From Cryobacterium tepidiphilum (GTDB taxonomy: Bacteria; Actinomycetota; Actinomycetes; Actinomycetales; Microbacteriaceae), in NCBI RefSeq assembly GCF_003716325.1, contig NZ_RDSR01000003.1, positions 124,001 to 188,000 of the forward strand: 64,000 bases of DNA, read 5' to 3'. Below, piece after piece: positions 1 to 64,000 of the stretch (the stretch's first letter is position 1; each line of letters opens with the position of its first letter). The notes beneath the pieces were generated by a model that was not told where the DNA came from, made no database searches, and saw nothing but the letters and a program-made list of their open reading frames with translations. The translations under genes were made by a program, and so were the position numbers.

Positions 1-149
1 AAGTCGTCGGGGATCTGCGACCGGGAGTACGCACCCATGCGTCTCGGAAGCCAGCCGGGGTCGACACGGTCGACCGCCACAGCACCGCGGATCTCCACCG
101 GCCCCGCCCCGAGATCGCACCGGAACCCCGAGGCGGCTCCCGCACTCAT
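1..149 (-). CDS. SGNH/GDSL-type hydrolase, N-terminal part only
   Basis: Only the first 49 codons are inside the window; the gene runs off the left edge. It starts at an ATG whose last two bases and the following A form the TGA of the glycosidase gene upstream (ATGA overlap), so the two are translationally coupled. The visible N-terminus (VEIRGAVAVDRVDPGWLPRR, then MGAYSRSQIPDD) resembles the beta-rich lead-in of actinobacterial SGNH/GDSL esterases related to carbohydrate esterases, but the catalytic GDSL block lies outside the window. As the last visible gene of a sugar-uptake operon it could be a deacetylase acting on the imported oligosaccharide; that role is inference. Confidence 0.5.
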   Translation of the reverse strand, partial: MSAGAASGFRCDLGAGPVEIRGAVAVDRVDPGWLPRRMGAYSRSQIPDD

Positions 150-2305
150 CGGGCCGGGGATTCCTTGATCTCGCCGCTCGCATACACGTCGACGTGCCGG
201 TCACCCACCCGAACGCCGTGGAGAACTGCCGTCGGGTCGAGGCTGGCGATGCAACCGTCCACGGTGATCTCTCCGGCGACGCCGACATCGACGCCGAAGA
301 TCGACTCGATCACAAGTGCGACCCACGCTCCCGACGACGAGCAAGCCCAGTCAGTGATGTAGGGCAGCTGTGGCGGGGCCTTTCGAGCTCCGCCGTTGAT
401 GAGGGGCTGCGCTTCTTCGACGAAGTGGGCCTGACCCGTTGGACCCTGGTTTGTGGACCGCGCGAGGCCAGAGAGCCAGTCGATGGCCACGTCCGGGGCG
501 CCCAGCGCGATCAGTGACCGCGCCGCATCTGCCGGCCATGCGGGGTACGCGCCGTTCCATTGGTGATCGGGACGAACGCTGAAGCTTGCGTCGGCGTCCC
601 ACGGCGAGAGTGCCCGCATCCATGACGACGTCTGCAGTTCACGCCGGAAGAACTCCACCATTTCCGCTCGCATGCGCTCCGGCAGGTCGTCTGCGATGGT
701 GGTGCCAACGACGTTGAAGTCGTAGCAATGGCGCACCGGGAGTCGCGACCCGTCGGGCTGCTGAGCTGAAAAATAGCCGCTTCCCGAATGGTAGAGGTCG
801 ACGACGGATGCGACGAGCTCGTCCGCGTCAGCAAGAAACGACTCAGCGTCCTTCTCGTCGCCGCCGAGAGCCGCGATTGCCGCCGCGGTCCGCATGTTCC
901 AAACGTTCGCCGCATTGAGACTCGCGACCTCATGCGTGTACGAGCTCACACACTCGAGCAGGTTGTCGATCTCGCCATAGTCAGCAAGAGGAGATTCGCC
1001 GCGTAGGTCCTTCCAGGCGAGCGCCCACGAGCGAAGGTGGTCGGCAACAGTGGACGGTGTTCGGGTCCCCGAGTGTCCGCGAGGAGTATCGGGCGTCTCG
1101 TCGAGGTAGCCGAGGGCGGAATTGAACCGCATGTAGTCGGTGACCAGCCGGGTCATCGCATAGTCGTTCACGGAATACCACCGACCCACCGGGCCCCCCG
1201 TCAGCGATGAGGTTCCGAAGTGGGAATGGATGTCGCTGGCAATCCAATGGTCGAGCTGTCGCTTCATCGGCACGGGATCGAGCAAGGCATGTGTGAGCGA
1301 ACTCAGCGAGAAATCCCAGATGAAGGTGGTTGTGGCCCAATAGTTGGGCATCAGCGTGTCGTAGCTTCGACCGAGCACATTGCCCGCGAACTCCCGACGG
1401 AACCATATGACGCCAAGCGCGCCCCACCAGTACAGCTTCTTCAAAGCCTCGGAAGACGTTGCCAGGACCGGCAGGTGTCCGGAGAACTCGGTGTTCCCCG
1501 GCGTGAATGCCGCTTCGAGCTGTGCATTCCAGAAGCGCTCTGCCCCCTTCACCGCCCCGGGGACATCCGCGGCGACACGCTCCCACGCGTCCGATGCCCC
1601 GCGCTCACTACTGGCAACCGCCTGCACGTAGCCGAACCGATGAGTCTGGCCGGCGGGAATGTCGAGCACGACTTCCACTTCGCCGCCGCGGCCCGCGCCC
1701 CCGATGCCCACCTCGTAGCCTTCAACCGCCGCGGCTGCGACCCCACTCAACCGCACAGTTGCGGGCAGGTCCACACCCTGGATGCTCCACGCCTCACCGG
1801 AGTCGTTGCGGAACGACAGTCGGGAGCCGCCGACAGCCGCGACGTTGAGCGCATTCGGAGATTCCGAATCGAGCCAGGAAGCATCGCCGGCTGTCACACG
1901 GGCGTTCAGGGCGAGCGTCAACGACACCGAGCGCGCCTTGTGCGACGTGTTCGTCACCCGCACGTCGATGGCGACAGCGGTTTCGTGCGGAACACACGCC
2001 GTGACGGTCTCCAGGCGCAGGTCCTCCAATTCGGCAGAGCGCACCACCCGGTCGGGACGCCAGGCGTGGGTCACACGCTCCCCATACGATTCGAAGACGC
2101 GTCCGTCGACGAACAACACCGCTGTCGCCGCCAATCCCTGGGAGACCGGCGGAAACGTCACCGCGCTGATTGCCGTCAGGTCGTGGTCGACGCGGACCGT
2201 CCCCAGGAAATTGGTCAGTCCGGACGGTGCGATCATGTCGTCGTAGTGATGGGTGACAACATCCGCTGCCAGATCGTCGACGGTAGGAATGAGAGAGTCG
2301 GTCAT
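146..2305 (-). CDS. (alpha/alpha)6-barrel glycoside hydrolase, MGH1/GH63-like
   Basis: A 719-residue protein with no signal peptide, so probably cytoplasmic, acting on imported sugar. The N-terminal third is beta-rich; from about residue 290 there is a helical toroid with aromatic and acidic motifs (WFRREFAGNVLGRSYDTLMP, WDFSLSSLTHALLDP, WNGAYPAWP) like the glucosidase/debranching fold of the MGH1/GH63 group. ATG at 2305 was chosen because GGAG lies 11 nt upstream; a TTG seven codons earlier has no ribosome site. It lies 38 bp after the permease gene and overlaps the following esterase by 4 bp, so it belongs to the same operon. The exact linkage cut cannot be read from sequence; an alpha-glycoside or mannoside is suggested by the neighbours. 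Confidence 0.75.
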   Translation of the reverse strand: MTDSLIPTVDDLAADVVTHHYDDMIAPSGLTNFLGTVRVDHDLTAISAVTFPPVSQGLAATAVLFVDGRVFESYGERVTHAWRPDRVVRSAELEDLRLETVTACVPHETAVAIDVRVTNTSHKARSVSLTLALNARVTAGDASWLDSESPNALNVAAVGGSRLSFRNDSGEAWSIQGVDLPATVRLSGVAAAAVEGYEVGIGGAGRGGEVEVVLDIPAGQTHRFGYVQAVASSERGASDAWERVAADVPGAVKGAERFWNAQLEAAFTPGNTEFSGHLPVLATSSEALKKLYWWGALGVIWFRREFAGNVLGRSYDTLMPNYWATTTFIWDFSLSSLTHALLDPVPMKRQLDHWIASDIHSHFGTSSLTGGPVGRWYSVNDYAMTRLVTDYMRFNSALGYLDETPDTPRGHSGTRTPSTVADHLRSWALAWKDLRGESPLADYGEIDNLLECVSSYTHEVASLNAANVWNMRTAAAIAALGGDEKDAESFLADADELVASVVDLYHSGSGYFSAQQPDGSRLPVRHCYDFNVVGTTIADDLPERMRAEMVEFFRRELQTSSWMRALSPWDADASFSVRPDHQWNGAYPAWPADAARSLIALGAPDVAIDWLSGLARSTNQGPTGQAHFVEEAQPLINGGARKAPPQLPYITDWACSSSGAWVALVIESIFGVDVGVAGEITVDGCIASLDPTAVLHGVRVGDRHVDVYASGEIKESPAR

Positions 2306-2343
2306 GGGTGCGGAAGCTCCAAGCAACGAGTGAGATGGTCGCG

Positions 2344-3156
2344 TCAGTACTGTCCGAGCGCGAGGCCGCGCGCGAAGAACTTCTGCGTGAGGAGGAAGAG
2401 CACGACCGTGGGCAGTGAGACCAGCACACCGGCAGCGAGGACGGTCGAGAGTTGGGCGCCGCCGTAGGTGCTTTGCATCCCGCTGAGCGTCGTGACGATG
2501 GGTCGGACCGAGTCGGACTGACTGAGCGTCAGGCCCAGAAGGAGGTCATTCCAGATGAATGTGGCCTGCAGGATGAAGACGGCCACGAGCGCGCTGGACG
2601 CCATCGGCAGATAGACGGTCCTGAAGATGCGCCACGTCGTCGCCCCGTCGAGCACGGATGCTTCGAACACGTTGTGCGCGATTCCCGTGAAGAAATTACG
2701 CATGACGAAGGCGGAGAACGGAACCGATATCGCCGTGTACACGATGATCATGCCGAGCTGGGTGTCGAAGAGCCCCACCCGCGAATAGCCGTCGAAGAGC
2801 GGCAGGATCACCATCTGCAACGGGAACACAGTGCCGCCGAAGATCACGACGAACCATGCGAACCCGTGCCTGAGCCGCAAGGCGACGATGGCGAAACCGG
2901 CCGCTGCTCCGACGAGGACCGCGATCAACGGGGAGACGACACTGTAGATGACGGTGCTCGCGACGCTGGCCGAAAGGCCGCTCAATTGGAGGGCCTCCCC
3001 CATGTTCGCGAAGAGAGCGAAGTCGGTGGGGACCCACGCCTCCTTGGAGGTGTATGTCAACGGTGACTTGCTGGCGTTGACGACGAACAGATAGACCGGC
3101 AGCAGCCAGATCACTCCGAACACGGCGAGGACGCTGGTTCTGATGATGCGCGACAT
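2344..3156 (-). CDS. Sugar ABC transporter permease, MalG-like
   Basis: A 270-residue inner-membrane permease with an N-terminal helix (VLAVFGVIWLLPVYLFVVNA) and about five further helices. The EAA-type cytoplasmic loop (EASVLDGATTWRIFRTVYLP) is the docking site for the ATPase in CUT1 carbohydrate importers. The reading frame stays open for 92 more codons upstream into the neighbouring permease, but ATG 3156 has GGTGAGG just before it and gives the family's normal length. It follows the MalF-like gene by 11 bp. No ATP-binding subunit is encoded in this locus, so the pair probably uses a shared MsiK-type ATPase encoded elsewhere, which is common in actinobacteria. Confidence 0.9.
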   Translation of the reverse strand: MSRIIRTSVLAVFGVIWLLPVYLFVVNASKSPLTYTSKEAWVPTDFALFANMGEALQLSGLSASVASTVIYSVVSPLIAVLVGAAAGFAIVALRLRHGFAWFVVIFGGTVFPLQMVILPLFDGYSRVGLFDTQLGMIIVYTAISVPFSAFVMRNFFTGIAHNVFEASVLDGATTWRIFRTVYLPMASSALVAVFILQATFIWNDLLLGLTLSQSDSVRPIVTTLSGMQSTYGGAQLSTVLAAGVLVSLPTVVLFLLTQKFFARGLALGQY

Positions 3157-3167
3157 GTTCCTCACCC

Positions 3168-4052
3168 CTATATCTCGTTCTTCTTCGACAGCTGCTGACG
3201 CAGGTAGAGAATCGACGCCACCATAGTGACCACGGTGAGAAAGACGGCGATCGCCGACCCCAGCCCGTACTGGCTGTTCACGAATGTCTCCTTGTACATG
3301 GTCAGTGCGAGCGTTTCCGATGCCCGTCCGGGGCCACCCTTCGTCATGCCCAGAACGATGTCGAACGTCTTGAGGCTGGCCACGATGGAGAGGCCGATGA
3401 CCACGGTCGTCAGCGGTCGAAGCATGGGCCACAGGATGCTGCCGAACAGCCGGCCGCCTGTCGCTCCATCCAGACGCGCCGCCTCAAGGGGCTCTTTGGG
3501 GATGGAATTGAGCCCGATCGTGAACAGCAGTGCGTTGACGCCGATGCCCTGCCAGGACGCGGCGACGATCATGACCACCGTGTTGAGTGGAGCGTCGACC
3601 AACCAGCGTGGAGTCTCGTCGACCCCGAAGAAGCCGAGCGCCTGATCAAGCGCACCGTTGCTTGACAGAATGAACGACCAGATCAGGCCGACGCCGATGC
3701 CGGAGATGGCGTACGGAATAAGGAAAGGCAGCCGCAGCCAGACTCCGCCGGGGAGGTTCCACGTCAGGAGAGCGAGGGCGAGTCCGAGGCCGACCGGAAT
3801 GACGAGGGTCCCCACCACCCAGAGCAACGTGTTGCCGAGCGACCCGAGAAAGTCGGGGTCGTCGAACATCTCCGCATAGTTGGCCAGTCCGACCCACTGC
3901 GGATCGCCCAACCCGTCGTACGCCGTGAAGCTGAGGTACGTCGTCCAGAGGAGCGGGAGATAGAGCAGGACGGCGACGATGATCACGCCCGGGGCGATGA
4001 AGCCCCGGGCGGACCACAGGTATGGCGTTGTGCGTTTCGCCAGAGCCGACAT
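3168..4052 (-). CDS. Sugar ABC transporter permease, MalF-like
   Basis: A 294-residue CUT1 permease with six predicted helices, the first being GVIIVAVLLYLPLLWTTYLS. The EAA loop is clear (EAARLDGATGGRLFGSILWP), followed by the typical FDIVLGMTKGGPGRASETLA segment. Its ATG shares one base with the stop codon of the binding-protein gene (TGATG), so translation is coupled. Together with the MalG-like protein downstream it should form the heterodimeric membrane channel. Confidence 0.92.
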   Translation of the reverse strand: MSALAKRTTPYLWSARGFIAPGVIIVAVLLYLPLLWTTYLSFTAYDGLGDPQWVGLANYAEMFDDPDFLGSLGNTLLWVVGTLVIPVGLGLALALLTWNLPGGVWLRLPFLIPYAISGIGVGLIWSFILSSNGALDQALGFFGVDETPRWLVDAPLNTVVMIVAASWQGIGVNALLFTIGLNSIPKEPLEAARLDGATGGRLFGSILWPMLRPLTTVVIGLSIVASLKTFDIVLGMTKGGPGRASETLALTMYKETFVNSQYGLGSAIAVFLTVVTMVASILYLRQQLSKKNEI

Positions 4053-5329
4053 CAGCCCTGGGCTGCCCAGTACTTGTCTGCCTCGTCCTGGATCTTCTGC
4101 AGGAACGGCATCGGGTCACCGGGGTTGGCGTTGAAGGCACCGAACTGCTCGAGGGCGACGGTCAGAATCGGCGTGGGAGTCGCTTCGAAGTAACGCTCCA
4201 CCAACTGGTAGTCGGAGGACGCGACGTTCTGGCCGAGCTCCGCAAGGGCCTGGTCCTTGACCTTCGCCTTGGGGTTGAAGGGCACGTCACCGCGAGCGTC
4301 GCCCCACGCCGTCTGCGCCTCAGGAGACATCCACCATTCCGCGTAGGCGAGGCCCAAGTCCTTCTGCTTCGAGTTCTCCGCGATGCACAGGGGTCCTGTC
4401 TCCACCGCCACAGGCGTCTGCGTGAGACTCTCGTTCTTGGCCGGGATGACGAAGAAGCCGTAGTCGGTGCCTGACTTCATTCCCGCGGCGTCGAGGGAGC
4501 CGCCGAAGAAGCTTCCGAAATTGATCATGGCGAAGTCGCCCTGCTTCAGGCCGACGGCGGGGTCTGTCGTGCTGCCCGCGTCGCTGAACCAGCCCTTCTT
4601 CTGCTCGTCGAGCCACTCGTTCATGATGGCAACGATCTTGGGGTCGGTGTACTTGACGTCTCCCGTGGACAGCCCCTTGTAGAGCGCGGGGTCCGTGCCG
4701 GCGACCAACTGCTGGAACCACTGGAACGTGAAGAGGGTGCTGGTCTGGTAATAGGGCGTCGTACCAGCCGCTTTCAGCTTCGTCGCAGCAGCATCAAGCT
4801 CGGACCACGTCGTCGGGACCTCGATCCCGTTCTTCTCGAAGATGGGCTTGTTGTAATACATGACCCAGTACGCGATGTTCATTGGCACGCAGTACTGCTT
4901 GCCGTCGAACGTGTAGTAACGCTCGAGGTCTTTACTCACCCACCCCTCGTCGATCGCTTTCTTCCAGATGTCAGAAGTCTCGGCAACGAGGTTCTCATCA
5001 ACGAGCTTCTTGAGCGAGTCTCCGGTGTGCCAACTGAACAGTCCGGGGCTCTTCGAGGTTCGGAAGGACTGCTTCACGAAGGCGTCGTACTGGTTGGCAT
5101 CCGAGTAGCCCGTCGTGTTCAGCGTGATGTTGACACCCGGTTCGGATGACGCATTGAGGGCCTTGAAATCCGGTTCCCATGCCGCCTTGTCCGTGTAGAA
5201 GTTCAGCGTTCCGGTGGGGGCGCCACCGTCGGCCGGGGCGGCGCTGCCGCCGCTTGAGCACGCGGTGAGCATGAGTGCGCTGAGTGACAGCGCCGAAAGG
5301 ACGCCTATCGTCGTCTTACGTGAATTCAT
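4052..5329 (-). CDS. Sugar ABC transporter substrate-binding lipoprotein
   Basis: A 425-residue extracellular binding protein of the family-1 (MalE/UgpB-like) type. It begins with a lipoprotein signal: basic start, hydrophobic stretch and lipobox LMLTAC with lipidation at Cys24, followed by a Ser/Gly/Ala linker. ATG 5329 is preceded by GAGGAAG; the open frame upstream runs through the operator region and is not coding. It is the first gene of the importer operon and lies just behind a LacI-type operator. The ligand is probably an oligosaccharide, given the intracellular glycosidase encoded in the same operon. Confidence 0.92.
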   Translation of the reverse strand: MNSRKTTIGVLSALSLSALMLTACSSGGSAAPADGGAPTGTLNFYTDKAAWEPDFKALNASSEPGVNITLNTTGYSDANQYDAFVKQSFRTSKSPGLFSWHTGDSLKKLVDENLVAETSDIWKKAIDEGWVSKDLERYYTFDGKQYCVPMNIAYWVMYYNKPIFEKNGIEVPTTWSELDAAATKLKAAGTTPYYQTSTLFTFQWFQQLVAGTDPALYKGLSTGDVKYTDPKIVAIMNEWLDEQKKGWFSDAGSTTDPAVGLKQGDFAMINFGSFFGGSLDAAGMKSGTDYGFFVIPAKNESLTQTPVAVETGPLCIAENSKQKDLGLAYAEWWMSPEAQTAWGDARGDVPFNPKAKVKDQALAELGQNVASSDYQLVERYFEATPTPILTVALEQFGAFNANPGDPMPFLQKIQDEADKYWAAQG

Positions 5330-5390
5330 CTGAACTTCCTCGTTCCTGGTGAAGGTGATGGTGCAATGTCGAACTGCATGTGTCGCTGTG

Positions 5391-5406
5391 TTGGTATCGT
5401 TACCAA
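5391..5406. promoter_or_regulatory. LacI-type operator 1, importer operon
   Basis: TTGGTATCGTTACCAA has six-base arms in perfect inverted repeat around a central CG step. It lies 62 bp upstream of the binding-protein ATG. Two near-identical sites occur in front of the ROK gene and the secreted protein gene, and the LacI-family gene lies between those, so this is very likely its operator. Confidence 0.8.
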
Positions 5407-5505
5407 TCGCCACCGACAAGCTACCAACTCAGCTCGCCGATGGCAAGTGATCCGCGCCGGGTCGATCGTTTCTCTGTTCGGTTGTCGCCGTGAAACGGGG
5501 CAGCA

Positions 5506-7302
5506 TCAGTCATCGCTGTTCCGTGTTCCCCGCACATACGCCTTGACCGTCGCAAACCGCTCGCTCCTCGCCTGCGCCGAGCGGCGAATGATGTACGGGC
5601 CGACGGCTGCCGGCACGATGAAGGTCTCCGCATAGTGCACGACGTACGGTGCGAACGCACCGGTCGGGCTCACCACCTCCACCTCGTCTCCCTCCACGAG
5701 GTTGAGGACGTTGACCGTGCCCTCGGTGTCGTGCGAGGCCTCGTCCACAAACCAGTGCCGTCGCACCTCGATGAATTCGAGCTCATGGAGACCCGTTCGT
5801 TCCTCGACGACGCCCGGTGTCCGCGCAATCTGCTGCACCTGATCCAACAGGTTTCGCTCCACCCACTCCGTATCGCGGTCCCACTGAATGTTTTTTTCGC
5901 CGTGCTCAAGGTGCACCGGACGCGGAACGCCGTCGAGACCCACCCGCCCCCAATCCCACAATTTGAACGTGAAGATGAACGGGGTTGCCGAGATCTCGAG
6001 AACCATGGAGTTGCTACCCGAGCAATGGACGGTGCCGGCGGGGATGGCGAAATGGTCGTGCTTCTTCGCCGGGATCATGTTGACGTACTTCTCCGCCGGG
6101 AACGGGCGCGCAGTGTCGGTCGTGGCCGCCCGCAGGTCTGACATCATGGCATCCGGGTCGACACCGGTCTTGAGTCCCAGGTAAACGACCGCGTCCTCCG
6201 ACGCTTCGAGCAAGTAGTAACTCTCGTCCTGCGTGTAGTGCATGCCGAAGACATCCTGGATGTACCCCGTGAGCGGGTGCACCTGCAACGAGAGATTCCC
6301 CCCTCCCATCGTGTCCAGGAAGTCGAAGCGGATCGGGAACTCCGCGCCGAAACGAGCGAACGTCTTCTCGCCAAGCAGTTCTTTCGGCCTCATGAGCACG
6401 AGATCCATGGCTGGAACCTCGACAAGTCCGTCGTCCGCTTCCAGGAGCAACGAGTTCTCTTCCGGAACACAGTCGAAGCACCAGGCGTAATTCTGTTTGG
6501 AGGGATCGAGATTCAGCTTCTCTTTCATCCACTGGCCGCCCCAGACCCCGGGATCGAAGAACGGGACGACGCGCAACGGGCCCGTCGTGGCCGCCTCGAG
6601 CGCCTTCCGGAACGCATCACCGGTGATCATTCCCGCCGCAGAACCATTCGCGTTCCCGTCAACGACGAAGTCGATCTCCTCGAAGAGGTTCCGCTTGTGG
6701 CGGTCCGCCACGCGCCACTCGACGAAGAAGCCGCGTTTGTACTTGCGGAGCACGTCCTCGTCCGCGTTATGGGAGCGCCAATTCGGCGCGCCGGCGCGCA
6801 TCCGCAGCTGAATCTCCCAACGCGACATGTCGACCAGCACGAGGGCATGGCGCTCCGGGGCCGCGAGTGCGGCGCCCCATCCGAGGAGAATCGTCGGCGC
6901 TGTTCGCCGCTCCAGACGGCGGGCCACGAGTTCGAGTTTCTGGGGGCTGTAGAACTCATCGATCCTCGCGTGGCTCATCACCCCGAAGACGCGGTCATCC
7001 GTCAGATTCTGCTCGATCAAGGCGTCGACCCGCTCGATCGGCAGCGCCGCTTCGTCCTCCACGTCGACGATGGCATATTCCGGGAGCGCGTCGACGAGTA
7101 CCGACCGCAGGGCCGGGACGTCGACGCCGGGGTACGTATCGACGACGATGACCGGGAACTCGCCTGCGGCTCGGGCCGCGGCCACCGCGTGCACCTCGGC
7201 CCATGCCTTGGATCCCTGGAACACTCGGGCGCCCGGCAGGAGCGGGATCGTCGGCTGCTTCACGTACGACGAGGCGGGTGAGCGGGAATCATTCGGGACC
7301 AC
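5506..7302 (-). CDS. manA: Class I mannose-6-phosphate isomerase with N-terminal extension
   Basis: 598 residues, versus about 310-440 for ordinary class I enzymes. Residues from about 265 carry the type I isomerase cupin core: GGGNLSLQVHP gives the Gln/His zinc ligands, DESYYLLEA the Glu ligand and IPAGTVHCSG the second His. The first 200 or so residues form an extra alpha/beta domain with nucleotide-kinase-like strand and helix spacing but no Walker A motif. The enzyme interconverts mannose-6-P and fructose-6-P in the cytosol. The start is GTG 7302 with AAGGAG upstream; it overlaps the ROK kinase gene by 14 bp, so the two are made together. This links the locus to mannose. Confidence 0.85.
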   Translation of the reverse strand: MVPNDSRSPASSYVKQPTIPLLPGARVFQGSKAWAEVHAVAAARAAGEFPVIVVDTYPGVDVPALRSVLVDALPEYAIVDVEDEAALPIERVDALIEQNLTDDRVFGVMSHARIDEFYSPQKLELVARRLERRTAPTILLGWGAALAAPERHALVLVDMSRWEIQLRMRAGAPNWRSHNADEDVLRKYKRGFFVEWRVADRHKRNLFEEIDFVVDGNANGSAAGMITGDAFRKALEAATTGPLRVVPFFDPGVWGGQWMKEKLNLDPSKQNYAWCFDCVPEENSLLLEADDGLVEVPAMDLVLMRPKELLGEKTFARFGAEFPIRFDFLDTMGGGNLSLQVHPLTGYIQDVFGMHYTQDESYYLLEASEDAVVYLGLKTGVDPDAMMSDLRAATTDTARPFPAEKYVNMIPAKKHDHFAIPAGTVHCSGSNSMVLEISATPFIFTFKLWDWGRVGLDGVPRPVHLEHGEKNIQWDRDTEWVERNLLDQVQQIARTPGVVEERTGLHELEFIEVRRHWFVDEASHDTEGTVNVLNLVEGDEVEVVSPTGAFAPYVVHYAETFIVPAAVGPYIIRRSAQARSERFATVKAYVRGTRNSDD

Positions 7303-8251
7303 AGGTACTCCTTACAGTTCGGGACGACGCTTCGGTCGCCCCGGCAATGGCGGCGAGGCCGCGCAGAACAGACAGGTCAGGGCGTTCGGGTGTGACGAAA
7401 CGGGGACGGTACGACGACGACCACAGATACGCGTCGGCGTACTCCTGGAACCGGGGCAGGAGGAGGTCTCCCGCGCGCATGATGCCGCCGGAGACGATGA
7501 CGACGTCGGGGTCGTAGGCGTGGCAGAGGCCGACGATGACCGCGCCCCACACCCGGCAGAAGCGATCGAGTACCCGGCCGGCGACGGCATCCGGGTCGGG
7601 AGCGAGCGCAGCCTCGATGATCTCTTTCATCCCGATCGGCTCGTCCGCGTCGCGGCCGGCGTGCTCGCCATGGGCCAGCAGCTCGCCCAGCAGGCCGCCA
7701 ATCGCCCAGGTGCTGGCCAGCGCTTCCGCGCAGCCGATGTTTCCGCAGCTGCATCGCGGGCCGTCGACGTCCACGGTGAGGTGGCCCCCGAGGATGCCGG
7801 CATGATCGTGGGCACCACGAAGGACCACGCCGTCGATGATCGCCGCCGTGCCTATCCCCGTTCCCAGGGTCACCATGACGGCGTCCTTCTCGCCCGCAGC
7901 ACACCCGTATGCGGTCTCTCCGATCAGGGCCGCGCGGGCATCGTTCTCCAGGGCTACGGATGCGCCGAACTGTGCTTCGCCCCACGCTTTCAGATCGACG
8001 CCGTCGAGGTACTCGTACTTGCCGTGGGCCCTGACGAGCCTGCCCGCCCGGCGATCAACCACGCCGGGGACGGCGATACCGACTCCCGTAACGGCTGCAC
8101 CTGCGCAGAGTGCCCGTGAGCGACGCTCGACCGTCGCGAGGTCACGAGTCGTTCCGGAGACGCGAAACTCCTCGGAAGCCACGACGGAGCCGTTGTTCCA
8201 GAGACCGAGCTTGATATTGGTTCCGCCGAAGTCGATGCACAGTTGCGTCAT
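7289..8251 (-). CDS. ROK-family sugar kinase
   Basis: A 320-residue cytosolic kinase. The N-terminal phosphate-binding motif (CIDFGGTNIKLG), the adenosine-site segment VTLGTGIGTA and the ROK zinc motif CSCGNIGCAEA are all present. There is no N-terminal helix-turn-helix, so it is a kinase rather than a NagC/XylR-type repressor. GAGGGG precedes the ATG. Genes order kinase-isomerase with a LacI operator 50 bp upstream, so it probably phosphorylates mannose or a related hexose released by the glycosidase, and the product is passed to the isomerase. Specificity for mannose rather than glucose or fructose is inferred from the neighbour. Confidence 0.88.
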   Translation of the reverse strand: MTQLCIDFGGTNIKLGLWNNGSVVASEEFRVSGTTRDLATVERRSRALCAGAAVTGVGIAVPGVVDRRAGRLVRAHGKYEYLDGVDLKAWGEAQFGASVALENDARAALIGETAYGCAAGEKDAVMVTLGTGIGTAAIIDGVVLRGAHDHAGILGGHLTVDVDGPRCSCGNIGCAEALASTWAIGGLLGELLAHGEHAGRDADEPIGMKEIIEAALAPDPDAVAGRVLDRFCRVWGAVIVGLCHAYDPDVVIVSGGIMRAGDLLLPRFQEYADAYLWSSSYRPRFVTPERPDLSVLRGLAAIAGATEASSRTVRSTCGPE

Positions 8252-8300
8252 GGCACGTCCCCTCGTCAGCGCGGTAGCGTCCCGGCCTATCCCGTCGGTA

Positions 8301-8316
8301 TTGGTAACGTTACCAT
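8301..8316. promoter_or_regulatory. LacI-type operator 2, kinase-isomerase operon
   Basis: The core TGGTAACGTTACCA (8302-8315) is a perfect 14-bp palindrome located 50 bp upstream of the ROK kinase ATG, in the short gap behind the LacI-family gene. It has the same core as the sites at 5391 and 9493. Confidence 0.85.
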
Positions 8317-8347
8317 ACCTGTGCCCGGTCGGAGTAGGGCCACCCGC

Positions 8348-9382
8348 TCAACGATCGGCCATACTCACCGTGACCGGCAACTCGATCATCCGGGATGGTC
8401 CGTGCGAGTCTGCCGCCTGCAACCGGGCAAACAGAAGTTCCGCAGCCTCCCGTCCAAGCTGGCGCGCATCGCTGTCGATGACGGTGACCGGCACCGGCAT
8501 CATCTCTGACAGCTCGAAACTGTCGAAGCTCACAATCGCAGGAAAGCCCGTTGCACCCGCACCCGACCGGATGCGCCGGCCGATCTCTTTCAGCGCGCCG
8601 ATGGTGTTGCGATTGTTCGCGCTGAAAATCGCGGTCGGCGCATCGGGAAGGTCGAGGAGTCGCTCCATGGCTGACCGTGCTGCTTCAACGTCTTGCTGGT
8701 CCCGCTGAATCAGCCGCGCGTCGGGTGAGATCCCCCGTTCTGCGAGAGCCTTCTCGTACCCGATGTACCTGCGCTGCCCCGTGGATACCGACGGGACATT
8801 TCCCAGGAAGCCGATTCGCGTATGGCCAGACTCCAGAAGACTAAGTGTGCCTTGGTATGCGCCTCCCACGTCATCGAGCAGAACCGTGTCCACGTCCAGT
8901 CCCGCAACCTGGCGGGAGGCCAGCACAATCGGGGTGTCTCCCAACCTGTCGGCTCTCAAGTGCTCCGCCGCGCCACCGGAGGGCACCACCACAAGTCCCT
9001 CCACCTGGCGACCGATGAAATCCGCAACGAGCTGCGCTTCCCGTCCGCAGTCCTCGCCGGTGTTGCCCAGCACGATGCGCTTTCCATGCTTCGCGGCCAC
9101 CTCCTCCACGCCCAAGGCGAAGTTGCCGTAGTAGGGGTTCCCCAGGTTGGTGATCGCGACTCCGATCAGTCCGCTTGCCTGCCCGGGGCGAAGGCTACGC
9201 GCGTTCTCGTTTCGGAAGTAGCCCAGCTCCTTCACCGCGGCCAGTACCTTCGCCTGCAAGTCGGGCCGAACGTTCACGCCGCCTGCAAGTGTGCGTGAGA
9301 CGGTCATCGGGCTGACGCCGGCCGAGGCCGCGACCTCTTTGATTGTGGGTTGTCGGGTGCCCGGCGCCATCGAACTCGTCAT
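8348..9382 (-). CDS. LacI-family transcriptional repressor
   Basis: 344 residues. The N-terminal LacI helix-turn-helix and hinge are plain (TIKEVAASAGVSPMTVSRTL at about residues 13-32), followed by a periplasmic-binding-protein-like effector domain ending near residue 340. GGAGG lies upstream of ATG 9382. The three palindromic TTGGTAACGTTACCAA-like sites at 5391, 8301 and 9493 fit the central-CG operators of this family and flank the genes it sits among. The expected mode is repression released by the locus's sugar or a phosphorylated product. It is divergent from the secreted-protein gene and shares that intergenic region, so it may also control itself. Confidence 0.93.
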   Translation of the reverse strand: MTSSMAPGTRQPTIKEVAASAGVSPMTVSRTLAGGVNVRPDLQAKVLAAVKELGYFRNENARSLRPGQASGLIGVAITNLGNPYYGNFALGVEEVAAKHGKRIVLGNTGEDCGREAQLVADFIGRQVEGLVVVPSGGAAEHLRADRLGDTPIVLASRQVAGLDVDTVLLDDVGGAYQGTLSLLESGHTRIGFLGNVPSVSTGQRRYIGYEKALAERGISPDARLIQRDQQDVEAARSAMERLLDLPDAPTAIFSANNRNTIGALKEIGRRIRSGAGATGFPAIVSFDSFELSEMMPVPVTVIDSDARQLGREAAELLFARLQAADSHGPSRMIELPVTVSMADR

Positions 9383-9492
9383 GACGACATTTCCTCCGTC
9401 TCGGGACCCCTCGTGGGTCTCACGCTACTACTGCCTGGAGCACCAGACGGCGAGCCTGTACATCGCGCCGCCCAGGGTGTTACTCTCCCCAA

Positions 9493-9508
9493 TTGGTAAC
9501 GTTAACAT
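9493..9508. promoter_or_regulatory. LacI-type operator 3, secreted-protein gene
   Basis: TTGGTAACGTTAACAT, one base different from the perfect core of operator 2, in the divergent region between the LacI gene and the secreted-protein gene, 84 bp before the latter's ATG and 110 bp from the LacI start. Confidence 0.75.
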
Positions 9509-9591
9509 GTCGCGCTGGCCGTCGACGCCACGTGCTGGCTGAGCATTGGCGACTCGTCACCGTGACACTCAATGGAGAGCGAGAACTAGGC

Positions 9592-10749
9592 ATGATCAGA
9601 CAGATTGATCGAAAGAACAAGCGCGTCCGAGGTGCGCTCGTCGCCGTGGGAGTGGGGGCGGCCATCGCCGTTTCGGGAACCGCGCCGGCGATGGCGACCG
9701 AGGGCGCATCCAGTCAGAGCGCACCGGTGAAGACCTGTGACGCCCGCATCTCCGCGAGCGTGGACCGCGAACTCACGCGGGAGATCGGCGAGTACGGTGA
9801 CACCGGCGGCCGCTGGACCGGCGCAGACTCTGCCTACAGCGTCAGACTTCCGGGGGGAAGGATCGCCTGGATCTACTCCGACACCTTCATGGGCGCAGTC
9901 AATGCTGACAAGTCGCGACCAGTCACCTCCCCCTTCCTCCACAACTCGATCATCATCGATGACCATGGGGTCCTCACGACCTACACCGGCGGCACTCCGG
10001 AGACGCCTGAATCCCTATTGAAAGTCGCCGGCGGCGATGAGAACCAGGACTGGTACTGGTTCGGTGACGCGACTGTGGAGGGCAGCCACCTCAGGGTCAT
10101 GCTTCTCGAGTTTGAGCGCACCGGAAACGGGGTGTTCGACTTCGCATTCGTCGGGTCTGCCATCGCGTCGTTCGCAACCGACGACATGGCGTTCGAAGGC
10201 GTGACGGAACTGCCTGCCAGCACCGTCAATTGGGGCTCGGCGATCTATGAAGACGGCGGATACACGTATGTGTACGGTGTCGAAGACCTGGGGGCTCAGA
10301 AATACGCCCATCTGGCGCGGGTGCGCGCCGGCGCCATGACGAGCGGCACCTGGGAGTACCTGAGCGACACCGGGTGGGTCCACGACGCCAGTGCATCGAA
10401 GCGGATTCTCGAGGGTGTTTCCAACGAGTTCAGCGTGTCGAAATTCCAGGGACGTTACACGCTGGTCACCGGCGACACCACAGAGATCCTGAGCGCCAAG
10501 GTCGTCATGTACCGCAGTTCCTCCCTCGAGGGTCCGTTCGAGGACAAGACCGTCCTGTACACGACACCGGAGACGAGCGGAAACGTCTTTACCTACAACG
10601 CCAAGGCGCATCCGGAACTGGGGAACGGTCACACGCTGCTCGTGACCTACAACGTCAACAGCTTCGACACCAGCGACGTCTACACCAATGTCGACAATTA
10701 CCGGCCGCGCTACATCGACGTCTCGGCAGTCATTCCGAACTGCTCCTAA
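9592..10749 (+). CDS. Secreted DUF4185/DUF5005-like beta-propeller protein
   Basis: 385 residues with an N-terminal export signal (basic start, hydrophobic GALVAVGVGAAIAVSG, likely cleavage after AMA). The mature part has repeated Trp/Gly/Asp motifs such as GRWTGADSAYSVRLPGGR, WIYSDTFMG and DWYWFGDATVE that fit the DUF4185/DUF5005 group, thought to be glycosidase-like five-bladed propellers. ATG 9592 starts the signal peptide; earlier codons in the same frame fall inside the operator. Its operator matches that of the importer operon, so it probably acts outside the cell on the polysaccharide or glycoconjugate feeding that importer. No catalytic residues can be assigned from sequence alone. 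Confidence 0.75.
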   Translation: MIRQIDRKNKRVRGALVAVGVGAAIAVSGTAPAMATEGASSQSAPVKTCDARISASVDRELTREIGEYGDTGGRWTGADSAYSVRLPGGRIAWIYSDTFMGAVNADKSRPVTSPFLHNSIIIDDHGVLTTYTGGTPETPESLLKVAGGDENQDWYWFGDATVEGSHLRVMLLEFERTGNGVFDFAFVGSAIASFATDDMAFEGVTELPASTVNWGSAIYEDGGYTYVYGVEDLGAQKYAHLARVRAGAMTSGTWEYLSDTGWVHDASASKRILEGVSNEFSVSKFQGRYTLVTGDTTEILSAKVVMYRSSSLEGPFEDKTVLYTTPETSGNVFTYNAKAHPELGNGHTLLVTYNVNSFDTSDVYTNVDNYRPRYIDVSAVIPNCS

Positions 10750-10760
10750 CCACAGGACAG

Positions 10761-10819
10761 AGGGGGCACTGGAAGGTGGCACTATCGCGGTACCGGATAT
10801 CGCCACCTTCCGGTCCCCT
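10761..10819 (+). terminator. Hairpin after secreted-protein gene
   Basis: A 10-bp perfect stem (GGAAGGTGGC at 10771-10780 with GCCACCTTCC at 10802-10811) sits inside outer AGGGG/CCCCT arms, starting 12 bp after the stop codon. There is no T-run, as is usual for actinobacterial terminator-like hairpins. Confidence 0.6.
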
Positions 10820-10920
10820 CGTGCAAGCCGTGCCGCGACACGGCGAAATGGGCCCGTCCGGCGTGGTCGGATCATTCTTCGCCTCGCGCGCGTAACACAT
10901 TCTCGGATGCACCCCTCCGC

Positions 10921-10948
10921 TTGACGGCCGCGCACCTCTCGCTAACAT
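10921..10948 (+). promoter_or_regulatory. Sigma70-type promoter of osmoprotectant operon
   Basis: TTGACG at 10921-10926 and TAACAT at 10943-10948 with a 16-bp spacer, 83 bp upstream of the first permease ATG and the only good match in the 280-bp gap between the two transcription units. Confidence 0.55.
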
Positions 10949-11030
10949 AGGGCGCGGCCGACATTTGCCTCGGCCCTTCTGAACGTTTTCGTAACCGGTG
11001 TGAATGTGATCGATGGAGTAGGGGACGTGT

Positions 11031-11672
11031 ATGGGCGATTATCTTGAAGGTTCGCTCGACCGCATCCTGTTCTCCAGCTGGCAGCACTTCTCCGTTGTCG
11101 TGCAGTGCCTCATCCTCGCTGCTGTCATCGCGGTCGGCCTGGCAGTGCTCGTCTACCGCACCGGATGGCTGCGCGGCGTCGCGGACAACGTCAGCGCCGT
11201 CGGCTTGACGATCCCCTCGTTCGCCTTGATCGGCATCCTCATCGTGCCCTTCGGTTTCGGCGTCACCCCGGCCGTCATCGTGCTCACGTTCTTCGCCGCG
11301 CTGCCGATCCTGCGTAACGCAGTCGTCGGCCTCACCAGCATCGACCCGGCGCTGGTCGAGTCGGCCAGGGGCATCGGCATGAGCCGGGCCGGCATCCTGC
11401 TCAAAGTCGAGCTGCCGCTCGCCTGGCCGGTGATCCTCGCCGGCATCCGCATCTCGGCGCAGATGATCATGGGCGTCGCGGCAGTCGCCGCGTATGCGCT
11501 GGGGCCGGGTCTCGGCGGCTTCATCTTCTCCGGCCTCTCCCGGCTCGGCGGTGCGAACTCCTTCAACTCCGTCGTCACCGGGGTTGTCGCGGTGGTCATC
11601 CTGGCCATCATCCTGGACCTGTTACTGCTCGGCCTCGGCCGTCTGACCACATCGCGAGGTATCCGTGTCTGA
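11031..11672 (+). CDS. Osmoprotectant (glycine betaine/choline-type) ABC permease
   Basis: 213 residues, the usual length for OpuCB/OpuCD and ProW-like permeases. Five or six helices are visible (for example ILAAVIAVGLAVLVY and VVAVVILAIILDLLLLGL), with the ATPase-docking loop around SARGIGMSRAGILLKVELPL. It opens a four-gene unit in which each gene overlaps the next. The unit encodes permease, ATPase with CBS pair, second permease and binding lipoprotein, the standard set for betaine, choline or carnitine uptake under salt stress. Confidence 0.88.
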   Translation: MGDYLEGSLDRILFSSWQHFSVVVQCLILAAVIAVGLAVLVYRTGWLRGVADNVSAVGLTIPSFALIGILIVPFGFGVTPAVIVLTFFAALPILRNAVVGLTSIDPALVESARGIGMSRAGILLKVELPLAWPVILAGIRISAQMIMGVAAVAAYALGPGLGGFIFSGLSRLGGANSFNSVVTGVVAVVILAIILDLLLLGLGRLTTSRGIRV

Positions 11673-12975
11673 CATCCTGAACAGCACTCCCGGCACCACC
11701 ACCGAGGGAAGCACCCACGGGGTGCGCATCCTCCTCGAGGCCGTCGAGAAGAACTATCGCGGACAGGCCGCCCCTGCCGTCAACGGCCTCACCCTCGAAG
11801 TGCCGGCCGGCAAGATCGTCGCCTTCGTCGGCCCGTCGGGGTGCGGCAAGACGACGACACTCAAAATGATCAACCGGCTGATCGAACCGACCAAAGGCCG
11901 GATCATGCTCGGGGACGACGACGTGACCGACATCGACGGCGACCAGCTGCGCCGCCGCATCGGCTACGTCATCCAGGCCGGCGGCCTGTTCCCGCACATG
12001 ACGGTCGAGGCGAATATCGCCATGGTGCCGAAGATGCTCGGCTGGGACAAGAAGCGCATCTCGGCGCGGGTCGACGAGCTCCTGGAGCTGGTCTCCCTCG
12101 ACCCCAAGCTCTACCGCCGCCGGTATCCCAAGCAGCTCTCCGGCGGCCAGCAGCAGCGCGTGGGCGTCGCCCGGGCCCTTGCCGCTGACCCACCCGTGCT
12201 GCTGATGGACGAACCGTTCGGCGCCGTCGACCCGATCACCCGGCAGCGTCTGCAGGACGAGCTGCTGCGCATCCAGGACGACGTGCAGAAGACGATCGTG
12301 TTCGTCACGCACGACTTCGACGAAGCGGTCAAGCTCGGTGACTGGATCGCCATCTTCTCCGAGGGCGCCCGCCTCGTGCAGTACGACACCCCGGAACGCA
12401 TCCTCGCGGACCCGGCCAACGAATTCGTCGAGGACTTCATCGGTTCCGGCGCGGGCCTCAAGCAGCTCACCCTCACCAGGGTGAACGAGGTGACCCTCGG
12501 CGACGTGATCACGGCGCAGGCCGGCGAAGCATCCAGTGCGGTTCTCTCCCGGCTGGACGCCGCGGGGCACGACAACGTGGTCGTCGTCGACGATCGCAAT
12601 CGGCCCACCCAATGGCTCAGCCGCCGGCAGTTGCAGCGCACCGCGACGGTTGACAACCGGATCGACGACGACCTGCCGGTCGTGGGCATCCGCGCAACGC
12701 TGCATGACGCGCTCGACACCATGCTTGCCTCTGCCGTGGGCGCCGCCCTCGTCGTCGGTCGCCGCGACACGCTGCTCGGCGTCGTCGACGTCAGTGTCGT
12801 GACCGACGCGATCAGCGCCGCTCGGGCGGCTGCCGTCGAGGCGCCCGCCCCCGATGCGCCGATCGGCACCAACACGTCGGCCATCGACACCGTTCCACAG
12901 CCACACGGCGTCGACACCGCACCCAGCGCGGCACTGGCCCGCTCCTCCGACACCGGAGCCGGCGATGACCGCTGA
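11665..12975 (+). CDS. Osmoprotectant ABC transporter ATP-binding protein with CBS domains
   Basis: 436 residues. ATPase domain with Walker A GPSGCGKTT, signature LSGGQQQR and Walker B VLLMDEPFGAVD, all of the ProV/OpuCA type. After about residue 270 come two CBS-like modules (VVVVDDRNRPTQWLSRRQLQ; ALVVGRRDTLLGVVDVS), which in OpuA/OpuC sense ionic strength. The last 50 residues are Ala/Pro/Thr-rich and disordered. The GTG start at 11665 overlaps the permease stop by 8 bp, and its own end overlaps the next permease by 11 bp. Confidence 0.92.
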   Translation: MSDILNSTPGTTTEGSTHGVRILLEAVEKNYRGQAAPAVNGLTLEVPAGKIVAFVGPSGCGKTTTLKMINRLIEPTKGRIMLGDDDVTDIDGDQLRRRIGYVIQAGGLFPHMTVEANIAMVPKMLGWDKKRISARVDELLELVSLDPKLYRRRYPKQLSGGQQQRVGVARALAADPPVLLMDEPFGAVDPITRQRLQDELLRIQDDVQKTIVFVTHDFDEAVKLGDWIAIFSEGARLVQYDTPERILADPANEFVEDFIGSGAGLKQLTLTRVNEVTLGDVITAQAGEASSAVLSRLDAAGHDNVVVVDDRNRPTQWLSRRQLQRTATVDNRIDDDLPVVGIRATLHDALDTMLASAVGAALVVGRRDTLLGVVDVSVVTDAISAARAAAVEAPAPDAPIGTNTSAIDTVPQPHGVDTAPSAALARSSDTGAGDDR

Positions 12976-13744
12976 GGCCATGGCCCAGACCGAGACACCG
13001 GATGCCGCCACCCTCGAAAACCGGCGCAGCTGGCGGCGCATCGGCGGCCAATTCGCCGGCATCGCCGTCGTCGGCATCGCCCTCGCGGTGTGGCTGATGG
13101 TCGCCGACCTGTCGCCGACGGAACGGGCCACCCTGCACCCGGCGTCGCTGTTCCGCTACATCGGCGAACACCTCGCGCTCACGTTCGTGGCGGCCGTCAT
13201 CGTCCTGGTGATCGGACTGCCCCTCGGTATTCTGCTCACCCGCCGACCGCTGCGGTTCCTCACCGGTCCGGTGCTCGTCATCGCGAACATCGGCCAGTCG
13301 GCCCCGGCGATCGGGCTGGTGGTGCTCCTGGCCTTCTGGCTGGGATTCGGATTCCAGGCCGCGGTGGTCGCCCTCGTGCTGTACGCGCTGCTCCCCGTGC
13401 TGCGGAACACCATGATCGGCCTCGACCAGGTTGACGCCCGACTGGTGGAAGCCGGCCGGGGAATGGGGATGAGTTCGACGGCCGTCCTCTTCCGCGTGGA
13501 ACTTCCGCTGGCGGTGCCCATCATGCTCTCCGGCATCCGCACCGCCCTCGTGCTGCTCGTGGGCACCGCCGCCCTCGCGACCTTCATCAACGGCGGCGGC
13601 CTCGGAATCCTGATCACCACCGGGGTGAACCTGGGACTGACGAGCGTTCTGGTGGCCGGTGCCGTGATCGTGGCTCTGCTTGCCCTGCTCATCGACCTGC
13701 TCGGCCGAATCGCCGAGCACCTGGCCCGGCCGAGGGGACTGTGA
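12965..13744 (+). CDS. Second osmoprotectant ABC permease
   Basis: 259 residues, with a longer N-terminal part than its partner and then the same permease core (LVEAGRGMGMSSTAVLFRVE; six predicted helices). The frame is open further upstream, but ATG 12965 fits the family length and overlaps the ATPase gene by 11 bp. It probably forms the membrane heterodimer with the first permease. Its stop shares a base with the ATG of the binding-protein gene (TGATG). Confidence 0.9.
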   Translation: MTAEAMAQTETPDAATLENRRSWRRIGGQFAGIAVVGIALAVWLMVADLSPTERATLHPASLFRYIGEHLALTFVAAVIVLVIGLPLGILLTRRPLRFLTGPVLVIANIGQSAPAIGLVVLLAFWLGFGFQAAVVALVLYALLPVLRNTMIGLDQVDARLVEAGRGMGMSSTAVLFRVELPLAVPIMLSGIRTALVLLVGTAALATFINGGGLGILITTGVNLGLTSVLVAGAVIVALLALLIDLLGRIAEHLARPRGL

Positions 13745-14754
13745 TGCGAACAACGACCACCGTCAGACACCGGAAGGCGCTTCGCGGGATTTTCGCGACC
13801 GCCATGCTCGCGGCATCCGCTGTGGCGCTCACCGGCTGCGGTCTGAAGCCCGCCACCGCCTTCGTGCCGGCCGCGGGTCCCGGCTCCATCCAGGAGATCC
13901 CCACGGCCGAGGGCCAACCGATCACCGTCGTGGGCAAGAACTTCACCGAGGCCCTCGTGCTCGAAAAGGTCGCCGTGCTCGCCCTGCAGGCGGCCGGGTT
14001 CGACGTCACCGATCTCGCCAACGTGCCGGGCAGCCAGCCGGTGCGAAAGCTCATGACCTCGGGCCAGGCCGACGTCAGCTGGGAGTACACCGGCACCGGG
14101 TGGCTGGTCTACCTCGGTAAGAAAGAGGGCATCGCCGACGAGCAGAAGCAGTGGCAGGCCGTGCACGATGCTGACCTGAAGAACGGAATCACCTGGCTGC
14201 CGCCGGCGGAGATGAACAACACCTACGCCATGGCCGTGCGCAGCGAGGCCGTGCCGGACCTGGGCGGCATCAGCACTCTCTCCGGAATCGCTGAGCTGCC
14301 GGTGGAGGAGCGCACCTTCTGCATCGAGGCCGAGTTCAATTCACGGCCCGACGGAATGAGCGGGATGCTCGAGTCCTACGGCATCCCCCGTGGCAGCGGT
14401 GTGCCGAACAGCAACATCGGCATCTACGACACCGGCGCCGTGTATGCGGCGACCAACCGTGGCGCGTGCAACTTCGGCGAGGTGTTCACCACCGACGGCC
14501 GCATCGAGGCGCTCGACCTGACCGTGCTCGAGGACGACAAGAACTACTTCCCCGCGTACAACGCGGCGGTCAACGTGAACACCGAGACGCTGACGGAGTA
14601 TCCGAAGATCGCCGACGTGTTCGCCCCGATCACCGATGCACTCACCAACGACGTCATGCGTGACCTCAACGGACAGGTCGATGTCGAGGGCAAGGAGCCG
14701 GCGGATGTCGCGTTCAACTGGATGGTCGAGCAGGGGTTCATCAGCCGACCGTAA
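13744..14754 (+). CDS. Osmoprotectant-binding lipoprotein (ProX/OpuCC-like)
   Basis: 336 residues with lipoprotein signal and lipobox ALTGC. The mature domain starts with ITVVGKNFTEALVLEKVAVL, the signature opening of OpuAC/ProX ligand-binding proteins, and contains the QADVSWEYTGTGW block that helps build the quaternary-amine cage. It delivers ligand to the two permeases encoded just upstream. Start ATG 13744 rather than the GTG one codon before, because it gives the TGATG overlap. Confidence 0.92.
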   Translation: MRTTTTVRHRKALRGIFATAMLAASAVALTGCGLKPATAFVPAAGPGSIQEIPTAEGQPITVVGKNFTEALVLEKVAVLALQAAGFDVTDLANVPGSQPVRKLMTSGQADVSWEYTGTGWLVYLGKKEGIADEQKQWQAVHDADLKNGITWLPPAEMNNTYAMAVRSEAVPDLGGISTLSGIAELPVEERTFCIEAEFNSRPDGMSGMLESYGIPRGSGVPNSNIGIYDTGAVYAATNRGACNFGEVFTTDGRIEALDLTVLEDDKNYFPAYNAAVNVNTETLTEYPKIADVFAPITDALTNDVMRDLNGQVDVEGKEPADVAFNWMVEQGFISRP

Positions 14755-14756
14755 TG

Positions 14757-14783
14757 GAGCGAGAGCGCGGGCAGTGATCGCTC
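14757..14783 (+). terminator. Short hairpin after osmoprotectant operon
   Basis: GAGCGA (14757-14762) pairs with TCGCTC (14778-14783) directly after the operon stop codon. The stem is only six base pairs with no T-run, so it is weak evidence for termination. Confidence 0.3.
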
Positions 14784-14790
14784 GCGGGTC

Positions 14791-14796
14791 TAGCGT
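14791..14796 (+). promoter_or_regulatory. Leaderless -10 element, methyltransferase gene
   Basis: TAGCGT followed by six bases and then the ATG at 14803; no ribosome site is present, so the transcript probably starts at or next to the A of the start codon. Confidence 0.55.
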
Positions 14797-14802
14797 GGAA
14801 CG

Positions 14803-15636
14803 ATGACGCATCACCACGACGGCGACCCGCAGGCCCACCACCACGACTCCGGCCTCGCCGAGTTACTCGATCTCGACGCCGAGGCCCTCGGCACCTACCT
14901 CGATGACGTGACCGCGTGGGTCGCCCGGTATGCGACGGATGCCCCGCGGCTCGTCGTCGACATCGGCGCGGGAACCGGCACCGGAAGCCTGGCACTGGCC
15001 AGGCGCTTCCCCGGTGCCGACGTGGTCGCGATCGACGCCGCCTCGTCCATGCTTCAACGAGTGGTGGCGTCGGCCCGCTCCCGCGGCCTCGACGACCGGG
15101 TGCGGGCGGTGCAGGCCGACCTCGACATCCGTTGGCCCGACGTGACCGGCGTCGACATCGCCTGGGCGTCCTCGTCTGTGCACGAATTGGCGGACCCGGG
15201 CCGCTTGTTCCGCGACGTCTTCGCGGCGCTCACCCCGGGCGGGCTGCTCGCGGTCATCGAGATGGACGCGCAGCCGTCCTTCCTGGGCGCCGACCCGGCC
15301 AGCGCCGGGCTGGAGTCGCGGCTCCATGAGGCGATGGCGCAGGCGGGCTGGAATGCTCACCAGGACTGGCGGCCGCTGTTGGAAGCCGCGGGCTTCGAGA
15401 TCAAGGCGGAGCACCGATTCACGATCGACGTGAACGGAGCGGCGCCGGCCACCCTGCGCTATGCCGGTTCGTACCTGCGCAACGCCCGCTCGGCGCTCGA
15501 CCAGCAGCTCAGCACCGATGATGCGGCCGCCCTCGACCACCTGCTGGCGGACGGCAACCTCGAGGTGCTCCTCGGGTCGTCGGACGCGACGACCCGCGTC
15601 GTCCGGTCCGCGTGGGCGGCACGTCGGCCGGCCTGA
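14803..15636 (+). CDS. Class I SAM-dependent methyltransferase
   Basis: 277 residues. Motif I is VVDIGAGTGTGSLALA (about residues 50-65), the acidic end of strand 2 is VVAIDAASSML, and motif II/III segments (VDIAWASSSVHELADPG, LTPGGLLAVIEMD) follow. This is a UbiE/methyltransf_25-like fold with a C-terminal helical cap. The N-terminus is His-rich (MTHHHDGDPQAHHHD), a possible metal-binding tail. No specific substrate can be read from the sequence, and the neighbours do not indicate one. Confidence 0.85.
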   Translation: MTHHHDGDPQAHHHDSGLAELLDLDAEALGTYLDDVTAWVARYATDAPRLVVDIGAGTGTGSLALARRFPGADVVAIDAASSMLQRVVASARSRGLDDRVRAVQADLDIRWPDVTGVDIAWASSSVHELADPGRLFRDVFAALTPGGLLAVIEMDAQPSFLGADPASAGLESRLHEAMAQAGWNAHQDWRPLLEAAGFEIKAEHRFTIDVNGAAPATLRYAGSYLRNARSALDQQLSTDDAAALDHLLADGNLEVLLGSSDATTRVVRSAWAARRPA

Positions 15637-15654
15637 CCGACGCGCCGCCGCCGC

Positions 15655-15930
15655 TCAGTGAGCCGTGCGGTTGGTCCGAACCTTCACCCAGATGAGCAGG
15701 GCGATGATGGAACCGATGATCGAGCCGATGATGCCGGCCGGCTGGAAGAACCCGTCCTGCGCATCGTGCTGGAAGATCAGGAAGCCGAGCAGGCCCCCGA
15801 TGAACGACCCGACGATGCCCAGGAGGATCGTCGCGAGGATGGACATGTGCTGCCGTCCGGGAACAAGCGCACGGGCGATGAACCCGGCGATCAGGCCGAT
15901 GATGATCATGGAGATGATGAGTCCGAGCAT
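15655..15930 (-). CDS. GlsB/YeaQ/YmgE-family stress membrane protein
   Basis: 91 residues with three hydrophobic Gly-rich helices (LGLIISMIIIGLIAGFIAR, ILATILLGIVGSFIGGLLGF and IIGSIIGSIIALLIWVKV), the layout of the transglycosylase-associated/GlsB family of small stress-induced membrane proteins. AGGAGG precedes ATG 15930 at good spacing. It is a single gene, convergent with the methyltransferase gene. The molecular function of the family is not settled. Confidence 0.9.
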   Translation of the reverse strand: MLGLIISMIIIGLIAGFIARALVPGRQHMSILATILLGIVGSFIGGLLGFLIFQHDAQDGFFQPAGIIGSIIGSIIALLIWVKVRTNRTAH

Positions 15931-15951
15931 GTGGTCCTCCTAGAGTGAGCA

Positions 15952-15967
15952 CCGGATACACATCCGG
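15952..15967. repeat. Inverted repeat upstream of GlsB-like gene
   Basis: CCGGAT-ACAC-ATCCGG, a perfect six-base inverted repeat 21 bp before the GlsB-like ATG. It could be a regulator site or a small 5'-UTR hairpin. Confidence 0.35.
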
Positions 15968-16169
15968 ATGGGCTGTCGCCTGTTTCACACTTAACCATGG
16001 GCGAGCCATTGCACAAGCGGCAACGGCTCACCGGCCGGCGAGATCCGCCATCCACGTCTCGATCGTTTCCACCCACCCTCTTCGGAAGCCGATACGGCGC
16101 CGCGAGCCACGCTGGCCACTCCCTCCCCCCACGTGGTAGACCAGACACTGCCATGGAAGGAGCACAGAT

Positions 16170-16769
16170 ATGGCCACCTACAAGATCGGCTACCTCGTCG
16201 GGAGCCTCGCCAGCAATTCGATCAACCGGGTCCTCGCCCAGGCGCTGATGAAGGTCGCGCCTGACGACCTGGAGTTCACGGAGATTCCCATCCGGGACCT
16301 CCCCCTGTACAGCTCGGACTACGACTCCGACTACCCGCCGGCCGGGCGAGCACTGAAGGATGCGATCGAGGCCTCCGACGGCATCCTCATCGTGTCGCCT
16401 GAATACAACCGGTCCATCCCCGGCGGTTTGAAGAACGCCATCGACTGGGGATCCCGGCCGTGGGGGACCAACTCATTCGCGCGGAAGCCGACGGGGATCA
16501 TCGGCGCCTCTCCCGGCGGCATCGGCACGGCCGTCATGCAGTCGTCCATGCGCGGCGTGCTGAGCTTCCTCGACGCCCCGCAACTGAATGCGCCGGAAGC
16601 ATACATCCGGTTCGACCCTGATGCCTACGGACCGAACGGCGAGGTGAAAGACGAGGCAACGGAGGCGTTCCTGCGGCACTACATGGACGAGTACGGAGCG
16701 TTCGTCGAGCGGGTGCTCTCGGTCGGCCCCGGGCACATCGGCGACGACCACCCGGACTCCCGGAAGTAG
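16170..16769 (+). CDS. NADPH-dependent FMN reductase
   Basis: 199 residues of the flavodoxin-like NADPH:FMN reductase family (ChrR/azoreductase type). The N-terminal GSLASNSINR is the FMN-phosphate loop; SPEYNRSIPGGLKNAIDWGSR is the family signature around the flavin ring. A 25-residue C-terminal tail is extra and acidic. AAGGAG lies upstream. It is followed after 17 bp by a pirin gene, a pairing that suggests a redox-stress unit handling quinones or similar electrophiles. The substrate is not determined. Confidence 0.9.
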   Translation: MATYKIGYLVGSLASNSINRVLAQALMKVAPDDLEFTEIPIRDLPLYSSDYDSDYPPAGRALKDAIEASDGILIVSPEYNRSIPGGLKNAIDWGSRPWGTNSFARKPTGIIGASPGGIGTAVMQSSMRGVLSFLDAPQLNAPEAYIRFDPDAYGPNGEVKDEATEAFLRHYMDEYGAFVERVLSVGPGHIGDDHPDSRK

Positions 16770-16786
16770 GGCGTGCGGCCAGAATC

Positions 16787-17839
16787 ATGACGAACCTGGA
16801 CGTGGATCCGGCTGAGATCCTTTGCGCGGAGAGCGTTCCCGCACCCGTCGCCGAGTTGCTCGCTCCTCGCGACGTGCCGCTGGGCGGGCTGCGCGCGATG
16901 ACCGTCCGGCGCACCCTGCCCCAGCGCGAGCGGAGCCTCATCGGCGCATGGTGCTTCCTGGACCACTACGGCCCCGACCGGGTCTCGGAGTCCGGCGGCA
17001 TGCGGGTGGCCCGGCATCCGCACACCGGGCTGGCCACCGTGAGCCTGTTGTTCACCGGCGGGATCGCCCACCGCGACTCGACGGGAACGGCGGCACTGGT
17101 GCGGCCCGGCGAGGTCAACCTCATGATCGCCGGTCGGGGGATCTCCCACCAGGAGTTCTCCACGTCCGACACGACCATCCTGCACGGTGTGCAGCTCTGG
17201 TATGCCCTGCCGGATGCGACACGCCACATGCCCCCGGCCTTCGAGCACTACGCCCCCGAGCCGGTCCTCGGCGAGGGAACGGCGCTGCGCGTCTTCCTCG
17301 GCTCGCTGGCCGGCTCCACCTCGCCGGTTCAGACGTACACGCCGCCGCTCGTGGCCGCCGAGGCGATCCTCGAGCCGGGTGCCCGGTTGCGCCTCGAGCT
17401 GGACCCGGCCTTCGAGCACGGCGTGCTGCTGGACAGCGGAGACCTGGGGCTCAACGGGTCAGCCGTGCCGCCCGGCCATCTCGCGTACCTGCCTGTCGGG
17501 CAACGGTCACTCGCGCTCGAGGCCGGACCCGACCGGGTGCGGCTGATCCTGATCGGCGGGGAACCGCTGAATGAGCAGATCGTGATGTGGTGGAACTTCG
17601 TCGGGCGCAGCCACGAGGAGGTGGTGGCCTACCGAGCCGAATGGCAGGCGGAGATCGGTCTGGAGCCGGCCTCCGCATCCGCCGGCGTGACCGACGATGG
17701 CCGCGCACGTCGCGGGCGTTTCGGCCCGTATCCCGAGGGCCAGCCCTCGCCGATCCCGGCGCCGGTCATGCCCAGCGTGCGGCTTCGCCCCCGAGGCGCG
17801 GATTCGGCGTTCGGAGGGCCTCCGAAAAACAAGCGCTGA
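16787..17839 (+). CDS. Pirin-family protein
   Basis: 350 residues with the bicupin pirin fold. The N-terminal cupin carries the metal-site pattern HPHTGLATVS, then GEVNLMIAGRGISHQEFS with the further His/Glu ligands. Pirins are Fe-binding and some have quercetinase or redox-sensor activity. The second cupin is more degenerate. A Pro/Arg-rich tail of about 40 residues ends the protein. It probably shares a transcript with the FMN reductase. It is convergent with the MFS gene. Confidence 0.9.
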   Translation: MTNLDVDPAEILCAESVPAPVAELLAPRDVPLGGLRAMTVRRTLPQRERSLIGAWCFLDHYGPDRVSESGGMRVARHPHTGLATVSLLFTGGIAHRDSTGTAALVRPGEVNLMIAGRGISHQEFSTSDTTILHGVQLWYALPDATRHMPPAFEHYAPEPVLGEGTALRVFLGSLAGSTSPVQTYTPPLVAAEAILEPGARLRLELDPAFEHGVLLDSGDLGLNGSAVPPGHLAYLPVGQRSLALEAGPDRVRLILIGGEPLNEQIVMWWNFVGRSHEEVVAYRAEWQAEIGLEPASASAGVTDDGRARRGRFGPYPEGQPSPIPAPVMPSVRLRPRGADSAFGGPPKNKR

Positions 17840-17944
17840 TCAGCGTTCGGAACAATCCCGACCGCCGGCGCCATGATTTCCTCGACGGCGACGAGGTGAT
17901 CGCTGCGCCCCGAGCTCCCCGCTGCCGTGTCCCGGGCGTAGCGG

Positions 17945-19210
17945 TCACACGCTCAGCGGCGCTTCCCTTTCACGATCGCGTTCGCGCGTCGCCCTCAGAC
18001 GGCGACCGATCAGCGCGTTGGCGAGCCCGGCGAGGAGGGTGATGGCCGCGGCGATGATCGGGAGCAGCAACGCCGCCTCCGTTCCGAAGCGCTGGGCAAC
18101 TTCGCCGGTGACGGCGGCGCCGATCGACTGCCCGACGATCACGGCGGACCCGAGGATCGTCATGACGGTCGCCGAGCGCCCCGCCGGGCTGCGATCCGCC
18201 GCGAAGCTGTACTGGGTGACGAGTGTCGGGCCGATGCCGACACCCATCACGGCCAGCGCCGCCATCATGCCACCCACGGAGTGCACGAACAGCAGCGAGA
18301 GGGCGCCAATGAGGATCACGGTGGTGAAAACCAGCCAGCGCGCCGCACGCGTGAACCGTTCCGGGAACAGGGCAACGCCGAGGGCGAAGCCGGCAGAGCC
18401 GATGCCCATCACCCCGTAGAGCAGCCCGGCCTCCTCGGGCGCGCCCCGATCGGCCATGAACGAGGTGAGCGAGGTGAGCATGGCGCCGAAGAACAGGCCA
18501 ACACCCAGGATGCCGACGACGACCACGACGAGCGCGGGCCGGAACAATTCGCGGACCGGAGCGACGGCATCCGTTCGGCCGGAACCGGGCCGGGTCGCAC
18601 GGCCGGACGGGTGCAGCGCGAACGCCGTGACGAACACGAGCGTGAAGATCGCCGCGCCCACAAGCGGCGCCCACGGGGCGATGACCGAGGCGAGCAGGCC
18701 GACGATGAACGGCCCGATGATGAACACGGTCTCGTCAGCGGCAGACTCGTACGCCATGGTCGAGTTGAGCACGCGTTGGTGCCGGTCGGCGGCGAGCCGA
18801 TGACGGATGAGAGACACCAGCCGGGAGCGCGACAGCGGCGCCACCTGCGGTGCGGTGGCTCCGATCAGGTACGCCGTCGCGAGCAGGGCGAGGTCGGGCA
18901 GGCCGCTGTAGGACACCCACGCGAACGCGGCCAGCAGGAGCCCGTTGGCCGTGGCGACCACAAGGAGCACGACGCGCTGGCCGAACCGGTCGGATGCCGC
19001 GCCGAGCAGCGGGCCGAAGCAGGCGGTGCCGAGGCCGACCGCGGCGGAGGTGAGCCCGCCGAGGGAGATCGATCCGCGCGCGGCCACCACGAGAGTGAGC
19101 ACGCCGACGACCATCATCGCGAACGGCAGCCTGGCGATGAACGCGATCAGGAAGTAGGGGAAGCCCGCCAGCCGCAGAAGGCTGGGGGTGGCTGCATTGT
19201 TTCCGGTCAT
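17945..19210 (-). CDS. MFS transporter, 12-helix
   Basis: 421 residues with about twelve hydrophobic helices and the MFS loop 2-3 motif in the form GAASDRFGQRVVLL. The gene starts FPYFLIAFIARLPFAMMVVG, typical of small-molecule exporters of actinobacteria. AGAGG precedes the ATG. It stands alone, with no regulator next to it, and the substrate is unknown. The 105 bp between it and the pirin gene hold nothing I recognise. Confidence 0.88.
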   Translation of the reverse strand: MTGNNAATPSLLRLAGFPYFLIAFIARLPFAMMVVGVLTLVVAARGSISLGGLTSAAVGLGTACFGPLLGAASDRFGQRVVLLVVATANGLLLAAFAWVSYSGLPDLALLATAYLIGATAPQVAPLSRSRLVSLIRHRLAADRHQRVLNSTMAYESAADETVFIIGPFIVGLLASVIAPWAPLVGAAIFTLVFVTAFALHPSGRATRPGSGRTDAVAPVRELFRPALVVVVVGILGVGLFFGAMLTSLTSFMADRGAPEEAGLLYGVMGIGSAGFALGVALFPERFTRAARWLVFTTVILIGALSLLFVHSVGGMMAALAVMGVGIGPTLVTQYSFAADRSPAGRSATVMTILGSAVIVGQSIGAAVTGEVAQRFGTEAALLLPIIAAAITLLAGLANALIGRRLRATRERDREREAPLSV

Positions 19211-19335
19211 GACCTCTGTGCACGTCCGCGAGCGCGGGGGTTGGGTGCCGCCGTGGTCCGCCGGCGAGGCCGGCAGCCGGTAGATACACGAATCTGATGA
19301 ATGCGGTGACGCCGTGTGGCTGCGTCACCGCCAGT

Positions 19336-20736
19336 CTACGCGAGCACGACCGTGGAGCGGTCTTTTCCAGCGCGTTTGGATTCGTACATCGCATTGTCGG
19401 CGAGCCGCACCAGTTGGTCGCCCGTCACCGGCGCATTCCCCTCCGAGGGCCGGTACACGCAGATTCCGACGCTCGCCGACAGCGGGAACGACGAGCCCAT
19501 GCCCTCCAGCGGCTGCGCGATGTCCTCGCGCGCCCGGTCGGCGATGGCCCGGGCATCGTCCTCGTCGATGTCTTCGCAGATGATGAGGAACTCGTCGCCG
19601 CCCAGCCGCCCCACGGTCTCCTCGGCACGAACGACGCGCGACAACCGGTCGCTGATCTGCCGCAGCACCTGATCGCCGTACTGGTGCCCGAGTGAATCGT
19701 TGATCGCCTTGAACCCGTCGAGGTCGACGAAGATCACGGCGATCGGCCGGCCATGTCTCACGCTCCCGCTGAGGACCTGCTCGAGTCGGGATTGGAGGGC
19801 GGAACGGTTGGGCAGGCCGGTCAGGACGTCGTGCAGCGACTGGTGCCGGACCTGCTGCTGCAGCCTGATCCGTTGCAGCACAGCGGATGCCTGGTCGCAC
19901 AGCGCAGTGAGGAGCTTGCGCACGCTGTCGTCGAGGGTGCGCGTGCGGCCGAAGTGGCACACGAGCACACCCCTGACGGCCTCGTCCTCGACCAGGGGAA
20001 CGACGCACAACGACTCGACCTTGGCGTCGAACAGGGCGTCCACCGCGGCCGGGAACCGGCGACGGATGGCGACCGGAGACGCACAGACCACGGCGTCCGC
20101 AGCACGGACCGCTTCGGCTTCCGGGCACAGGCCGGCCAGGTCGATGCGAGCGGCGACCGGGTGCTCGCCGGCCACGAGCTCAAGCTCGCCGGGATTCCGC
20201 ACCAGGAGAACGCTCGTGTTCGTCGCATCCGTTGCCGATTGGGCCGCGGCGGCCAGTCCTGCCCCGAGGTCCTCCTCGGTCATGGCGGACGCGAACACCC
20301 GGGCGGCGCCCTCGAGCACTTTCAAACGGGCCAGCGAGCGGTCTGCGCTCCTGCGGGCCTCGAGCAGGTCACGCTCGTAATCCTGTCTCGCCGTCGCGTC
20401 GAACACGGCCGTGTGGACGATGGACGACGCATCCGTTGTCACCAGCGTCGAATTGACGAACACCGCGAGCTTCGACCCGTCAGGGCGCACCAGCTCGAGG
20501 GCCATCTCCCGCACCTGGCCGTGAAGCCGCAGAAGCGGCATGAAGCGGGTTTCGAAGAAGAGCTTGCTGCCGTTGCTGAGATGTTCCATGAAGTAGGTGT
20601 CGACGATGTGTTCGTGCCGACTGCCGATGAGTTCCAGGAACGTGTCGTTGACAGAGTTCACCGCGCCATCGACCGTCATGGACAGCAGTCCGCACGGCGC
20701 CCGATGGAACAGGTCGCGCCACCGGTCTTCGTTCAT
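19336..20736 (-). CDS. PAS-GAF-GGDEF diguanylate cyclase, RsbQ-coupled
   Basis: 466 residues and no membrane helix, so soluble. A PAS domain (about 5-115; LFHRAPCGLLSMTVDGAVNS) comes first, a GAF domain (about 135-290) next, then GGDEF (about 300-466; active-site GGDEF at 379-383). It makes c-di-GMP from two GTP. The product-inhibition site RxxD five residues before GGDEF is changed to RAEE, so feedback inhibition may be weak. Its ATG overlaps the stop of the RsbQ-like hydrolase gene (ATGA). In Bacillus the order is rsbQ then rsbP, and the PAS domain of RsbP is RsbQ's partner; here the PAS is joined to a cyclase instead of a phosphatase. Confidence 0.9.
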   Translation of the reverse strand: MNEDRWRDLFHRAPCGLLSMTVDGAVNSVNDTFLELIGSRHEHIVDTYFMEHLSNGSKLFFETRFMPLLRLHGQVREMALELVRPDGSKLAVFVNSTLVTTDASSIVHTAVFDATARQDYERDLLEARRSADRSLARLKVLEGAARVFASAMTEEDLGAGLAAAAQSATDATNTSVLLVRNPGELELVAGEHPVAARIDLAGLCPEAEAVRAADAVVCASPVAIRRRFPAAVDALFDAKVESLCVVPLVEDEAVRGVLVCHFGRTRTLDDSVRKLLTALCDQASAVLQRIRLQQQVRHQSLHDVLTGLPNRSALQSRLEQVLSGSVRHGRPIAVIFVDLDGFKAINDSLGHQYGDQVLRQISDRLSRVVRAEETVGRLGGDEFLIICEDIDEDDARAIADRAREDIAQPLEGMGSSFPLSASVGICVYRPSEGNAPVTGDQLVRLADNAMYESKRAGKDRSTVVLA

Positions 20737-21548
20737 GCCAGGAAGCGACGGATGTGGCCGAGAAGCTCCTCGGGGCTCGACAGGTGGGCGTAGTGTCCGC
20801 CGGCGTCGAGCACCGCCAGTTCGCTGCCGGGGATCTGCGCGCGAATGTACTCCCCGACAGCGACCGGAGCAACGACGTCGTCGGTGGACTGCAGGATCAG
20901 GGTGGGCGTCGTCACCTCACGGAGATGGTGGCGCATGTCGGAGAGGAAGGTGACTCGCGCGAAGTGGCGTGCGACCGCGTTGTCGGTCTGCGCGAAGCTG
21001 TCGTTGAGTTCCTGCGTGAGTTCCGGACGATCGGCGTTGCCCATGAAGACGGGCGACATCGTCTCGGCCCAGCTGAGGTAGTTGGCGTCAAGGGCGTCCA
21101 GGAGCGCATCGATGTCCTCCGCCTCGAAGCCGCCGGGATAGTCGCCGTCATTGACGTACCGGGGAGAGGCTCCCACGAGAATAAGCGCCTTGAACCGATC
21201 GGGTTCTTCGATCGCCGCGAGCACGCCGATCATCGCACTGACGGAATGGCCGACATAGACGACGTCGCAAAGATCCAACTCGCGGATGATCTCGAGCAGG
21301 TCGGCCGCGTAGCCGTGCAGTGAGTCGTACTTGGATCGGTCGTACGCCGACAGGTCCGAGGCGCCGGACCCGACAAGGTCGAACAGCACGACGCGGTGGT
21401 CGTCGGCGAAGTCCGGGGCCACGAGCCGCCACATGTTCTGGCTGGAGCCGTACCCGTGGGCGAAGACCATGGCGGGCGAACGCTCATCGCCCAGCTGGGT
21501 CACGTTGTTGCGCTCGAGAACGTCGGCGACAGCGGCGGCGCCGATCAC
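20733..21548 (-). CDS. rsbQ: RsbQ-like alpha/beta hydrolase
   Basis: 271 residues. It follows Bacillus RsbQ closely: VFAHGYGSSQNMWR, FDLVGSGASDLSAYDRSKY, nucleophile elbow VGHSVSAMIGVLA, the NDGDYPGGFEAEDIDALLDA lid and GGHYAHLSSPEE with the catalytic His. The Ser-His-Asp triad is complete. RsbQ and its plant relatives D14/KAI2 are hydrolase-fold receptors that bind a small hydrophobic ligand and signal through a partner. The start is GTG 21548 with no clear ribosome site; the N-terminus matches the family there. The partner encoded next is a PAS-GAF-GGDEF protein, overlapping by 4 bp. Confidence 0.9.
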   Translation of the reverse strand: MIGAAAVADVLERNNVTQLGDERSPAMVFAHGYGSSQNMWRLVAPDFADDHRVVLFDLVGSGASDLSAYDRSKYDSLHGYAADLLEIIRELDLCDVVYVGHSVSAMIGVLAAIEEPDRFKALILVGASPRYVNDGDYPGGFEAEDIDALLDALDANYLSWAETMSPVFMGNADRPELTQELNDSFAQTDNAVARHFARVTFLSDMRHHLREVTTPTLILQSTDDVVAPVAVGEYIRAQIPGSELAVLDAGGHYAHLSSPEELLGHIRRFLA

Positions 21549-21638
21549 CGTGACACAGCCGAATTGAGCTTCATTCTGGTTATCTTTTCACACGTGCAGA
21601 GCGGCGCCCGCACCTGTGATACGGCGCGTCGTGTCGCA

Positions 21639-22529
21639 TCAGAACCCATCGATTTCGATCTTGGTCATCGCGAGCATCTTCTGGTAGGCATCCGGCCGTT
21701 GCATCAAGTCCGCCATGTTCGCCGGCACGATCTGCCAGCTGACACCGAAGCGGTCCTTGCACCAGCCGCACTGCTCCGCCTCCGGCACGCTCGACAAGGC
21801 CTCCCAGAGCCGGTCGATCTCCGCCTGATCCTCACAGGCCACGGCGAGGGACACACCCTCGGTGAAACTGAAGTCCTGTTCGGCTCCCGAGTCCATCGCC
21901 GCGAACCACTGGTTCTCGAGCATGAAGTCGGAGAACATGACCGCGCCTGCCGAAGCCGGGCCGGTCTGCTCCGGATACTCGGCCACGGTTCCGGTTCGAG
22001 AGCTCGGGAAGACCGACGTGTAGAACTCTCTGGCCTCCGCCGCGCGATTCTGGGCGGCTCCGCAGAACATCAGGCTCGGGATGACGAACGGGCGTTGCTC
22101 CCCGCCCGGGTTGGTCATCATCAGCTGCCAATTCACCCCGTACCGGTCCTGGACCCAGCCGTATCGGGCGCTGAACGGGTATTCCCCCAGCGCCATCAGC
22201 TCCTGCCCACCGGCGGACAATGCGGCCCAGAGCCGGTCGAGGCTCCCCCGGGCGTCATCCTCCACCAATGGATCGAAGTTCAGCATGAATGAGATCGCCG
22301 GATTTATCGGGAACTCCGGCCCGGCGTTGATCAAGGTGATGACCAGACCGCCCAGGTCGACGTCGACCGCGAGTGGCTTGCCTGCCATCTCCTTCTGGAA
22401 GTCGGGCAGGTTCTCGGTCGGGTAATGCACGGTCGACACCACGCGTCCGTGCGGGAACGCATCGGCATAGAACTCAGCCGCTTCAGCTGCGTCACCGTTG
22501 AACCAGAGGTTGGGCGTGATCGTCTGCAT
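21639..22529 (-). CDS. Tandem PhnB-like VOC protein
   Basis: 296 residues made of two PhnB/glyoxalase-fold (3-demethylubiquinone methyltransferase-like) domains, each with the GxAxEAxxFYxxxFP pattern (NGDAAEAAEFYADAFPHGRV; GAAQNRAAEAREFYTSVFP) and the GWVQDRYGVNWQL or GWCKDRFGVSWQI motif. Family function is unclear; members are often called glyoxalase/bleomycin-resistance relatives. ATG 22529 has GGGAG upstream; an earlier in-frame GTG lacks one. Single gene, same strand as the RsbQ pair but 90 bp away. Confidence 0.85.
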   Translation of the reverse strand: MQTITPNLWFNGDAAEAAEFYADAFPHGRVVSTVHYPTENLPDFQKEMAGKPLAVDVDLGGLVITLINAGPEFPINPAISFMLNFDPLVEDDARGSLDRLWAALSAGGQELMALGEYPFSARYGWVQDRYGVNWQLMMTNPGGEQRPFVIPSLMFCGAAQNRAAEAREFYTSVFPSSRTGTVAEYPEQTGPASAGAVMFSDFMLENQWFAAMDSGAEQDFSFTEGVSLAVACEDQAEIDRLWEALSSVPEAEQCGWCKDRFGVSWQIVPANMADLMQRPDAYQKMLAMTKIEIDGF

Positions 22530-22629
22530 GATGAACTCCCGGGTAGGCACCGTTGCCACAGCCAGTTTACGATCCGGTGGGGGTCGGCTGGCAAGGATTT
22601 CGACCTGGATTCGCGTCCGCCGCGGCCTC

Positions 22630-22635
22630 TAGAAT
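22630..22635 (+). promoter_or_regulatory. Leaderless -10 element before uORF of ABC-F gene
   Basis: TAGAAT, then six bases, then an ATG at 22642 that opens an eight-codon reading frame. The spacing is that of leaderless actinobacterial promoters. Confidence 0.45.
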
Positions 22636-22641
22636 GGACGC

Positions 22642-22668
22642 ATGCTCATCGAGGCCGACAGACTCTAG
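22642..22668 (+). CDS. Possible leader peptide (8 aa) upstream of ABC-F gene
   Basis: MLIEADRL followed by TAG, directly behind a leaderless -10 element, 167 bp before the ABC-F start. ABC-F resistance genes are often controlled by ribosome stalling on such short upstream frames. The spacer holds small inverted repeats, for example CCATCG/CGATGG (22767-22784), which could form alternative structures. It could equally be the remnant of an unrelated start; the evidence is positional only. Confidence 0.3.
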   Translation: MLIEADRL

Positions 22669-22835
22669 CCGCTGTTCCGACGGCGGCCCGTTCCGCTCCC
22701 CGCGCGCCCTTCAGCTCTCAGCTGGTGCGCTCTCCGACGCCCGGTCATCCATCCGTGCGGTGTCATCCATCGGGGCTGCGATGGTTCGGGTCGCACCCAC
22801 TTACGATGACCGCCCGCTCGGGCACAGGAAGAAGC

Positions 22836-24446
22836 ATGTCCTCCACCAGATCAACCATCACGTTCAATGACGTCTCCTTTGAGTGGGCCGACGGCACCGT
22901 GGCCCTTGAGCACCTCTCCGGCAGCCTCAACCAAGGACGAACGGGCCTCGTCGGCGACAACGGCGCCGGCAAGAGCACCCTGCTCCGCCTCGTCGCCGGC
23001 CTCCTCACCCCGACCTCCGGCCACGTGGTCACCACGGGCGACGTCGGGTACCTGCCACAGACGATCACCCTTGAGCGGGACGCGTCCGTCGCCGATCTCC
23101 TCGGGATCAGCGGCACGCTCGCCGCGCTGCGGGCGATCGAGTCCGGCGACGTCGACGCCCGTCACTTCGACGCGGTGGGCGACGACTGGGAAATCGAGAC
23201 CCGGGTCGACGAGGCCCTCGGCGAGATCGGGTTCGGTGCCGGTGAGCTCGACCGCCGAGTCGGGGAGCTCTCCGGCGGCGAGGCGATGCTGATCGCCATC
23301 GCGGGGCTTCGCATCCGTCGCAGCCCGATCACCCTGCTCGATGAACCCACCAACAACCTCGCGCGTGAGGCGCGGGAGAAGTTGGCCGGTCTCGTGGCGT
23401 CGTGGCCCGGCACCCTCGTGATCGTCAGCCACGACACCGAGCTGCTCGACCGCATGGACCAGACCGCCGAACTCCATTCCGGACGCCTCACCCTGTTCGG
23501 CGGCCCGTACAGTGCGTGGCAGGAGCACCTCGAGCTGGAGCAGGGGGCGGCCGTGCAGGCGGCGCGCACGGCCGAGCAGACCCTGAAGGCCGAGAAACGG
23601 CAGCGCATCGAGGCGGAGGCGAAGCTCGCCCGGCGCGAGCGCACCGGTCGCAAGGCGCAACTCAGCGGCGGGATACCGCGGATCGTGGCAGGGAATCTCG
23701 CGCGGAAGGCGCAGGCGTCCGCTGGTTCGATGCGCACCAGCCTGGACGCAAGAACGGATGCCGCACAGGCGGCCCTCGACGCGGCCGACGCCCGGGTGCG
23801 CGACGATGAGGCCATCCACCTCACGCTCCCCGACCCGGAGGTGCCGCGCAGCCGGCGCATCGCGGAGCTGCGCGGGACGAACCGCACCGTCGTCATCCAG
23901 GGACCCGAACGCGTGGCGCTCGTCGGCGCGAACGGCGTTGGAAAGACGACCCTGCTCGAGGACCTGCGTCTCCGGCGGGAGTCGCCCGGCGGCCGCGTGG
24001 GCGGCCGACTCTTCGTCGACCATGTGGGCTACCTCCCCCAGCGCCTCGACGGTCTCGACGAGCACGCGAGCGCCGTCGGCAACATCCACGCCGTCGCATC
24101 CGGCATGACAACCGGCGAGATCCGCAACCAGCTGGCCCGCCTGCTGCTGCGCGGCGACTCCGTCGAGCGGCCCGTGTCCACGCTCTCCGGCGGCCAGCGG
24201 TTCCGCGTCTGCCTGGCCCGGCTGCTGCTCGCCGAACCGCCCGCGCAGCTGCTGGTCTTCGACGAACCCACCAACAATCTCGACATCCGCACCGTGAACC
24301 AGCTCGTCGATGCGCTTCGGGACTACCGGGGTGCGCTCCTGGTGGTCAGCCACGATTATGCGTTCCTGACTCGGCTGGGACTCGATGTGGTGCTCGAGCT
24401 CGGTAGCGACGGCACCCTCGACGACGTGCCCGGCTTGCCCGTGTAG
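22836..24446 (+). CDS. ABC-F family ATPase
   Basis: 536 residues with two ABC domains and no membrane helices: Walker A GDNGAGKST (about residue 40) and GANGVGKTT (about 364), signatures LSGGEAM and LSGGQRF, and Walker B with LLDEPTNNL and FDEPTNNLD. A charged linker rich in Lys, Arg and Glu (KAEKRQRIEAEAKLARRER) joins them. ABC-F proteins bind the ribosomal E site and either aid translation or protect from ribosome-targeting drugs. AGGAAG precedes ATG 22836; the long open frame before it is non-coding. Resistance versus housekeeping cannot be separated here, though the possible leader peptide favours an inducible protective role. Confidence 0.9.
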   Translation: MSSTRSTITFNDVSFEWADGTVALEHLSGSLNQGRTGLVGDNGAGKSTLLRLVAGLLTPTSGHVVTTGDVGYLPQTITLERDASVADLLGISGTLAALRAIESGDVDARHFDAVGDDWEIETRVDEALGEIGFGAGELDRRVGELSGGEAMLIAIAGLRIRRSPITLLDEPTNNLAREAREKLAGLVASWPGTLVIVSHDTELLDRMDQTAELHSGRLTLFGGPYSAWQEHLELEQGAAVQAARTAEQTLKAEKRQRIEAEAKLARRERTGRKAQLSGGIPRIVAGNLARKAQASAGSMRTSLDARTDAAQAALDAADARVRDDEAIHLTLPDPEVPRSRRIAELRGTNRTVVIQGPERVALVGANGVGKTTLLEDLRLRRESPGGRVGGRLFVDHVGYLPQRLDGLDEHASAVGNIHAVASGMTTGEIRNQLARLLLRGDSVERPVSTLSGGQRFRVCLARLLLAEPPAQLLVFDEPTNNLDIRTVNQLVDALRDYRGALLVVSHDYAFLTRLGLDVVLELGSDGTLDDVPGLPV

Positions 24447-24468
24447 CGGGCAATCGGCCGACCGCTAC

Positions 24469-25308
24469 TTAGAAGTACAAGTCCGGTCGACGGTCCGACA
24501 GCACGTCGTTGAGGGGGCCGATACGAGTGCGCGATCGTGGGATCGCGATCGTCGCGTCCACCCGGCCCTGGGCGTCGGTCGAACCGACCGGCCACCCGTC
24601 CGCGATGATGCTCGTCCCTTGCGTCCAGACATTGCCGCGTTCGCTGCCGGACCGATCGCAGCAGACGATGGGTATCGCCGACGACCGGGAAGCGGCCATC
24701 GCTTGCACGACTTCTGGCGGCCGCTCCCCGTCTGGACGCGGGACGAGGGGCCAATTCGTCGGAACGACGAGGATGTCGGCCCCGCGGAGCGCGAGCGAAC
24801 GCGGCATCTCGGGGAACTCGAGGTCATAGCAGATCAACACACCGAGGCGCCCGAGGCCCGTCTCGACCACCGGGGGCCGATCCGGACCCGGGACGAAGAG
24901 GTTCTGTTCCGCATCCCACAAGTGGGTCTTCCGATAGACGGCGATAACGCCGCCCGCATCGACGACGACGGCGCTGTTGTACAGCACGCCAGCGGCGTTC
25001 TCACAGAACCCGACCACGACAACTGCATCCGCCGGCAGCAGCGACGCCCATCGATCGAGGACGGGATCGTCAGCGGACAGGGCGACCGACAGCGCTTCTG
25101 CCTTGTCGCGCAGGTAGTACCCGCTTGTCGACAGTTCGGGCAGGACGAGAAGTTGCACCCCGTCCGCTACCGCTGCGACGATTGCCCGTTCAATGAGGTC
25201 GAGGTTGTGTGCCAACTCACCGATGCGAGGCGAGAGTTGCTCCGCCCGCACACGGATGGAGCGCTCCTCTCCCTCGGGATCGCCCTCAGCCACACCGTTC
25301 ACGACCAT
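24469..25308 (-). CDS. Nitrilase-superfamily carbon-nitrogen hydrolase
   Basis: 279 residues with the complete Glu-Lys-Cys triad: E58 in VLPELSTSGY, K127 in YRKTHLW and C160 in LICYDLEFPE. This is the amidase/N-carbamoyl-hydrolase side of the superfamily. ATG 25308 has no ribosome site; a GTG at 25251 preceded by GAGGAG would begin the protein at the usual family N-terminus (RAEQLSPRIG), so the true start may be 19 residues later. It follows the HisD-like gene by 9 bp and is probably co-transcribed. With an NCS1 permease nearby it may cleave an amide or ureido group from an N-rich compound. Confidence 0.85.
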   Translation of the reverse strand: MVVNGVAEGDPEGEERSIRVRAEQLSPRIGELAHNLDLIERAIVAAVADGVQLLVLPELSTSGYYLRDKAEALSVALSADDPVLDRWASLLPADAVVVVGFCENAAGVLYNSAVVVDAGGVIAVYRKTHLWDAEQNLFVPGPDRPPVVETGLGRLGVLICYDLEFPEMPRSLALRGADILVVPTNWPLVPRPDGERPPEVVQAMAASRSSAIPIVCCDRSGSERGNVWTQGTSIIADGWPVGSTDAQGRVDATIAIPRSRTRIGPLNDVLSDRRPDLYF

Positions 25309-25317
25309 GGCAGGAGC

Positions 25318-26661
25318 CTACGACGCGATCCCAGCCAGTGGAGCCGCCGAGAGGCGGTCCAGCCGCATGGTCGCCGTGGCACTGTGGGCCGCCATGCCTT
25401 CGGAGTCGGAGATGACCTGTACGGCGTGGGCCAGCTGGGGAGTGGCGTCCTCCGCTATCCGCTGGTAGGTGAGGGGCTTCAGGAAGCGGGAGACGGAGAG
25501 GCCCGCGCTGTGCTTTGCACCGCCAGCCGTCGGAAGCACGTGGTTCGTTCCCGCCATGCCCTTGTCTGAATAGGCGACGGTGCTCCAGCGGCCGAGGAAG
25601 ATGGAGCCGTAGTTCCGAAGCTCCTGGTGGTACCAGTCGTCGTCGGTCGTCTGCACCTCAAGGTGCTCGGGGGCAAGGTCATCCATCAGGGCGACCGCCG
25701 TCGCGCGGTCGGCTGCGACGGTGACCGAGCCGAAGTCACGCCAGGCAGCGCCTGCGATCGAGGCCGTCGGAAGAGTGCTGAGCTGCTCCTCAACGGCGAC
25801 AAGGACGTCCCTGCCCAGTGCCTCCGACGTCGTGACGAGTGCCGCCGGGGAGTTGGGCCCATGTTCGGCCTGTCCGAGCAGATCGGCGGCCACGAGTTCC
25901 GGGTCGGCAGATTCGTCGGCGATGACGGCGACCTCGGAGGGGCCCGCAAGCAGGTCGATGGCCGCCACCCCGAAAAGCTGTCGCTTGGCTTCCGCAACGT
26001 ATGCGTTGCCCGCGCCGACCAGCATGTCGACGGGAAGCTCACCGAGCAGCCCGAACGCCATCGCCGCGAGCGCCTGCACGCCGCCAACCACAAAGACGCG
26101 GTCCACTCCGGAAACATGAGCCGCATACGTCACGGCATCATTGGCTCCCCCGCTTGGCTGCGGAGGGCTGCATGCGATGACAGTCGGAACACCGGCAGCT
26201 TTGGCGACACCGACGGTCATGAATGCACTGGCCGTGAGGGGGAACCGGCCGGCAGGCAGGTAGGCGCCCACCCGGGACACGGGAACGTATCGGGCGCCGG
26301 TTACCAGTCCCGGGATGAGCTCCACCTCGAAATCCTGGAGATGCGAGCGCTGTTCAAGCGCGAACGCCCGGGTACGAGCAGCGCCTAGTTCGATGGCTTC
26401 GCGGAGGTCAGGAGCAAGACGGTCGCCGCTGGAAGCGATACGTGAACCGCCCAGTTCGATGTCGCCACCTGCCCAGCCGTCGAGCTTCTTCGCGTAGTCG
26501 AGAACCGCGTCCATGCCGCGTCTCTCGATGTCGAGAAGCATCCTGCTCACCGTCTCGACAACGGCGGGGTCTCGCTGGGCGGCCGGGGCACTGACGGCCG
26601 GCACTTTCAGGTGCCGGTACGAGCCGGAGAGTCGGTTCAGAAGGTTGGGAGTAAAGAGCAT
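25318..26661 (-). CDS. Histidinol dehydrogenase-family enzyme
   Basis: 447 residues covering the whole HisD fold. Zinc ligands Q264 and H267 (LLGQAEHGP), D366 and the C-terminal MAAHSATATM His are present, as are catalytic E332-H333 (APEHLEV) and the AGTNHVLPT motif. It sits apart from any his gene, between a nitrilase and a LysR regulator, so a catabolic relative (such as those oxidising other amino- or hydroxy-alcohols, for example the HpsN type) is more likely than the biosynthetic enzyme. No ribosome site precedes the ATG; TAAGCT six bases upstream suggests a leaderless message. Confidence 0.85.
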   Translation of the reverse strand: MLFTPNLLNRLSGSYRHLKVPAVSAPAAQRDPAVVETVSRMLLDIERRGMDAVLDYAKKLDGWAGGDIELGGSRIASSGDRLAPDLREAIELGAARTRAFALEQRSHLQDFEVELIPGLVTGARYVPVSRVGAYLPAGRFPLTASAFMTVGVAKAAGVPTVIACSPPQPSGGANDAVTYAAHVSGVDRVFVVGGVQALAAMAFGLLGELPVDMLVGAGNAYVAEAKRQLFGVAAIDLLAGPSEVAVIADESADPELVAADLLGQAEHGPNSPAALVTTSEALGRDVLVAVEEQLSTLPTASIAGAAWRDFGSVTVAADRATAVALMDDLAPEHLEVQTTDDDWYHQELRNYGSIFLGRWSTVAYSDKGMAGTNHVLPTAGGAKHSAGLSVSRFLKPLTYQRIAEDATPQLAHAVQVISDSEGMAAHSATATMRLDRLSAAPLAGIAS

Positions 26662-26667
26662 GGCGCG

Positions 26668-26673
26668 AGCTTA
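26668..26673 (-). promoter_or_regulatory. Leaderless -10 element, HisD-like gene
   Basis: On the minus strand TAAGCT is followed by six bases and the ATG at 26661. It faces the LysR promoter across a 72-bp gap. Confidence 0.5.
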
Positions 26674-26708
26674 TGTCGCCGTCGCTTCCCTCGGCAAGAC
26701 CGATGCTT

Positions 26709-26725
26709 CCTATGTGAGTCATAGG
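26709..26725. promoter_or_regulatory. Palindrome in hisD-like/LysR divergent promoter
   Basis: CCTATG-TGAGT-CATAGG, a perfect six-base inverted repeat with a 5-bp spacer containing a T-N11-A LysR-type box. It overlaps the LysR gene's own -10 element and faces the HisD-like gene, so it is the natural site for autorepression and co-inducer-dependent activation. Confidence 0.65.
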
Positions 26726-26727
26726 AT
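26722..26727 (+). promoter_or_regulatory. Leaderless -10 element, LysR gene
   Basis: TAGGAT, six bases, then ATG 26734. It shares bases with the right arm of the palindrome at 26709-26725. Confidence 0.5.
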
Positions 26728-26733
26728 AGAGCT

Positions 26734-27651
26734 ATGACAATCACCCAATTGCGAGCTTTTCTACTCGCGGCAACGCTGGGGACGTTCACTGCGGCCGCTG
26801 ATGCGCTCGGAACGACGCAGCCGACAGTGTCTGAGCTGGTACGAAAGCTCGAGATCGAGAACGGCCTTGCTCTCTTTATCCGAGCGGGGCGCCGGTTGGT
26901 GCTCACGGCGGCCGGCAAGGAGCTACTGACATGGGCGCAACGGGTCGTCGCAGGGATCGACGGCGCAGAACAGTCAATGAGCGCTCTCCGAGGAATCACG
27001 GGCGGAGTCGCCTCTTTCGGCGTCCTTCGCAATGCCTCGTATTACTTCCTTTCCGACTTGGCAGAGCGCTTTCATCGCGAGCACCCGGGGGTCCGCACCC
27101 GCCTGGTCGGTCAGAATTCGTATGAAGTAGCGGAGGGAGTTCGTTCCGGTGAGCTGGAAGCGGGCCTCGCTATGCTGCCGATCCCTGACGAAGGCCTGCG
27201 CATCACCCCCCTCCTCCGCGACGAGGTTCTTTGGGCCAGTGCGAACCCGGCCCGGACGACGCGTCCGATGACAATCGAATCGATTCCCGACGCGCCTCTC
27301 ATCCTCTACGACGCACACTACGGCTGGAACGACCCGACCCGGCGACAGCTGGCGGACCGCGCGCAGGTCGTCGGCGTGCGTCTGGATCCGATGATCGAAG
27401 TCGAGAACGTCGAGTCCGCCCTCGGATTGGTCGCTCGCGGCATCGGCGACACCATTGTGTCCCGATCAGTGGCGGAGAGTTCCGTCTTTCCGGCCGGCAT
27501 TTCGACCGTGCCGTTCGCGGAGCCATTCCACGAGACCATCGCACTCCTGGTACGAGAAAACGTGGCGTTGTCCCCCGTGACGAGCGAACTCGTGCGGATG
27601 GCAACCGGCATGTTGTTGGGTTCACGCGACGGGGCAGCCAGCGCAGTATAG
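26734..27651 (+). CDS. LysR-family transcriptional regulator
   Basis: 305 residues. The N-terminal winged helix (MTITQLRAFLLAATLGTFTA, then TTQPTVSELVRKLE) is typical, followed by a linker helix and the two-lobed effector domain. It is divergent from the HisD-like and nitrilase genes and 164 bp upstream of the NCS1 permease gene on its own strand, so it probably controls both directions in response to the imported compound. The start is leaderless. Confidence 0.93.
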   Translation: MTITQLRAFLLAATLGTFTAAADALGTTQPTVSELVRKLEIENGLALFIRAGRRLVLTAAGKELLTWAQRVVAGIDGAEQSMSALRGITGGVASFGVLRNASYYFLSDLAERFHREHPGVRTRLVGQNSYEVAEGVRSGELEAGLAMLPIPDEGLRITPLLRDEVLWASANPARTTRPMTIESIPDAPLILYDAHYGWNDPTRRQLADRAQVVGVRLDPMIEVENVESALGLVARGIGDTIVSRSVAESSVFPAGISTVPFAEPFHETIALLVRENVALSPVTSELVRMATGMLLGSRDGAASAV

Positions 27652-27690
27652 GTTGCGACTATAGAGAGGATAGGCAGACATAGCCTTGTG

Positions 27691-27714
27691 CGATAAGAAG
27701 CGGAACGCTTATCG
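27691..27714. repeat. Inverted repeat between LysR and NCS1 permease genes
   Basis: CGATAAG (27691-27697) and CTTATCG (27708-27714) form a seven-base inverted repeat; inside it AAGCG-GAA-CGCTT forms a second, competing one. It could be a terminator hairpin for the LysR gene or a second regulator site for the permease, which starts 100 bp downstream. Confidence 0.4.
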
Positions 27715-27815
27715 TCGTCAACCAAGCCAGCCGCCCGAGCCGACAACGACGTCGTTCATGTCGTTCACACCACCTCGACGTGTGCTGCTTGCCACGATCC
27801 GCCTCTAGGAGTGCC

Positions 27816-29306
27816 ATGAACCTGACACACAGCATTGAGAATGACGCAGCAACCCACGTCGAGAGGGTCGAGTCCCGATCGATCGATTGGGTTCCCCTGA
27901 CCGCCAGGCACGGAAAGCCCTGGTCGCTCTTCCCGCTGTGGTTCATGTCGAACGCCAACGTGACCACCCTTGCCACCGGCATGCTGGGTGCAGCGCTCGG
28001 CGCGACGCTGCTGACCTCGCTGCTGGCGATCGTGATCGGCGTGGCAGTCGGAACGGTCTTCACTGCGTTCCATTCCGCACAGGGCCCCCAATTGGGCCTC
28101 CCGCAGATGATCCAGTCGCGGGCTCAGTTCGGCTATCGCGGGGTCATTGTGATCTGCGCGGTCGTGGTGTTCAGCCTCGTCGGCTTCAACATGTTCAACC
28201 AGATGCTTGCCTCGGACGTGCTGGTGATGACCACGGGCGTGGACGCCAGCGCTCTGTGGTATGTCGTCGTGAGTGGCCTTGCCGTGCTTCTCGCCATATT
28301 CGGCTACCACTGGATCCACGCCACTCAGCGATGGCTCACCCTCCTCTTCCTCGTGACGTTCGGGGTCTTCACCGTCGCGGCTCTTTTCGTGGTGCCCCTG
28401 GATGCCTCCCAGCTGTCGTTCGCGAACTTCAACTGGGTCGCGTTCCTCGTGCAGTTCGGCGGTGCCGCTGCCTACGCCCTCGGATGGGCGCCCTACGTGT
28501 CCGACTATTCGCGATACCTTCCCCCACAGACCAGCCCCACGAAGGCTCTCGGCTACACCTATGGGGGCGTCTTCGCCGGCGCCGTCTGGCTCATGGCACT
28601 CGGCGCGCTCATCGCAGCCTCGTTCTCCGGAACGTCGCCGTTGGACGGCGTCCGTGCCGCCGCCGACGCCATCATCCCGGGCGCCGGCATCTGGCTTCTC
28701 ATTGCCGCGTTGCCCGGCCTCATCAGCGTCATCACGATCAACATCTACGCGGCTGCTCTCGAGCTCATCACCATCCTCGACTCGATCCGGCCCGTCGTAC
28801 CGACCCGAACGGTCAGGATCGTCGCCTGCCTCGTGATCGCCCTTGCCGCGATCGTCGGCTCCCTGGTCAGCACGGGCGAATTCCTGAGCAACTTCGGCAG
28901 TTTCCTCGTCATCCTGCTTTACGTGCTGGTCCCATGGACCTCCGTCAACCTCGTCGACTACTACTTTGTTCGGCGAGGCCACTACGCCATTCGGGAGATC
29001 TTCTACCGACGGGGCATTTACGGCGACTGGGGCTGGCGCGGTCTGACCGCCTACGCCATCGGCATCGTTGCGATGGTTCCCTTCGTCGTCACCGTTTGGT
29101 ATACGGGTCCGATTGCGCAAGCGCTCGGTGGGGCCGACATCGCGCTCTTCATCGGGCTGGCTGCTTCCGCATTGGCGTACCTGCTCCTTGCTCGAAGCAT
29201 CGACCTGGAAGCCGAGCAGCGGACCGCGCTCGCCGGCAAGACAGAATTCGGTGAAGAGGCAGTGCAGTTCGTCCGCGGCAACCGCACGCCGAACCTAACG
29301 ACGTAG
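27816..29306 (+). CDS. NCS1-family permease (nucleobase/cation symporter)
   Basis: 496 residues with about twelve helices. PLWFMSNANVTTLATGMLG, GLPQMIQSRAQFGYRG and WAPYVSDYSRYLP match the purine/cytosine permease (CodB/Fur-like) family, which takes up nucleobases, allantoin, hydantoins, thiamine and similar N-heterocycles with a cation. AGGAG precedes ATG 27816. It stands downstream of the LysR gene and opposite the HisD-like/nitrilase pair, suggesting that the three enzymes and carrier handle one N-heterocyclic or amide compound. Confidence 0.9.
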   Translation: MNLTHSIENDAATHVERVESRSIDWVPLTARHGKPWSLFPLWFMSNANVTTLATGMLGAALGATLLTSLLAIVIGVAVGTVFTAFHSAQGPQLGLPQMIQSRAQFGYRGVIVICAVVVFSLVGFNMFNQMLASDVLVMTTGVDASALWYVVVSGLAVLLAIFGYHWIHATQRWLTLLFLVTFGVFTVAALFVVPLDASQLSFANFNWVAFLVQFGGAAAYALGWAPYVSDYSRYLPPQTSPTKALGYTYGGVFAGAVWLMALGALIAASFSGTSPLDGVRAAADAIIPGAGIWLLIAALPGLISVITINIYAAALELITILDSIRPVVPTRTVRIVACLVIALAAIVGSLVSTGEFLSNFGSFLVILLYVLVPWTSVNLVDYYFVRRGHYAIREIFYRRGIYGDWGWRGLTAYAIGIVAMVPFVVTVWYTGPIAQALGGADIALFIGLAASALAYLLLARSIDLEAEQRTALAGKTEFGEEAVQFVRGNRTPNLTT

Positions 29307-29339
29307 TACCGAGAACGTCCCGAATCGCAACGACTCTGC

Positions 29340-29729
29340 TCAGGCCTTGAGCGCAGCGAGCACGTTGCCGGCGGGATCTTTGAACCAGGCGATGTCCGGC
29401 CCCCGGCCCCGCATGATCCCCTTCTCGTCGGTGCCCATGCCGGGCGGAAAATCGGAGTCGTCGTAGATCGTGGTCTTCACACCCAGCTCGTTCAGACCAT
29501 CGACCGCGACCTCGACGTCGTCCACGATGAAATTGATGATCGTGAACGTGGCCGGCTCGTGATTGGGCTTGGCGTAGAGGAGCACCTGGGCCCCGCCCGG
29601 GAGGGTCACCATGACCGTTCCCATCTCGCCGTCGTCGACCGTCAGGCCGAGCGTCCCGCCGTAGAAACCCTTGGCGGCATCGATGTCGTCCACGCTGAAA
29701 GCGCTGACGGCGTGGGTGGGTGTGAACAT
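29340..29729 (-). CDS. VOC-family (glyoxalase-like) protein
   Basis: 129 residues, one vicinal-oxygen-chelate domain: AVSAFSVDDIDAAKGFYGGT at the start, DVEVAVDGLNELGV in the middle, and DIAWFKDPAGNVLAAL at the end. ATG 29729 has GAGGAGG upstream, and longer versions of the frame lack one. A single gene, convergent with the permease gene. Substrate unknown; members range from glyoxalases to antibiotic-binding proteins. Confidence 0.85.
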   Translation of the reverse strand: MFTPTHAVSAFSVDDIDAAKGFYGGTLGLTVDDGEMGTVMVTLPGGAQVLLYAKPNHEPATFTIINFIVDDVEVAVDGLNELGVKTTIYDDSDFPPGMGTDEKGIMRGRGPDIAWFKDPAGNVLAALKA

Positions 29730-29840
29730 GGCCGGCCTCCTCGCGGGCTCAGGAACTCTGATCATCCTCCAGCGGGTTTCCGAAGACGGCAAGACCGCAG
29801 TACGGCTGGAATGCGGTCGAACCGGTCATCGCGACATCCG

Positions 29841-31472
29841 CTACGCGCCGACGACGCAGTCGCGACCGGCGCCCTTGGCTGCGTAGAGCGCCGCATCCGC
29901 CGCCGCGATGGCTCCATGGTCGGGGGCGGCGTGACCCACTCCGACCGAAACGGTCACCGTCAGCCCCTTGGCGACTTGGCCCCATCGGGCCCTGCGCACG
30001 GCGTCGTGGAACCGCGTCGCGACCTCATGGGCAACGTCCCCATCTCCGAAGACAAGCAAGACGAACTCGTCGCCGCCATATCGCACCGCGATGTCATCGG
30101 CGCGGCAGTGCGTGCGGAGGAGAACAGCGATACGCCGCAGCACCTCGTCGCCGACGTCGTGTGAGAATCGGTCATTCACGTGCTTGAAATCGTCGACGTC
30201 GACGAACAGGGCCGAGAACGTGTCGCCCTTGTTCTCCATCGCGTTGGTCATCATGTGCCGGTTGCCCAGGCCCGTCAGCGGGTCGAGCAGCGCGGCTTCG
30301 CCCATGCGGCTGGTCTCCGCCGTCAGGGCCCGCACCTGATTGCGGGTCTGCAACGACGTGAACCGGCCGTCGCGCTCGACCCACACCCTCTCAAGCGCTT
30401 CCCGGGAGAGTCGTTTCCACAGGTCGACGGCCGGATGCTCACCATGCTCGGCCGTTTCGAGATCGGCAAGCGCCTCCACTGCAGCCGCCGCCCACATCTC
30501 CCGACTCGCCCGGTCAGCCGTTTGCGCGGCCGCCGTCAACTGCCGGCGAGCTTCGGCGAAGTCACCGGACACCGTCGCTGCCTCGCCGAGGACAAGGCGT
30601 GCGAGGTGGGTCTCCACGAGGTCGTCGCGGAGCGGGAAGATGCCCATGACTTCGTTGACCCGAGCCGCAGCGAGCTCGGTGTAGCCGAGTCGACTGAAGG
30701 CGTAGGCCTCGAAGACGGCCGCTCGGGCGAACATCTCCTCGTTGCCCGCCAGGGTAGCGATCCTTCCCATTTGCAGCCCCTGCTCGGCGCACCGGACCAG
30801 ATGTGGTCGCGCTTCCTTGTCACGCCCCACAAGGAGGAGCGTCGTCGCCCAGAAGGCCGAGAGAAGGGCCCGCTCCTGAACCACCAGGAGGTCGATGTCC
30901 ACGTCCTCGCCAAGCCGGATCGCTGCCATCAATTCGTCAGCCTGCTCGAACAGGAAGACGGCGCGCAGGGCTACCGCAACGGCGGTGCTGGCGGAGAGGT
31001 GGGTGTAGCTGCCGCGCTGTGCGACCGAGACAAGCCAGCTTGCCTCGGCGAGGGCGTCCATGGCCCGGCTGACCTCCTTCGCCTGCGCAGACGCCTCGGC
31101 TAGGAGCGCCAGCGCTTTTGCGCGCCACATCGAATCAGGGCGCTCCCCTTCGAGCTCGTCGAGCAAGTCCATCGCAACCGTCACGGCGTCATGATGCCGA
31201 CCCAGCTCCTGTAGGGCGACGCCCTCGATGTAGCACAGGAACCGGGTTGTGATGCTGTCGCCCGCACTCCTGGTCGCAGGCTTCCAGACTCGGCACGATT
31301 GCACCGATCGCTCCGAGAATCCGGCGAGATACAGCTGGTGAGCACGATCGGCGAGAGCGTCGAACGGCCCGAATTCGGCGATGGGTACCAGCCCGGCGCC
31401 CAGCGTATCCGGGTGATCTTCGCGCGTGACGAGCTCCGTATGGGTGGTTCCACGTTGCATGGCGATCACCAT
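29841..31472 (-). CDS. Soluble GGDEF diguanylate cyclase with TPR-like sensor half
   Basis: 543 residues from ATG 31472 (539 from the next ATG; the start is uncertain because no clear ribosome site is seen). The first 370 residues are Ala/Leu-rich helix pairs of TPR-like character, without a membrane helix. The GGDEF domain follows; active site GGDEF lies at about 466-470 and the product-inhibition motif RADD is exactly five residues before it, so the enzyme should be both active and feedback-controlled. The metal-binding FVDVDDFKHVND motif is intact. It is monocistronic. Layout resembles cytosolic cyclases fused to a helical protein-binding scaffold. Confidence 0.88.
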   Translation of the reverse strand: MVIAMQRGTTHTELVTREDHPDTLGAGLVPIAEFGPFDALADRAHQLYLAGFSERSVQSCRVWKPATRSAGDSITTRFLCYIEGVALQELGRHHDAVTVAMDLLDELEGERPDSMWRAKALALLAEASAQAKEVSRAMDALAEASWLVSVAQRGSYTHLSASTAVAVALRAVFLFEQADELMAAIRLGEDVDIDLLVVQERALLSAFWATTLLLVGRDKEARPHLVRCAEQGLQMGRIATLAGNEEMFARAAVFEAYAFSRLGYTELAAARVNEVMGIFPLRDDLVETHLARLVLGEAATVSGDFAEARRQLTAAAQTADRASREMWAAAAVEALADLETAEHGEHPAVDLWKRLSREALERVWVERDGRFTSLQTRNQVRALTAETSRMGEAALLDPLTGLGNRHMMTNAMENKGDTFSALFVDVDDFKHVNDRFSHDVGDEVLRRIAVLLRTHCRADDIAVRYGGDEFVLLVFGDGDVAHEVATRFHDAVRRARWGQVAKGLTVTVSVGVGHAAPDHGAIAAADAALYAAKGAGRDCVVGA

Positions 31473-31651
31473 CCGAGAGCCCCATTCATACGATCCACTC
31501 CCCAAAACGCAGGGTCGGATTCATCTTCACGCGCCGGTGGCCACCGGCCCACGCGGCCCGTAGCATCCGTAGCTTCACCCTATGTACAGCGGAACTGAAA
31601 GCTACGGACAGAACAGGGTTTCTACTCCAGAACTGGGGGTGAGACGCGCAC

Positions 31652-32353
31652 TCAGTCGATCGCCGCCATGACGGCGAACAACGTCGAAACGGCGACGGCG
31701 ACGAAGATCGCAATGAGGATCGCGTTCGTGAGGATCGGGCGGCGTTCCCACCACGCCAGGTTGCCGCCAAGAGAGCGTCGGAATTCGGGCCACGTCATCG
31801 CCGGTTCGATGTACCGAACAGGAACAGAGAAGTACTCGACCACCCGATCGAAATCGGCCGCGTGCCACAGCTGCCCGCGAAGTCGCAGGAGTCGTCGGCC
31901 CTCCGCATCGAGCATGAACAGCTGGCGCGACACGTCCTCCCCGTAGGAGTCGACAAGTTTGACAACCATGACGGTGGCGATCGCCTCGACGGGGGTGAAG
32001 GCCATCCGGCTGAAATACTCGCGCTCCCGGATGCCGTCGGGCGCCAGCAGCACGCCGGCGGCCTTCAACCGCTGCGCGACCACGGCGAAGGCCAGCACGA
32101 GTACAGCGTGCGCCACAGCGAACGGAACCCACGTTCCGGTGGGAATGGTGAGGAAATACAGTGTGAAGAAGAGAGGAATGGTGAGGGCCCCGAATGTCAT
32201 CCATGCACCCAGCCAGAGGATGCGCTTGGGCCGGAACAACTCGCACTCCTCGCCGTCGGTCAGCAACCGACTGCCCAGCTCGTCCCGCAGCCTGTCGATG
32301 TCCGGCACGGTGCGCTTCAGGAGCGGGAACAAGGTCGCGCGCCAACTACTCAT
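31652..32353 (-). CDS. Membrane protein of unknown function, three helices
   Basis: 233 residues. A soluble N-terminus of about 45 residues is followed by two close helices (ILWLGAWMTFGALTIPLFFT and WVPFAVAHAVLVLAFAVVAQ), a soluble middle of about 110 residues with beta-rich segments (GIREREYFSRMAFTPVEAIA), and a C-terminal helix (AILIAIFVAVAVSTLFAVMA). The middle looks like a small PH-like or YcxB-like domain, but I do not recognise the family. No ribosome site is obvious before ATG 32353. It is divergent from the luciferase-like gene. Confidence 0.7.
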   Translation of the reverse strand: MSSWRATLFPLLKRTVPDIDRLRDELGSRLLTDGEECELFRPKRILWLGAWMTFGALTIPLFFTLYFLTIPTGTWVPFAVAHAVLVLAFAVVAQRLKAAGVLLAPDGIREREYFSRMAFTPVEAIATVMVVKLVDSYGEDVSRQLFMLDAEGRRLLRLRGQLWHAADFDRVVEYFSVPVRYIEPAMTWPEFRRSLGGNLAWWERRPILTNAILIAIFVAVAVSTLFAVMAAID

Positions 32354-32543
32354 TCGTCAACAGATTCCGTCATACCAGGCTCTCCCCCATTCACCGTGCC
32401 AGGCATGCCGCTTTCACCGCATGCCTGAGCATCCCCATTTCTTCGATTATCCTCCAGCCGCTCCGGGGGAATACGGCGCAGGCTTCGGAAGTTGCGTAGA
32501 ACGATGCGTTTGCATTGATTTTCAGCGATAGGAGATGGATGCC

Positions 32544-33572
32544 ATGGCACTCCTCGAACTCGGTCTCGATACCTTCGGTGACGTCACCGTCGACCACAAC
32601 GGCGAGCGCCTCAGCGATGCGCAGGTCATCCGCAACACGATCGCGCAGGCGGTGCGTGCCGACAGTGTTGGCGTCGACTTCATCGGCATCGGGGAGCACC
32701 ACCGCAACGATTTCGCCATCTCCGCACCCGACATGGTGCTGGCCGCGGTCGCCGGCCAGACTGCGCGCATCCGTCTTGGAACGGCCGTCACCGTGTTGTC
32801 GTCGGACGACCCGATCCGCGTGTTCGAGCGGTTCTCCACTCTCGACGCGGCGAGCAGCGGCCGCGCCGAGGTCATTCTGGGCCGCGGCTCGTTCACCGAA
32901 TCCTTCCCGCTGTTCGGTTTCGACCTGGCTGACTACGAGACGCTGTTCACCGAGAAGCTGGACCTGTTCGTGAAGGCGCTCAGGGAGCAGCCCATCACGT
33001 GGTCGGGCAGCTACCGCACGCCCCTGGTCGACCAGGACGTCTTTCCCAAGACGGAGTCCGGGCGTCTGAAGGCCTGGATCGGGGTCGGCGGCTCGCCGGA
33101 GTCCGTCGTGCGGTCGGTGCGCTCCGGCATCCCGATGATGCTGGCGATCATCGGTGGCGACCCGCGCCGGTTCCTGCCGTATGTGGAGCTGTACAAGCGC
33201 GCGGCCGACCAGCTGGGGGTGCCGCCGATGCCCCTCGGAGCACACTCCCCCGGCCACATCGCCGCCACCGACGACCAGGCCCGCGAGGAACTGTGGCCGC
33301 ACTTCAAGGCCAACCGGGACCGTATCGGCGCCGAGCGGGGCTGGCCACCGGTCACGGAGTCGGAGTATCTGAACGAGATCGAGCTCGGCTCGCTCTACGT
33401 CGGCTCGCCCGAAACGGTCGCCCAGCGCATAGCGGCCACCGCGCAGGCGCTCGGCCTGGACCGCTTCGACCTCAAGTACGCCAGCGGACCGATGCCTCAC
33501 GAGCAGCTGATGGCGAGCATCGAGCTGTACGGCACGCGGGTGATCCCGCGTGTGCGCGAGCTGCTGGCCTAG
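32544..33572 (+). CDS. LLM-class flavin-dependent oxidoreductase
   Basis: 342 residues of the bacterial-luciferase-like TIM barrel family. IGIGEHHRNDFAISAPDMVL, the RIRLGTAVTVLSSDDP strand and RAEVILGRGSFTESFPLFG match the group of F420- or FMN-using monooxygenases found in actinobacteria. ATG 32544 has AGGAG nine bases upstream; the ATG three codons earlier abuts that site and is less likely. The gene tail overlaps the convergent SRPBCC gene by 4 bp. The substrate is unknown. Confidence 0.88.
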   Translation: MALLELGLDTFGDVTVDHNGERLSDAQVIRNTIAQAVRADSVGVDFIGIGEHHRNDFAISAPDMVLAAVAGQTARIRLGTAVTVLSSDDPIRVFERFSTLDAASSGRAEVILGRGSFTESFPLFGFDLADYETLFTEKLDLFVKALREQPITWSGSYRTPLVDQDVFPKTESGRLKAWIGVGGSPESVVRSVRSGIPMMLAIIGGDPRRFLPYVELYKRAADQLGVPPMPLGAHSPGHIAATDDQAREELWPHFKANRDRIGAERGWPPVTESEYLNEIELGSLYVGSPETVAQRIAATAQALGLDRFDLKYASGPMPHEQLMASIELYGTRVIPRVRELLA

Positions 33573-34036
33573 CCTATTTTCGCCGTCGCGACGGCCGCGA
33601 GCCGGTCGATCGACGCGAGCAGGCGGTCCCGTGTGGTCGCCGCGGCCCGTTTGAGGCGCTTCTCGTCGGTGAGCTTCGTCCAGTCGTAGGTGTGCGTCAC
33701 GACGGTGCGGTCCTGGCCCTCGGGAAGCAGTTCCCAGCGCCAGACGTGCCCGATGGGGTGGCCGCCCGGCTCTGCAGGCATCCATGCGATGCGTCGCTGC
33801 TCGTCGAATTCCACGACGTGGTTCTCGCGAACGGCTCCGTCACCCGTCAGCACCATCGTGAAGACATCGCCGACCTGGTGCACGCGCTGGCCCGGGTCCG
33901 CGTGCGCCAGGTTGTCGTTACCGTCCCAGCTGGGCTGCTTCGCCGGGTCGGCGATCAGCTCGAAGATGACATCGGCGGGCGCGTCGATGGTGCGGCTGGC
34001 GCTGGCGACGCGCTGGGCGTCATCCGTTGCTGTCAT
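33569..34036 (-). CDS. SRPBCC-family (START-like) protein
   Basis: 155 residues of the polyketide-cyclase/dehydrase group, which has a helix-grip hydrophobic cavity. ASRTIDAPADVIFELIADPA and a C-terminal long helix (DRLLASIDRLAAVA) are typical. ATG 34036 has GCGAGG upstream; an ATG at 34051 overlaps the VOC stop (ATGA) and is also possible, giving five more residues. It is co-directional with the VOC gene just upstream. Many such proteins are ligand binders or AHSA1-like regulators; the role is unknown. Confidence 0.8.
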   Translation of the reverse strand: MTATDDAQRVASASRTIDAPADVIFELIADPAKQPSWDGNDNLAHADPGQRVHQVGDVFTMVLTGDGAVRENHVVEFDEQRRIAWMPAEPGGHPIGHVWRWELLPEGQDRTVVTHTYDWTKLTDEKRLKRAAATTRDRLLASIDRLAAVATAKIG

Positions 34037-34047
34037 GCCGGCCTCGC

Positions 34048-34407
34048 TCATTCGGCGCACAGGCAGAACGGATGCCCCGCCGGATCGAGAAAGACACGGA
34101 ACGAAATGCCCGGCTGCACCTCCGCCTTGGTCGCGCCCCGCTCAAGCACCGCGGCTTCGGCGACATCGAGGTCGGGCACCACCAGGTCGAAGTGCATCTG
34201 CTGTGGCACGGTCTGACCCGGCCACTCCGGTGCCCGGTAGTCGTCGACCTGCTGGAACGAGATGCAGGTGCTTCCGTCTTCGGGGCGGATATCCACCCAG
34301 CCGTCCTCGACGGTGAGCTTCCAGTCGAGGACGTCGCCGTAGAACGCGGCGAGCGCACGGGCGTCAGGACAGTCGAGGACAACGGTGGGAGATGCTGCGA
34401 TAGCCAT
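34048..34407 (-). CDS. VOC-family (glyoxalase-like) protein
   Basis: 119 residues: VLDCPDARALAAFYGDVLDW at the front, HFDLVVPDLDVAEAAVLERG in the middle and FRVFLDPAGHPFCLC at the end, a complete VOC domain. The ATG at 34407 is seven bases behind TACTTT and has no ribosome site, so leaderless. It likely forms a two-gene unit with the SRPBCC gene, which begins at its stop codon. Confidence 0.85.
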   Translation of the reverse strand: MAIAASPTVVLDCPDARALAAFYGDVLDWKLTVEDGWVDIRPEDGSTCISFQQVDDYRAPEWPGQTVPQQMHFDLVVPDLDVAEAAVLERGATKAEVQPGISFRVFLDPAGHPFCLCAE

Positions 34408-34414
34408 GTCAGGC

Positions 34415-34420
34415 AAAGTA
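34415..34420 (-). promoter_or_regulatory. Leaderless -10 element, VOC/SRPBCC unit
   Basis: TACTTT on the minus strand, seven bases before ATG 34407. Confidence 0.45.
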
Positions 34421-34440
34421 TCAGCGCGGGGTGCACCTCT

Positions 34441-34704
34441 TCAAGCGCCAGGTCGGCCCCTGCGCAGCCAGGCGTTGACGGTACAGCGTTCAAGGGTCAG
34501 GTCATCGGTCGTGCCCTGGCAGTCCGACGATGCGAAAGCATCCTCCGCGCAGCGGTAGTGCTCGACGATGACCAGGCGCTGGGTGGCGCGGGTGAGGGCC
34601 ACGTACAGGCGGGCGAGGTCCGCGCGCCCTGCGCTCGTGGATGCACCCGGTTCAACCAGAAGCACCGTGTCGAACTCGAGCCCTTTACTTTCCTCAGCAT
34701 GCTG
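34441..34704 (-). pseudogene. Remnant of UvrD/HelD-type helicase C-terminus
   Basis: About 85 codons in one frame with superfamily-1 helicase motif V (ESKGLEFDTVLLVEPG) and motif VI (LARLYVALTRATQRLVIVEH), the pattern at the end of HelD-like and UvrD-like helicases. Nothing else of the helicase is present: upstream the frame enters the end of the MFS gene and has no start or helicase motifs. After motif VI about 30 unrelated residues follow before the stop. It is a decayed fragment, which points to an old deletion or insertion junction here. Confidence 0.75.
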
Positions 34705-34724
34705 CGCGTGGCCGAGCCCGAACC

Positions 34725-36155
34725 TCAGTCCGGTACTCCGGCCCGACGCGGGACAGCGAAGACCGCGAACACGGCGAGCGCGGCGAGGATCAGGGTCAGG
34801 GCGCCGAAGGCCTTGGGGTACGCCTCGACGAGCCCGCCGACGGTGGTGAGATCCCCGCCGACCGCGGTCAGTACGGCGACGCCGAGCGCAGCACCCACCT
34901 CGTGGCCCGTCATCATGACGCCGGAAGCGAGGCCGGCCTCCTCACCGCGGATGCCGCTCATGGCGGCAACCGAGATCGCGACGAACAGCGGGCCGACGCC
35001 GAGCCCGAGCACGATGAAGCCGGGCAGCACACCGGTGAGGTAGTCCGACGTGGCGCCGGCATGAACGAGGAGGGCCGCGCCGACGGCTGTGATGCCCAGT
35101 CCGCCCGTCATCATCAGGCGGGGACTGATCGTGCCGAGGAGTTTTCCTGAGACGGCCGCCGCGAGCGTGATGACGAGCGCAAGCGGCAGGAACTGCAGAC
35201 CGGTGATGATGGCCGAACCACCGAGAACCCGTTGCAGGAAGAGCGAATTCAGGAAGATCGAGCCGACGACGGCACCGGTCACGCCGGCCATGACAGCCGT
35301 GGAGGCGACGAGGGAGCGGATGCGCCACACGTGCGGCGGCACGAGGGGCGCCGCCCCGCGTCGTTCGATCAGGGCGAAGGCCACCAGGAGGACGACGGCC
35401 GCGGCGAGCGCTGCGAACGTGAGCGGGTCGCTCCAGCCTTGTGCACCGGCGTGCTGGATGCCGAACACCAGTGCGATCAGGCCGAGCACGGCGGTGACGG
35501 CGCCACCAAGGTCAAGGCGACGGATGCTGGTCAGCACGGTGATCCCGGCCGGGACCCGGAGGATCGCGAGCAGCCCCACCGCGACCCCGATCGGCACGTT
35601 GATGAAGAACACTCCCCGCCAGCCGAGGGTGGCGGTCAGGGCGCCCCCGAAGAGGACGCCGGCGGCGATGCCCATGCTGCCGATCGTTCCCCAGACCGCG
35701 AGCGCCGTGGCCCGCTGGCGTCCGGCGTAGGTGGTCATGACGATCGCCAACGCGGCCGGAGTCAGCATGGCGGCCCCCATACCCTGGGCGGCACGGGAAA
35801 CGATGAGCATCGCCGGCGACGCCGCGAGCCCGCTCACGAGCGACGCGGTCGTAAAGAGCGTCAACCCGATCAGGAACATGCGTCGGCGGTCGATCAGGTC
35901 GGCGAGACGGCCGCCGAGCAGCAGCAGTCCGCCGCTGAGTAGAACGTAGGCGCTCACCGTCCACCCGTAGTCGGCGGTGGTGAACGAGAGGGACGTGCCG
36001 ATGCTCGGCAGCGCGACGTTCACGACACTGACATCGAGGATCACCATGAACTGGGCGAGGAGCATGAGCCCGAGCACCAGCCAGGGCCGTCTCTCAGGCT
36101 CGGCGCCGGTCTGCCCGGCTGGGGCGATCGGTAGGGGGTGATGTGACGCGGACAT
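34725..36155 (-). CDS. MFS drug exporter, DHA2 family (14-helix)
   Basis: 476 residues with about fourteen helices. Motif D1 near helix 1 (QFMVILDVSVVNVALPSIG), loop motif GGRLADLIDRRRMFLIG and helix-5 motif C region mark the EmrB/QacA-type proton-driven exporters of drugs and amphiphiles. AAGGAG precedes ATG 36155. It follows the DJ-1-like gene by 86 bp on the same strand and then the LAL regulator gene, so the three may be one unit. Confidence 0.92.
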   Translation of the reverse strand: MSASHHPLPIAPAGQTGAEPERRPWLVLGLMLLAQFMVILDVSVVNVALPSIGTSLSFTTADYGWTVSAYVLLSGGLLLLGGRLADLIDRRRMFLIGLTLFTTASLVSGLAASPAMLIVSRAAQGMGAAMLTPAALAIVMTTYAGRQRATALAVWGTIGSMGIAAGVLFGGALTATLGWRGVFFINVPIGVAVGLLAILRVPAGITVLTSIRRLDLGGAVTAVLGLIALVFGIQHAGAQGWSDPLTFAALAAAVVLLVAFALIERRGAAPLVPPHVWRIRSLVASTAVMAGVTGAVVGSIFLNSLFLQRVLGGSAIITGLQFLPLALVITLAAAVSGKLLGTISPRLMMTGGLGITAVGAALLVHAGATSDYLTGVLPGFIVLGLGVGPLFVAISVAAMSGIRGEEAGLASGVMMTGHEVGAALGVAVLTAVGGDLTTVGGLVEAYPKAFGALTLILAALAVFAVFAVPRRAGVPD

Positions 36156-36241
36156 GACGGCTCCTTTGAGGTTTGGGGGTGTGATGCCGGCTTCAGGTTG
36201 CTCCGACGAGCGAGCTTGCGGCACCGGGAGAATTGCCGGGC

Positions 36242-36823
36242 TTAGTTGCGGTCGCCGGCGGCAGGAATCACGGTGGGGAGCGACGCGAGCTGGTCGCGGA
36301 TCCTGTCGGTCGCCTCCGTGCCGGCGGTTCGCCGTGCCACCTCCAGTGCCAGGTCGACGGCGGAGGCGGCGTCGGCGGCGGTCGCACAGATACCGTCGAT
36401 GTGTGCTCGCGCCTGAACCGGGAGGGCGCCGAGGCGCTCGATCTCCTCACGCAGGCAGTCGTGGGAGGTCGCCACTCCGCGGCCGTGCAGTACGCCGGCG
36501 GCCGCGAGGATCAGCGAACCCTCCCCCACGCCGAACACCCACGTCGCGGTATGACTGGCTGACCGGAGCCACCGATGTACCGACCCGTTGCCCATGTGCC
36601 GGTGCCGGCCGGCGCCACCGGGCACCACGATGACATCCGGATGGGGAAGCTCGTCGAGAACCGCATCCGCGGTGAGGGCAAGTCGGCCGGTGTCGCACCT
36701 GACCTGCCCGATCCGCTCGTTCACGAAGGTCACCTGCGCCAGCGGGAGCCGGCTGAGGACCTCGTAAGGCACGACGGCCTCCAGGGCCGTGACCTGGTCG
36801 AAAATCAGTACTGCGATCTGCAC
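36242..36823 (-). CDS. DJ-1/PfpI-family protein lacking the nucleophile cysteine
   Basis: 193 residues with the class I glutamine amidotransferase-like flavodoxin fold: QIAVLIFDQVTALEAVVPYE at the N-terminus, PHPDVIVVPGGAG, then the elbow GVGEGSLILAAAGVLHGR. In the AraC-associated DJ-1/PfpI group the elbow normally reads VCTGxLxLAAAG; here the Cys position is Gly100, so catalysis by that residue is excluded. The start is taken as GTG 36823; no ribosome site is visible. It lies between the LAL regulator and the exporter genes and may be a ligand-binding or structural partner. Confidence 0.75.
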   Translation of the reverse strand: MQIAVLIFDQVTALEAVVPYEVLSRLPLAQVTFVNERIGQVRCDTGRLALTADAVLDELPHPDVIVVPGGAGRHRHMGNGSVHRWLRSASHTATWVFGVGEGSLILAAAGVLHGRGVATSHDCLREEIERLGALPVQARAHIDGICATAADAASAVDLALEVARRTAGTEATDRIRDQLASLPTVIPAAGDRN

Positions 36824-36881
36824 AGTCCGATGCTGGCAACCACGGCGCGCACGCCGCACCGGCGGAATCGCCGGGTTGAGG

Positions 36882-39617
36882 TCACACGGCGTCCAGGTCG
36901 ACCTGCAGCAGGCCGCCCCGGGAACTGATGCCCAGCTTCGTGAACACGTTGCGCAGGTGGAAGTCCACCGTTCGCGGGCTGACGAAGAGGCGAGCCGCCA
37001 CGTCGCGGTTCGGCAGGCCTTGCTGTACCAGCCGGGCGACCTGCTGCTCCTGCGGCGTGAGCGGGTTTGCCGCCCGATCCTCCCTACGTCGGGAAGACTC
37101 CCCGGACGCCCGCAGCTCGTCACGGGCGCGCTCCGCCCACGGGCGGGCGCCCAGTTCCTCGAACGTCACCAGGGCTGAGCGCAGGTGCTCACGCGAATCC
37201 ACCCGTCGTCGGGCGCGGCGCAGGAACTCGCCGAGAGCCAGCGCGGTGCGCGCTCGGTTGAAGGGGCGCATCCCCCGGTCGTGGTGTTCGAGCGCGCTGA
37301 GGAAGTGCCGCTCGGCCTCGCCGCCCTCGGCGAGCAGCGCTCTGCCGTGCTCGGCGGCCGCCGCGGCCCAGGCGGCGCCGGTGCCGGCAGCGTAGGCGGC
37401 GATGTCGTCGGTAGCTGCCTGGACGATGTCTCGCCGCCCGGCGCGCGCTGCCGTCTCGAGCCGGTCGAGCACGGCCGCGCGCGCGTTCTGGGGGTGGGAG
37501 ATGCGGGTCAGGTGGTGAAGTGCTTCGTCCGCGTTGGCGGGAGCGAGGTGCACGGCACGCGCCCAGGCGAGCACGTCCTGGATCCCGGCGTCCAGGATGC
37601 CGGCGGGGTGGTCGATCGCGTGTCGTTCGACCTCGCGCAGGTCCCGGTCGAAGCCGTCCTCCCCCCGGAATGCCGAGAGAAGCAGGAGGGCGGCAAGCGG
37701 GAAGGTCTTCTGGTTGGGCTGGCTGGTGGCTTCGGCGAGGTTGAGTGCCTCGGATGCCGCGGAGGCGAGGTCGGTCCATCGGCCGGTGACGAGGTCGGGG
37801 AGGGACCGCCGGGTAAGCGCGTGCAGGATGTGGAAAGGTGAGGCATTCTGGCGGGCCTCGTCGAGCTCGATGTCGTGCCAGCGAAGCGCGGCGCTGTCGT
37901 CTCCCACCTGCACGGCGGCGATCGGGATGTTCGTGAGCAGGTCGGGAAATCTCAGGCCTTCGGCCGCGGCGAGGGCGCGGCGGAATTCCGCGGTCCCCGA
38001 CGCCAGGTCTCCCTCAACGAGCCGCTGCATCGCCGTGAGCAGCGCCCCGAAGCAGACATCGTGCGCGTTGTCTTCATCTGCCACCGGCGGCACGAGCGTC
38101 AGCGGGTGGATCGCGATTCCGGAATCCGCGCCGAAGACAACCAGCGCCGTGGCGATCATCGCCATCTCCCGGGCGCGGCCCGGGTCGACGGGAGCGACGT
38201 CCCGGGCGGCACGGAGCAGGATTCCGTGGGAGACTCGCGCCGACCCGAAATTCATCTCGGCGATCGCGCGCAGCTTGTCGATGTCGGCCACGAGGATCGG
38301 CTCCTCCGCGCGCGGACGAGCCATCTGCGCCAGGGTGCGGGAGCGGTCCGGCTGCCCGGCCATCCACGCCGCGGCGGCCGCGGCGTACAGGCGGCGAGCA
38401 GCATCCTCCTGCCGGGCTGACAGCTCGGACGCACGCTCCCAGGCTGCCGACGCCGATTCGTGGCCGCCACCGGCTTGGGACCGCGACGCGATCGATTCCA
38501 GGAGCGCGGCAGTGGCCTCGTCAGGATGGTCCAGGCCGGCAGCCTGGTGCCAGGCAGCGCGGTCGTGGTCGCCGTGTGCCCCCAGCACCTCGGCAAGCGC
38601 GGCGTGCGCCCGGCGTCGCTCAACGCGGGATGCCGCAGCGTAGATCGCAGACCTCACCAGCGGGTGGCGCATTCGCAGCGCCCCGCCGCTCACCTGCAGC
38701 AGCCCCGATTGCTCCGCCAACTCACGGCCCTCGTCGCCGGTTCCGAGGTGCCGTGCGGCGCCGTCGACGACGTGGGTGTCGCCTGAGTCGTCTGCCGCCG
38801 CGATGACGAGGTACATTCTCCCCTCGGCGGGGACCCGGTCGTAGCGGTCCAGAAAGACCCGCTCGATGCCGTCTGTGAGGGGAAGGTGCGCGGGCAGCAG
38901 GGCCTCCCCCTCGAGCTGGGGCGCGGACAGCGCGGCGGGAATCTCGACCAGGGCGAGCGGATTCCCCTCGGCCCTGCGCAGCAACTGCTCCCGCACCGAC
39001 GCCGGAACGACGGCATTCGCGTGGGCGAGGAGGAGTTTCTCCGCCGACTCGTCGTCGAGTCCTGCCAGCCGCCGCCCCGGCAGTTCGCCCGGGTCGAACC
39101 GGCGTGCGTCGCCGTCACGCGCCCCGAAGAGCATGGCCACGGGCTCGACCTGCACGCGTCGGGCGATGAAGAGCAAGGCGGCGGCGGACGCATCGTCGAG
39201 CCAGTGCGCATCGTCGATGACGCAGAGCACGGGCACCTCCTCCGCAGCGCCCACGAGAAGGCCCAGGGCGGCGAGGAAGACAAGGAAGCGCTCGTTGCCG
39301 GTCGCCGATCCGCTCCACTCGGCGAGCCCGAAGACTCCACGCAGCGCCTTGGCCTGAGGCTCGGGGAGCTCGTCGAGGCGGTCCAGAAGCGGAAGAAGAA
39401 GGCGGTGCAACGCGGCGAAGGCGAGTGGTGCCTCCGATTCGATGCCCTGTGTCCGTAGCACAGTGAACCCGTCGGTGGCGTCGGCGACGGCCGCGAGCAG
39501 GGCGGACTTGCCCACCCCCGCCTCCCCGTGAAGGACGAACGCGCCGCCGTGGCCGTCGCGCGCACGGTCGATGACCTCCCGGGCCAGGCCCAGCTCGGTG
39601 TCGCGTCCCAACAGCAC
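36882..39617 (-). CDS. LAL-type (large ATP-binding LuxR) transcriptional regulator
   Basis: 911 residues. It starts with an AAA/STAND-type ATPase module: Walker A HGEAGVGKSALL at about 30-41 and Walker B LCVIDDAHWLDD at about 130. A long alpha-helical middle follows, and the C-terminal 65 residues are a LuxR helix-turn-helix (LTPQEQQVARLVQQGLPNRD, RTVDFHLRNVFTKLGI). LAL regulators are ATP-driven, ligand-switched activators. GTG 39617 is behind TAAACT with a six-base gap, so leaderless. It is divergent from the GNAT/MFS/ABC exporter unit and leads the DJ-1/MFS unit, hence is the natural candidate to control both. Confidence 0.93.
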   Translation of the reverse strand: MLLGRDTELGLAREVIDRARDGHGGAFVLHGEAGVGKSALLAAVADATDGFTVLRTQGIESEAPLAFAALHRLLLPLLDRLDELPEPQAKALRGVFGLAEWSGSATGNERFLVFLAALGLLVGAAEEVPVLCVIDDAHWLDDASAAALLFIARRVQVEPVAMLFGARDGDARRFDPGELPGRRLAGLDDESAEKLLLAHANAVVPASVREQLLRRAEGNPLALVEIPAALSAPQLEGEALLPAHLPLTDGIERVFLDRYDRVPAEGRMYLVIAAADDSGDTHVVDGAARHLGTGDEGRELAEQSGLLQVSGGALRMRHPLVRSAIYAAASRVERRRAHAALAEVLGAHGDHDRAAWHQAAGLDHPDEATAALLESIASRSQAGGGHESASAAWERASELSARQEDAARRLYAAAAAAWMAGQPDRSRTLAQMARPRAEEPILVADIDKLRAIAEMNFGSARVSHGILLRAARDVAPVDPGRAREMAMIATALVVFGADSGIAIHPLTLVPPVADEDNAHDVCFGALLTAMQRLVEGDLASGTAEFRRALAAAEGLRFPDLLTNIPIAAVQVGDDSAALRWHDIELDEARQNASPFHILHALTRRSLPDLVTGRWTDLASAASEALNLAEATSQPNQKTFPLAALLLLSAFRGEDGFDRDLREVERHAIDHPAGILDAGIQDVLAWARAVHLAPANADEALHHLTRISHPQNARAAVLDRLETAARAGRRDIVQAATDDIAAYAAGTGAAWAAAAAEHGRALLAEGGEAERHFLSALEHHDRGMRPFNRARTALALGEFLRRARRRVDSREHLRSALVTFEELGARPWAERARDELRASGESSRRREDRAANPLTPQEQQVARLVQQGLPNRDVAARLFVSPRTVDFHLRNVFTKLGISSRGGLLQVDLDAV

Positions 39618-39623
39618 CGGCCC

Positions 39624-39629
39624 AGTTTA
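39624..39629 (-). promoter_or_regulatory. Leaderless -10 element, LAL regulator
   Basis: TAAACT on the minus strand, six bases before GTG 39617, with no ribosome site. Confidence 0.5.
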
Positions 39630-39744
39630 GCCAGCGCGCCAATCCCGGCGATATCACCGGTGCCCTCCCCCTCGCCCATTTGAAGGATGGACATATCGAC
39701 GCCGGGCCACCGAACCCGGAACCGCGAGGGAAGGGAAGAATCCG

Positions 39745-40260
39745 ATGGAAACGCAGGGATCACGCGCCGGCATCCGCCGCGCGAGGCCCGAGGACGCGCC
39801 TGTGCTGCACGATCTCGTCATGGAGCTGGCCACCCACGAAGGGTCGGACCAGCAGGTGCGCGTGACGGCCGGCCGGTGGGGCGAGCTGCTGAATCGCGAC
39901 GACGTCGTCGTTCTCCTCGCGGAGCACGACGGCGAGGTCGTCGGGTACGCGTCCCTGACCCGGCGCCTCAGCCTCTGGGAAGGGCGCGACATCCTGGCGC
40001 TGGACGACCTCTTCGTCAGGCCCGGTTTCCGGAGCGAGGGCCTCGGCGGCCGACTGATGACCGCCGTCGCCACGCTGGCGGCGGGCGACGACAGCACGGT
40101 GCAGTGGGGCGTCAAGCTCGGCAACGTCGACGGGCAACGCTTCTACACGCGCCTCGGAGCCACGCTCACCACGAAGATGATCGCGACGTGGACGCCGGAG
40201 GCCTACCGCCCCACCATTGACCCGACCCGCGCCCCTTGCGTCACCACCACGGTCCGGTGA
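39745..40260 (+). CDS. GNAT-family N-acetyltransferase
   Basis: 171 residues. The acetyl-CoA-binding motif is LDDLFVRPGFRSEGLGGRLM (about residues 90-109), with the usual GNAT beta-bulge strand before it, and WGVKLGNVDGQRFYTRLGAT near the end. GGGAAG precedes the ATG. It opens the exporter unit and is followed by the DHA2 MFS gene after 5 bp. Such a pairing often combines modification and export of a toxic amine compound; substrate unknown. Confidence 0.88.
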   Translation: METQGSRAGIRRARPEDAPVLHDLVMELATHEGSDQQVRVTAGRWGELLNRDDVVVLLAEHDGEVVGYASLTRRLSLWEGRDILALDDLFVRPGFRSEGLGGRLMTAVATLAAGDDSTVQWGVKLGNVDGQRFYTRLGATLTTKMIATWTPEAYRPTIDPTRAPCVTTTVR

Positions 40261-40265
40261 GCGCC

Positions 40266-41702
40266 ATGAGCCTGCTCACCAGCCGCCGCCTGGTTCTCGT
40301 CGTCCTGGTCTTGGCCCAGTTCATCGTCATGCTCGACTCCTCGATCGTGAACGTGGCCTTGCCGTCGATGACCACCGACCTCCGCCTCTCCGCCGAGGGG
40401 ACCGCGTGGGTCGCCAACGCGTACTTCCTCACCTTCGGCGGTTTCCTGCTGATCTCCGGCCGGGCCGCCGACCTGCTCGGCCGCCGCCGCATGTTCGCGA
40501 TCGGCGCTGCGCTCGTCACCGTGGCATCCCTGCTGGCCGGCACCGCGGCATCCGAGGCCATGCTGCTGGCCGCGCGCGCCCTGCAGGGACTCGGCGCGGC
40601 GATTCTCAGCCCGGCGGCGCTGTCGATCCTGCTGATCACGTTCGCCGGGCCCCGCAAGGCGGTGGCGGTCAGCGTGTGGGGCGCGGCCTCCGCCGTCGGC
40701 GGCGCGCTGGGTGTCAGCGTCGGGGGGCTCACGACCGCGGCCTTCGGCTGGCAGGGGGTATTCCTGCTGACCGTACCCTTCTCCGCCGGGGCCGTCGCCT
40801 GCTCGCACTTGGTCCTGCCGCGTGCCGGCGCGGCCGGCACGCGCCGCTCGTTCGACGCAGCCGGCGCCGCCGCGGTGACGTGCACCGCCCTGGCCCTCGT
40901 CTTCGCGGTGCTCTCCATCCCCGACCACGGATGGCAGTCCCCGCGATTTCTCGGCGGCCTCGCGGTGGCCATGGCCGCCTTCGTGATGTTCCTCATCATC
41001 GAGCGCCGGGCCCAGGACCCGATCGTGCCGCTCGCGCTGTTCGGCTCGCCGCAGTTGTCCGTGGGCGCTCTGGTCGGCGTTCTCGGCGGAGCGACCCGGG
41101 TGTGCACCTTCTTCCTTGTGGCTCTTTTCCTGCAGCAGGTGCAGGCGTACGCGCCCGAGCAGGCCGGCCTCGCGATGCTTCCTACCTCGGCCGCCGGGTT
41201 CCTCGTGTCAACGCTCGCGCTCCCCCGGGTCCTCGGCAAACTGGGGGCCGCCCGCACGGTGACGGTGGGCCTCGTGCTCCTTGGTGCCGGGCTGATCTGG
41301 CTGTCTGAGTGCCCGGCATCCGGAAGCTACGCCGTCAGCATCCTGCCGGGCCTCATGCTCGCAGCGACAGGAGTCGCCTTCAGCTTCATGCCATCGACCA
41401 TGGTGATCACAGCGGCTGTGCCCGCGGAGCGGTCAGGAGTGGCCTCCGGAATGGCGAGTGCAAGCTTCCAGCTCGGTGGGGCGCTCGGCATCGCCGTGTT
41501 CACCATGATCGCGGCGGCCTTCAGCGGCGCCGACGACGGCACGGCCGTCGCAGTCACGTCAGCGACCGGGTTCCACGCCGCCTTCCTCGCCGCCGGACTC
41601 ACGGCACTGCTCACCGCCGGGGTCGCTGCCGTCGGCCTGCTCCGCCCGAGCGAAGCCTCCACGCCACCGCTCTCATCGCCCGCGCCCGTCGGCGCCCGCT
41701 AA
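40266..41702 (+). CDS. MFS drug exporter, DHA2 family (14-helix)
   Basis: 478 residues, about fourteen helices, with the DHA2 N-terminal motif QFIVMLDSSIVNVALPSMTT and loop motif SGRAADLLGRRRMFAIGAAL. The second half contains GLAMLPTSAAGFLVSTLALP and GVAFSFMPSTMVITAAVPAE, typical of this family. ATG 40266 has GGTGA upstream and follows the acetyltransferase stop by 5 bp. This is the second DHA2 exporter flanking the LAL regulator. Confidence 0.92.
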   Translation: MSLLTSRRLVLVVLVLAQFIVMLDSSIVNVALPSMTTDLRLSAEGTAWVANAYFLTFGGFLLISGRAADLLGRRRMFAIGAALVTVASLLAGTAASEAMLLAARALQGLGAAILSPAALSILLITFAGPRKAVAVSVWGAASAVGGALGVSVGGLTTAAFGWQGVFLLTVPFSAGAVACSHLVLPRAGAAGTRRSFDAAGAAAVTCTALALVFAVLSIPDHGWQSPRFLGGLAVAMAAFVMFLIIERRAQDPIVPLALFGSPQLSVGALVGVLGGATRVCTFFLVALFLQQVQAYAPEQAGLAMLPTSAAGFLVSTLALPRVLGKLGAARTVTVGLVLLGAGLIWLSECPASGSYAVSILPGLMLAATGVAFSFMPSTMVITAAVPAERSGVASGMASASFQLGGALGIAVFTMIAAAFSGADDGTAVAVTSATGFHAAFLAAGLTALLTAGVAAVGLLRPSEASTPPLSSPAPVGAR

Positions 41703-41748
41703 CGCCGCACTGTGACCACCCTCCACTCCCTACCCGAAAGGAAATGAC

Positions 41749-41916
41749 ATGAACATCCCTCCCGAGATGTGGCTCACCGTGCACAACACGGAAACCACGC
41801 GCCTCCAGATCGAGCGGCGCTCCCGCTCCGTTACACGTCCCGGCCGTCGCCGCGCCACCGCACGATCCCGATTCACCCAGCTCCGCATCCGCACTTCCTC
41901 GAAAGGACAGAAATAA
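41749..41916 (+). CDS. Small basic protein (55 aa) coupled to ABC exporter
   Basis: 55 codons from ATG 41749 behind AAAGGA to a TAA that shares its last A with the next ATG (TAATG). The first half (MNIPPEMWLTVHNTETTRLQ) is mixed; the second half is rich in Arg and Ser (RRSRSVTRPGRRRATARSRF). There is no signal peptide or membrane helix. Good ribosome site, stop-start overlap and place inside the exporter unit support a real gene. It may serve mainly to couple translation of the ATPase, or be a small RNA- or membrane-binding protein. I do not recognise the family. Confidence 0.55.
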   Translation: MNIPPEMWLTVHNTETTRLQIERRSRSVTRPGRRRATARSRFTQLRIRTSSKGQK

Positions 41917-42692
41917 TGCTCGCCACCCTGGAATCCAGAACCAGTACCGCCCTCGCCGTGCAGGCACGCGATGTCGTCAAAATCTACGGCCGCGACGAGA
42001 CGACCGTCCGCGCCCTCGACGGCGCCACCCTCCAGATCGAAGCGGGACGCTTCACGGCGATCATGGGCCCGTCCGGCTCCGGAAAGTCCACGATGATGCA
42101 CGCCATGGCGGGCCTCGACACCATCGACTCCGGCCAGGTCCTCATCGGATCCACCGACATCACCGCCCTCGGTGAGAAGCAGCGCACGCTTCTTCGACGG
42201 GAGCGGATCGGCTTCGTCTTCCAGAGCTTCAACCTGGTGCCGGCGCTGACCGCCTCCGAGAACATCGCGCTTCCGCTGACTCTCGCCGGCAAGCGCCCCG
42301 ACCCGGCGTGGATGGCCGAGCTCGCATCCGTTCTTGGCATAGAGCAGCGCCTCACCCACCGCCCCCACGAACTCTCCGGGGGTCAACAGCAGCGGGTTGC
42401 GGTTGCTCGTGCGCTCATCGCGCGCCCCGAAGTGGTGTTCGCCGACGAGCCGACAGGCAACCTCGACTCACGGCACGGCGAAGCGCTCCTCGGCATTCTG
42501 CGGAAGGCCGCGCACGAGATGGGACAGACCATCGTCATGGTCACCCATGATCCCTCCGCCGCCTCCCACGTCGACCGAATCGTATTCCTCGCCGACGGCC
42601 GAGTCATCGACGAGCTCGAAGACCCCACCGTTCCGGCAATCCTCAGCAAGATGGCGCACCTCGAGGCGCCGTCCACCCGGATCGGAGAGTAG
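41916..42692 (+). CDS. ABC exporter ATP-binding protein, MacB/LolD type
   Basis: 258 residues. Walker A MGPSGSGKST, signature LSGGQQQR, Walker B VVFADEPTGNLDS and H-loop VTHDPS, with the ADEPTGNLD variant characteristic of MacB/LolD/FtsE-like ATPases that drive mechanotransmission rather than import. AAAGGACAG precedes ATG 41916. Followed after 5 bp by its FtsX-like permease. Confidence 0.93.
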   Translation: MLATLESRTSTALAVQARDVVKIYGRDETTVRALDGATLQIEAGRFTAIMGPSGSGKSTMMHAMAGLDTIDSGQVLIGSTDITALGEKQRTLLRRERIGFVFQSFNLVPALTASENIALPLTLAGKRPDPAWMAELASVLGIEQRLTHRPHELSGGQQQRVAVARALIARPEVVFADEPTGNLDSRHGEALLGILRKAAHEMGQTIVMVTHDPSAASHVDRIVFLADGRVIDELEDPTVPAILSKMAHLEAPSTRIGE

Positions 42693-42697
42693 GCGCC

Positions 42698-45226
42698 ATG
42701 TTCAGACTCACGATCAAGCAGGTGCTCGCCCAACGGCTACGCCTCGCCCTCACCCTCCTCGCGGTCGTCCTCGGCGTGACGTTCGTCACCGGCAGTCTCG
42801 TGCTGACCGACACCTCGCAGAAGTTGTTCGACGACCAGTTCAGAACCGCAACGGAGGGAGCCGACTTCACCGTGCGATCCGCTGCCGCCTTCGACTCGGC
42901 CATGGGAGTCGAGGTCGAGCGTGACCCGCTGCCGCACGCACTCCTCGAGCGCGTGGCCGGTGTGGACGGCGTAGCGACCGCAGCGCCCGTGGCCAAGGGC
43001 CAGGGGCTCCTGGAGTTCGACGGCGACGCCATCGTTCCCGCCGGGGCGTCTCTGCTCACCACCTGGGTGCCCGAGCCCCTCGGAGCATTCAGCCTGCGCG
43101 CGGGCACCGCCCCGAACTCGCCCGACGAGGTCGTAATCGACGTCGCAACCGCGAACGCCCACGGCATCACGGTCGGTGACACCGTCACGGTCCGCGCCGA
43201 GGAGGCACGCCCGCTGACCGTGGTCGGTCTCGTCGGCTTCGGAAGCGCCGACGGGCTGCCCAACAGCACCGTGGCGATCACCACCCTCGCCTCCGCCCAA
43301 CACCTCCTCGGGCTCGGCGACGGCTTCTCCGACATCATGGTCGTGAAGACGGATGCGGCGGGGCCCGACTTCGAGACAACCCTGACGAGTGCGCTCGGCG
43401 CGAGCTACGAAGCTGCCTCCAGCCGGGACCTCGCGACGGCGAGCGCCGACGCGGCGAAAGGCAGCCTCGAGTACCTGCAGATCATGCTGCTCGCCCTCGC
43501 GGCTGCCTCCCTGCTCATCGGCGCCTTCCTGATTGCCAACACCTTCTCCATCGTGATCACGCAGCGCACCCGCGAGCTCGCGGTGCTCCGTGCTGCCGGA
43601 GCCACCAGCGCCCAGCTCCTGCGCTCCGTGCTGGGTGAGGCGCTCCTGGTCGGGATCACGGCATCCGTCGCCGGTGTCGGCCTCGGCATCGCCGCCGCCC
43701 TGGGTCTACGACAGGTCGTCGGAGCGTTCGGTGTTCCCCTGCCAGACGGGGACGTTTCGGTGACGCCGAGGACGATCGCGATCTCGCTCGTCATCGGCAT
43801 CGTCGTCACGCTCGTGTCGGCGCTGGCACCCGCCCGCAGGGCGGCCTCGGTGTCGCCCATCGCAGCCATGCGTGACAACACGGCAGGCGGCGCCTCGCTG
43901 GGTCGCGCGCGCACCGCGGGCGGGGCGATCACCGCGGTCGCCGGCGTCGCCGCAGTCGTCACGGTCGTCGCGGGCGCCCCCGTCGCCCTGCTCGGCCTGG
44001 GCGCGGTGCTGACCATCGTCGGGCTCACCCTGCTCGGACCGGTGATCATGCCGCCGCTCGCTCGCGTGGTCGGTCGCCCCCTTCACGTCCTCGGGGTTCC
44101 CGGGCAGCTCGCGGCTGAGTCCGCGGCCCGGGCGCCGCGCAGGACCGCCTCGACCACGATGGCGCTCGCCCTGGGGTTGACGCTGATCATGTTCGTCACG
44201 ATCGTCGCGTCGTCGGTCAAGGACTCCATCGCCTCCACCTATAAGGAGGTCATCTCGGCGGACTACGTCGTGGAGAGTGCGCGCGGTGAGATGCTCGGGG
44301 GCCTTCCGCCGATGGTGCATCACCACCTGAGCCAGCTCGACGAGGTCGCTGTCGCCTCGCGCCTCCAGTATGGCCACTGGAGGTACGGCACGAGCGTACG
44401 CGCGCTCACCGCGATCGACCCCGACACGATCGGCGAGGTCGCATCCGTTGACATGGTGAAGGGCGCGCTCGCCGACGTCGCGGCCGGTGGCGTGGTGGTG
44501 TCGGAGCAGGTGGCCGACGATCTCGGCCTCGATGTGGGCGACGAGATCCCCATGACATTCGCGCGCACCGGCGAGCAGCAGATGGAGATCGTGGGACTCA
44601 TCGACGACCAGGATGCGCAGGCGCTCAGCACCGACTACCTGATCTCCCTCGGTACGTACGCGAAGGTGTACACGGAGACCATGGACGCCAGCGTTTTCCT
44701 CCGCACCGCACCGGGGGTCAGCGCCGCTGAGGCGCACAGCGCGATCACCAACGCCCTCGCCGACTTCCCGACGGCGGAGGTGCGCGACCAGGCGGCCGCG
44801 ATCTCCGGTCGCACGATGGCCGTCGACCAGATCCTCGGGCTCGTCACGGTCCTGCTGATGCTGGCGCTCACCATCGCCCTCCTGGGCATCACCAACACGC
44901 TCGCGTTGTCGGTGATCGAGCGCACCCGGGAGATCGGACTCCTCCGCTCCGTCGGAATGGTCCGGTCGCAGCTGCGGGCGCTCGTGCAGGCCGAAGCGGT
45001 GCTCGTTGCGGTGCTCGCCGTCATCCTCGGCACGGCGCTCGGCACGGGCTTCGGTGTGGCCACGGTCGTCGCGCTGGGCCAGAGCGGCCCGCTGAGCCTG
45101 AATCTCCCGATCAGCCAGCTTCTGCTGCTGATGGCCCTCACGGCGGCAGCCGGCCTCGTGGCCGGGATCCTGCCGGCCCGGCGGGCGAGTAACCTCAACG
45201 AGCTGGCGGCCATCGCGCAGGGTTGA
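42698..45226 (+). CDS. FtsX-like ABC permease, duplicated core
   Basis: 842 residues with two FtsX/MacB-type halves. One helix at about 15-35 (LALTLLAVVLGVTFVTGSL) leads to a 220-residue outer domain, then three helices (LLALAAASLLIGAFLIANTF onwards); the second half repeats a helix, an outer domain and three helices ending near the C-terminus (AALTAAAGLVAGILPARRAS-like end). It should pair with the ATPase upstream for export or surface extrusion of peptides, lipids or drugs. Cargo is unknown; the neighbouring LAL regulator and MFS exporter suggest detoxification. Confidence 0.9.
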   Translation: MFRLTIKQVLAQRLRLALTLLAVVLGVTFVTGSLVLTDTSQKLFDDQFRTATEGADFTVRSAAAFDSAMGVEVERDPLPHALLERVAGVDGVATAAPVAKGQGLLEFDGDAIVPAGASLLTTWVPEPLGAFSLRAGTAPNSPDEVVIDVATANAHGITVGDTVTVRAEEARPLTVVGLVGFGSADGLPNSTVAITTLASAQHLLGLGDGFSDIMVVKTDAAGPDFETTLTSALGASYEAASSRDLATASADAAKGSLEYLQIMLLALAAASLLIGAFLIANTFSIVITQRTRELAVLRAAGATSAQLLRSVLGEALLVGITASVAGVGLGIAAALGLRQVVGAFGVPLPDGDVSVTPRTIAISLVIGIVVTLVSALAPARRAASVSPIAAMRDNTAGGASLGRARTAGGAITAVAGVAAVVTVVAGAPVALLGLGAVLTIVGLTLLGPVIMPPLARVVGRPLHVLGVPGQLAAESAARAPRRTASTTMALALGLTLIMFVTIVASSVKDSIASTYKEVISADYVVESARGEMLGGLPPMVHHHLSQLDEVAVASRLQYGHWRYGTSVRALTAIDPDTIGEVASVDMVKGALADVAAGGVVVSEQVADDLGLDVGDEIPMTFARTGEQQMEIVGLIDDQDAQALSTDYLISLGTYAKVYTETMDASVFLRTAPGVSAAEAHSAITNALADFPTAEVRDQAAAISGRTMAVDQILGLVTVLLMLALTIALLGITNTLALSVIERTREIGLLRSVGMVRSQLRALVQAEAVLVAVLAVILGTALGTGFGVATVVALGQSGPLSLNLPISQLLLLMALTAAAGLVAGILPARRASNLNELAAIAQG

Positions 45227-45243
45227 GTTGATTGAGTTGACGG

Positions 45244-45283
45244 AAGGGCCGTCCCGAGCTGCAGGTCAGCCGGGGCGGCCCTT
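45244..45283 (+). terminator. Rho-independent-like terminator after FtsX permease gene
   Basis: AAGGGCCGTCCC pairs with GGGGCGGCCCTT over 12 bp with one G-T wobble, loop of 16, then TTTCGAG. It sits 18 bp after the permease stop and before the convergent membrane-protein gene. Confidence 0.8.
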
Positions 45284-45299
45284 TCGAGTGCCGCCCCGC

Positions 45300-45956
45300 T
45301 CACAGGTGCCTGCGCACCTCGTCCATGAATCCCTTCGGCTCGTCGGTCCACAGGCGCACCCGGGTCACGACCTGCTCGCCGCCCGTCGCGCCGCTGCCCG
45401 GCAACCGCACGGTGGTGGCCCCCTCGAGCTCGATCTCGATATTCGTCTCGTTATTGACGTGCATCATGAGGGTCGGATGGCCGTCGATCTCGGTGATCCG
45501 CGGCAGCTTCTGCTCCTCGACGCGCAGGTCGCGCGCAACGGAGGCGACGTCGCGCCAGCCGAGCGCGACATCCGTTTCAAGACCGGCGCGCACACGGATG
45601 CCCTCGGGCCCGACGGTGTGCGGGCGCACGAGGAAGGCGCAGAGCAGGCCGAACATCCAGGTGAGCCCCCAGATGCCGAGGATCAGGAACGGAATGCGCA
45701 CGACCGGCCAGTGATGCACGATCAAGTCGATGATGGGGATCTCCACCGCCGACACGACGATGAAGACGATGAGGATCGTGAGCACCGGCTTGTGGAAGCT
45801 GAAGCCCGTCGCCCCGGGCGGGATGGCCGGACGCCGGGCGACGAGGCGGGCGATGCTCGCGTAGATGCTGAGCTCCATGAAGATGGCGCGCTTCAGAAAG
45901 CCTGAGCTGCGTCGCCAGACGGATGCCGCGGGCGGGCGTGATGCCTGATCGCTCAC
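45300..45956 (-). CDS. Membrane protein of unknown function
   Basis: 218 residues with two helices near the middle (VLTILIVFIVVSAVEIPIID and IPFLILGIWGLTWMFGLLCA) and a C-terminal soluble domain of about 100 residues. That domain has beta strands with VRPHTVGPEGIRVRAGLE and MMHVNNETNIEIELEGAT, suggestive of a PH-like module. GTG 45956 behind GAGAA is the best start. I do not recognise a characterised homologue. It is convergent with the exporter unit and 105 bp upstream of the AarF gene's end on the same strand. Confidence 0.75.
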   Translation of the reverse strand: MSDQASRPPAASVWRRSSGFLKRAIFMELSIYASIARLVARRPAIPPGATGFSFHKPVLTILIVFIVVSAVEIPIIDLIVHHWPVVRIPFLILGIWGLTWMFGLLCAFLVRPHTVGPEGIRVRAGLETDVALGWRDVASVARDLRVEEQKLPRITEIDGHPTLMMHVNNETNIEIELEGATTVRLPGSGATGGEQVVTRVRLWTDEPKGFMDEVRRHL

Positions 45957-46061
45957 TTCTCGGCCACCGCTGGGACCTCCACCCGCTCCTCGCTCACCAC
46001 CAGAGTACGGGCTGGCCCCGCGACCCTCGTGCGTGCGCCGATTGCGCGCCGGGACTGGCGG

Positions 46062-47771
46062 TCAGCGGCGGCGACCGCCGACGACGAGCGCGAACACCAG
46101 CGGCACGACCGACGCGGCCATCAGCACGGAGCCCAGCACGGCGTCATCCGCTCGCACGATCGCCCCGGCGATGAGCAGCGCGCCGAACAGCGCTCCCGAC
46201 GCCAGGCGCCGACCCGTGCGTTCCAGCCGGGCGACCCGTTGCTCGAGGCGCGGAATCTTGATCTCCAGCCGGCCGTCCTCGACGCGAGTGACGAGCGCAT
46301 CCAGCCGTTTCGGTGTCCGCCAGGCGACGCCGAGGAGCTCGATGGCCTGCTGCGCGAGGTCCTGCACCACGTTGCCGCGCTCGTCGCGCACGAGCTGCGC
46401 CGCGTACGGCTCGACGCTGTCCCAGATGTTGAACTGCGGGTCGAGCGCGCTGCAGACACCGGAGGTGAGTGACATGGCGCGGATGATGAGCAGGAAGTTC
46501 TCCGGCAGCTGGAACGGAAGCGAACGGACCACCTCACCAAACTGCATGGCGAAGTCACGGAACTCGCGCGGATCGACGTCGCGCAGCTCGGCGAAGCCCA
46601 TGCCGCCGAACCGGGCGAAGAGCTGCGTCATCACCCGCTCAAGGTCTGCCGTCTCGGCGGTCGGCAGCAGCACGCCGACGTCACCCATCGCATCCACCAG
46701 CCCCTTGCCGTCACGCGCGGCGGCCGCGATCAAGAGCTTGCGCAGTCCGCGCCGTGTGCCGGGCGGCACCTCCCCCATCATGCCGAAGTCGATGAAGGTC
46801 AGCGCCCAGCCGCGGTCTCCGGCCCCGTCGGGCACGGGCGTCACGAAGATGTTGCCCGGATGGGGGTCGGCGTGGAAGAAACCCGTGGTGAACAGCTGGT
46901 CGAACATGACCTTCGCGAACACCGGCGCCACCTGCGCCGGATCGATGCCGGCCGCGCGCAGCGCCTCGGTGTCGGTGATCTTGATCGCCGTGACGTCTTC
47001 GAGCGTGAGAACCCGGCGGGTCGTGCGCTCCCACACGACCGCCGGCACCTCTACCCGGTCGTCGCCCGCGAAGATTTCGCCGAATCGCTCGGCGTTGGCG
47101 GCCTCAAGCAGGTAGTCGATCTCCTCGAGACTCGTCTGCGCGAACTCCTCGACGAGCGCGGGCATATCCACGCGTTCGGATACGAGGCGAATCCGGCTGA
47201 GCCAACCGCCCACCTTTCGCAGAGCCGTCAGGTCGACATCGACGATCGAGCGGATGCCGGGCCGCTGCACCTTGACCACGACCCCGTCCAGCCCGGTGTC
47301 GGCAGCATCGAGTGGACCCAGCCGCGCCCGGTGCGCTTGTCCGAGAGATGCCGCCGCGACAGGCGTCTCATCGATCGTCGAATACACGCGCTCGAGTGGC
47401 AGGCCCAACTCTTCCTCGGCCAGGGGCCGGATCTGCGCGAACGGCACCGGCGGAACCTCGTCCTGCAGGCCCTGAAGTTCGGTCGTGATCTCGGGCGGCA
47501 GCACGTCGAGCCTGGACGACATGAACTGGCCGACCTTGATCATCAGGCCGCCGAGTTCCACGGCGAGCAGATGGAACCGCTGGGCGAGGCGAAGCATCCG
47601 TTTGGAGCGTGTGCGTTCGGCGACCGACGCCAGGCCGATGCGTGGGAGGAACAGTTCGTACCACCACGTCACCGCGAGGTGCCACGCCGCGAAACGAAGG
47701 ATGCGCCGGTAGCGGGCGCTGGTGAGGTCCGTTTTCGGCGCATCCGCTTGACTCGGAACGGGCGACGACAC
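46062..47771 (-). CDS. AarF/UbiB-family (ABC1) atypical protein kinase
   Basis: 569 residues. The ABC1 KxGQ motif is KVGQFMSSRLDVLPPEI, the Ala-rich nucleotide loop is VAAASLGQAHRA, the ion-pair Lys is in VVVKVQRPG, and HADPHPGNIFV followed by FIDFGMMGEV gives the catalytic and metal-binding residues. Two C-terminal helices (GALFGALLIAGAIVRA; VLMAASVVPLVFALVV) anchor it to the membrane. UbiB-type proteins act in isoprenoid-quinone or lipid handling. GTG 47771 lies five bases after the PadR stop with AGGA upstream; the longer open frame lies over the PadR gene and is not coding. Confidence 0.92.
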   Translation of the reverse strand: MSSPVPSQADAPKTDLTSARYRRILRFAAWHLAVTWWYELFLPRIGLASVAERTRSKRMLRLAQRFHLLAVELGGLMIKVGQFMSSRLDVLPPEITTELQGLQDEVPPVPFAQIRPLAEEELGLPLERVYSTIDETPVAAASLGQAHRARLGPLDAADTGLDGVVVKVQRPGIRSIVDVDLTALRKVGGWLSRIRLVSERVDMPALVEEFAQTSLEEIDYLLEAANAERFGEIFAGDDRVEVPAVVWERTTRRVLTLEDVTAIKITDTEALRAAGIDPAQVAPVFAKVMFDQLFTTGFFHADPHPGNIFVTPVPDGAGDRGWALTFIDFGMMGEVPPGTRRGLRKLLIAAAARDGKGLVDAMGDVGVLLPTAETADLERVMTQLFARFGGMGFAELRDVDPREFRDFAMQFGEVVRSLPFQLPENFLLIIRAMSLTSGVCSALDPQFNIWDSVEPYAAQLVRDERGNVVQDLAQQAIELLGVAWRTPKRLDALVTRVEDGRLEIKIPRLEQRVARLERTGRRLASGALFGALLIAGAIVRADDAVLGSVLMAASVVPLVFALVVGGRRR

Positions 47772-47776
47772 CCGGC

Positions 47777-48322
47777 TCAGTCCTGGGCGAGGATCGAGTA
47801 GAGCTTGCGCCGTGCGTCGTCGAGCACGGTCGCGGCCTGCTGATTCTGCTCGGGTGAGCCGGTGCGGCGCACCTGTGCGGCGGCCTGGGCAAGGGCGATG
47901 CCGGCCTTCGGCAGGGCGCCGAAGGGATGTCCGTCGCTTCCGCTCGCGGTCTCCCACGGTGCCGTCGTGCCCGCGTTCGCGACCTCCTCGCGGCCCGCCT
48001 CCGTGAGCGAGTAGGTCTTGCGCCCGTTCGACTCCTCGGCGCTGATGAGGCCTTCGTCGGCGAGCAGCTGCAGCGTCGGGTAGACCGAGCCGGCGCTCGG
48101 CTTCCAACTGCCGCCACTGCGCTCCTCGATCTCGCGGATGATCTGGTAGCCGTGCATCGGCTTCTCGGCGAGGAGCGCGAGCACGGCGGCACGCACGTCG
48201 CCGCGGCCCATGCGCGGGGCGCCGCGCTTCTCGAATTGGGAGCGCAGCTGGTCGAATGCCTGCCACATGCCTTCAGTGTGGTGCCCGGTGCCGAAGCCGC
48301 CGGTGGGGAATGACGTGCCCAT
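47777..48322 (-). CDS. PadR-family transcriptional regulator
   Basis: 181 residues. Winged helix at about 35-110: RAAVLALLAEKPMHGYQIIR, SVYPTLQLLADEGLI and RKTYSLTEAGREE are diagnostic for PadR. The N-terminal 30 residues are Gly/His-rich, and the C-terminal helices (about 140-181) should form the dimer. AAGGAGGACACC precedes ATG 48322. It is translated directly before the AarF-like kinase gene, so it probably represses its own two-gene unit. Confidence 0.93.
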   Translation of the reverse strand: MGTSFPTGGFGTGHHTEGMWQAFDQLRSQFEKRGAPRMGRGDVRAAVLALLAEKPMHGYQIIREIEERSGGSWKPSAGSVYPTLQLLADEGLISAEESNGRKTYSLTEAGREEVANAGTTAPWETASGSDGHPFGALPKAGIALAQAAAQVRRTGSPEQNQQAATVLDDARRKLYSILAQD

Positions 48323-48357
48323 GGTGTCCTCCTTGTGAAGCACTAAACGATGTTCAA

Positions 48358-48367
48358 CGATATATCG
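48358..48367. promoter_or_regulatory. Candidate PadR operator
   Basis: CGATATATCG, a perfect 10-bp palindrome 35 bp upstream of the PadR ATG in an AT-rich patch unusual for this DNA. PadR repressors often bind AT-rich palindromes over their own promoter. Confidence 0.45.
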
Positions 48368-48437
48368 CTATGACTTTGAAGTGCTAGAGGTTGGCAGCCC
48401 TCCCTCCCCGGCTCCATTTTCCGGCTCGTGCCCTGGC

Positions 48438-48965
48438 CTATCCGAGCGCGGCTGAACCGAAGTTCCGATAGTCGGGGCCGGCGTTCTCCATCACGGTGAC
48501 GCTGTGAATCCCACTCATCAGGCGGCTTCCGGGTACCTGAAATTCCTGCGTGCTGTCCGAATCGCTGACAGCGCCGATCTCGTAAGCCATGCCGGCATCG
48601 CTGGACCACACTCCGTCGGCATCCTTGACCAGCGCACCTTCGTTGAGGTAAATCCGAAGATCAGGAGAGGGCCCCGTTCGGAAATTCGAGAGAGCCACCC
48701 ACACGGTTCCATCGTCGCGACGCGCGATGACAACCGAGCCGGCCGTCTGCGCCCACTGACTCACGAACTCCCCGCTGAGTGGAAGCTGCTGTTCGAATTC
48801 GCTCGAAGCGGCCGTTTCATCTTGGATCGCATCCGCCGTCGGAGACGTTGCCGTCGAGGTTGGGCTGAGAGGTAAGGGAACGTCGTGCGCAGTGCAACCG
48901 GTCAGGGAGCCGCCGATCGCCCCGACGAACACGATCGCGGATGCCAGGCGAAGAACAATGCGCAT
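48438..48965 (-). CDS. DM13-domain lipoprotein
   Basis: 175 residues. Lipoprotein signal (basic start, hydrophobic VLRLASAIVFVGAIGGSL, lipobox LTGC), then a Ser/Thr/Pro-rich linker of about 30 residues, then a DM13 domain: LSGEFVSQWAQTAGSVVIAR, VWVALSNFRTGPSPDLRIYL. DM13 domains are thought to take part in electron transfer or redox at the surface. ATG 48965 gives a normal signal peptide; no strong ribosome site is seen. Single gene. Confidence 0.8.
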   Translation of the reverse strand: MRIVLRLASAIVFVGAIGGSLTGCTAHDVPLPLSPTSTATSPTADAIQDETAASSEFEQQLPLSGEFVSQWAQTAGSVVIARRDDGTVWVALSNFRTGPSPDLRIYLNEGALVKDADGVWSSDAGMAYEIGAVSDSDSTQEFQVPGSRLMSGIHSVTVMENAGPDYRNFGSAALG

Positions 48966-49107
48966 GGGCTCGAACATACCGGTCTGCGAGCGCTCGACGC
49001 CAAGGGCCAGCTCACTCGCGGCTGAGGTCGGCTCTCGCCGACACTGACGCGCATCCGTTCAAACCTTCAGTGGTGGGACGCGCGATGCTTCTCACGATCG
49101 GCTCACC

Positions 49108-49308
49108 TCATCCGCCCATCTCCGATGCCGGCGGTGCCTTCACTCGATGCTCACTGTGGTCTTCGAGGTCTGGCTTCGCCCGCAGTTCGTCCGCGATCTC
49201 CTCCTCCGGTCGCGGCGCGACCGACTGGTCGACTTCGAGCTCCGGGAGAGACGTCTCATCCGGGCCGGGAACGTGACTCTGATCCGGGTGTTCAGAATGG
49301 AGCGACAT
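49108..49308 (-). CDS. Small acidic protein (66 aa), unknown function
   Basis: 66 residues, very rich in Glu, Asp, Pro and His, no hydrophobic segment (MSLHSEHPDQSHVPGPDETS; EEEIADELRAKPDLEDHSEH). AAGGA precedes ATG 49308. It is probably disordered and soluble. A second, decayed copy of its central motif (EEIADxxRAKPDxEDH) is found 1.8 kb away at 50924-51019, which supports it as a real conserved gene. I do not know its role. Confidence 0.65.
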   Translation of the reverse strand: MSLHSEHPDQSHVPGPDETSLPELEVDQSVAPRPEEEIADELRAKPDLEDHSEHRVKAPPASEMGG

Positions 49309-49475
49309 GGTGATTCCTTCGATCGATAACAACCTCAGCGTAGGGCGGTTCGACTGCGCCCGGGCGGGGCGATCGACGACAGCTTCGAGAAGCAAGACGC
49401 GCCGTCGATGCTGGCCCGCGGGCTACCTGGGCCGACCCTCGGAAGTCATCGTCTACGCTCGGTAGCCCCGGAACA

Positions 49476-50261
49476 TCAGCCGGCGGCGCCCTCGCCGAAT
49501 TTTTCGAGGCGCGACTGCATGTCCCAGTAGGACGTCGCGCGGGGCGCCTGGCTCCCGTCGCGCAGGGTAACGACACTGCTCACCGCCGCGTCCACCGACG
49601 CGCGGTATGGGAGCGATCCCGAGCTGACCCGTTTCACACCCAACTCCCCCAGCTCGGAGACGGTCAACGAGGGATGCGCCAATACGTTGAGCGGCAGCCC
49701 GACGCCGGCGGCTATGCTCCGGATATCGTCCGGAGCCGTAGCGCCGGGGACGAAGAGGCCGTCGGCTCCGGCATCGGCATAGGCGCGGGCACGGAGCAGG
49801 ACGGCCTCCACGGTCGCTTCTTCCCCGAACCAGAGGTTGTCCACGCGGGCGTTGACGAACACGTCCGGAGTGCGGTGCTTGACGGCGGCGATTTTGGCGG
49901 CGGCGATCGCCGGATCCACCAGGTGGCCGGCCCCGCTGTCCTCCAGGTTCACGCCAGCCACTCCGAGCCCCGCGAGTTCGGCAACAAAATCGGCAACTTC
50001 GGCTGCGTCGACCGAGTAGCCGTCCTCGATGTCCGCCGTGACATGCACGGGGAGGCGGCACATCTGCTTGATGAGCGCGACGGTGGGCGCCTTGGTGGAA
50101 CCACCGCCGTCAGGCACCCCTGCACTGGCCGCAATGCCGAAGCTGGTGGTGCCGATCGCTGGGAAGCCGGCCGCTGCGAACGCCAAGGCTGAGCCGACGT
50201 CCCATGCGTTGGGCAGCAGAAGTGGCGCGTCGGCGAAGTGCAGTTCCCGAAATGTGGCCAT
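49476..50261 (-). CDS. Isocitrate lyase/PEP mutase-family enzyme
   Basis: 261 residues (265 if ATG 50273 is used; the nearer ATG has GGGAACGAGA before it). The family signature PNAWDVGSALAFAAAGFPAI, the metal-site DIEDGYS, and the gating loop NLEDSG are in place. These enzymes cleave or rearrange C-C or C-P bonds of 2-oxo acids such as 2-methylisocitrate, phosphonopyruvate or oxaloacetate. The tail (about 230 on) is short. No phosphonate or methylcitrate genes are nearby, so the substrate is open. Confidence 0.88.
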   Translation of the reverse strand: MATFRELHFADAPLLLPNAWDVGSALAFAAAGFPAIGTTSFGIAASAGVPDGGGSTKAPTVALIKQMCRLPVHVTADIEDGYSVDAAEVADFVAELAGLGVAGVNLEDSGAGHLVDPAIAAAKIAAVKHRTPDVFVNARVDNLWFGEEATVEAVLLRARAYADAGADGLFVPGATAPDDIRSIAAGVGLPLNVLAHPSLTVSELGELGVKRVSSGSLPYRASVDAAVSSVVTLRDGSQAPRATSYWDMQSRLEKFGEGAAG

Positions 50262-50403
50262 TCTCGTTCCCATCCCGCGCCATCCGCAGAGGTCATTCGG
50301 TCCCGTTCGAAAGCGCGTTACGAGCCGTCATTGTGACCCATTGTAGGTCGCGCCAGTGGCGCTTAATATGGGCCGTATCTCGATGCAATTGGAGGCATTC
50401 GCC

Positions 50404-50709
50404 ATGTCTGTCATTGTCACGGTCAAGATTTCCGGCGACACGGATGTCTTCACCAAATCACTTGAGGAACGCGCAGACTTGTTCCGCGAGGTTGCCGAGC
50501 GCGGGCGGAAGGCGGGGGCCGTTCACCATCAATTCGGTGTGGGAGACGGGTTCATTCTCGTCGTCGACGAGTGGGATTCCGCCGACGCATTCAACGCCTT
50601 CTTCAGCGATCCGGAGTTGATGGGGTTCATCGGATCAGTCGGCGCTGACCCCAATGTCGCGCCGGAGATCACGACGGTGAATGCCATCGACTCGCCGGAC
50701 AAATTCTGA
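50404..50709 (+). CDS. Small ABM/dimeric alpha-beta-barrel protein
   Basis: 101 residues of ferredoxin-like alpha/beta pattern: SVIVTVKISGDTDVFTKSLE, then GAVHHQFGVGDGFILVVDEW, then a helix with FSDPELMGFIGSVG. This is the arrangement of antibiotic-biosynthesis-monooxygenase-like and Dabb domains. ATG 50404 has GGAGG upstream. It is divergent from the PEP-mutase-family gene. Activity cannot be deduced. Confidence 0.7.
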   Translation: MSVIVTVKISGDTDVFTKSLEERADLFREVAERGRKAGAVHHQFGVGDGFILVVDEWDSADAFNAFFSDPELMGFIGSVGADPNVAPEITTVNAIDSPDKF

Positions 50710-51025
50710 TCGGAAAACCGGGCATCCGCACGGACGTGTCGTGCTCCAGAGAGCCCAGGCGACGAGTACCGGTTGAAGGAAAAAACGGATAACGCGCGCT
50801 CGGTCCGTGCGCATCAGCGGTGCTGATTGTCCGGTGTGCCACTGATGCACGTTCCGGGGAACACCACCACGAAAAATGCCGCAATGACAGCGCCGATCCT
50901 GCGTCGCTCGCGCGGAAGCAAGATCACTGCGGCCGCGGATGCCGGCCGTGATCTTCGACGTCTGGTTTCGCGCGTGCGACGTCGGCGATCTCTTCCTGCC
51001 TCGATAGCTCCGGGGAGACTCAGCC
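50710..51025. other. Intergenic stretch with gene remnant
   Basis: 316 bp between the ABM-like gene and the GAF-GGDEF gene. The only recognisable content is the minus-strand fragment at 50924-51019 related to the small acidic protein. No promoter, tRNA or repeat was seen in the rest. Confidence 0.6.
50924..51019 (-). pseudogene. Decayed second copy of the small acidic protein
   Basis: A 31-codon open stretch without start codon, entered directly after an in-frame TGA, reading PELSRQEEIADVARAKPDVE and then DHGRHPRPQ. It lines up with PEEEIADELRAKPDLEDHSE of the 66-residue protein at 49108-49308, about 70% identical over 18 positions; the DNA is also similar. It lies just behind the GAF-GGDEF stop. 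It is either a decayed duplicate or the tail of a read-through form. Confidence 0.6.
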
Positions 51026-52063
51026 TCAGGATTCCGTGCTCGGAGCGGGCGCCACTACCGACGTGGAACCAGGAACACTCTTGGCCAGGTACATGGCGGC
51101 GTCGGCCTCATCGAGCAATTCCAATGGCTCGATGTCGGCAGAATCCGTCACGGCGATACCTATGCTCACGTGAACGGTCCTCGACCGGCCCTGGATCTCC
51201 CACGGCTCGGCCGCCGCCGCGACTACCCGAGCCGCCAACTGTTCGGCATCGTCGACGCTGCCGAGGTTCTCACAGAGGGTCACGAATTCATCCCCACCGA
51301 AACGCGCCACCGTATCGGTGGGACGCAAGACACCCACCAACCTCCTCCCTAGCTCGATGAGGACCTCGTCACCGCCACCGTGGCCGAAGGTGTCGTTGAT
51401 GGTCTTGAAGTCGTCGATGTCGAGGTACATCACGCAGACCATTCCACCGTTGCGCTCCAGTCGCGCCACCGCGCCGGCGAGGCGATCGCCGTAGAGCACG
51501 CGATTGGGCAGCCCGGTCAATGCGTCCATGCGCGCCGACCGGCGCAATGCAAGCACAGACCCCGCGAGTTTCCCCTGATGACGAAGGATGTCCAGGACCT
51601 CAGGGGAGAATTCTCTGGCGCCGCGGTCGAACATTGCCACGCTGCCCAGCACCACGCCGTTATCGATAAGCGGAACGCCAGCGTAGGAGCCGATGGCGCC
51701 GGTGAGTACCATCGGGTTCTGACTGTAGATGGGATGCGCAGCGGCATCGGGGACCGTGAGAGCCTCACCCGAGTCAACCACCTCAGCGCAAAAGGACAGC
51801 GTGTCCGGAACTGAGGTGCATTCGGCACCGATACCGGTCTCAGCGGCGTAGGTCTGCTGGTCGGGGCCGACGATGTTCACGACCACGATCGGCGAGGCGC
51901 AAGCCAGTCGCAGGGTAGCAACCACCGCATCCAAGTCGAGGTCGGCCATGTGGCCGTGGAGATCTGCGTCGGCAACAGCCTTGAGCCGCCGCGCATCGCG
52001 AACCCCAGTGATCACATCGTCTTCGTCCGAGTCGTTAAGGGGCGAGGTCACTGACAAGGTCAA
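51026..52063 (-). CDS. GAF-GGDEF diguanylate cyclase
   Basis: 345 residues, soluble. GAF domain at about 40-170 (IVGPDQQTYAAETGIG; GSYAGVPLIDNGVVLGSVAM), then GGDEF with active site at 256-260. The product-inhibition motif RPTD is five residues before GGDEF, so feedback control should be intact; the metal-site YLDIDDFKTIND is complete. The start is TTG 52063 with AGAGGA at normal spacing; there is no better ATG. Monocistronic. It is the third GGDEF protein of the window; no EAL or HD-GYP protein is present. Confidence 0.88.
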   Translation of the reverse strand: MTLSVTSPLNDSDEDDVITGVRDARRLKAVADADLHGHMADLDLDAVVATLRLACASPIVVVNIVGPDQQTYAAETGIGAECTSVPDTLSFCAEVVDSGEALTVPDAAAHPIYSQNPMVLTGAIGSYAGVPLIDNGVVLGSVAMFDRGAREFSPEVLDILRHQGKLAGSVLALRRSARMDALTGLPNRVLYGDRLAGAVARLERNGGMVCVMYLDIDDFKTINDTFGHGGGDEVLIELGRRLVGVLRPTDTVARFGGDEFVTLCENLGSVDDAEQLAARVVAAAAEPWEIQGRSRTVHVSIGIAVTDSADIEPLELLDEADAAMYLAKSVPGSTSVVAPAPSTES

Positions 52064-52192
52064 GGCGAAATCCTCTTGTTAACTGATGACCCACCCGGAC
52101 ACCTCGAGTTAATCTTCACGAAGCGCTGATTATACGCTGCTTGGTGCATTTGGCGGGGACGCTCGTCACTGTTCGGAGTCGACCCCGGAACG

Positions 52193-52882
52193 CTAGTCGA
52201 TCGGCAGCACGTCGACGGCGAGTGCCCGGTGATCCGACAGGCCGTCCTCCGAAAGATCTATCGATCCCAACTCATACTCTTTCGGAACGAGAAAGTAATC
52301 GTTGGCTTGGCGGGAATGGGCAAACGACACATAATGCTCGATCTCCGTGGTGAGAACGTAATCATCGCGCCACAGATGCGCATGCCGCTCGAGGTGATTC
52401 ACGTTGAAGTCGCCGCCTATGATTCTCTTCTCACCTCGGGACCTCAGGATGCCGAGCACCTCTTCCAGATGGTGCACAGCGTAATCATCACGCACGGACA
52501 AATGCACATTCGCGAACTTCCAGACAGCGCCGTTTGAGATATCGAAGAACTGCACGAGCCGATTGTGCGGGTCATCCTCCTCGTGCAGCAGCACCAGAGT
52601 CTCGGTTCCCGTCACAGGGAAGCGGCTCAGAACGCCGAGGCCCTCGCGGTACGGACCGTTGTCCTCGCCGCGCTGCAGCCGGCTGATGGACGAGTGCCGG
52701 TGCGGAAAACCCGCCGCCTGATTCAACAGGTCGAGCTGGGTGAAGGGCGAAACCTCCGGTAGGTAGACCACCTCCTGCAACAGGACCAGGTCCGGCTGCT
52801 CGCGTTCGACGTATCGAAGGATGCGCGGCAACCGCGCCTCCCAATCGAAGAACCCACGCAGATTCAAGCTCACGATCTTCAT
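52193..52882 (-). CDS. Endonuclease/exonuclease/phosphatase-family hydrolase
   Basis: 229 residues with the EEP fold: SLNLRGFF (Asn), LVLLQEVVYLP (Glu metal ligand), FANVHLSVRDD, IIGGDFNVN and LSDHRALAVD (catalytic Asp-His). No signal peptide. GAGG precedes ATG 52882. The family covers DNA-repair nucleases, phosphodiesterases and sphingomyelinases; nothing nearby narrows this down. Confidence 0.88.
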   Translation of the reverse strand: MKIVSLNLRGFFDWEARLPRILRYVEREQPDLVLLQEVVYLPEVSPFTQLDLLNQAAGFPHRHSSISRLQRGEDNGPYREGLGVLSRFPVTGTETLVLLHEEDDPHNRLVQFFDISNGAVWKFANVHLSVRDDYAVHHLEEVLGILRSRGEKRIIGGDFNVNHLERHAHLWRDDYVLTTEIEHYVSFAHSRQANDYFLVPKEYELGSIDLSEDGLSDHRALAVDVLPID

Positions 52883-53080
52883 GGATCCATCCTCGCTGGC
52901 GCACATTGAGAACGCGTGCACCGACGTGCCGGGCAGCGCGATACGTGAGGTTGCGCGCCACCAACCTCTGCTCCCCTACTGCAGTTTCAATCGGCTCTGG
53001 TCGAGTACCGCGCAGACCTCTCCGTAGCCTGCAACGGATGGGTGCATGACCCCCTCTTCGAGTGATCACCATTCGGTCAG

Positions 53081-53221
53081 TTAGCTGGAGATGCACAGCT
53101 GATGCACCACGCTGCCCCAGCAGCCGGCGTCCTCCCAGTGGTAGTCCGCGCCGCCTCCCGTTTCGCCGTCCAGAGCGAGCTTCCAGGCTGCTTCTTCCTC
53201 GGTCGTCAGATTCTTCGGCAT
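53081..53221 (-). CDS. Candidate 46-aa protein, unknown
   Basis: 46 codons: MPKNLTTEEEAAWKLALDGE, then a Gly-rich bridge and HWEDAGCWGSVVHQLCISS. G/C-rich third positions and sensible composition look like coding sequence, but no ribosome site or -10 is visible. An acidic helical front and a Cys/Trp-containing tail would fit a small regulator or peptide precursor; no modifying enzymes are nearby. It may also be a remnant. Low confidence. Confidence 0.3.
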   Translation of the reverse strand: MPKNLTTEEEAAWKLALDGETGGGADYHWEDAGCWGSVVHQLCISS

Positions 53222-53246
53222 TGCCGGGGAGGAGAACAATATCGTC

Positions 53247-53597
53247 GTGCTGGCTACCACCCAGCTACTGGTTCCTGCGCTCATCTCGGGACGAACGCCA
53301 CAACCGATCTTGTTATTCGGACCATTTGGGTCCGCGTTCTTTGCAAACATCCAGCTGTTCAACTGGGAGCCCACCGACGCTCCTAGTTCCCCGCTCGCGG
53401 CGTTCTCACTTGTCATCGCCGGGATCTGGCTGATCGTCACGATAATCCCCGGGTTCACCGTGGCGGTGCGTCGGTTGCACGACTCGAATCTCTCAGGTTG
53501 GTGGGTCTTGCTCGTGCTTGTCCCCTCCGGGGCCTTCATCCTGCTTCTGCTCGCCACGCGTCGGCCCCGAGCTGAAGGCGCTCGATTCGACGCGTGA
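53247..53597 (+). CDS. DUF805-like membrane protein, probably N-terminally shortened
   Basis: 116 residues. The C-terminal half carries the DUF805 signature VRRLHDSNLSGWWVLLVLVP and two helices (LAAFSLVIAGIWLIVTIIPG and WWVLLVLVPSGAFILLLLAT). The usual N-terminus (GRxxRxxYW before the first helix) is absent; instead the gene begins at GTG 53247 behind GGGGAGGAG. Either a short variant or a truncated gene. Confidence 0.55.
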   Translation: MLATTQLLVPALISGRTPQPILLFGPFGSAFFANIQLFNWEPTDAPSSPLAAFSLVIAGIWLIVTIIPGFTVAVRRLHDSNLSGWWVLLVLVPSGAFILLLLATRRPRAEGARFDA

Positions 53598-53716
53598 GAG
53601 AAGCCGCTCGCCACGCAGGCCGTGGTAAGGCGCCAGTCTGTGCGGATCTGGCCCGGCCAGCCATACACTATTCGCGTCGCGTGCAGAGTTTCCGACTGGA
53701 GGAAGGGTCGACCGTG

Positions 53717-53860
53717 TCAGGAAACGACGGATCGCAACTCGGCGGGTACTCCTGTGTCCGTGCGTGTCGTGACTGGGACATCGACGACGTAGGTGCCGAT
53801 GAGTTCGATGGCCGTGGGGTCGACAGGGTTAAGAGCCGACCAAGCAACTTCAATGTCCAT
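53717..53860 (-). CDS. Candidate 47-aa protein or gene remnant
   Basis: Reads MDIEVAWSALNPVDPTAIEL, then IGTYVVDVPV and a Thr-rich end. Composition looks protein-like and the frame remains open upstream without a start (PDRLARY before the Met), so it may be the tail of a decayed gene. No ribosome site. Confidence 0.25.
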   Translation of the reverse strand: MDIEVAWSALNPVDPTAIELIGTYVVDVPVTTRTDTGVPAELRSVVS

Positions 53861-53973
53861 GTATCGAGCCAAGCGGTCCGGCCCGGGTGGTGTCGTCCGC
53901 CTGCGGGCGGGATGCCCTCATCCTTTGGGATGAATTGCGTGCCGACGTGCCACTCGCGCCGTGCGCCGGGCTC

Positions 53974-53979
53974 TAGCGT
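53974..53979 (+). promoter_or_regulatory. Leaderless -10 element, histidine kinase
   Basis: TAGCGT, six bases, ATG 53986; the same hexamer and spacing as before the methyltransferase gene at 14803. Confidence 0.55.
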
Positions 53980-53985
53980 TGGGGC

Positions 53986-55899
53986 ATGCATCCTACCTCT
54001 CGTAACAGTCGCTGGCTCGTCGAGCCGCTCATCGGTGTCGCGCTGGTGGCGGTCTGGGCCATCGGCTTTCCCACTCACCTGGTGAGCTTCGTCCCGGTAC
54101 GCGGCGATATGGTCTGGTACACGACGCCATACGCTTTTCTGATCGCGGTGGGCTTCGCAACCGGCATCGCGCTGTCCCGCGTTGCAACCAGCGTGTCGCT
54201 GGTCATTGTCGGTGCATTGCTTGCGACTCAACTGCTCTTCTGGGCCGCCCGGTTCAGTTCAACCAGTTGGTCGGCGTACCTTACGTTGCTCGTCTTCGCC
54301 ACGCTCGTCGGATTACACGCAACCCGGCGGATGCGCGTCGTTGCGCCACTCGTGTTGATCCTCTGTGCGGTCGTGGTCTCGGCTCTTCTGGTGCTACCCC
54401 GTTTCAGCGCAACGGGAATCGACGGATTGATCAACGGCAAGCACATGTCGACGGTGGCACTGATTCCCGACCTTCTCGTTTGTGCGGGCGCCGCCGCGCT
54501 GATCACCTTCGGCTTCTGGTACCTCGGGACCCAGCTCCGCCTGGCGAGCCCCGCACTGCGGGCGCGTTCGAGCGAAGCCCTGTCGCCGATCCTGCGGAAC
54601 CTCGCACCTACGCTGCTTACGCTCCGACCAGCATTGGAGCCGGCGATCGCCGTCGCGTTCTACGGGCTCTGGATCATCGCCGAAGCCGGCCGCTCCGCCA
54701 GTTGGCCCTGGCCGTCGTTTCCGTTCACGCTGGGCCTCCTCGCCGCATCAATCGCCGTGGCCCGATCATTTCCGCGCCTGGCGGTGGCGCTGCCTGGCGT
54801 CCTGCTTGCGACTCAACTCTTCGTTATCCCGACCCGATTCGGTTCGACGACCTGGCCCGTGTACTTCGCCGTTCCCCTCACCTGCCTGATCGTGAGCGCC
54901 ATGGCAGGCGGACGCATCCGCTGGCTGTCCCTGCCTATCGCAGTTGTGTATGTCGCCGCGATCACAACATTGATGACAGTTCCCCCGTTGTCTGACGGGT
55001 ACGGCTGGACGGCCTGGGTCGGTGTCGGAACCTCGGTTGACAACGTCGTCGGAAGCTTCGCGGCCGTTCTCGTCGTCGGACTCATCCTCACCTCAGGCGC
55101 CTGGTACATCGGTTACGGCCTTCGCGCATCACAGCTGAAGCGAGCCGCCGACGCGAAGCTCGATGCGACAGTCGACGAACTCCGCTCGGCGGAGATCGAC
55201 CTGATTGTCGCGAACGAGCGCGACCGCATCGCGCAAGACGTGCATGACATCATGGCGCATTCGCTGGCCGTCATCATCGCACAAGCCGACGGCGCCCGGT
55301 TCATCGGCCCACAGCGGCCCGACGCGATCAGCGCATCCCTTGAACGCATCGCGGCATCCGCTCGAACGTCGCTGGCCGAGGTGCGAATGCTGATCGAATC
55401 ACTGGTCGAAAGCCCCGAAGGCCACTCGAATCCGACCCTTGACGACCTTGACGACCTTGTGCAGCGGATGCGTGGCGCCGGCCTCGCCATCACGGTCGAC
55501 CGCTTCGGCGACCAGACGATGCTCACGCCCGGGCAACAACTGGCGGTATATCGGATCGTGCAAGAGAGTCTGACCAATGCGCTCAAACACGCGGGAGCGC
55601 TGCCCACCGCTCGGCTCACACTCGACTGGCGTGGGCCGGGACTTGCCTTGACAGTCGCTTCAAGCGGGGCGCTCCCGCAACGCCGGGACTCGAACGCGCG
55701 CGGGCGCGGGCATTCCCGCGGGCTCTACGGGATGCGCGAGCGCGCACGTCTGGCCGGCGGTTGGTTGACCGCGGACGTTGATGATGAAGAACCGGGCGGC
55801 TACCTTGTCACAGCATTCGTGCCCACGGCGTGCGCGGTCGAACAGGCATCCGAAGCGGCGCCAGAGGTCACGCTGCTGCACGAGGCCGGCTCCCGATGA
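53986..55899 (+). CDS. NarL-type sensor histidine kinase with many membrane helices
   Basis: 637 residues. The first 380 residues hold about twelve hydrophobic helices arranged as two similar blocks (both contain LLATQLLFWAARFSSTSW- or LLATQLFVIPTRFGSTTW-like segments), so the sensor is an internal duplication. The HisKA_3 dimerisation helix ERDRIAQDVHDIMAHSLAVI carries phospho-acceptor His420, and the ATP domain follows (VYRIVQESLTNALKHAGA N-box; RGLYGMRERARLAGG G-box). Its stop overlaps the start of the response-regulator gene. The signal is unknown; a cell-envelope stress or lipophilic drug is plausible for this architecture. Confidence 0.92.
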   Translation: MHPTSRNSRWLVEPLIGVALVAVWAIGFPTHLVSFVPVRGDMVWYTTPYAFLIAVGFATGIALSRVATSVSLVIVGALLATQLLFWAARFSSTSWSAYLTLLVFATLVGLHATRRMRVVAPLVLILCAVVVSALLVLPRFSATGIDGLINGKHMSTVALIPDLLVCAGAAALITFGFWYLGTQLRLASPALRARSSEALSPILRNLAPTLLTLRPALEPAIAVAFYGLWIIAEAGRSASWPWPSFPFTLGLLAASIAVARSFPRLAVALPGVLLATQLFVIPTRFGSTTWPVYFAVPLTCLIVSAMAGGRIRWLSLPIAVVYVAAITTLMTVPPLSDGYGWTAWVGVGTSVDNVVGSFAAVLVVGLILTSGAWYIGYGLRASQLKRAADAKLDATVDELRSAEIDLIVANERDRIAQDVHDIMAHSLAVIIAQADGARFIGPQRPDAISASLERIAASARTSLAEVRMLIESLVESPEGHSNPTLDDLDDLVQRMRGAGLAITVDRFGDQTMLTPGQQLAVYRIVQESLTNALKHAGALPTARLTLDWRGPGLALTVASSGALPQRRDSNARGRGHSRGLYGMRERARLAGGWLTADVDDEEPGGYLVTAFVPTACAVEQASEAAPEVTLLHEAGSR

Positions 55900-56606
55900 C
55901 GCCCATCCGAGTTGCCATTGCCGACGACCAACGGTTGTTCTGTTCCGGTATCCAGATGCTGATCGAGTCGCAGCCCGACCTGCGGTTCGTCGGTGCGGCC
56001 CACGACGGAGTGGCGGCTATCGCCCTCGCTCACGACGCGCGCCCGGACGTCATGCTGATGGACATCCGGATGCCGCTGCTCGACGGCATAGAGGCGACCT
56101 CACGGATTCTGGCGGCCGGCGACAACCCCGACGACGAAACCGGTGAGCGCGTGGCCGACCTCGGTGCCACCATTACGGACGCGCAGCCCAAGGTGATCAT
56201 GCTCACGACGTTCCAACGCGATGAAGCGGTCATCCGCGCGATCCATGCCGGCGCTGAAGGCTTCATCATGAAGGACACCACACCCGAGTTCGTGCTCGCC
56301 TCGATCCGCACTGTGTACGCCGGGCATTCCGTGATCGCGCCGAGCGACACAACCGACATCATCCGCGCACGGACATCCCAGCGACACCGGGAGCCAGCGG
56401 CCGGATCAATCGCGGCGCTCTCCGCACGCGAGAAGGAGGTCTTCCTGCTCGCAGCGCGTGGCCTCAGCAACGCGGACATCGCCCAAACCGCCTACATCGG
56501 CGAGACGACGGTCAAGAGACATATCCGTAGCATCTTGGCGAAACTGTCGCTCACCTCGCGTGTGCAGATCGTCGCGCACGCCTACGAGCATGGGCTGCTG
56601 CGCTGA
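55896..56606 (+). CDS. NarL/FixJ-type response regulator
   Basis: 236 residues. Receiver domain with acidic pocket IADDQRLF, phospho-acceptor Asp56 (VMLMDIRMPLLDG), Thr/Ser in VIMLTTF and Lys in FIMKDTTPE. About 20 extra residues (DNPDDETGERVADLGATI) sit between helix 3 and strand 4 compared with ordinary receivers. The LuxR helix-turn-helix follows (LSAREKEVFLLAARGLSNAD; TTVKRHIRSILAKLSL). ATG 55896 overlaps the kinase stop (ATGA). No obvious target genes lie next to it. Confidence 0.93.
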   Translation: MTPIRVAIADDQRLFCSGIQMLIESQPDLRFVGAAHDGVAAIALAHDARPDVMLMDIRMPLLDGIEATSRILAAGDNPDDETGERVADLGATITDAQPKVIMLTTFQRDEAVIRAIHAGAEGFIMKDTTPEFVLASIRTVYAGHSVIAPSDTTDIIRARTSQRHREPAAGSIAALSAREKEVFLLAARGLSNADIAQTAYIGETTVKRHIRSILAKLSLTSRVQIVAHAYEHGLLR

Positions 56607-57073
56607 GGCGTGGCTGCCCCCGCTGCTCTGCGTGACCATCCTCGCAATATGACGAACAGTTGGCGCAATGGATGTTGTTTTTCTGCTCTCCCCCCGTTCC
56701 CTTCTTTGACGTGTTCGGATGTGACTCCGGTCAAAGAGTCAACGAGAAGTTCAGCAGTCCCGCGGCCATGTCGGTGATTGACACAGTGCAAGCCCAGCTC
56801 AACCAACAGGCGGAGGGAACTCCTGCCTACCGGATGGCTTGTCGGCAGCGGCCACGTGGAGCCAGCGCCTAAGATTCGGAAATCGAAGTCCCCTTTTTTT
56901 GGGGGGCTGCCCTGTGCCGAAGCTCAAACTATTGTGTTTTTTGAACTGCGCCCGACAGCCAAGCAGGAAAACAGCGATCGGCTGAATCGGGATGAGCTCC
57001 GAGGTCCGCCCCTCGACCGATGGACTCCGCGGCAAGAAAGCGATTCCACGTATTCCTGCGGAAGGCACCGGAA
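56607..57073. other. Gene-free stretch, likely region boundary
   Basis: 467 bp with no credible gene. It is less GC-rich than the DNA to its left and includes runs such as CCCC-T7-G6 at 56890-56906, which could fold as a short hairpin. A TTGACA occurs at 56775-56780 without a matching -10. Downstream genes are sparser and less familiar, so this may mark the edge of an acquired segment. Confidence 0.4.
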
Positions 57074-58069
57074 ATGTTGAAGAATTATGCGTCCCTGTTC
57101 GCTGCGGCTCTCCTCGCCGTAATCCTTTCCGGGTGCAGCACCACGGGGGCTGCCGGTGCAACGGGGAAGCCTTCGGTCCACAACACCGGCGCTGTGAAGG
57201 CGGGGCTGAGCGCAGAGGCGCTATGTGCAATCGCTCGAGAGCAGATCACCGCCGCCGCGTTCCCAAAGACGGCCCTGCCTAACGTCCTTCCGACCGTCTC
57301 GAACCCTTACCTGGAATGTGTGCTCCGCGATAATAGAGGACAACTTGCCCGGCTCGGGGTGAATTATTCTGACGTCCCTATTGCTGCAACCGTGGCCCTT
57401 CACAAGTCTTTGACAAGTGGTGATGACAACTCGCGGAAGCAGTGCCCTGGCGGGGCGGAGCGTCTCGCGGTGTCAGCGCGGCTCCTCGAAGAGACTTCGA
57501 TGCTCTGCGCCACCGAAGACCGGAGCATCTTCGAATACGTTGGTAGGTCAACGTCCGGGACGGTAACCGTGCGTGTGGAGCGTGCTCTTGATATGGGCGC
57601 GATTGCATCAGGTGAAGCACAATCTTGGGTGACGGCAGCTACCAAGGAGATTCTCGCCGCTGACGGCGCGGGCGGCAGGCAACCCGGCGGAGCGACCAGT
57701 ACCGATGCCGAAGGGACCTCGAGAAAAACGAGTGCTAGCGCGCAGCACATTTACGACGTGTGCTTCAAGCCTCGCGGCACTGTTGATCTGGTCAACTCAA
57801 ACAAGTCACTGACCAATGAAGTTCTTAACGATTTTCCCGCGGAATGGCTTAACAACGCTCCCGTGCCGGAGGTCAACGTTGCTGGTGTCTGCCACCAGCA
57901 CCTCCGCCTAACAGCGATAGAAGACGTGTGGTGGGTCCATATCAAGGACGCCAAGCAACATCTCAGCGATTCGGCCCCGCTGCGCGTTTTCCAGCCGCCA
58001 CAAGGTGATCGACCGGATGTGACCTTCGATGCGTGGCGAGGTTCGACGCCGCAGGGAGCAGTCGAGTGA
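57074..58069 (+). CDS. Lipoprotein of unknown function
   Basis: 331 residues. Signal peptide with hydrophobic YASLFAAALLAVILSG and lipobox LSGC, then a Gly/Ala/Thr linker. The mature part has six spaced Cys residues (for example ALCAIAREQ, ECVLRDN, KQCPGGAERL, SMLCATEDRS, YDVCFKPRG, GVCHQHLRL), which could form disulphides outside the cell. No domain is recognised. GAAGG precedes ATG 57074. More A/T third positions than its left-hand neighbours suggest separate origin. Confidence 0.65.
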   Translation: MLKNYASLFAAALLAVILSGCSTTGAAGATGKPSVHNTGAVKAGLSAEALCAIAREQITAAAFPKTALPNVLPTVSNPYLECVLRDNRGQLARLGVNYSDVPIAATVALHKSLTSGDDNSRKQCPGGAERLAVSARLLEETSMLCATEDRSIFEYVGRSTSGTVTVRVERALDMGAIASGEAQSWVTAATKEILAADGAGGRQPGGATSTDAEGTSRKTSASAQHIYDVCFKPRGTVDLVNSNKSLTNEVLNDFPAEWLNNAPVPEVNVAGVCHQHLRLTAIEDVWWVHIKDAKQHLSDSAPLRVFQPPQGDRPDVTFDAWRGSTPQGAVE

Positions 58070-58139
58070 CGTCGGGGGCATCGCTCAGTACTATTAGGCT
58101 GTGAGCCTCGGTCGCGTGAACCAAAGCTAGGGTGCCGTG

Positions 58140-58145
58140 TATACT
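58140..58145 (+). promoter_or_regulatory. -10 element upstream of 58284 gene
   Basis: TATACT, a close match to the consensus, 139 bp before the ATG. No good -35 is seen at 17 bp, and the long leader has no recognised element. Confidence 0.35.
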
Positions 58146-58283
58146 GCTCGCACGGCAGCGGAACCTGCCAGCGGCTCGCGCGAAGACTTCGTCGGTTCCT
58201 GATCTACTTTGCGAACCATCTGTGATTCACCATGGTTCGGCTGTTTATGCGAGCAACAACGCCGGGCCAGGAAGTGATTTCAC

Positions 58284-58889
58284 ATGGATACTGTTCGTTC
58301 TTTCAAGATCATCGCGAAGCAGCAGCTCCGCGAGCAGCCTGCTCCCGACCCGCAGTCGCTGACTCTGCAGCAGATGCAGCACGTCGTCGCGCGGGCTGCA
58401 GGCTTTCTCAACTGGGGCGCGATGCTCTCGGCCGATGAGTTCGAGCGTCGCTTCGGACTGTTGATGCTCGAGCGCCCTCAGCTCACCAGCGTCGGCATGG
58501 ACGGCGAACTCGGCACCGCATTCGGTTGGAGTGAGTACATTTCGCTCTCCTCTGAGGAGCGTGACTCGAAGTACCAGGAGCTTCGTGACGAGTTGTGGGA
58601 CGAGCTCGATGCGATCCGGTGGGTTCACGATTGGCTGCTCGAGAGTGTCTCCCCGCTCAAGGGCATCAACCGTCGGCGTTCGAGCTACGGAATCAAGCAC
58701 ATCGCCGAACGCATCCGTGGCGATTATCTGACCAACGGCGCGTTCATTGCCGGCGCGCTCCTGGCGGGGTACGTCTCGGACGTGGACGGGACTGAAAGGC
58801 ACGAGCGCAACCTCCACTTCAACATGAGTGAGCGTGACCTCAAGGTTGAAGATGATCGCAGTCGCAAGGCGTCATACGACCGCCTCTGA
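58284..58889 (+). CDS. Conserved protein of plasmid/island type, unknown function
   Basis: 201 residues, charged and helical. The C-terminal part, SSYGIKHIAERIRGDYLTNG followed by AFIAGALLAGY and NLHFNMSERDL, resembles a family I know from plasmids and integrated elements (YGxKHxAER...GYxxNGxFIxAALxAGY...FNxS). The middle is acidic (SEEERDSKYQELRDELWDE-like). No catalytic motif is seen. GGAAG lies 10 bases upstream of the ATG. It faces the YobI-like gene across a hairpin, and supports an accessory origin for this end of the window. Confidence 0.65.
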   Translation: MDTVRSFKIIAKQQLREQPAPDPQSLTLQQMQHVVARAAGFLNWGAMLSADEFERRFGLLMLERPQLTSVGMDGELGTAFGWSEYISLSSEERDSKYQELRDELWDELDAIRWVHDWLLESVSPLKGINRRRSSYGIKHIAERIRGDYLTNGAFIAGALLAGYVSDVDGTERHERNLHFNMSERDLKVEDDRSRKASYDRL

Positions 58890-59221
58890 TCGGCTACAGG
58901 CGAGATCAAGATCCTCGCGGGCCGAGTTCCCGCGGGGATGATCTTGTGGCTACGCCCGCTCGACGCAGTGCATCGCATCGTGCTCATAAAGGTGTTGCTT
59001 GTGTCTCGGCGCAAAGACGATTAACAGAGCAGAACGGGTGGGCACCGCCGATCGGATCGACACCTGCGACGAGATCAGCGAACTCAGCTCGTCTTGCCAG
59101 CAAGGAACCGCTGGTCGCGAGAAGCTGGCAGCGTCGGCTCAAAGGCGGCAAAGTGGAGCTGCTCTATCATTCCCCTGACGACAGTCGAGCGTTTGGAGGC
59201 GCGATTTCGCCGGCGACTGCC
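58890..59221. other. Intergenic stretch between convergent genes
   Basis: 332 bp. The left end is a strong imperfect hairpin (58907-58946). The remainder carries short open frames on the plus strand without start sites or recognisable motifs, so I see no gene in it. Confidence 0.5.
58907..58946. terminator. Terminator-like hairpin between convergent genes
   Basis: CAAGATC (58907-58913) pairs with GATCTTG (58940-58946), and inside it CGCGGG pairs with CCCGCG with a 7-base loop. It lies 18 bp after the 58284 gene's stop and can act in both directions. Confidence 0.6.
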
Positions 59222-62200
59222 TCAGACAAGGACTTCGACGGTCCGTCCATGCCCGAGGAGCTTCTTCGTGATCGTGATACGGCCGTCAGCTTCGAGACGC
59301 CTGAACACAGTATCGAGGGAGGGGACGTTGTTGGGATAGTCGAACTTCACGCCCGGCCCGTCGGCAATCTTGCTGTACGGTGCACCGAGAGCGACAAGGA
59401 TCTCGACGGCATCACTTGTCGAGAGTTCTTCTTTGGAGAGCACCAGCTGGCGCATGACCGCACCGGCGACATTGGCAACACGGGCGAGCCGCCGCACCTC
59501 TTCCAAGGGCAGCTTGAGCGATTCCGCACGGGCGAACTCACCAGCAGCTCGAAGGGCTCGTGCATCGTCATTGGGGACGTACTGCTGCAGCCGGGTCACC
59601 GCGATGTGCTTCAGACGTTTCGGGATGTTCGGACTAGCGATGAATTCGGCGACGAAGCCCTGCACGATCGTCGGCGACAAGAAGCCCCCGACCTTCTGAG
59701 ACGCCCCGAAGGCCTCGGACATGGCGTTCCATCCGCCCGGCGCGAAGTGGGAGAACGTGGGGAGATCGTCTTCGAACAGGTCCGCTTCGAGACCACGGGC
59801 AAGGAGTTGATCACTCCCGGGCGTCACGGAACTCAGGTCGAAGCCGTCGGACGGGCTCACCTGAGCCGCAAGTGTCACGCGATCCTTTGCCGTCAGTTGG
59901 TCCGAAGCGTTCAAGAGCTTGATCGCGAGTTCGGCACGCATGTCGTCCTCGACCTCGTCGACGTCCAGCAACTCGACGGGCTCAGCGCCCTCAGGCGACA
60001 AGAATCCAGCGAGTTCCTCATCGATGCCGTGCACCTTCGAATACGCGACGATGTTGGCGGCCGACGTAACGGCATGGTGCGACCGGACGAGCGCCGGCCA
60101 GATCGACTCCGGCACCTTGCGAAGATCTACGACCTTCACGGCGCTGCCCTCGATCACCGCACCGAGTTGGTCCGCCGTCCAGGACTCATACTGCTTACCA
60201 AGAACGTCCACGAGCACGGGCTCAGACTGGACGAAGCTCTCGATCGACTCGTCCGCTCGGACGGCTTTGAGATACTCGTCGATACGCGAGCGGCAGTGGT
60301 CCCAGACTTGCTCGTTCTTCTTGACCTCGTCCAAAACAGGCGCGGCCTCGATTCCGAGTGCCAGCTTCAGATTGGCGACGCTGATCTCGTACATGTGCTT
60401 GGCCACGACGCGCTCGCGAAGCGGCTTGCTCAGGTGGCTCAGGTCTGGGACTACCAGTTCGGCGGCTTCGAGGATCTCGAGCACTCGCGCGGTCCTGATA
60501 GGCGTCTGGTCTGCTGTGATGGCCGTCATCTGCGGGTGGTGCGCGTCAAGGAGACCCGCCGTTGCTTTGCCTATCTCATACGAATCCACCGCCTGAGCGT
60601 GCTGCAGCGCCGAGTCGAACAGTCGCAGCCGAGCCTCGTCGCTTGGGATCGCGTGATGCCCTGCCACGTATTCGAGGACGGAGTGCCATGGGTGTTCAGC
60701 AAGCAGCCGAACGAACGCCTCGTGCTGTGCGTCAGGCGTATTGAAGTAGGACTCTAGGAAGCTCAGTACATCCTCGTTTGTATCCTGAGAGGCGATGTAC
60801 GTGACGACCTCCTTCGCTAGATCAGGCTGATGCACCAGCAGGTGATCGACCACATCGATGTTCAGCGCGCTCACGGTGCTCGTGAAGTCAGACGGCACCT
60901 GCTCGAGCAGGTTGCCCACGGCGTTTTCCGACGTGAACTTGTAATCGAGGTACATCTCGTTCGGTTGGACGCTGTGGTTGTAGAAGTAGGCGACGTCGAC
61001 GCCCACGAAACTTCCGTAGAAGATCGCCGAGTATTCGGCAAAGTTGCGCGTGATGAAGCCCTTTCGGACGAGGTCCCGAGCGAGCTCAGATTCGAGATCG
61101 TCGTGAATCCACTGTGCGAACGGCTTCCGGTCCGCTGGCACTCTCCCGTACCTCGCGAGCTCCACGAAGTCTGCGCCCCGCAATGTCGCAATGTCTTCAT
61201 CGCATTGCTTGCTCAGGAGCGCGAGTTTGTCAGCGTCAGGAGCGCGCCAGTGCGCTTCGGTGTTGAGCTCGGGGAAGAGGCGATCGATCTGATCGCTGCC
61301 GATCGATGCTGATCCTGCGTGCGTGTGATTCACCGTTATCGCTCGGCTTGACGAGACCTGCGCCCAGAAGTTAACACCTTGTATCGCGTCGAAGGCGAAA
61401 GTAGTTCCTCCCGCCACGAACGAGATCGGATAGCCGCTGTAAGGATTAGGGAACGCAGCCTTCATGTCCTGCAGCCGCTGCCCGAGAGCTGCAGCAACCG
61501 CCGTTCTCTTCGCACGGTGTGCCTCGAGTTGAGACGCCGTGCGGCGCTGCTTTTGAAGCCCGTCGATCAAGGCACGGACCTCTTTGCGATGATGCTGTTC
61601 AAGGTCATCTAGGGTGCTCGTTCTCTGAGCAATGTTCTCGAAATCGGCCATGTGGAAGTTCTTGTACACCACGAGCGCGAAAAGGTGATCGGCGGTCATG
61701 CCAGGAGCGGGGTTCTCGCTCCAGAGGAGACGTTCGACGAACACGGCGAACTCGTTGCAGATGTTGATCATCAGGCGCATGTCGGTCGTGTGCCGCGCGA
61801 CCAGATCGAGCAGTGGCCGCGAGACGTAGTCCTTGGGGAATCCGAGCGCTTGAAGGGCCTCGGAGAGGTGGTCACGTGCATTCCTGTGTGAGAGGAAGGG
61901 CACCATCGGGATGACCATCTCGAAGAACTTGGTGCGGTTGGCCCGGCGGACGGCTTCGGCCGCGAGATCTGGCTTGGGCACTGCCACAGCGGGCCTACCG
62001 ACCGAGGCTTCGGACGACTGCTCGTCGCGAGCTTCGTCCTTCAGTGCGGCATCCGATCCGAGCTGTTCGAACAGGCTGTCCTTGATGGCGTAGATGAATC
62101 TGAGCGGTTGTTCCTTGCTCTTCCACCGGGCGGAGGCATTCACCAGCGTGTTCAGCTCCCGCAGGGAGTCGAAGATCTGCGGGTCGTCGAAGCGATCAAG

Positions 62201-62926
62201 GTCCTCGAAGATCACGAACTGGGGCTCGACGGCGTCGAAGAACGCGACGATCTCATCGAGGAAGCTGTCGAAGTAGGTCGTGGGTCCATCGCTGAGCGCG
62301 ATCTTCGTGCCGGCGGTGCTCACTTCGGAGACGAACTTGTCCCCGATGAGCCAGCGGACCGCCCAGACGACGAGCACAACCAGCGCGAAGAACAACAGCC
62401 CCAATCCGACCTGCACGAAGATGTTCGCCTGCGCACCGGGCCAGTCCGCGGACGGCCGGACACCGAGCAGCCACAGGAGACTGAGCGCGACCGCTGAGAC
62501 TATGAGCGCCTGCCACAGCGCCATCAATTTCGTGATCGGCTTCGGACGCGCGAATCGTGAACGTCGGACCTGACCGGGCTTGAGCCGGTAGACGAGCTGC
62601 TTGACCAGTTCCTTCTGGATCCGGTTGGTGAGGTCCTCATCGTCTTCGTCCGGGCCGAGCGTGTTGATGCTGATGCGGACGGTCTCCGCCTCGTGCTTCT
62701 TCTCGAACGCGTCGAGCACGCTGGACTTTCCAGCCCCATAGCGGCCAGTCAGCGCGATGTTGCGGTTCTTCTTGTCCTCGACGGCCTGCTCGAGGTGTCG
62801 GACGTAGAGACTGTGGTGGTCTCCGTTGTATTCGGGCGCGAGGGTCCGGAGCTTGATCTTCTTCTCCGGGACCTCCTCACGTGAGGTTGCGTCCTCTGCG
62901 GCAGCTTCGGGGCGGACATCCCTCAC
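59222..62926 (-). CDS. YobI-like membrane-anchored P-loop NTPase
   Basis: 1234 residues. After a charged N-terminus comes YNGDHHSLYVRHLEQAVEDK, then Walker A GRYGAGKSS (61-69), two membrane helices (about 133-155 and 170-194) inserted within the NTPase, and Walker B FVIFEDLDRFDD (about 237-248). This is the YobI/KAP-like NTPase plan. The remaining 900 residues are mostly helical, with repeated Leu-rich helix pairs, and could be a sensor or effector arm. No nuclease motif is visible. GTG 62926 overlaps the HsdR stop (GTGA), so it is translated with the restriction subunit. By context it is probably an anti-phage NTPase acting at the membrane. Confidence 0.75.
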   Translation of the reverse strand: MRDVRPEAAAEDATSREEVPEKKIKLRTLAPEYNGDHHSLYVRHLEQAVEDKKNRNIALTGRYGAGKSSVLDAFEKKHEAETVRISINTLGPDEDDEDLTNRIQKELVKQLVYRLKPGQVRRSRFARPKPITKLMALWQALIVSAVALSLLWLLGVRPSADWPGAQANIFVQVGLGLLFFALVVLVVWAVRWLIGDKFVSEVSTAGTKIALSDGPTTYFDSFLDEIVAFFDAVEPQFVIFEDLDRFDDPQIFDSLRELNTLVNASARWKSKEQPLRFIYAIKDSLFEQLGSDAALKDEARDEQSSEASVGRPAVAVPKPDLAAEAVRRANRTKFFEMVIPMVPFLSHRNARDHLSEALQALGFPKDYVSRPLLDLVARHTTDMRLMINICNEFAVFVERLLWSENPAPGMTADHLFALVVYKNFHMADFENIAQRTSTLDDLEQHHRKEVRALIDGLQKQRRTASQLEAHRAKRTAVAAALGQRLQDMKAAFPNPYSGYPISFVAGGTTFAFDAIQGVNFWAQVSSSRAITVNHTHAGSASIGSDQIDRLFPELNTEAHWRAPDADKLALLSKQCDEDIATLRGADFVELARYGRVPADRKPFAQWIHDDLESELARDLVRKGFITRNFAEYSAIFYGSFVGVDVAYFYNHSVQPNEMYLDYKFTSENAVGNLLEQVPSDFTSTVSALNIDVVDHLLVHQPDLAKEVVTYIASQDTNEDVLSFLESYFNTPDAQHEAFVRLLAEHPWHSVLEYVAGHHAIPSDEARLRLFDSALQHAQAVDSYEIGKATAGLLDAHHPQMTAITADQTPIRTARVLEILEAAELVVPDLSHLSKPLRERVVAKHMYEISVANLKLALGIEAAPVLDEVKKNEQVWDHCRSRIDEYLKAVRADESIESFVQSEPVLVDVLGKQYESWTADQLGAVIEGSAVKVVDLRKVPESIWPALVRSHHAVTSAANIVAYSKVHGIDEELAGFLSPEGAEPVELLDVDEVEDDMRAELAIKLLNASDQLTAKDRVTLAAQVSPSDGFDLSSVTPGSDQLLARGLEADLFEDDLPTFSHFAPGGWNAMSEAFGASQKVGGFLSPTIVQGFVAEFIASPNIPKRLKHIAVTRLQQYVPNDDARALRAAGEFARAESLKLPLEEVRRLARVANVAGAVMRQLVLSKEELSTSDAVEILVALGAPYSKIADGPGVKFDYPNNVPSLDTVFRRLEADGRITITKKLLGHGRTVEVLV

Positions 62927-64000
62927 GAGTCGTCGTCCTCCGCACCTGCATCGTCATCAGTAATTCGCATGCGACGCGATCGGTAGAGGTACTCGCCGAT
63001 CAGTCGAACGAACTCATCGGCCCTGTCGCTCTCCCCGGTCAGCGCCTCTGTGAGCTTGCCGAACGCACCTTCGTTCAACACGGCCGCATCGGTGAGCGTC
63101 TCGCGAAGGTCAGGCGATGCGAGGAACTGATCGACCGCGTTGTGATCGATCTGTTCCGTGATGCGGAGGTTCTCGCTCGCCAACCCGGCTGCAGCGATGA
63201 CGAATCCTTCAATCTGCGGGTCCGCAAACTCCGCACCGAAGAGCGAGTTGATCCGGGCAACAACCTCGGACAGGAGCTCCTGCTGAGGATCCTGCCGCGA
63301 GACGCGCGAGCCGATACCAGTGATGCCTGGGAGCGCAGGCGTGGTCTGGTTGCCGGTGAGTCCAATGTCGGCCTTACCCTGGTCGATCTGCCGGACGCGG
63401 CGCAGTTCGAGCCCTGACACATCGACGTCCGTCGCCCCATCGGTCGACGGAAGGACTCGCGTCAGCTGGCGCAGGTACTCGGCCAGCTTCTCCAGGTCGC
63501 TCGTCGCGAAGTCGACGACCTGGGACATGAAGTCGTACAAGCGCACGTATGAGCCGCAGTCCTTCTTGAAGGTGCGCAGGTCGTCGAGCGCCTGGATGTC
63601 CTGCTGCTCTTCGGCGTCCGCCCAGCGGTTGACGAACTCGTCGCGCGCCGGAGTGATCGCCGCGGACAAAGATGCGTGGGACTGGGCCGGGGACCACCAT
63701 GCCGCCGCGTACTTCTCGACATCGTTCGCAGTGTAAATGCGGGCCTGCGCGAGCTTGGTGGCCAGACGATGCACCAGATTCGGGTCCGTCGCGGTCTCGA
63801 CATGGGCTTCGAGGTAGTAGGCGAGGAACGCCTCGCGGATCTCCTTCGGTTCGTTGACGAAGTCGAGGACATAGGTGCGGTCCTTCAACTCGCCTGACGG
63901 CGCACGGTATGTGCGGTTGAGTCGCGACAGAGTCTGGACTGCGTGGACGTCGGGCAGCTTCTTGTCGACGTACATCGCGCATAGGAGCGGCTGGTCGAAG
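62923..64000 (-). CDS. hsdR: Type I restriction enzyme R subunit (HsdR), C-terminal part
   Basis: Only the last 359 codons lie in the window; the start is beyond the right edge. Visible are superfamily-2 helicase motif VI (VQTLSRLNRTY) and the helical C-terminal region that contacts the methylase core (EEQQDIQALDDLRTFKKDCG, LEKLAEYLRQLTRVLP). HsdR drives ATP-dependent DNA translocation and cleaves unmodified DNA. HsdS and HsdM would be expected to the right. The stop codon lies inside the start of the YobI-like NTPase gene (GTGA), a tight coupling not usual for type I systems. Confidence 0.82.
   Translation of the reverse strand, partial: FDQPLLCAMYVDKKLPDVHAVQTLSRLNRTYRAPSGELKDRTYVLDFVNEPKEIREAFLAYYLEAHVETATDPNLVHRLATKLAQARIYTANDVEKYAAAWWSPAQSHASLSAAITPARDEFVNRWADAEEQQDIQALDDLRTFKKDCGSYVRLYDFMSQVVDFATSDLEKLAEYLRQLTRVLPSTDGATDVDVSGLELRRVRQIDQGKADIGLTGNQTTPALPGITGIGSRVSRQDPQQELLSEVVARINSLFGAEFADPQIEGFVIAAAGLASENLRITEQIDHNAVDQFLASPDLRETLTDAAVLNEGAFGKLTEALTGESDRADEFVRLIGEYLYRSRRMRITDDDAGAEDDDS

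Follow-up and report, generated by a model that had tools for sequence, protein, structure and literature searches.

Nadezhdin, Brody and Price described in 2011 a bipartite sensing module composed of RsbQ and the PAS domain of RsbP, with 45 adjacent RsbQ/RsbP-PAS pairs whose outputs are a phosphatase (PPM), a histidine kinase or a diguanylate cyclase, the last in both Gram-positive and Gram-negative lineages (PMC3183031). The main text of that paper defines nine distinctive residues of the PAS class and reports, for 36 of the 45 cases, that a coiled-coil of 21 residues or more may connect PAS with output. It offers two models: the hydrolase hands a product to the PAS domain, or the hydrolase is itself the receptor. 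Energy status as the signal is stated there to be without experimental support, and the cue is termed mysterious. A 2025 article models RsbP together with RsbQ in AlphaFold2 and proposes, in a text that credits the PAS/hydrolase module to the 2011 paper, that the phosphatase, kinase and cyclase outputs are modularly exchangeable (PMC12143880). Our literature search, judged by titles and the beginnings of abstracts and with subscription journals mostly outside its coverage, found no study that examines an RsbQ-cyclase pair by experiment; nor did it meet a publication that names a ligand of any RsbQ.

The window analysed here is a 64,000-nucleotide stretch of the Cryobacterium tepidiphilum genome. 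On its minus strand, the gene for an RsbQ-type hydrolase overlaps the gene for a PAS-GAF-GGDEF protein. We consider it very likely (a probability of roughly 85%) that this pair is the published RsbQ-PAS sensing module placed on a diguanylate cyclase. The closest solved structure is RsbQ, the PAS, GAF and GGDEF domains can each be identified, and the adjacency is conserved, all of which fits a sensory module of this kind.

An RsbQ-type hydrolase gene overlaps a predicted cyclase gene

The upstream gene (20733-21548, minus strand) is a complete open reading frame with a GTG start codon. It encodes a 271-aa alpha/beta hydrolase, as judged from Pfam, alignment and similarity to solved structures. 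Among solved structures, B. subtilis RsbQ ranks first (1wom, E 7e-77, covering residues 7-267), followed by 3qvm and then by D14/KAI2 proteins. The catalytic residues S102, D224 and H252 are unchanged across an alignment of 18 sequences that includes B. subtilis RsbQ. The protein thus combines full-length similarity to RsbQ with an intact Ser-Asp-His triad, the two marks of the RsbQ family, as the first-pass annotation had maintained. Its likeness to the plant receptors D14 and KAI2 is one of sequence family (for example 8vcz, a D14L protein, E 8.6e-62), and our analysis gives no sign of a common ligand. D14 and KAI2 signal through F-box and repressor proteins and not through a PAS domain, in contrast to what is proposed for the pair in the window.

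The stop codon of the hydrolase gene (TGA) and the start codon of the cyclase gene (ATG) form a shared ATGA at 20733-20736. Hence, the gene order proposed earlier, with the hydrolase upstream and a 4-bp overlap, stands. A scan of 19150-21760 found no promoter or terminator (shuffles expect 0.1 and 1.1). Another gene on the same strand (21639-22559, minus strand) lies 90 bp upstream of the hydrolase gene; two stretches of its product match 3-dmu-9_3-mt, and there is a weak match to Glyoxalase.

The partner gene (19336-20736, minus strand) starts with ATG and encodes 466 aa. It had been claimed that the partner bears GAF and GGDEF domains in place of a PP2C phosphatase, and this is what we find: Pfam identifies PAS_9 at residues 15-115 (20392-20694, E 4e-5), GAF_2 at residues 153-288 (19873-20280, E 1.2e-7) and GGDEF at residues 301-460 (19357-19836, E 1e-44). 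The PAS_9 score of 24.3 bits is below the curated cut-off of 27, and the NCBIfam PAS model “sensory_box” is above its own cut-off (40.2 versus 22.9 bits). With the PAS domain alone as the query, phmmer found no solved relative in the PDB at E up to 1. This null result and the low PAS_9 score are counted against our reading. An AlphaFold2 model of the partner, built with 54 relatives (mean pLDDT 96, pTM 0.77), places the PAS domain first, followed by a connecting helix (residues 115-149, 20290-20394), the GAF domain, a second connecting helix (residues 270-301, 19834-19929) and the GGDEF domain.

The active-site motif GGDEF is unbroken at residues 379-383, which fits the prediction, made from sequence, of an active diguanylate cyclase. 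An intact GG(D/E)EF is missing from 10 of the 71 GGDEF partners that we collected. Among the 61 that have it, the I-site is usually R..D (56/61), and the window's partner, with R370..E373, is the sole case of R..E. This difference may weaken product inhibition.

How does the pair compare with the systems described so far? It shares with the RsbQ-PAS-cyclase module of PMC3183031 an RsbQ homologue immediately upstream, an N-terminal PAS domain, a GGDEF output and a helix after the PAS domain. The DIT motif is absent after PAS in the published module and likewise here, where FDATARQ (D-A-T) stands at that place. From PAS to output, the model has a helix of 35 residues, the GAF domain and a helix of 32 residues, lengths that are read from the structure model and not from a coiled-coil score. 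In contrast to the published module, a GAF domain here separates PAS from GGDEF, and the word GAF is absent from the main text of the 2011 paper; furthermore, two class positions of the PAS domain carry R64 and A91. With RsbQ-RsbP of the B. subtilis sigma-B energy branch, the pair shares the hydrolase family, the gene order and the PAS domain, but its output is GGDEF and not a PPM/SpoIIE-type phosphatase, and the genome has no SpoIIE-type match at E 0.001. MtG of Moorella thermoacetica, with RsbT, is similar in that a general-stress input module is joined via GAF to a GGDEF cyclase; however, the input of MtG is an RsbU N-terminal domain with RsbT, whereas that of the window's pair is PAS with RsbQ (PMC12143880). 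The first-pass annotation had proposed a swap of output from energy-stress sigma control to second-messenger control. A module with a GGDEF output fits, but the swap is not new, because cyclase outputs were reported in 2011 (PMC3183031). The principle is already published, and the window's pair differs from a known module in small ways, namely the inserted GAF domain and the changed F-alpha residue.

The pairing is conserved

In the family, class and genus searches, a hydrolase was counted as present at E 1e-30 or better. By this measure it is carried by 52 of the 299 sampled Microbacteriaceae genomes and by 60 of the 296 sampled genomes of the class; hence, the module is absent from most genomes. 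(A first scan of genome contigs with a single protein as query confirmed no relative.) There are 118 hydrolase places in the window's family and class. Leaving out the window itself, two places near contig ends (G284 and G414) and one whose hydrolase is off the contig (L120), 114 loci could be judged; in 109, the next gene downstream, on the same strand, encodes a PAS partner. The five exceptions are L084, L118, L119, L165 (at a contig end) and L166; the proteins at L118 and L119 have PAS domains deeper inside, and that at L118 also has histidine kinase and receiver domains. Among the best 80 loci of a wide scan, 76 have a PAS partner and four do not (L249, L260, L264 and L271); five of the 80 repeat earlier loci and were omitted from later analyses. 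Twenty extra loci from plasmids and Proteobacteria include 13 with a partner, six without (L281, L294 and L301-L304) and one, L300, with a weak match that lacks an RsbP-type start. The hydrolases of L300-L304 are the most distant in the Alphaproteobacteria search (35-40% identical to the query). The partnerless loci in all three sets, together with L300, are counted against our reading. Partners were recognised by similarity to the N-termini of other partners, so these counts are partly circular; PAS_9 confirms 50/55, 51/55 and 68/71 partners in the family, class and wide-scan sets, respectively.

Of 57 genomes of the genus, 17 have the hydrolase (E 1e-30); precisely those 17, and no others, have the partner (E 1e-60), and by coordinates the two adjoin in all 17. 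Because linked genes are in any case lost jointly, their co-occurrence by itself says little about function. Nonetheless, a pair that recurs in most judged loci and in every one of the genus genomes with either protein is not a product of chance. The idea that the two genes are neighbours without any functional link is extremely improbable, since their adjacency is also kept in named organisms from several phyla. The adjacency seen in the window is therefore conserved in its relatives, and a lack of such conservation, one of the two outcomes named as refuting the first-pass annotation, did not occur.

Cyclase outputs prevail among the family's modules

In Pfam searches of 55 Microbacteriaceae partners, the window's included, 54 have GGDEF, 45 have GAF_2 and eight have EAL; the sole partner without GGDEF (L127) is broken off at a contig end. 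A search for adjacent RsbQ/PAS-GGDEF pairs, which had been proposed as a check, is thus answered in the affirmative by nearly all of the family's partners. By the same count, a cyclase output is common across the family's modules and is not special to the window, and the swap of output cannot be regarded as a feature of this genome. The 55 partners found by the class search in other families have SpoIIE (PP2C-type) in 51 cases and GGDEF in two. The 71 partners from the best loci of the wide scan, with repeats removed, have SpoIIE in 33 cases, HATPase_c in 23 and GGDEF in 12. Profiles built here divide 194 partners into 84 phosphatases, 71 cyclases, 33 kinases and six unclassified, and at least five changes between GGDEF and other outputs are needed on a FastTree tree of these partners.

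A second type of RsbQ pair is present in Microbacteriaceae (L080-L083 and L085-L088), with eight partners of 586-624 aa. These are probably the eight EAL-bearing partners, with GGDEF and EAL after PAS. Some PAS-PP2C partners have an additional RsbW-like HATPase_c_2 domain (2/55 in the class set and 14/71 in the best loci of the wide scan); judging by length, the two in the class set are probably L098 and L167.

Hydrolase-PAS interface

RsbP numbering was mapped to the partner by a constant offset of 5, and not by alignment with the B. subtilis RsbP sequence; the offset is backed by matches at RsbP C10, L13, L48, F55, P62 and E72. With this mapping, seven of the nine class residues fit (C15, L18, L53, K58, F60, F61 and E77), where K58 and F61 are judged from the consensus classes given in the text and the figure 3 legend of PMC3183031. 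The other two deviate: R64 is at the position of RsbP Y59, and A91 at that of RsbP P86. The PAS helix at residues 55-72 contains F60, R64 and P67, the equivalents of residues in RsbP F-alpha. In B. subtilis RsbP, Y59A is reported as null, with protein at about half its level, and disrupted RsbQ binding in a yeast two-hybrid assay; P86A is weak (PMC3183031). Both deviations are counted against our reading.

Small molecules are frequent ligands of PAS and GAF domains. This favours a link that is metabolic, in which the cyclase protein responds to a signal of its own, and the hydrolase does no more than produce or consume a diffusible ligand of PAS or GAF and does not contact PAS. A link of this sort would equally show the gene overlap and the co-occurrence, and the presence of R64 where Y59A disrupts RsbQ binding is also in its favour. 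We nonetheless regard it as unlikely, because the window's PAS domain keeps the equivalents of RsbP L48, F55, P62 and E72, and because RsbQ distances track PAS more than GAF. Across 58 pairs, hydrolase distances correlate with those of PAS at r 0.78, of GAF at 0.60 and of GGDEF at 0.44, values that carry no significance test. As a pattern in sequences, these correlations suit a hydrolase-PAS unit.

A further explanation, which is compatible with the RsbQ-PAS module on a cyclase, is that the hydrolase is bound as before but the GAF domain mainly controls the cyclase, with PAS now a scaffold. The deviations at R64 and A91 are in line with this idea, as is the frequency of GAF_2 among Microbacteriaceae partners. 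However, the catalytic triad of the hydrolase is intact and the genus keeps or misses both genes jointly, and we judge such re-specialisation distinctly unlikely.

Is the arginine at the Y59 position linked to the output? In a first set of 181 partners, 30 of them unclassified, R occupies this position in 50/58 GGDEF partners, and H occupies it in 71/71 PP2C and 19/22 kinase partners. In the enlarged set, R is present in 59/71 GGDEF, 0/84 PP2C and 1/34 kinase partners, and H in 84/84 phosphatase partners. GGDEF partners of other lineages have no R: the residue is Y in Paenibacillus (L280), H at a locus from the Gammaproteobacteria search (L295), V in Rhizobium (L278) and S at two loci of another Actinomycetes family (L112 and L113). 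Seven Microbacteriaceae partners have Q, Q, H, G, G, A and T. R thus marks lineage and not output, and we rejected it as an output-linked residue.

The co-evolution of the PAS domain with the hydrolase had also been suggested as a check. We computed APC-corrected mutual information for 176 pairs, excluding 19 of 195 partners (six unclassified and 13 that were added later from plasmids and Proteobacteria). The top covarying pair among 68,265 column pairs is RsbQ S36 with PAS R64: D36 accompanies H in 103/115 cases, and S36 accompanies R in 49/52. Among the top 100 covarying pairs, 28 span both proteins, a share below the 43% that chance would give. Since the signal between RsbQ 36 and PAS 64 may largely represent one lineage split, it was tested on a tree computed after removal of both columns. 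With 194 rows (L300 dropped) and seven independent pairs, an average of 1.1 changed the same way and 1.2 the other way; with Y pooled with H, the averages were 1.1 and 0.0, too few to test. As the tree-aware test gives no support, we rejected this covariation as evidence of contact and set it aside. Thus, the check is answered in part: hydrolase distances track PAS best, but the leading covariation is not upheld once the tree is considered. It is rather unlikely that the interface was rebuilt in Microbacteriaceae, with an F-alpha change from H to R matched by a change from D to S at RsbQ position 36 as the output became a GAF-buffered cyclase and the receptor-cyclase pair became orthogonal to, and free of cross-talk with, the phosphatase type.

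Proposed function

What would an RsbQ-PAS module do on a diguanylate cyclase? Following what is set out for RsbQ and RsbP in PMC3183031 and PMC12143880, we propose that the hydrolase would bind or turn over a small molecule and would directly touch the F-alpha helix region of PAS. A change in the PAS dimer could then pass through the helix at 115-149, the GAF domain and the helix at 270-301 to two GGDEF domains, and the relayed change would set c-di-GMP synthesis by the GGDEF pair. The GAF domain may provide a second input or may merely be a dimeric spacer. We infer the hydrolase-PAS contact, the existence of a ligand, signalling by the dimer, the direction of control and the effect on c-di-GMP; the “small hydrophobic” nature given to the ligand by the first-pass annotation is presumed in the same way.

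Should the module function in this way, a hydrolase akin to plant hormone receptors would set c-di-GMP in many Microbacteriaceae. No RsbQ ligand is named in the literature we met, and a cyclase read-out would therefore be handy for finding one.

Across the genome, there are nine GGDEF matches and six EAL matches. Two more GGDEF domains lie within the window, at about 29859-30293 and 51077-51535 on the minus strand, as located by the genome search. RsbQ relatives are also found on 74 plasmid records, 24 of which are typed as conjugative; in Rhizobium rosettiformans, a diguanylate cyclase gene follows one of these relatives.
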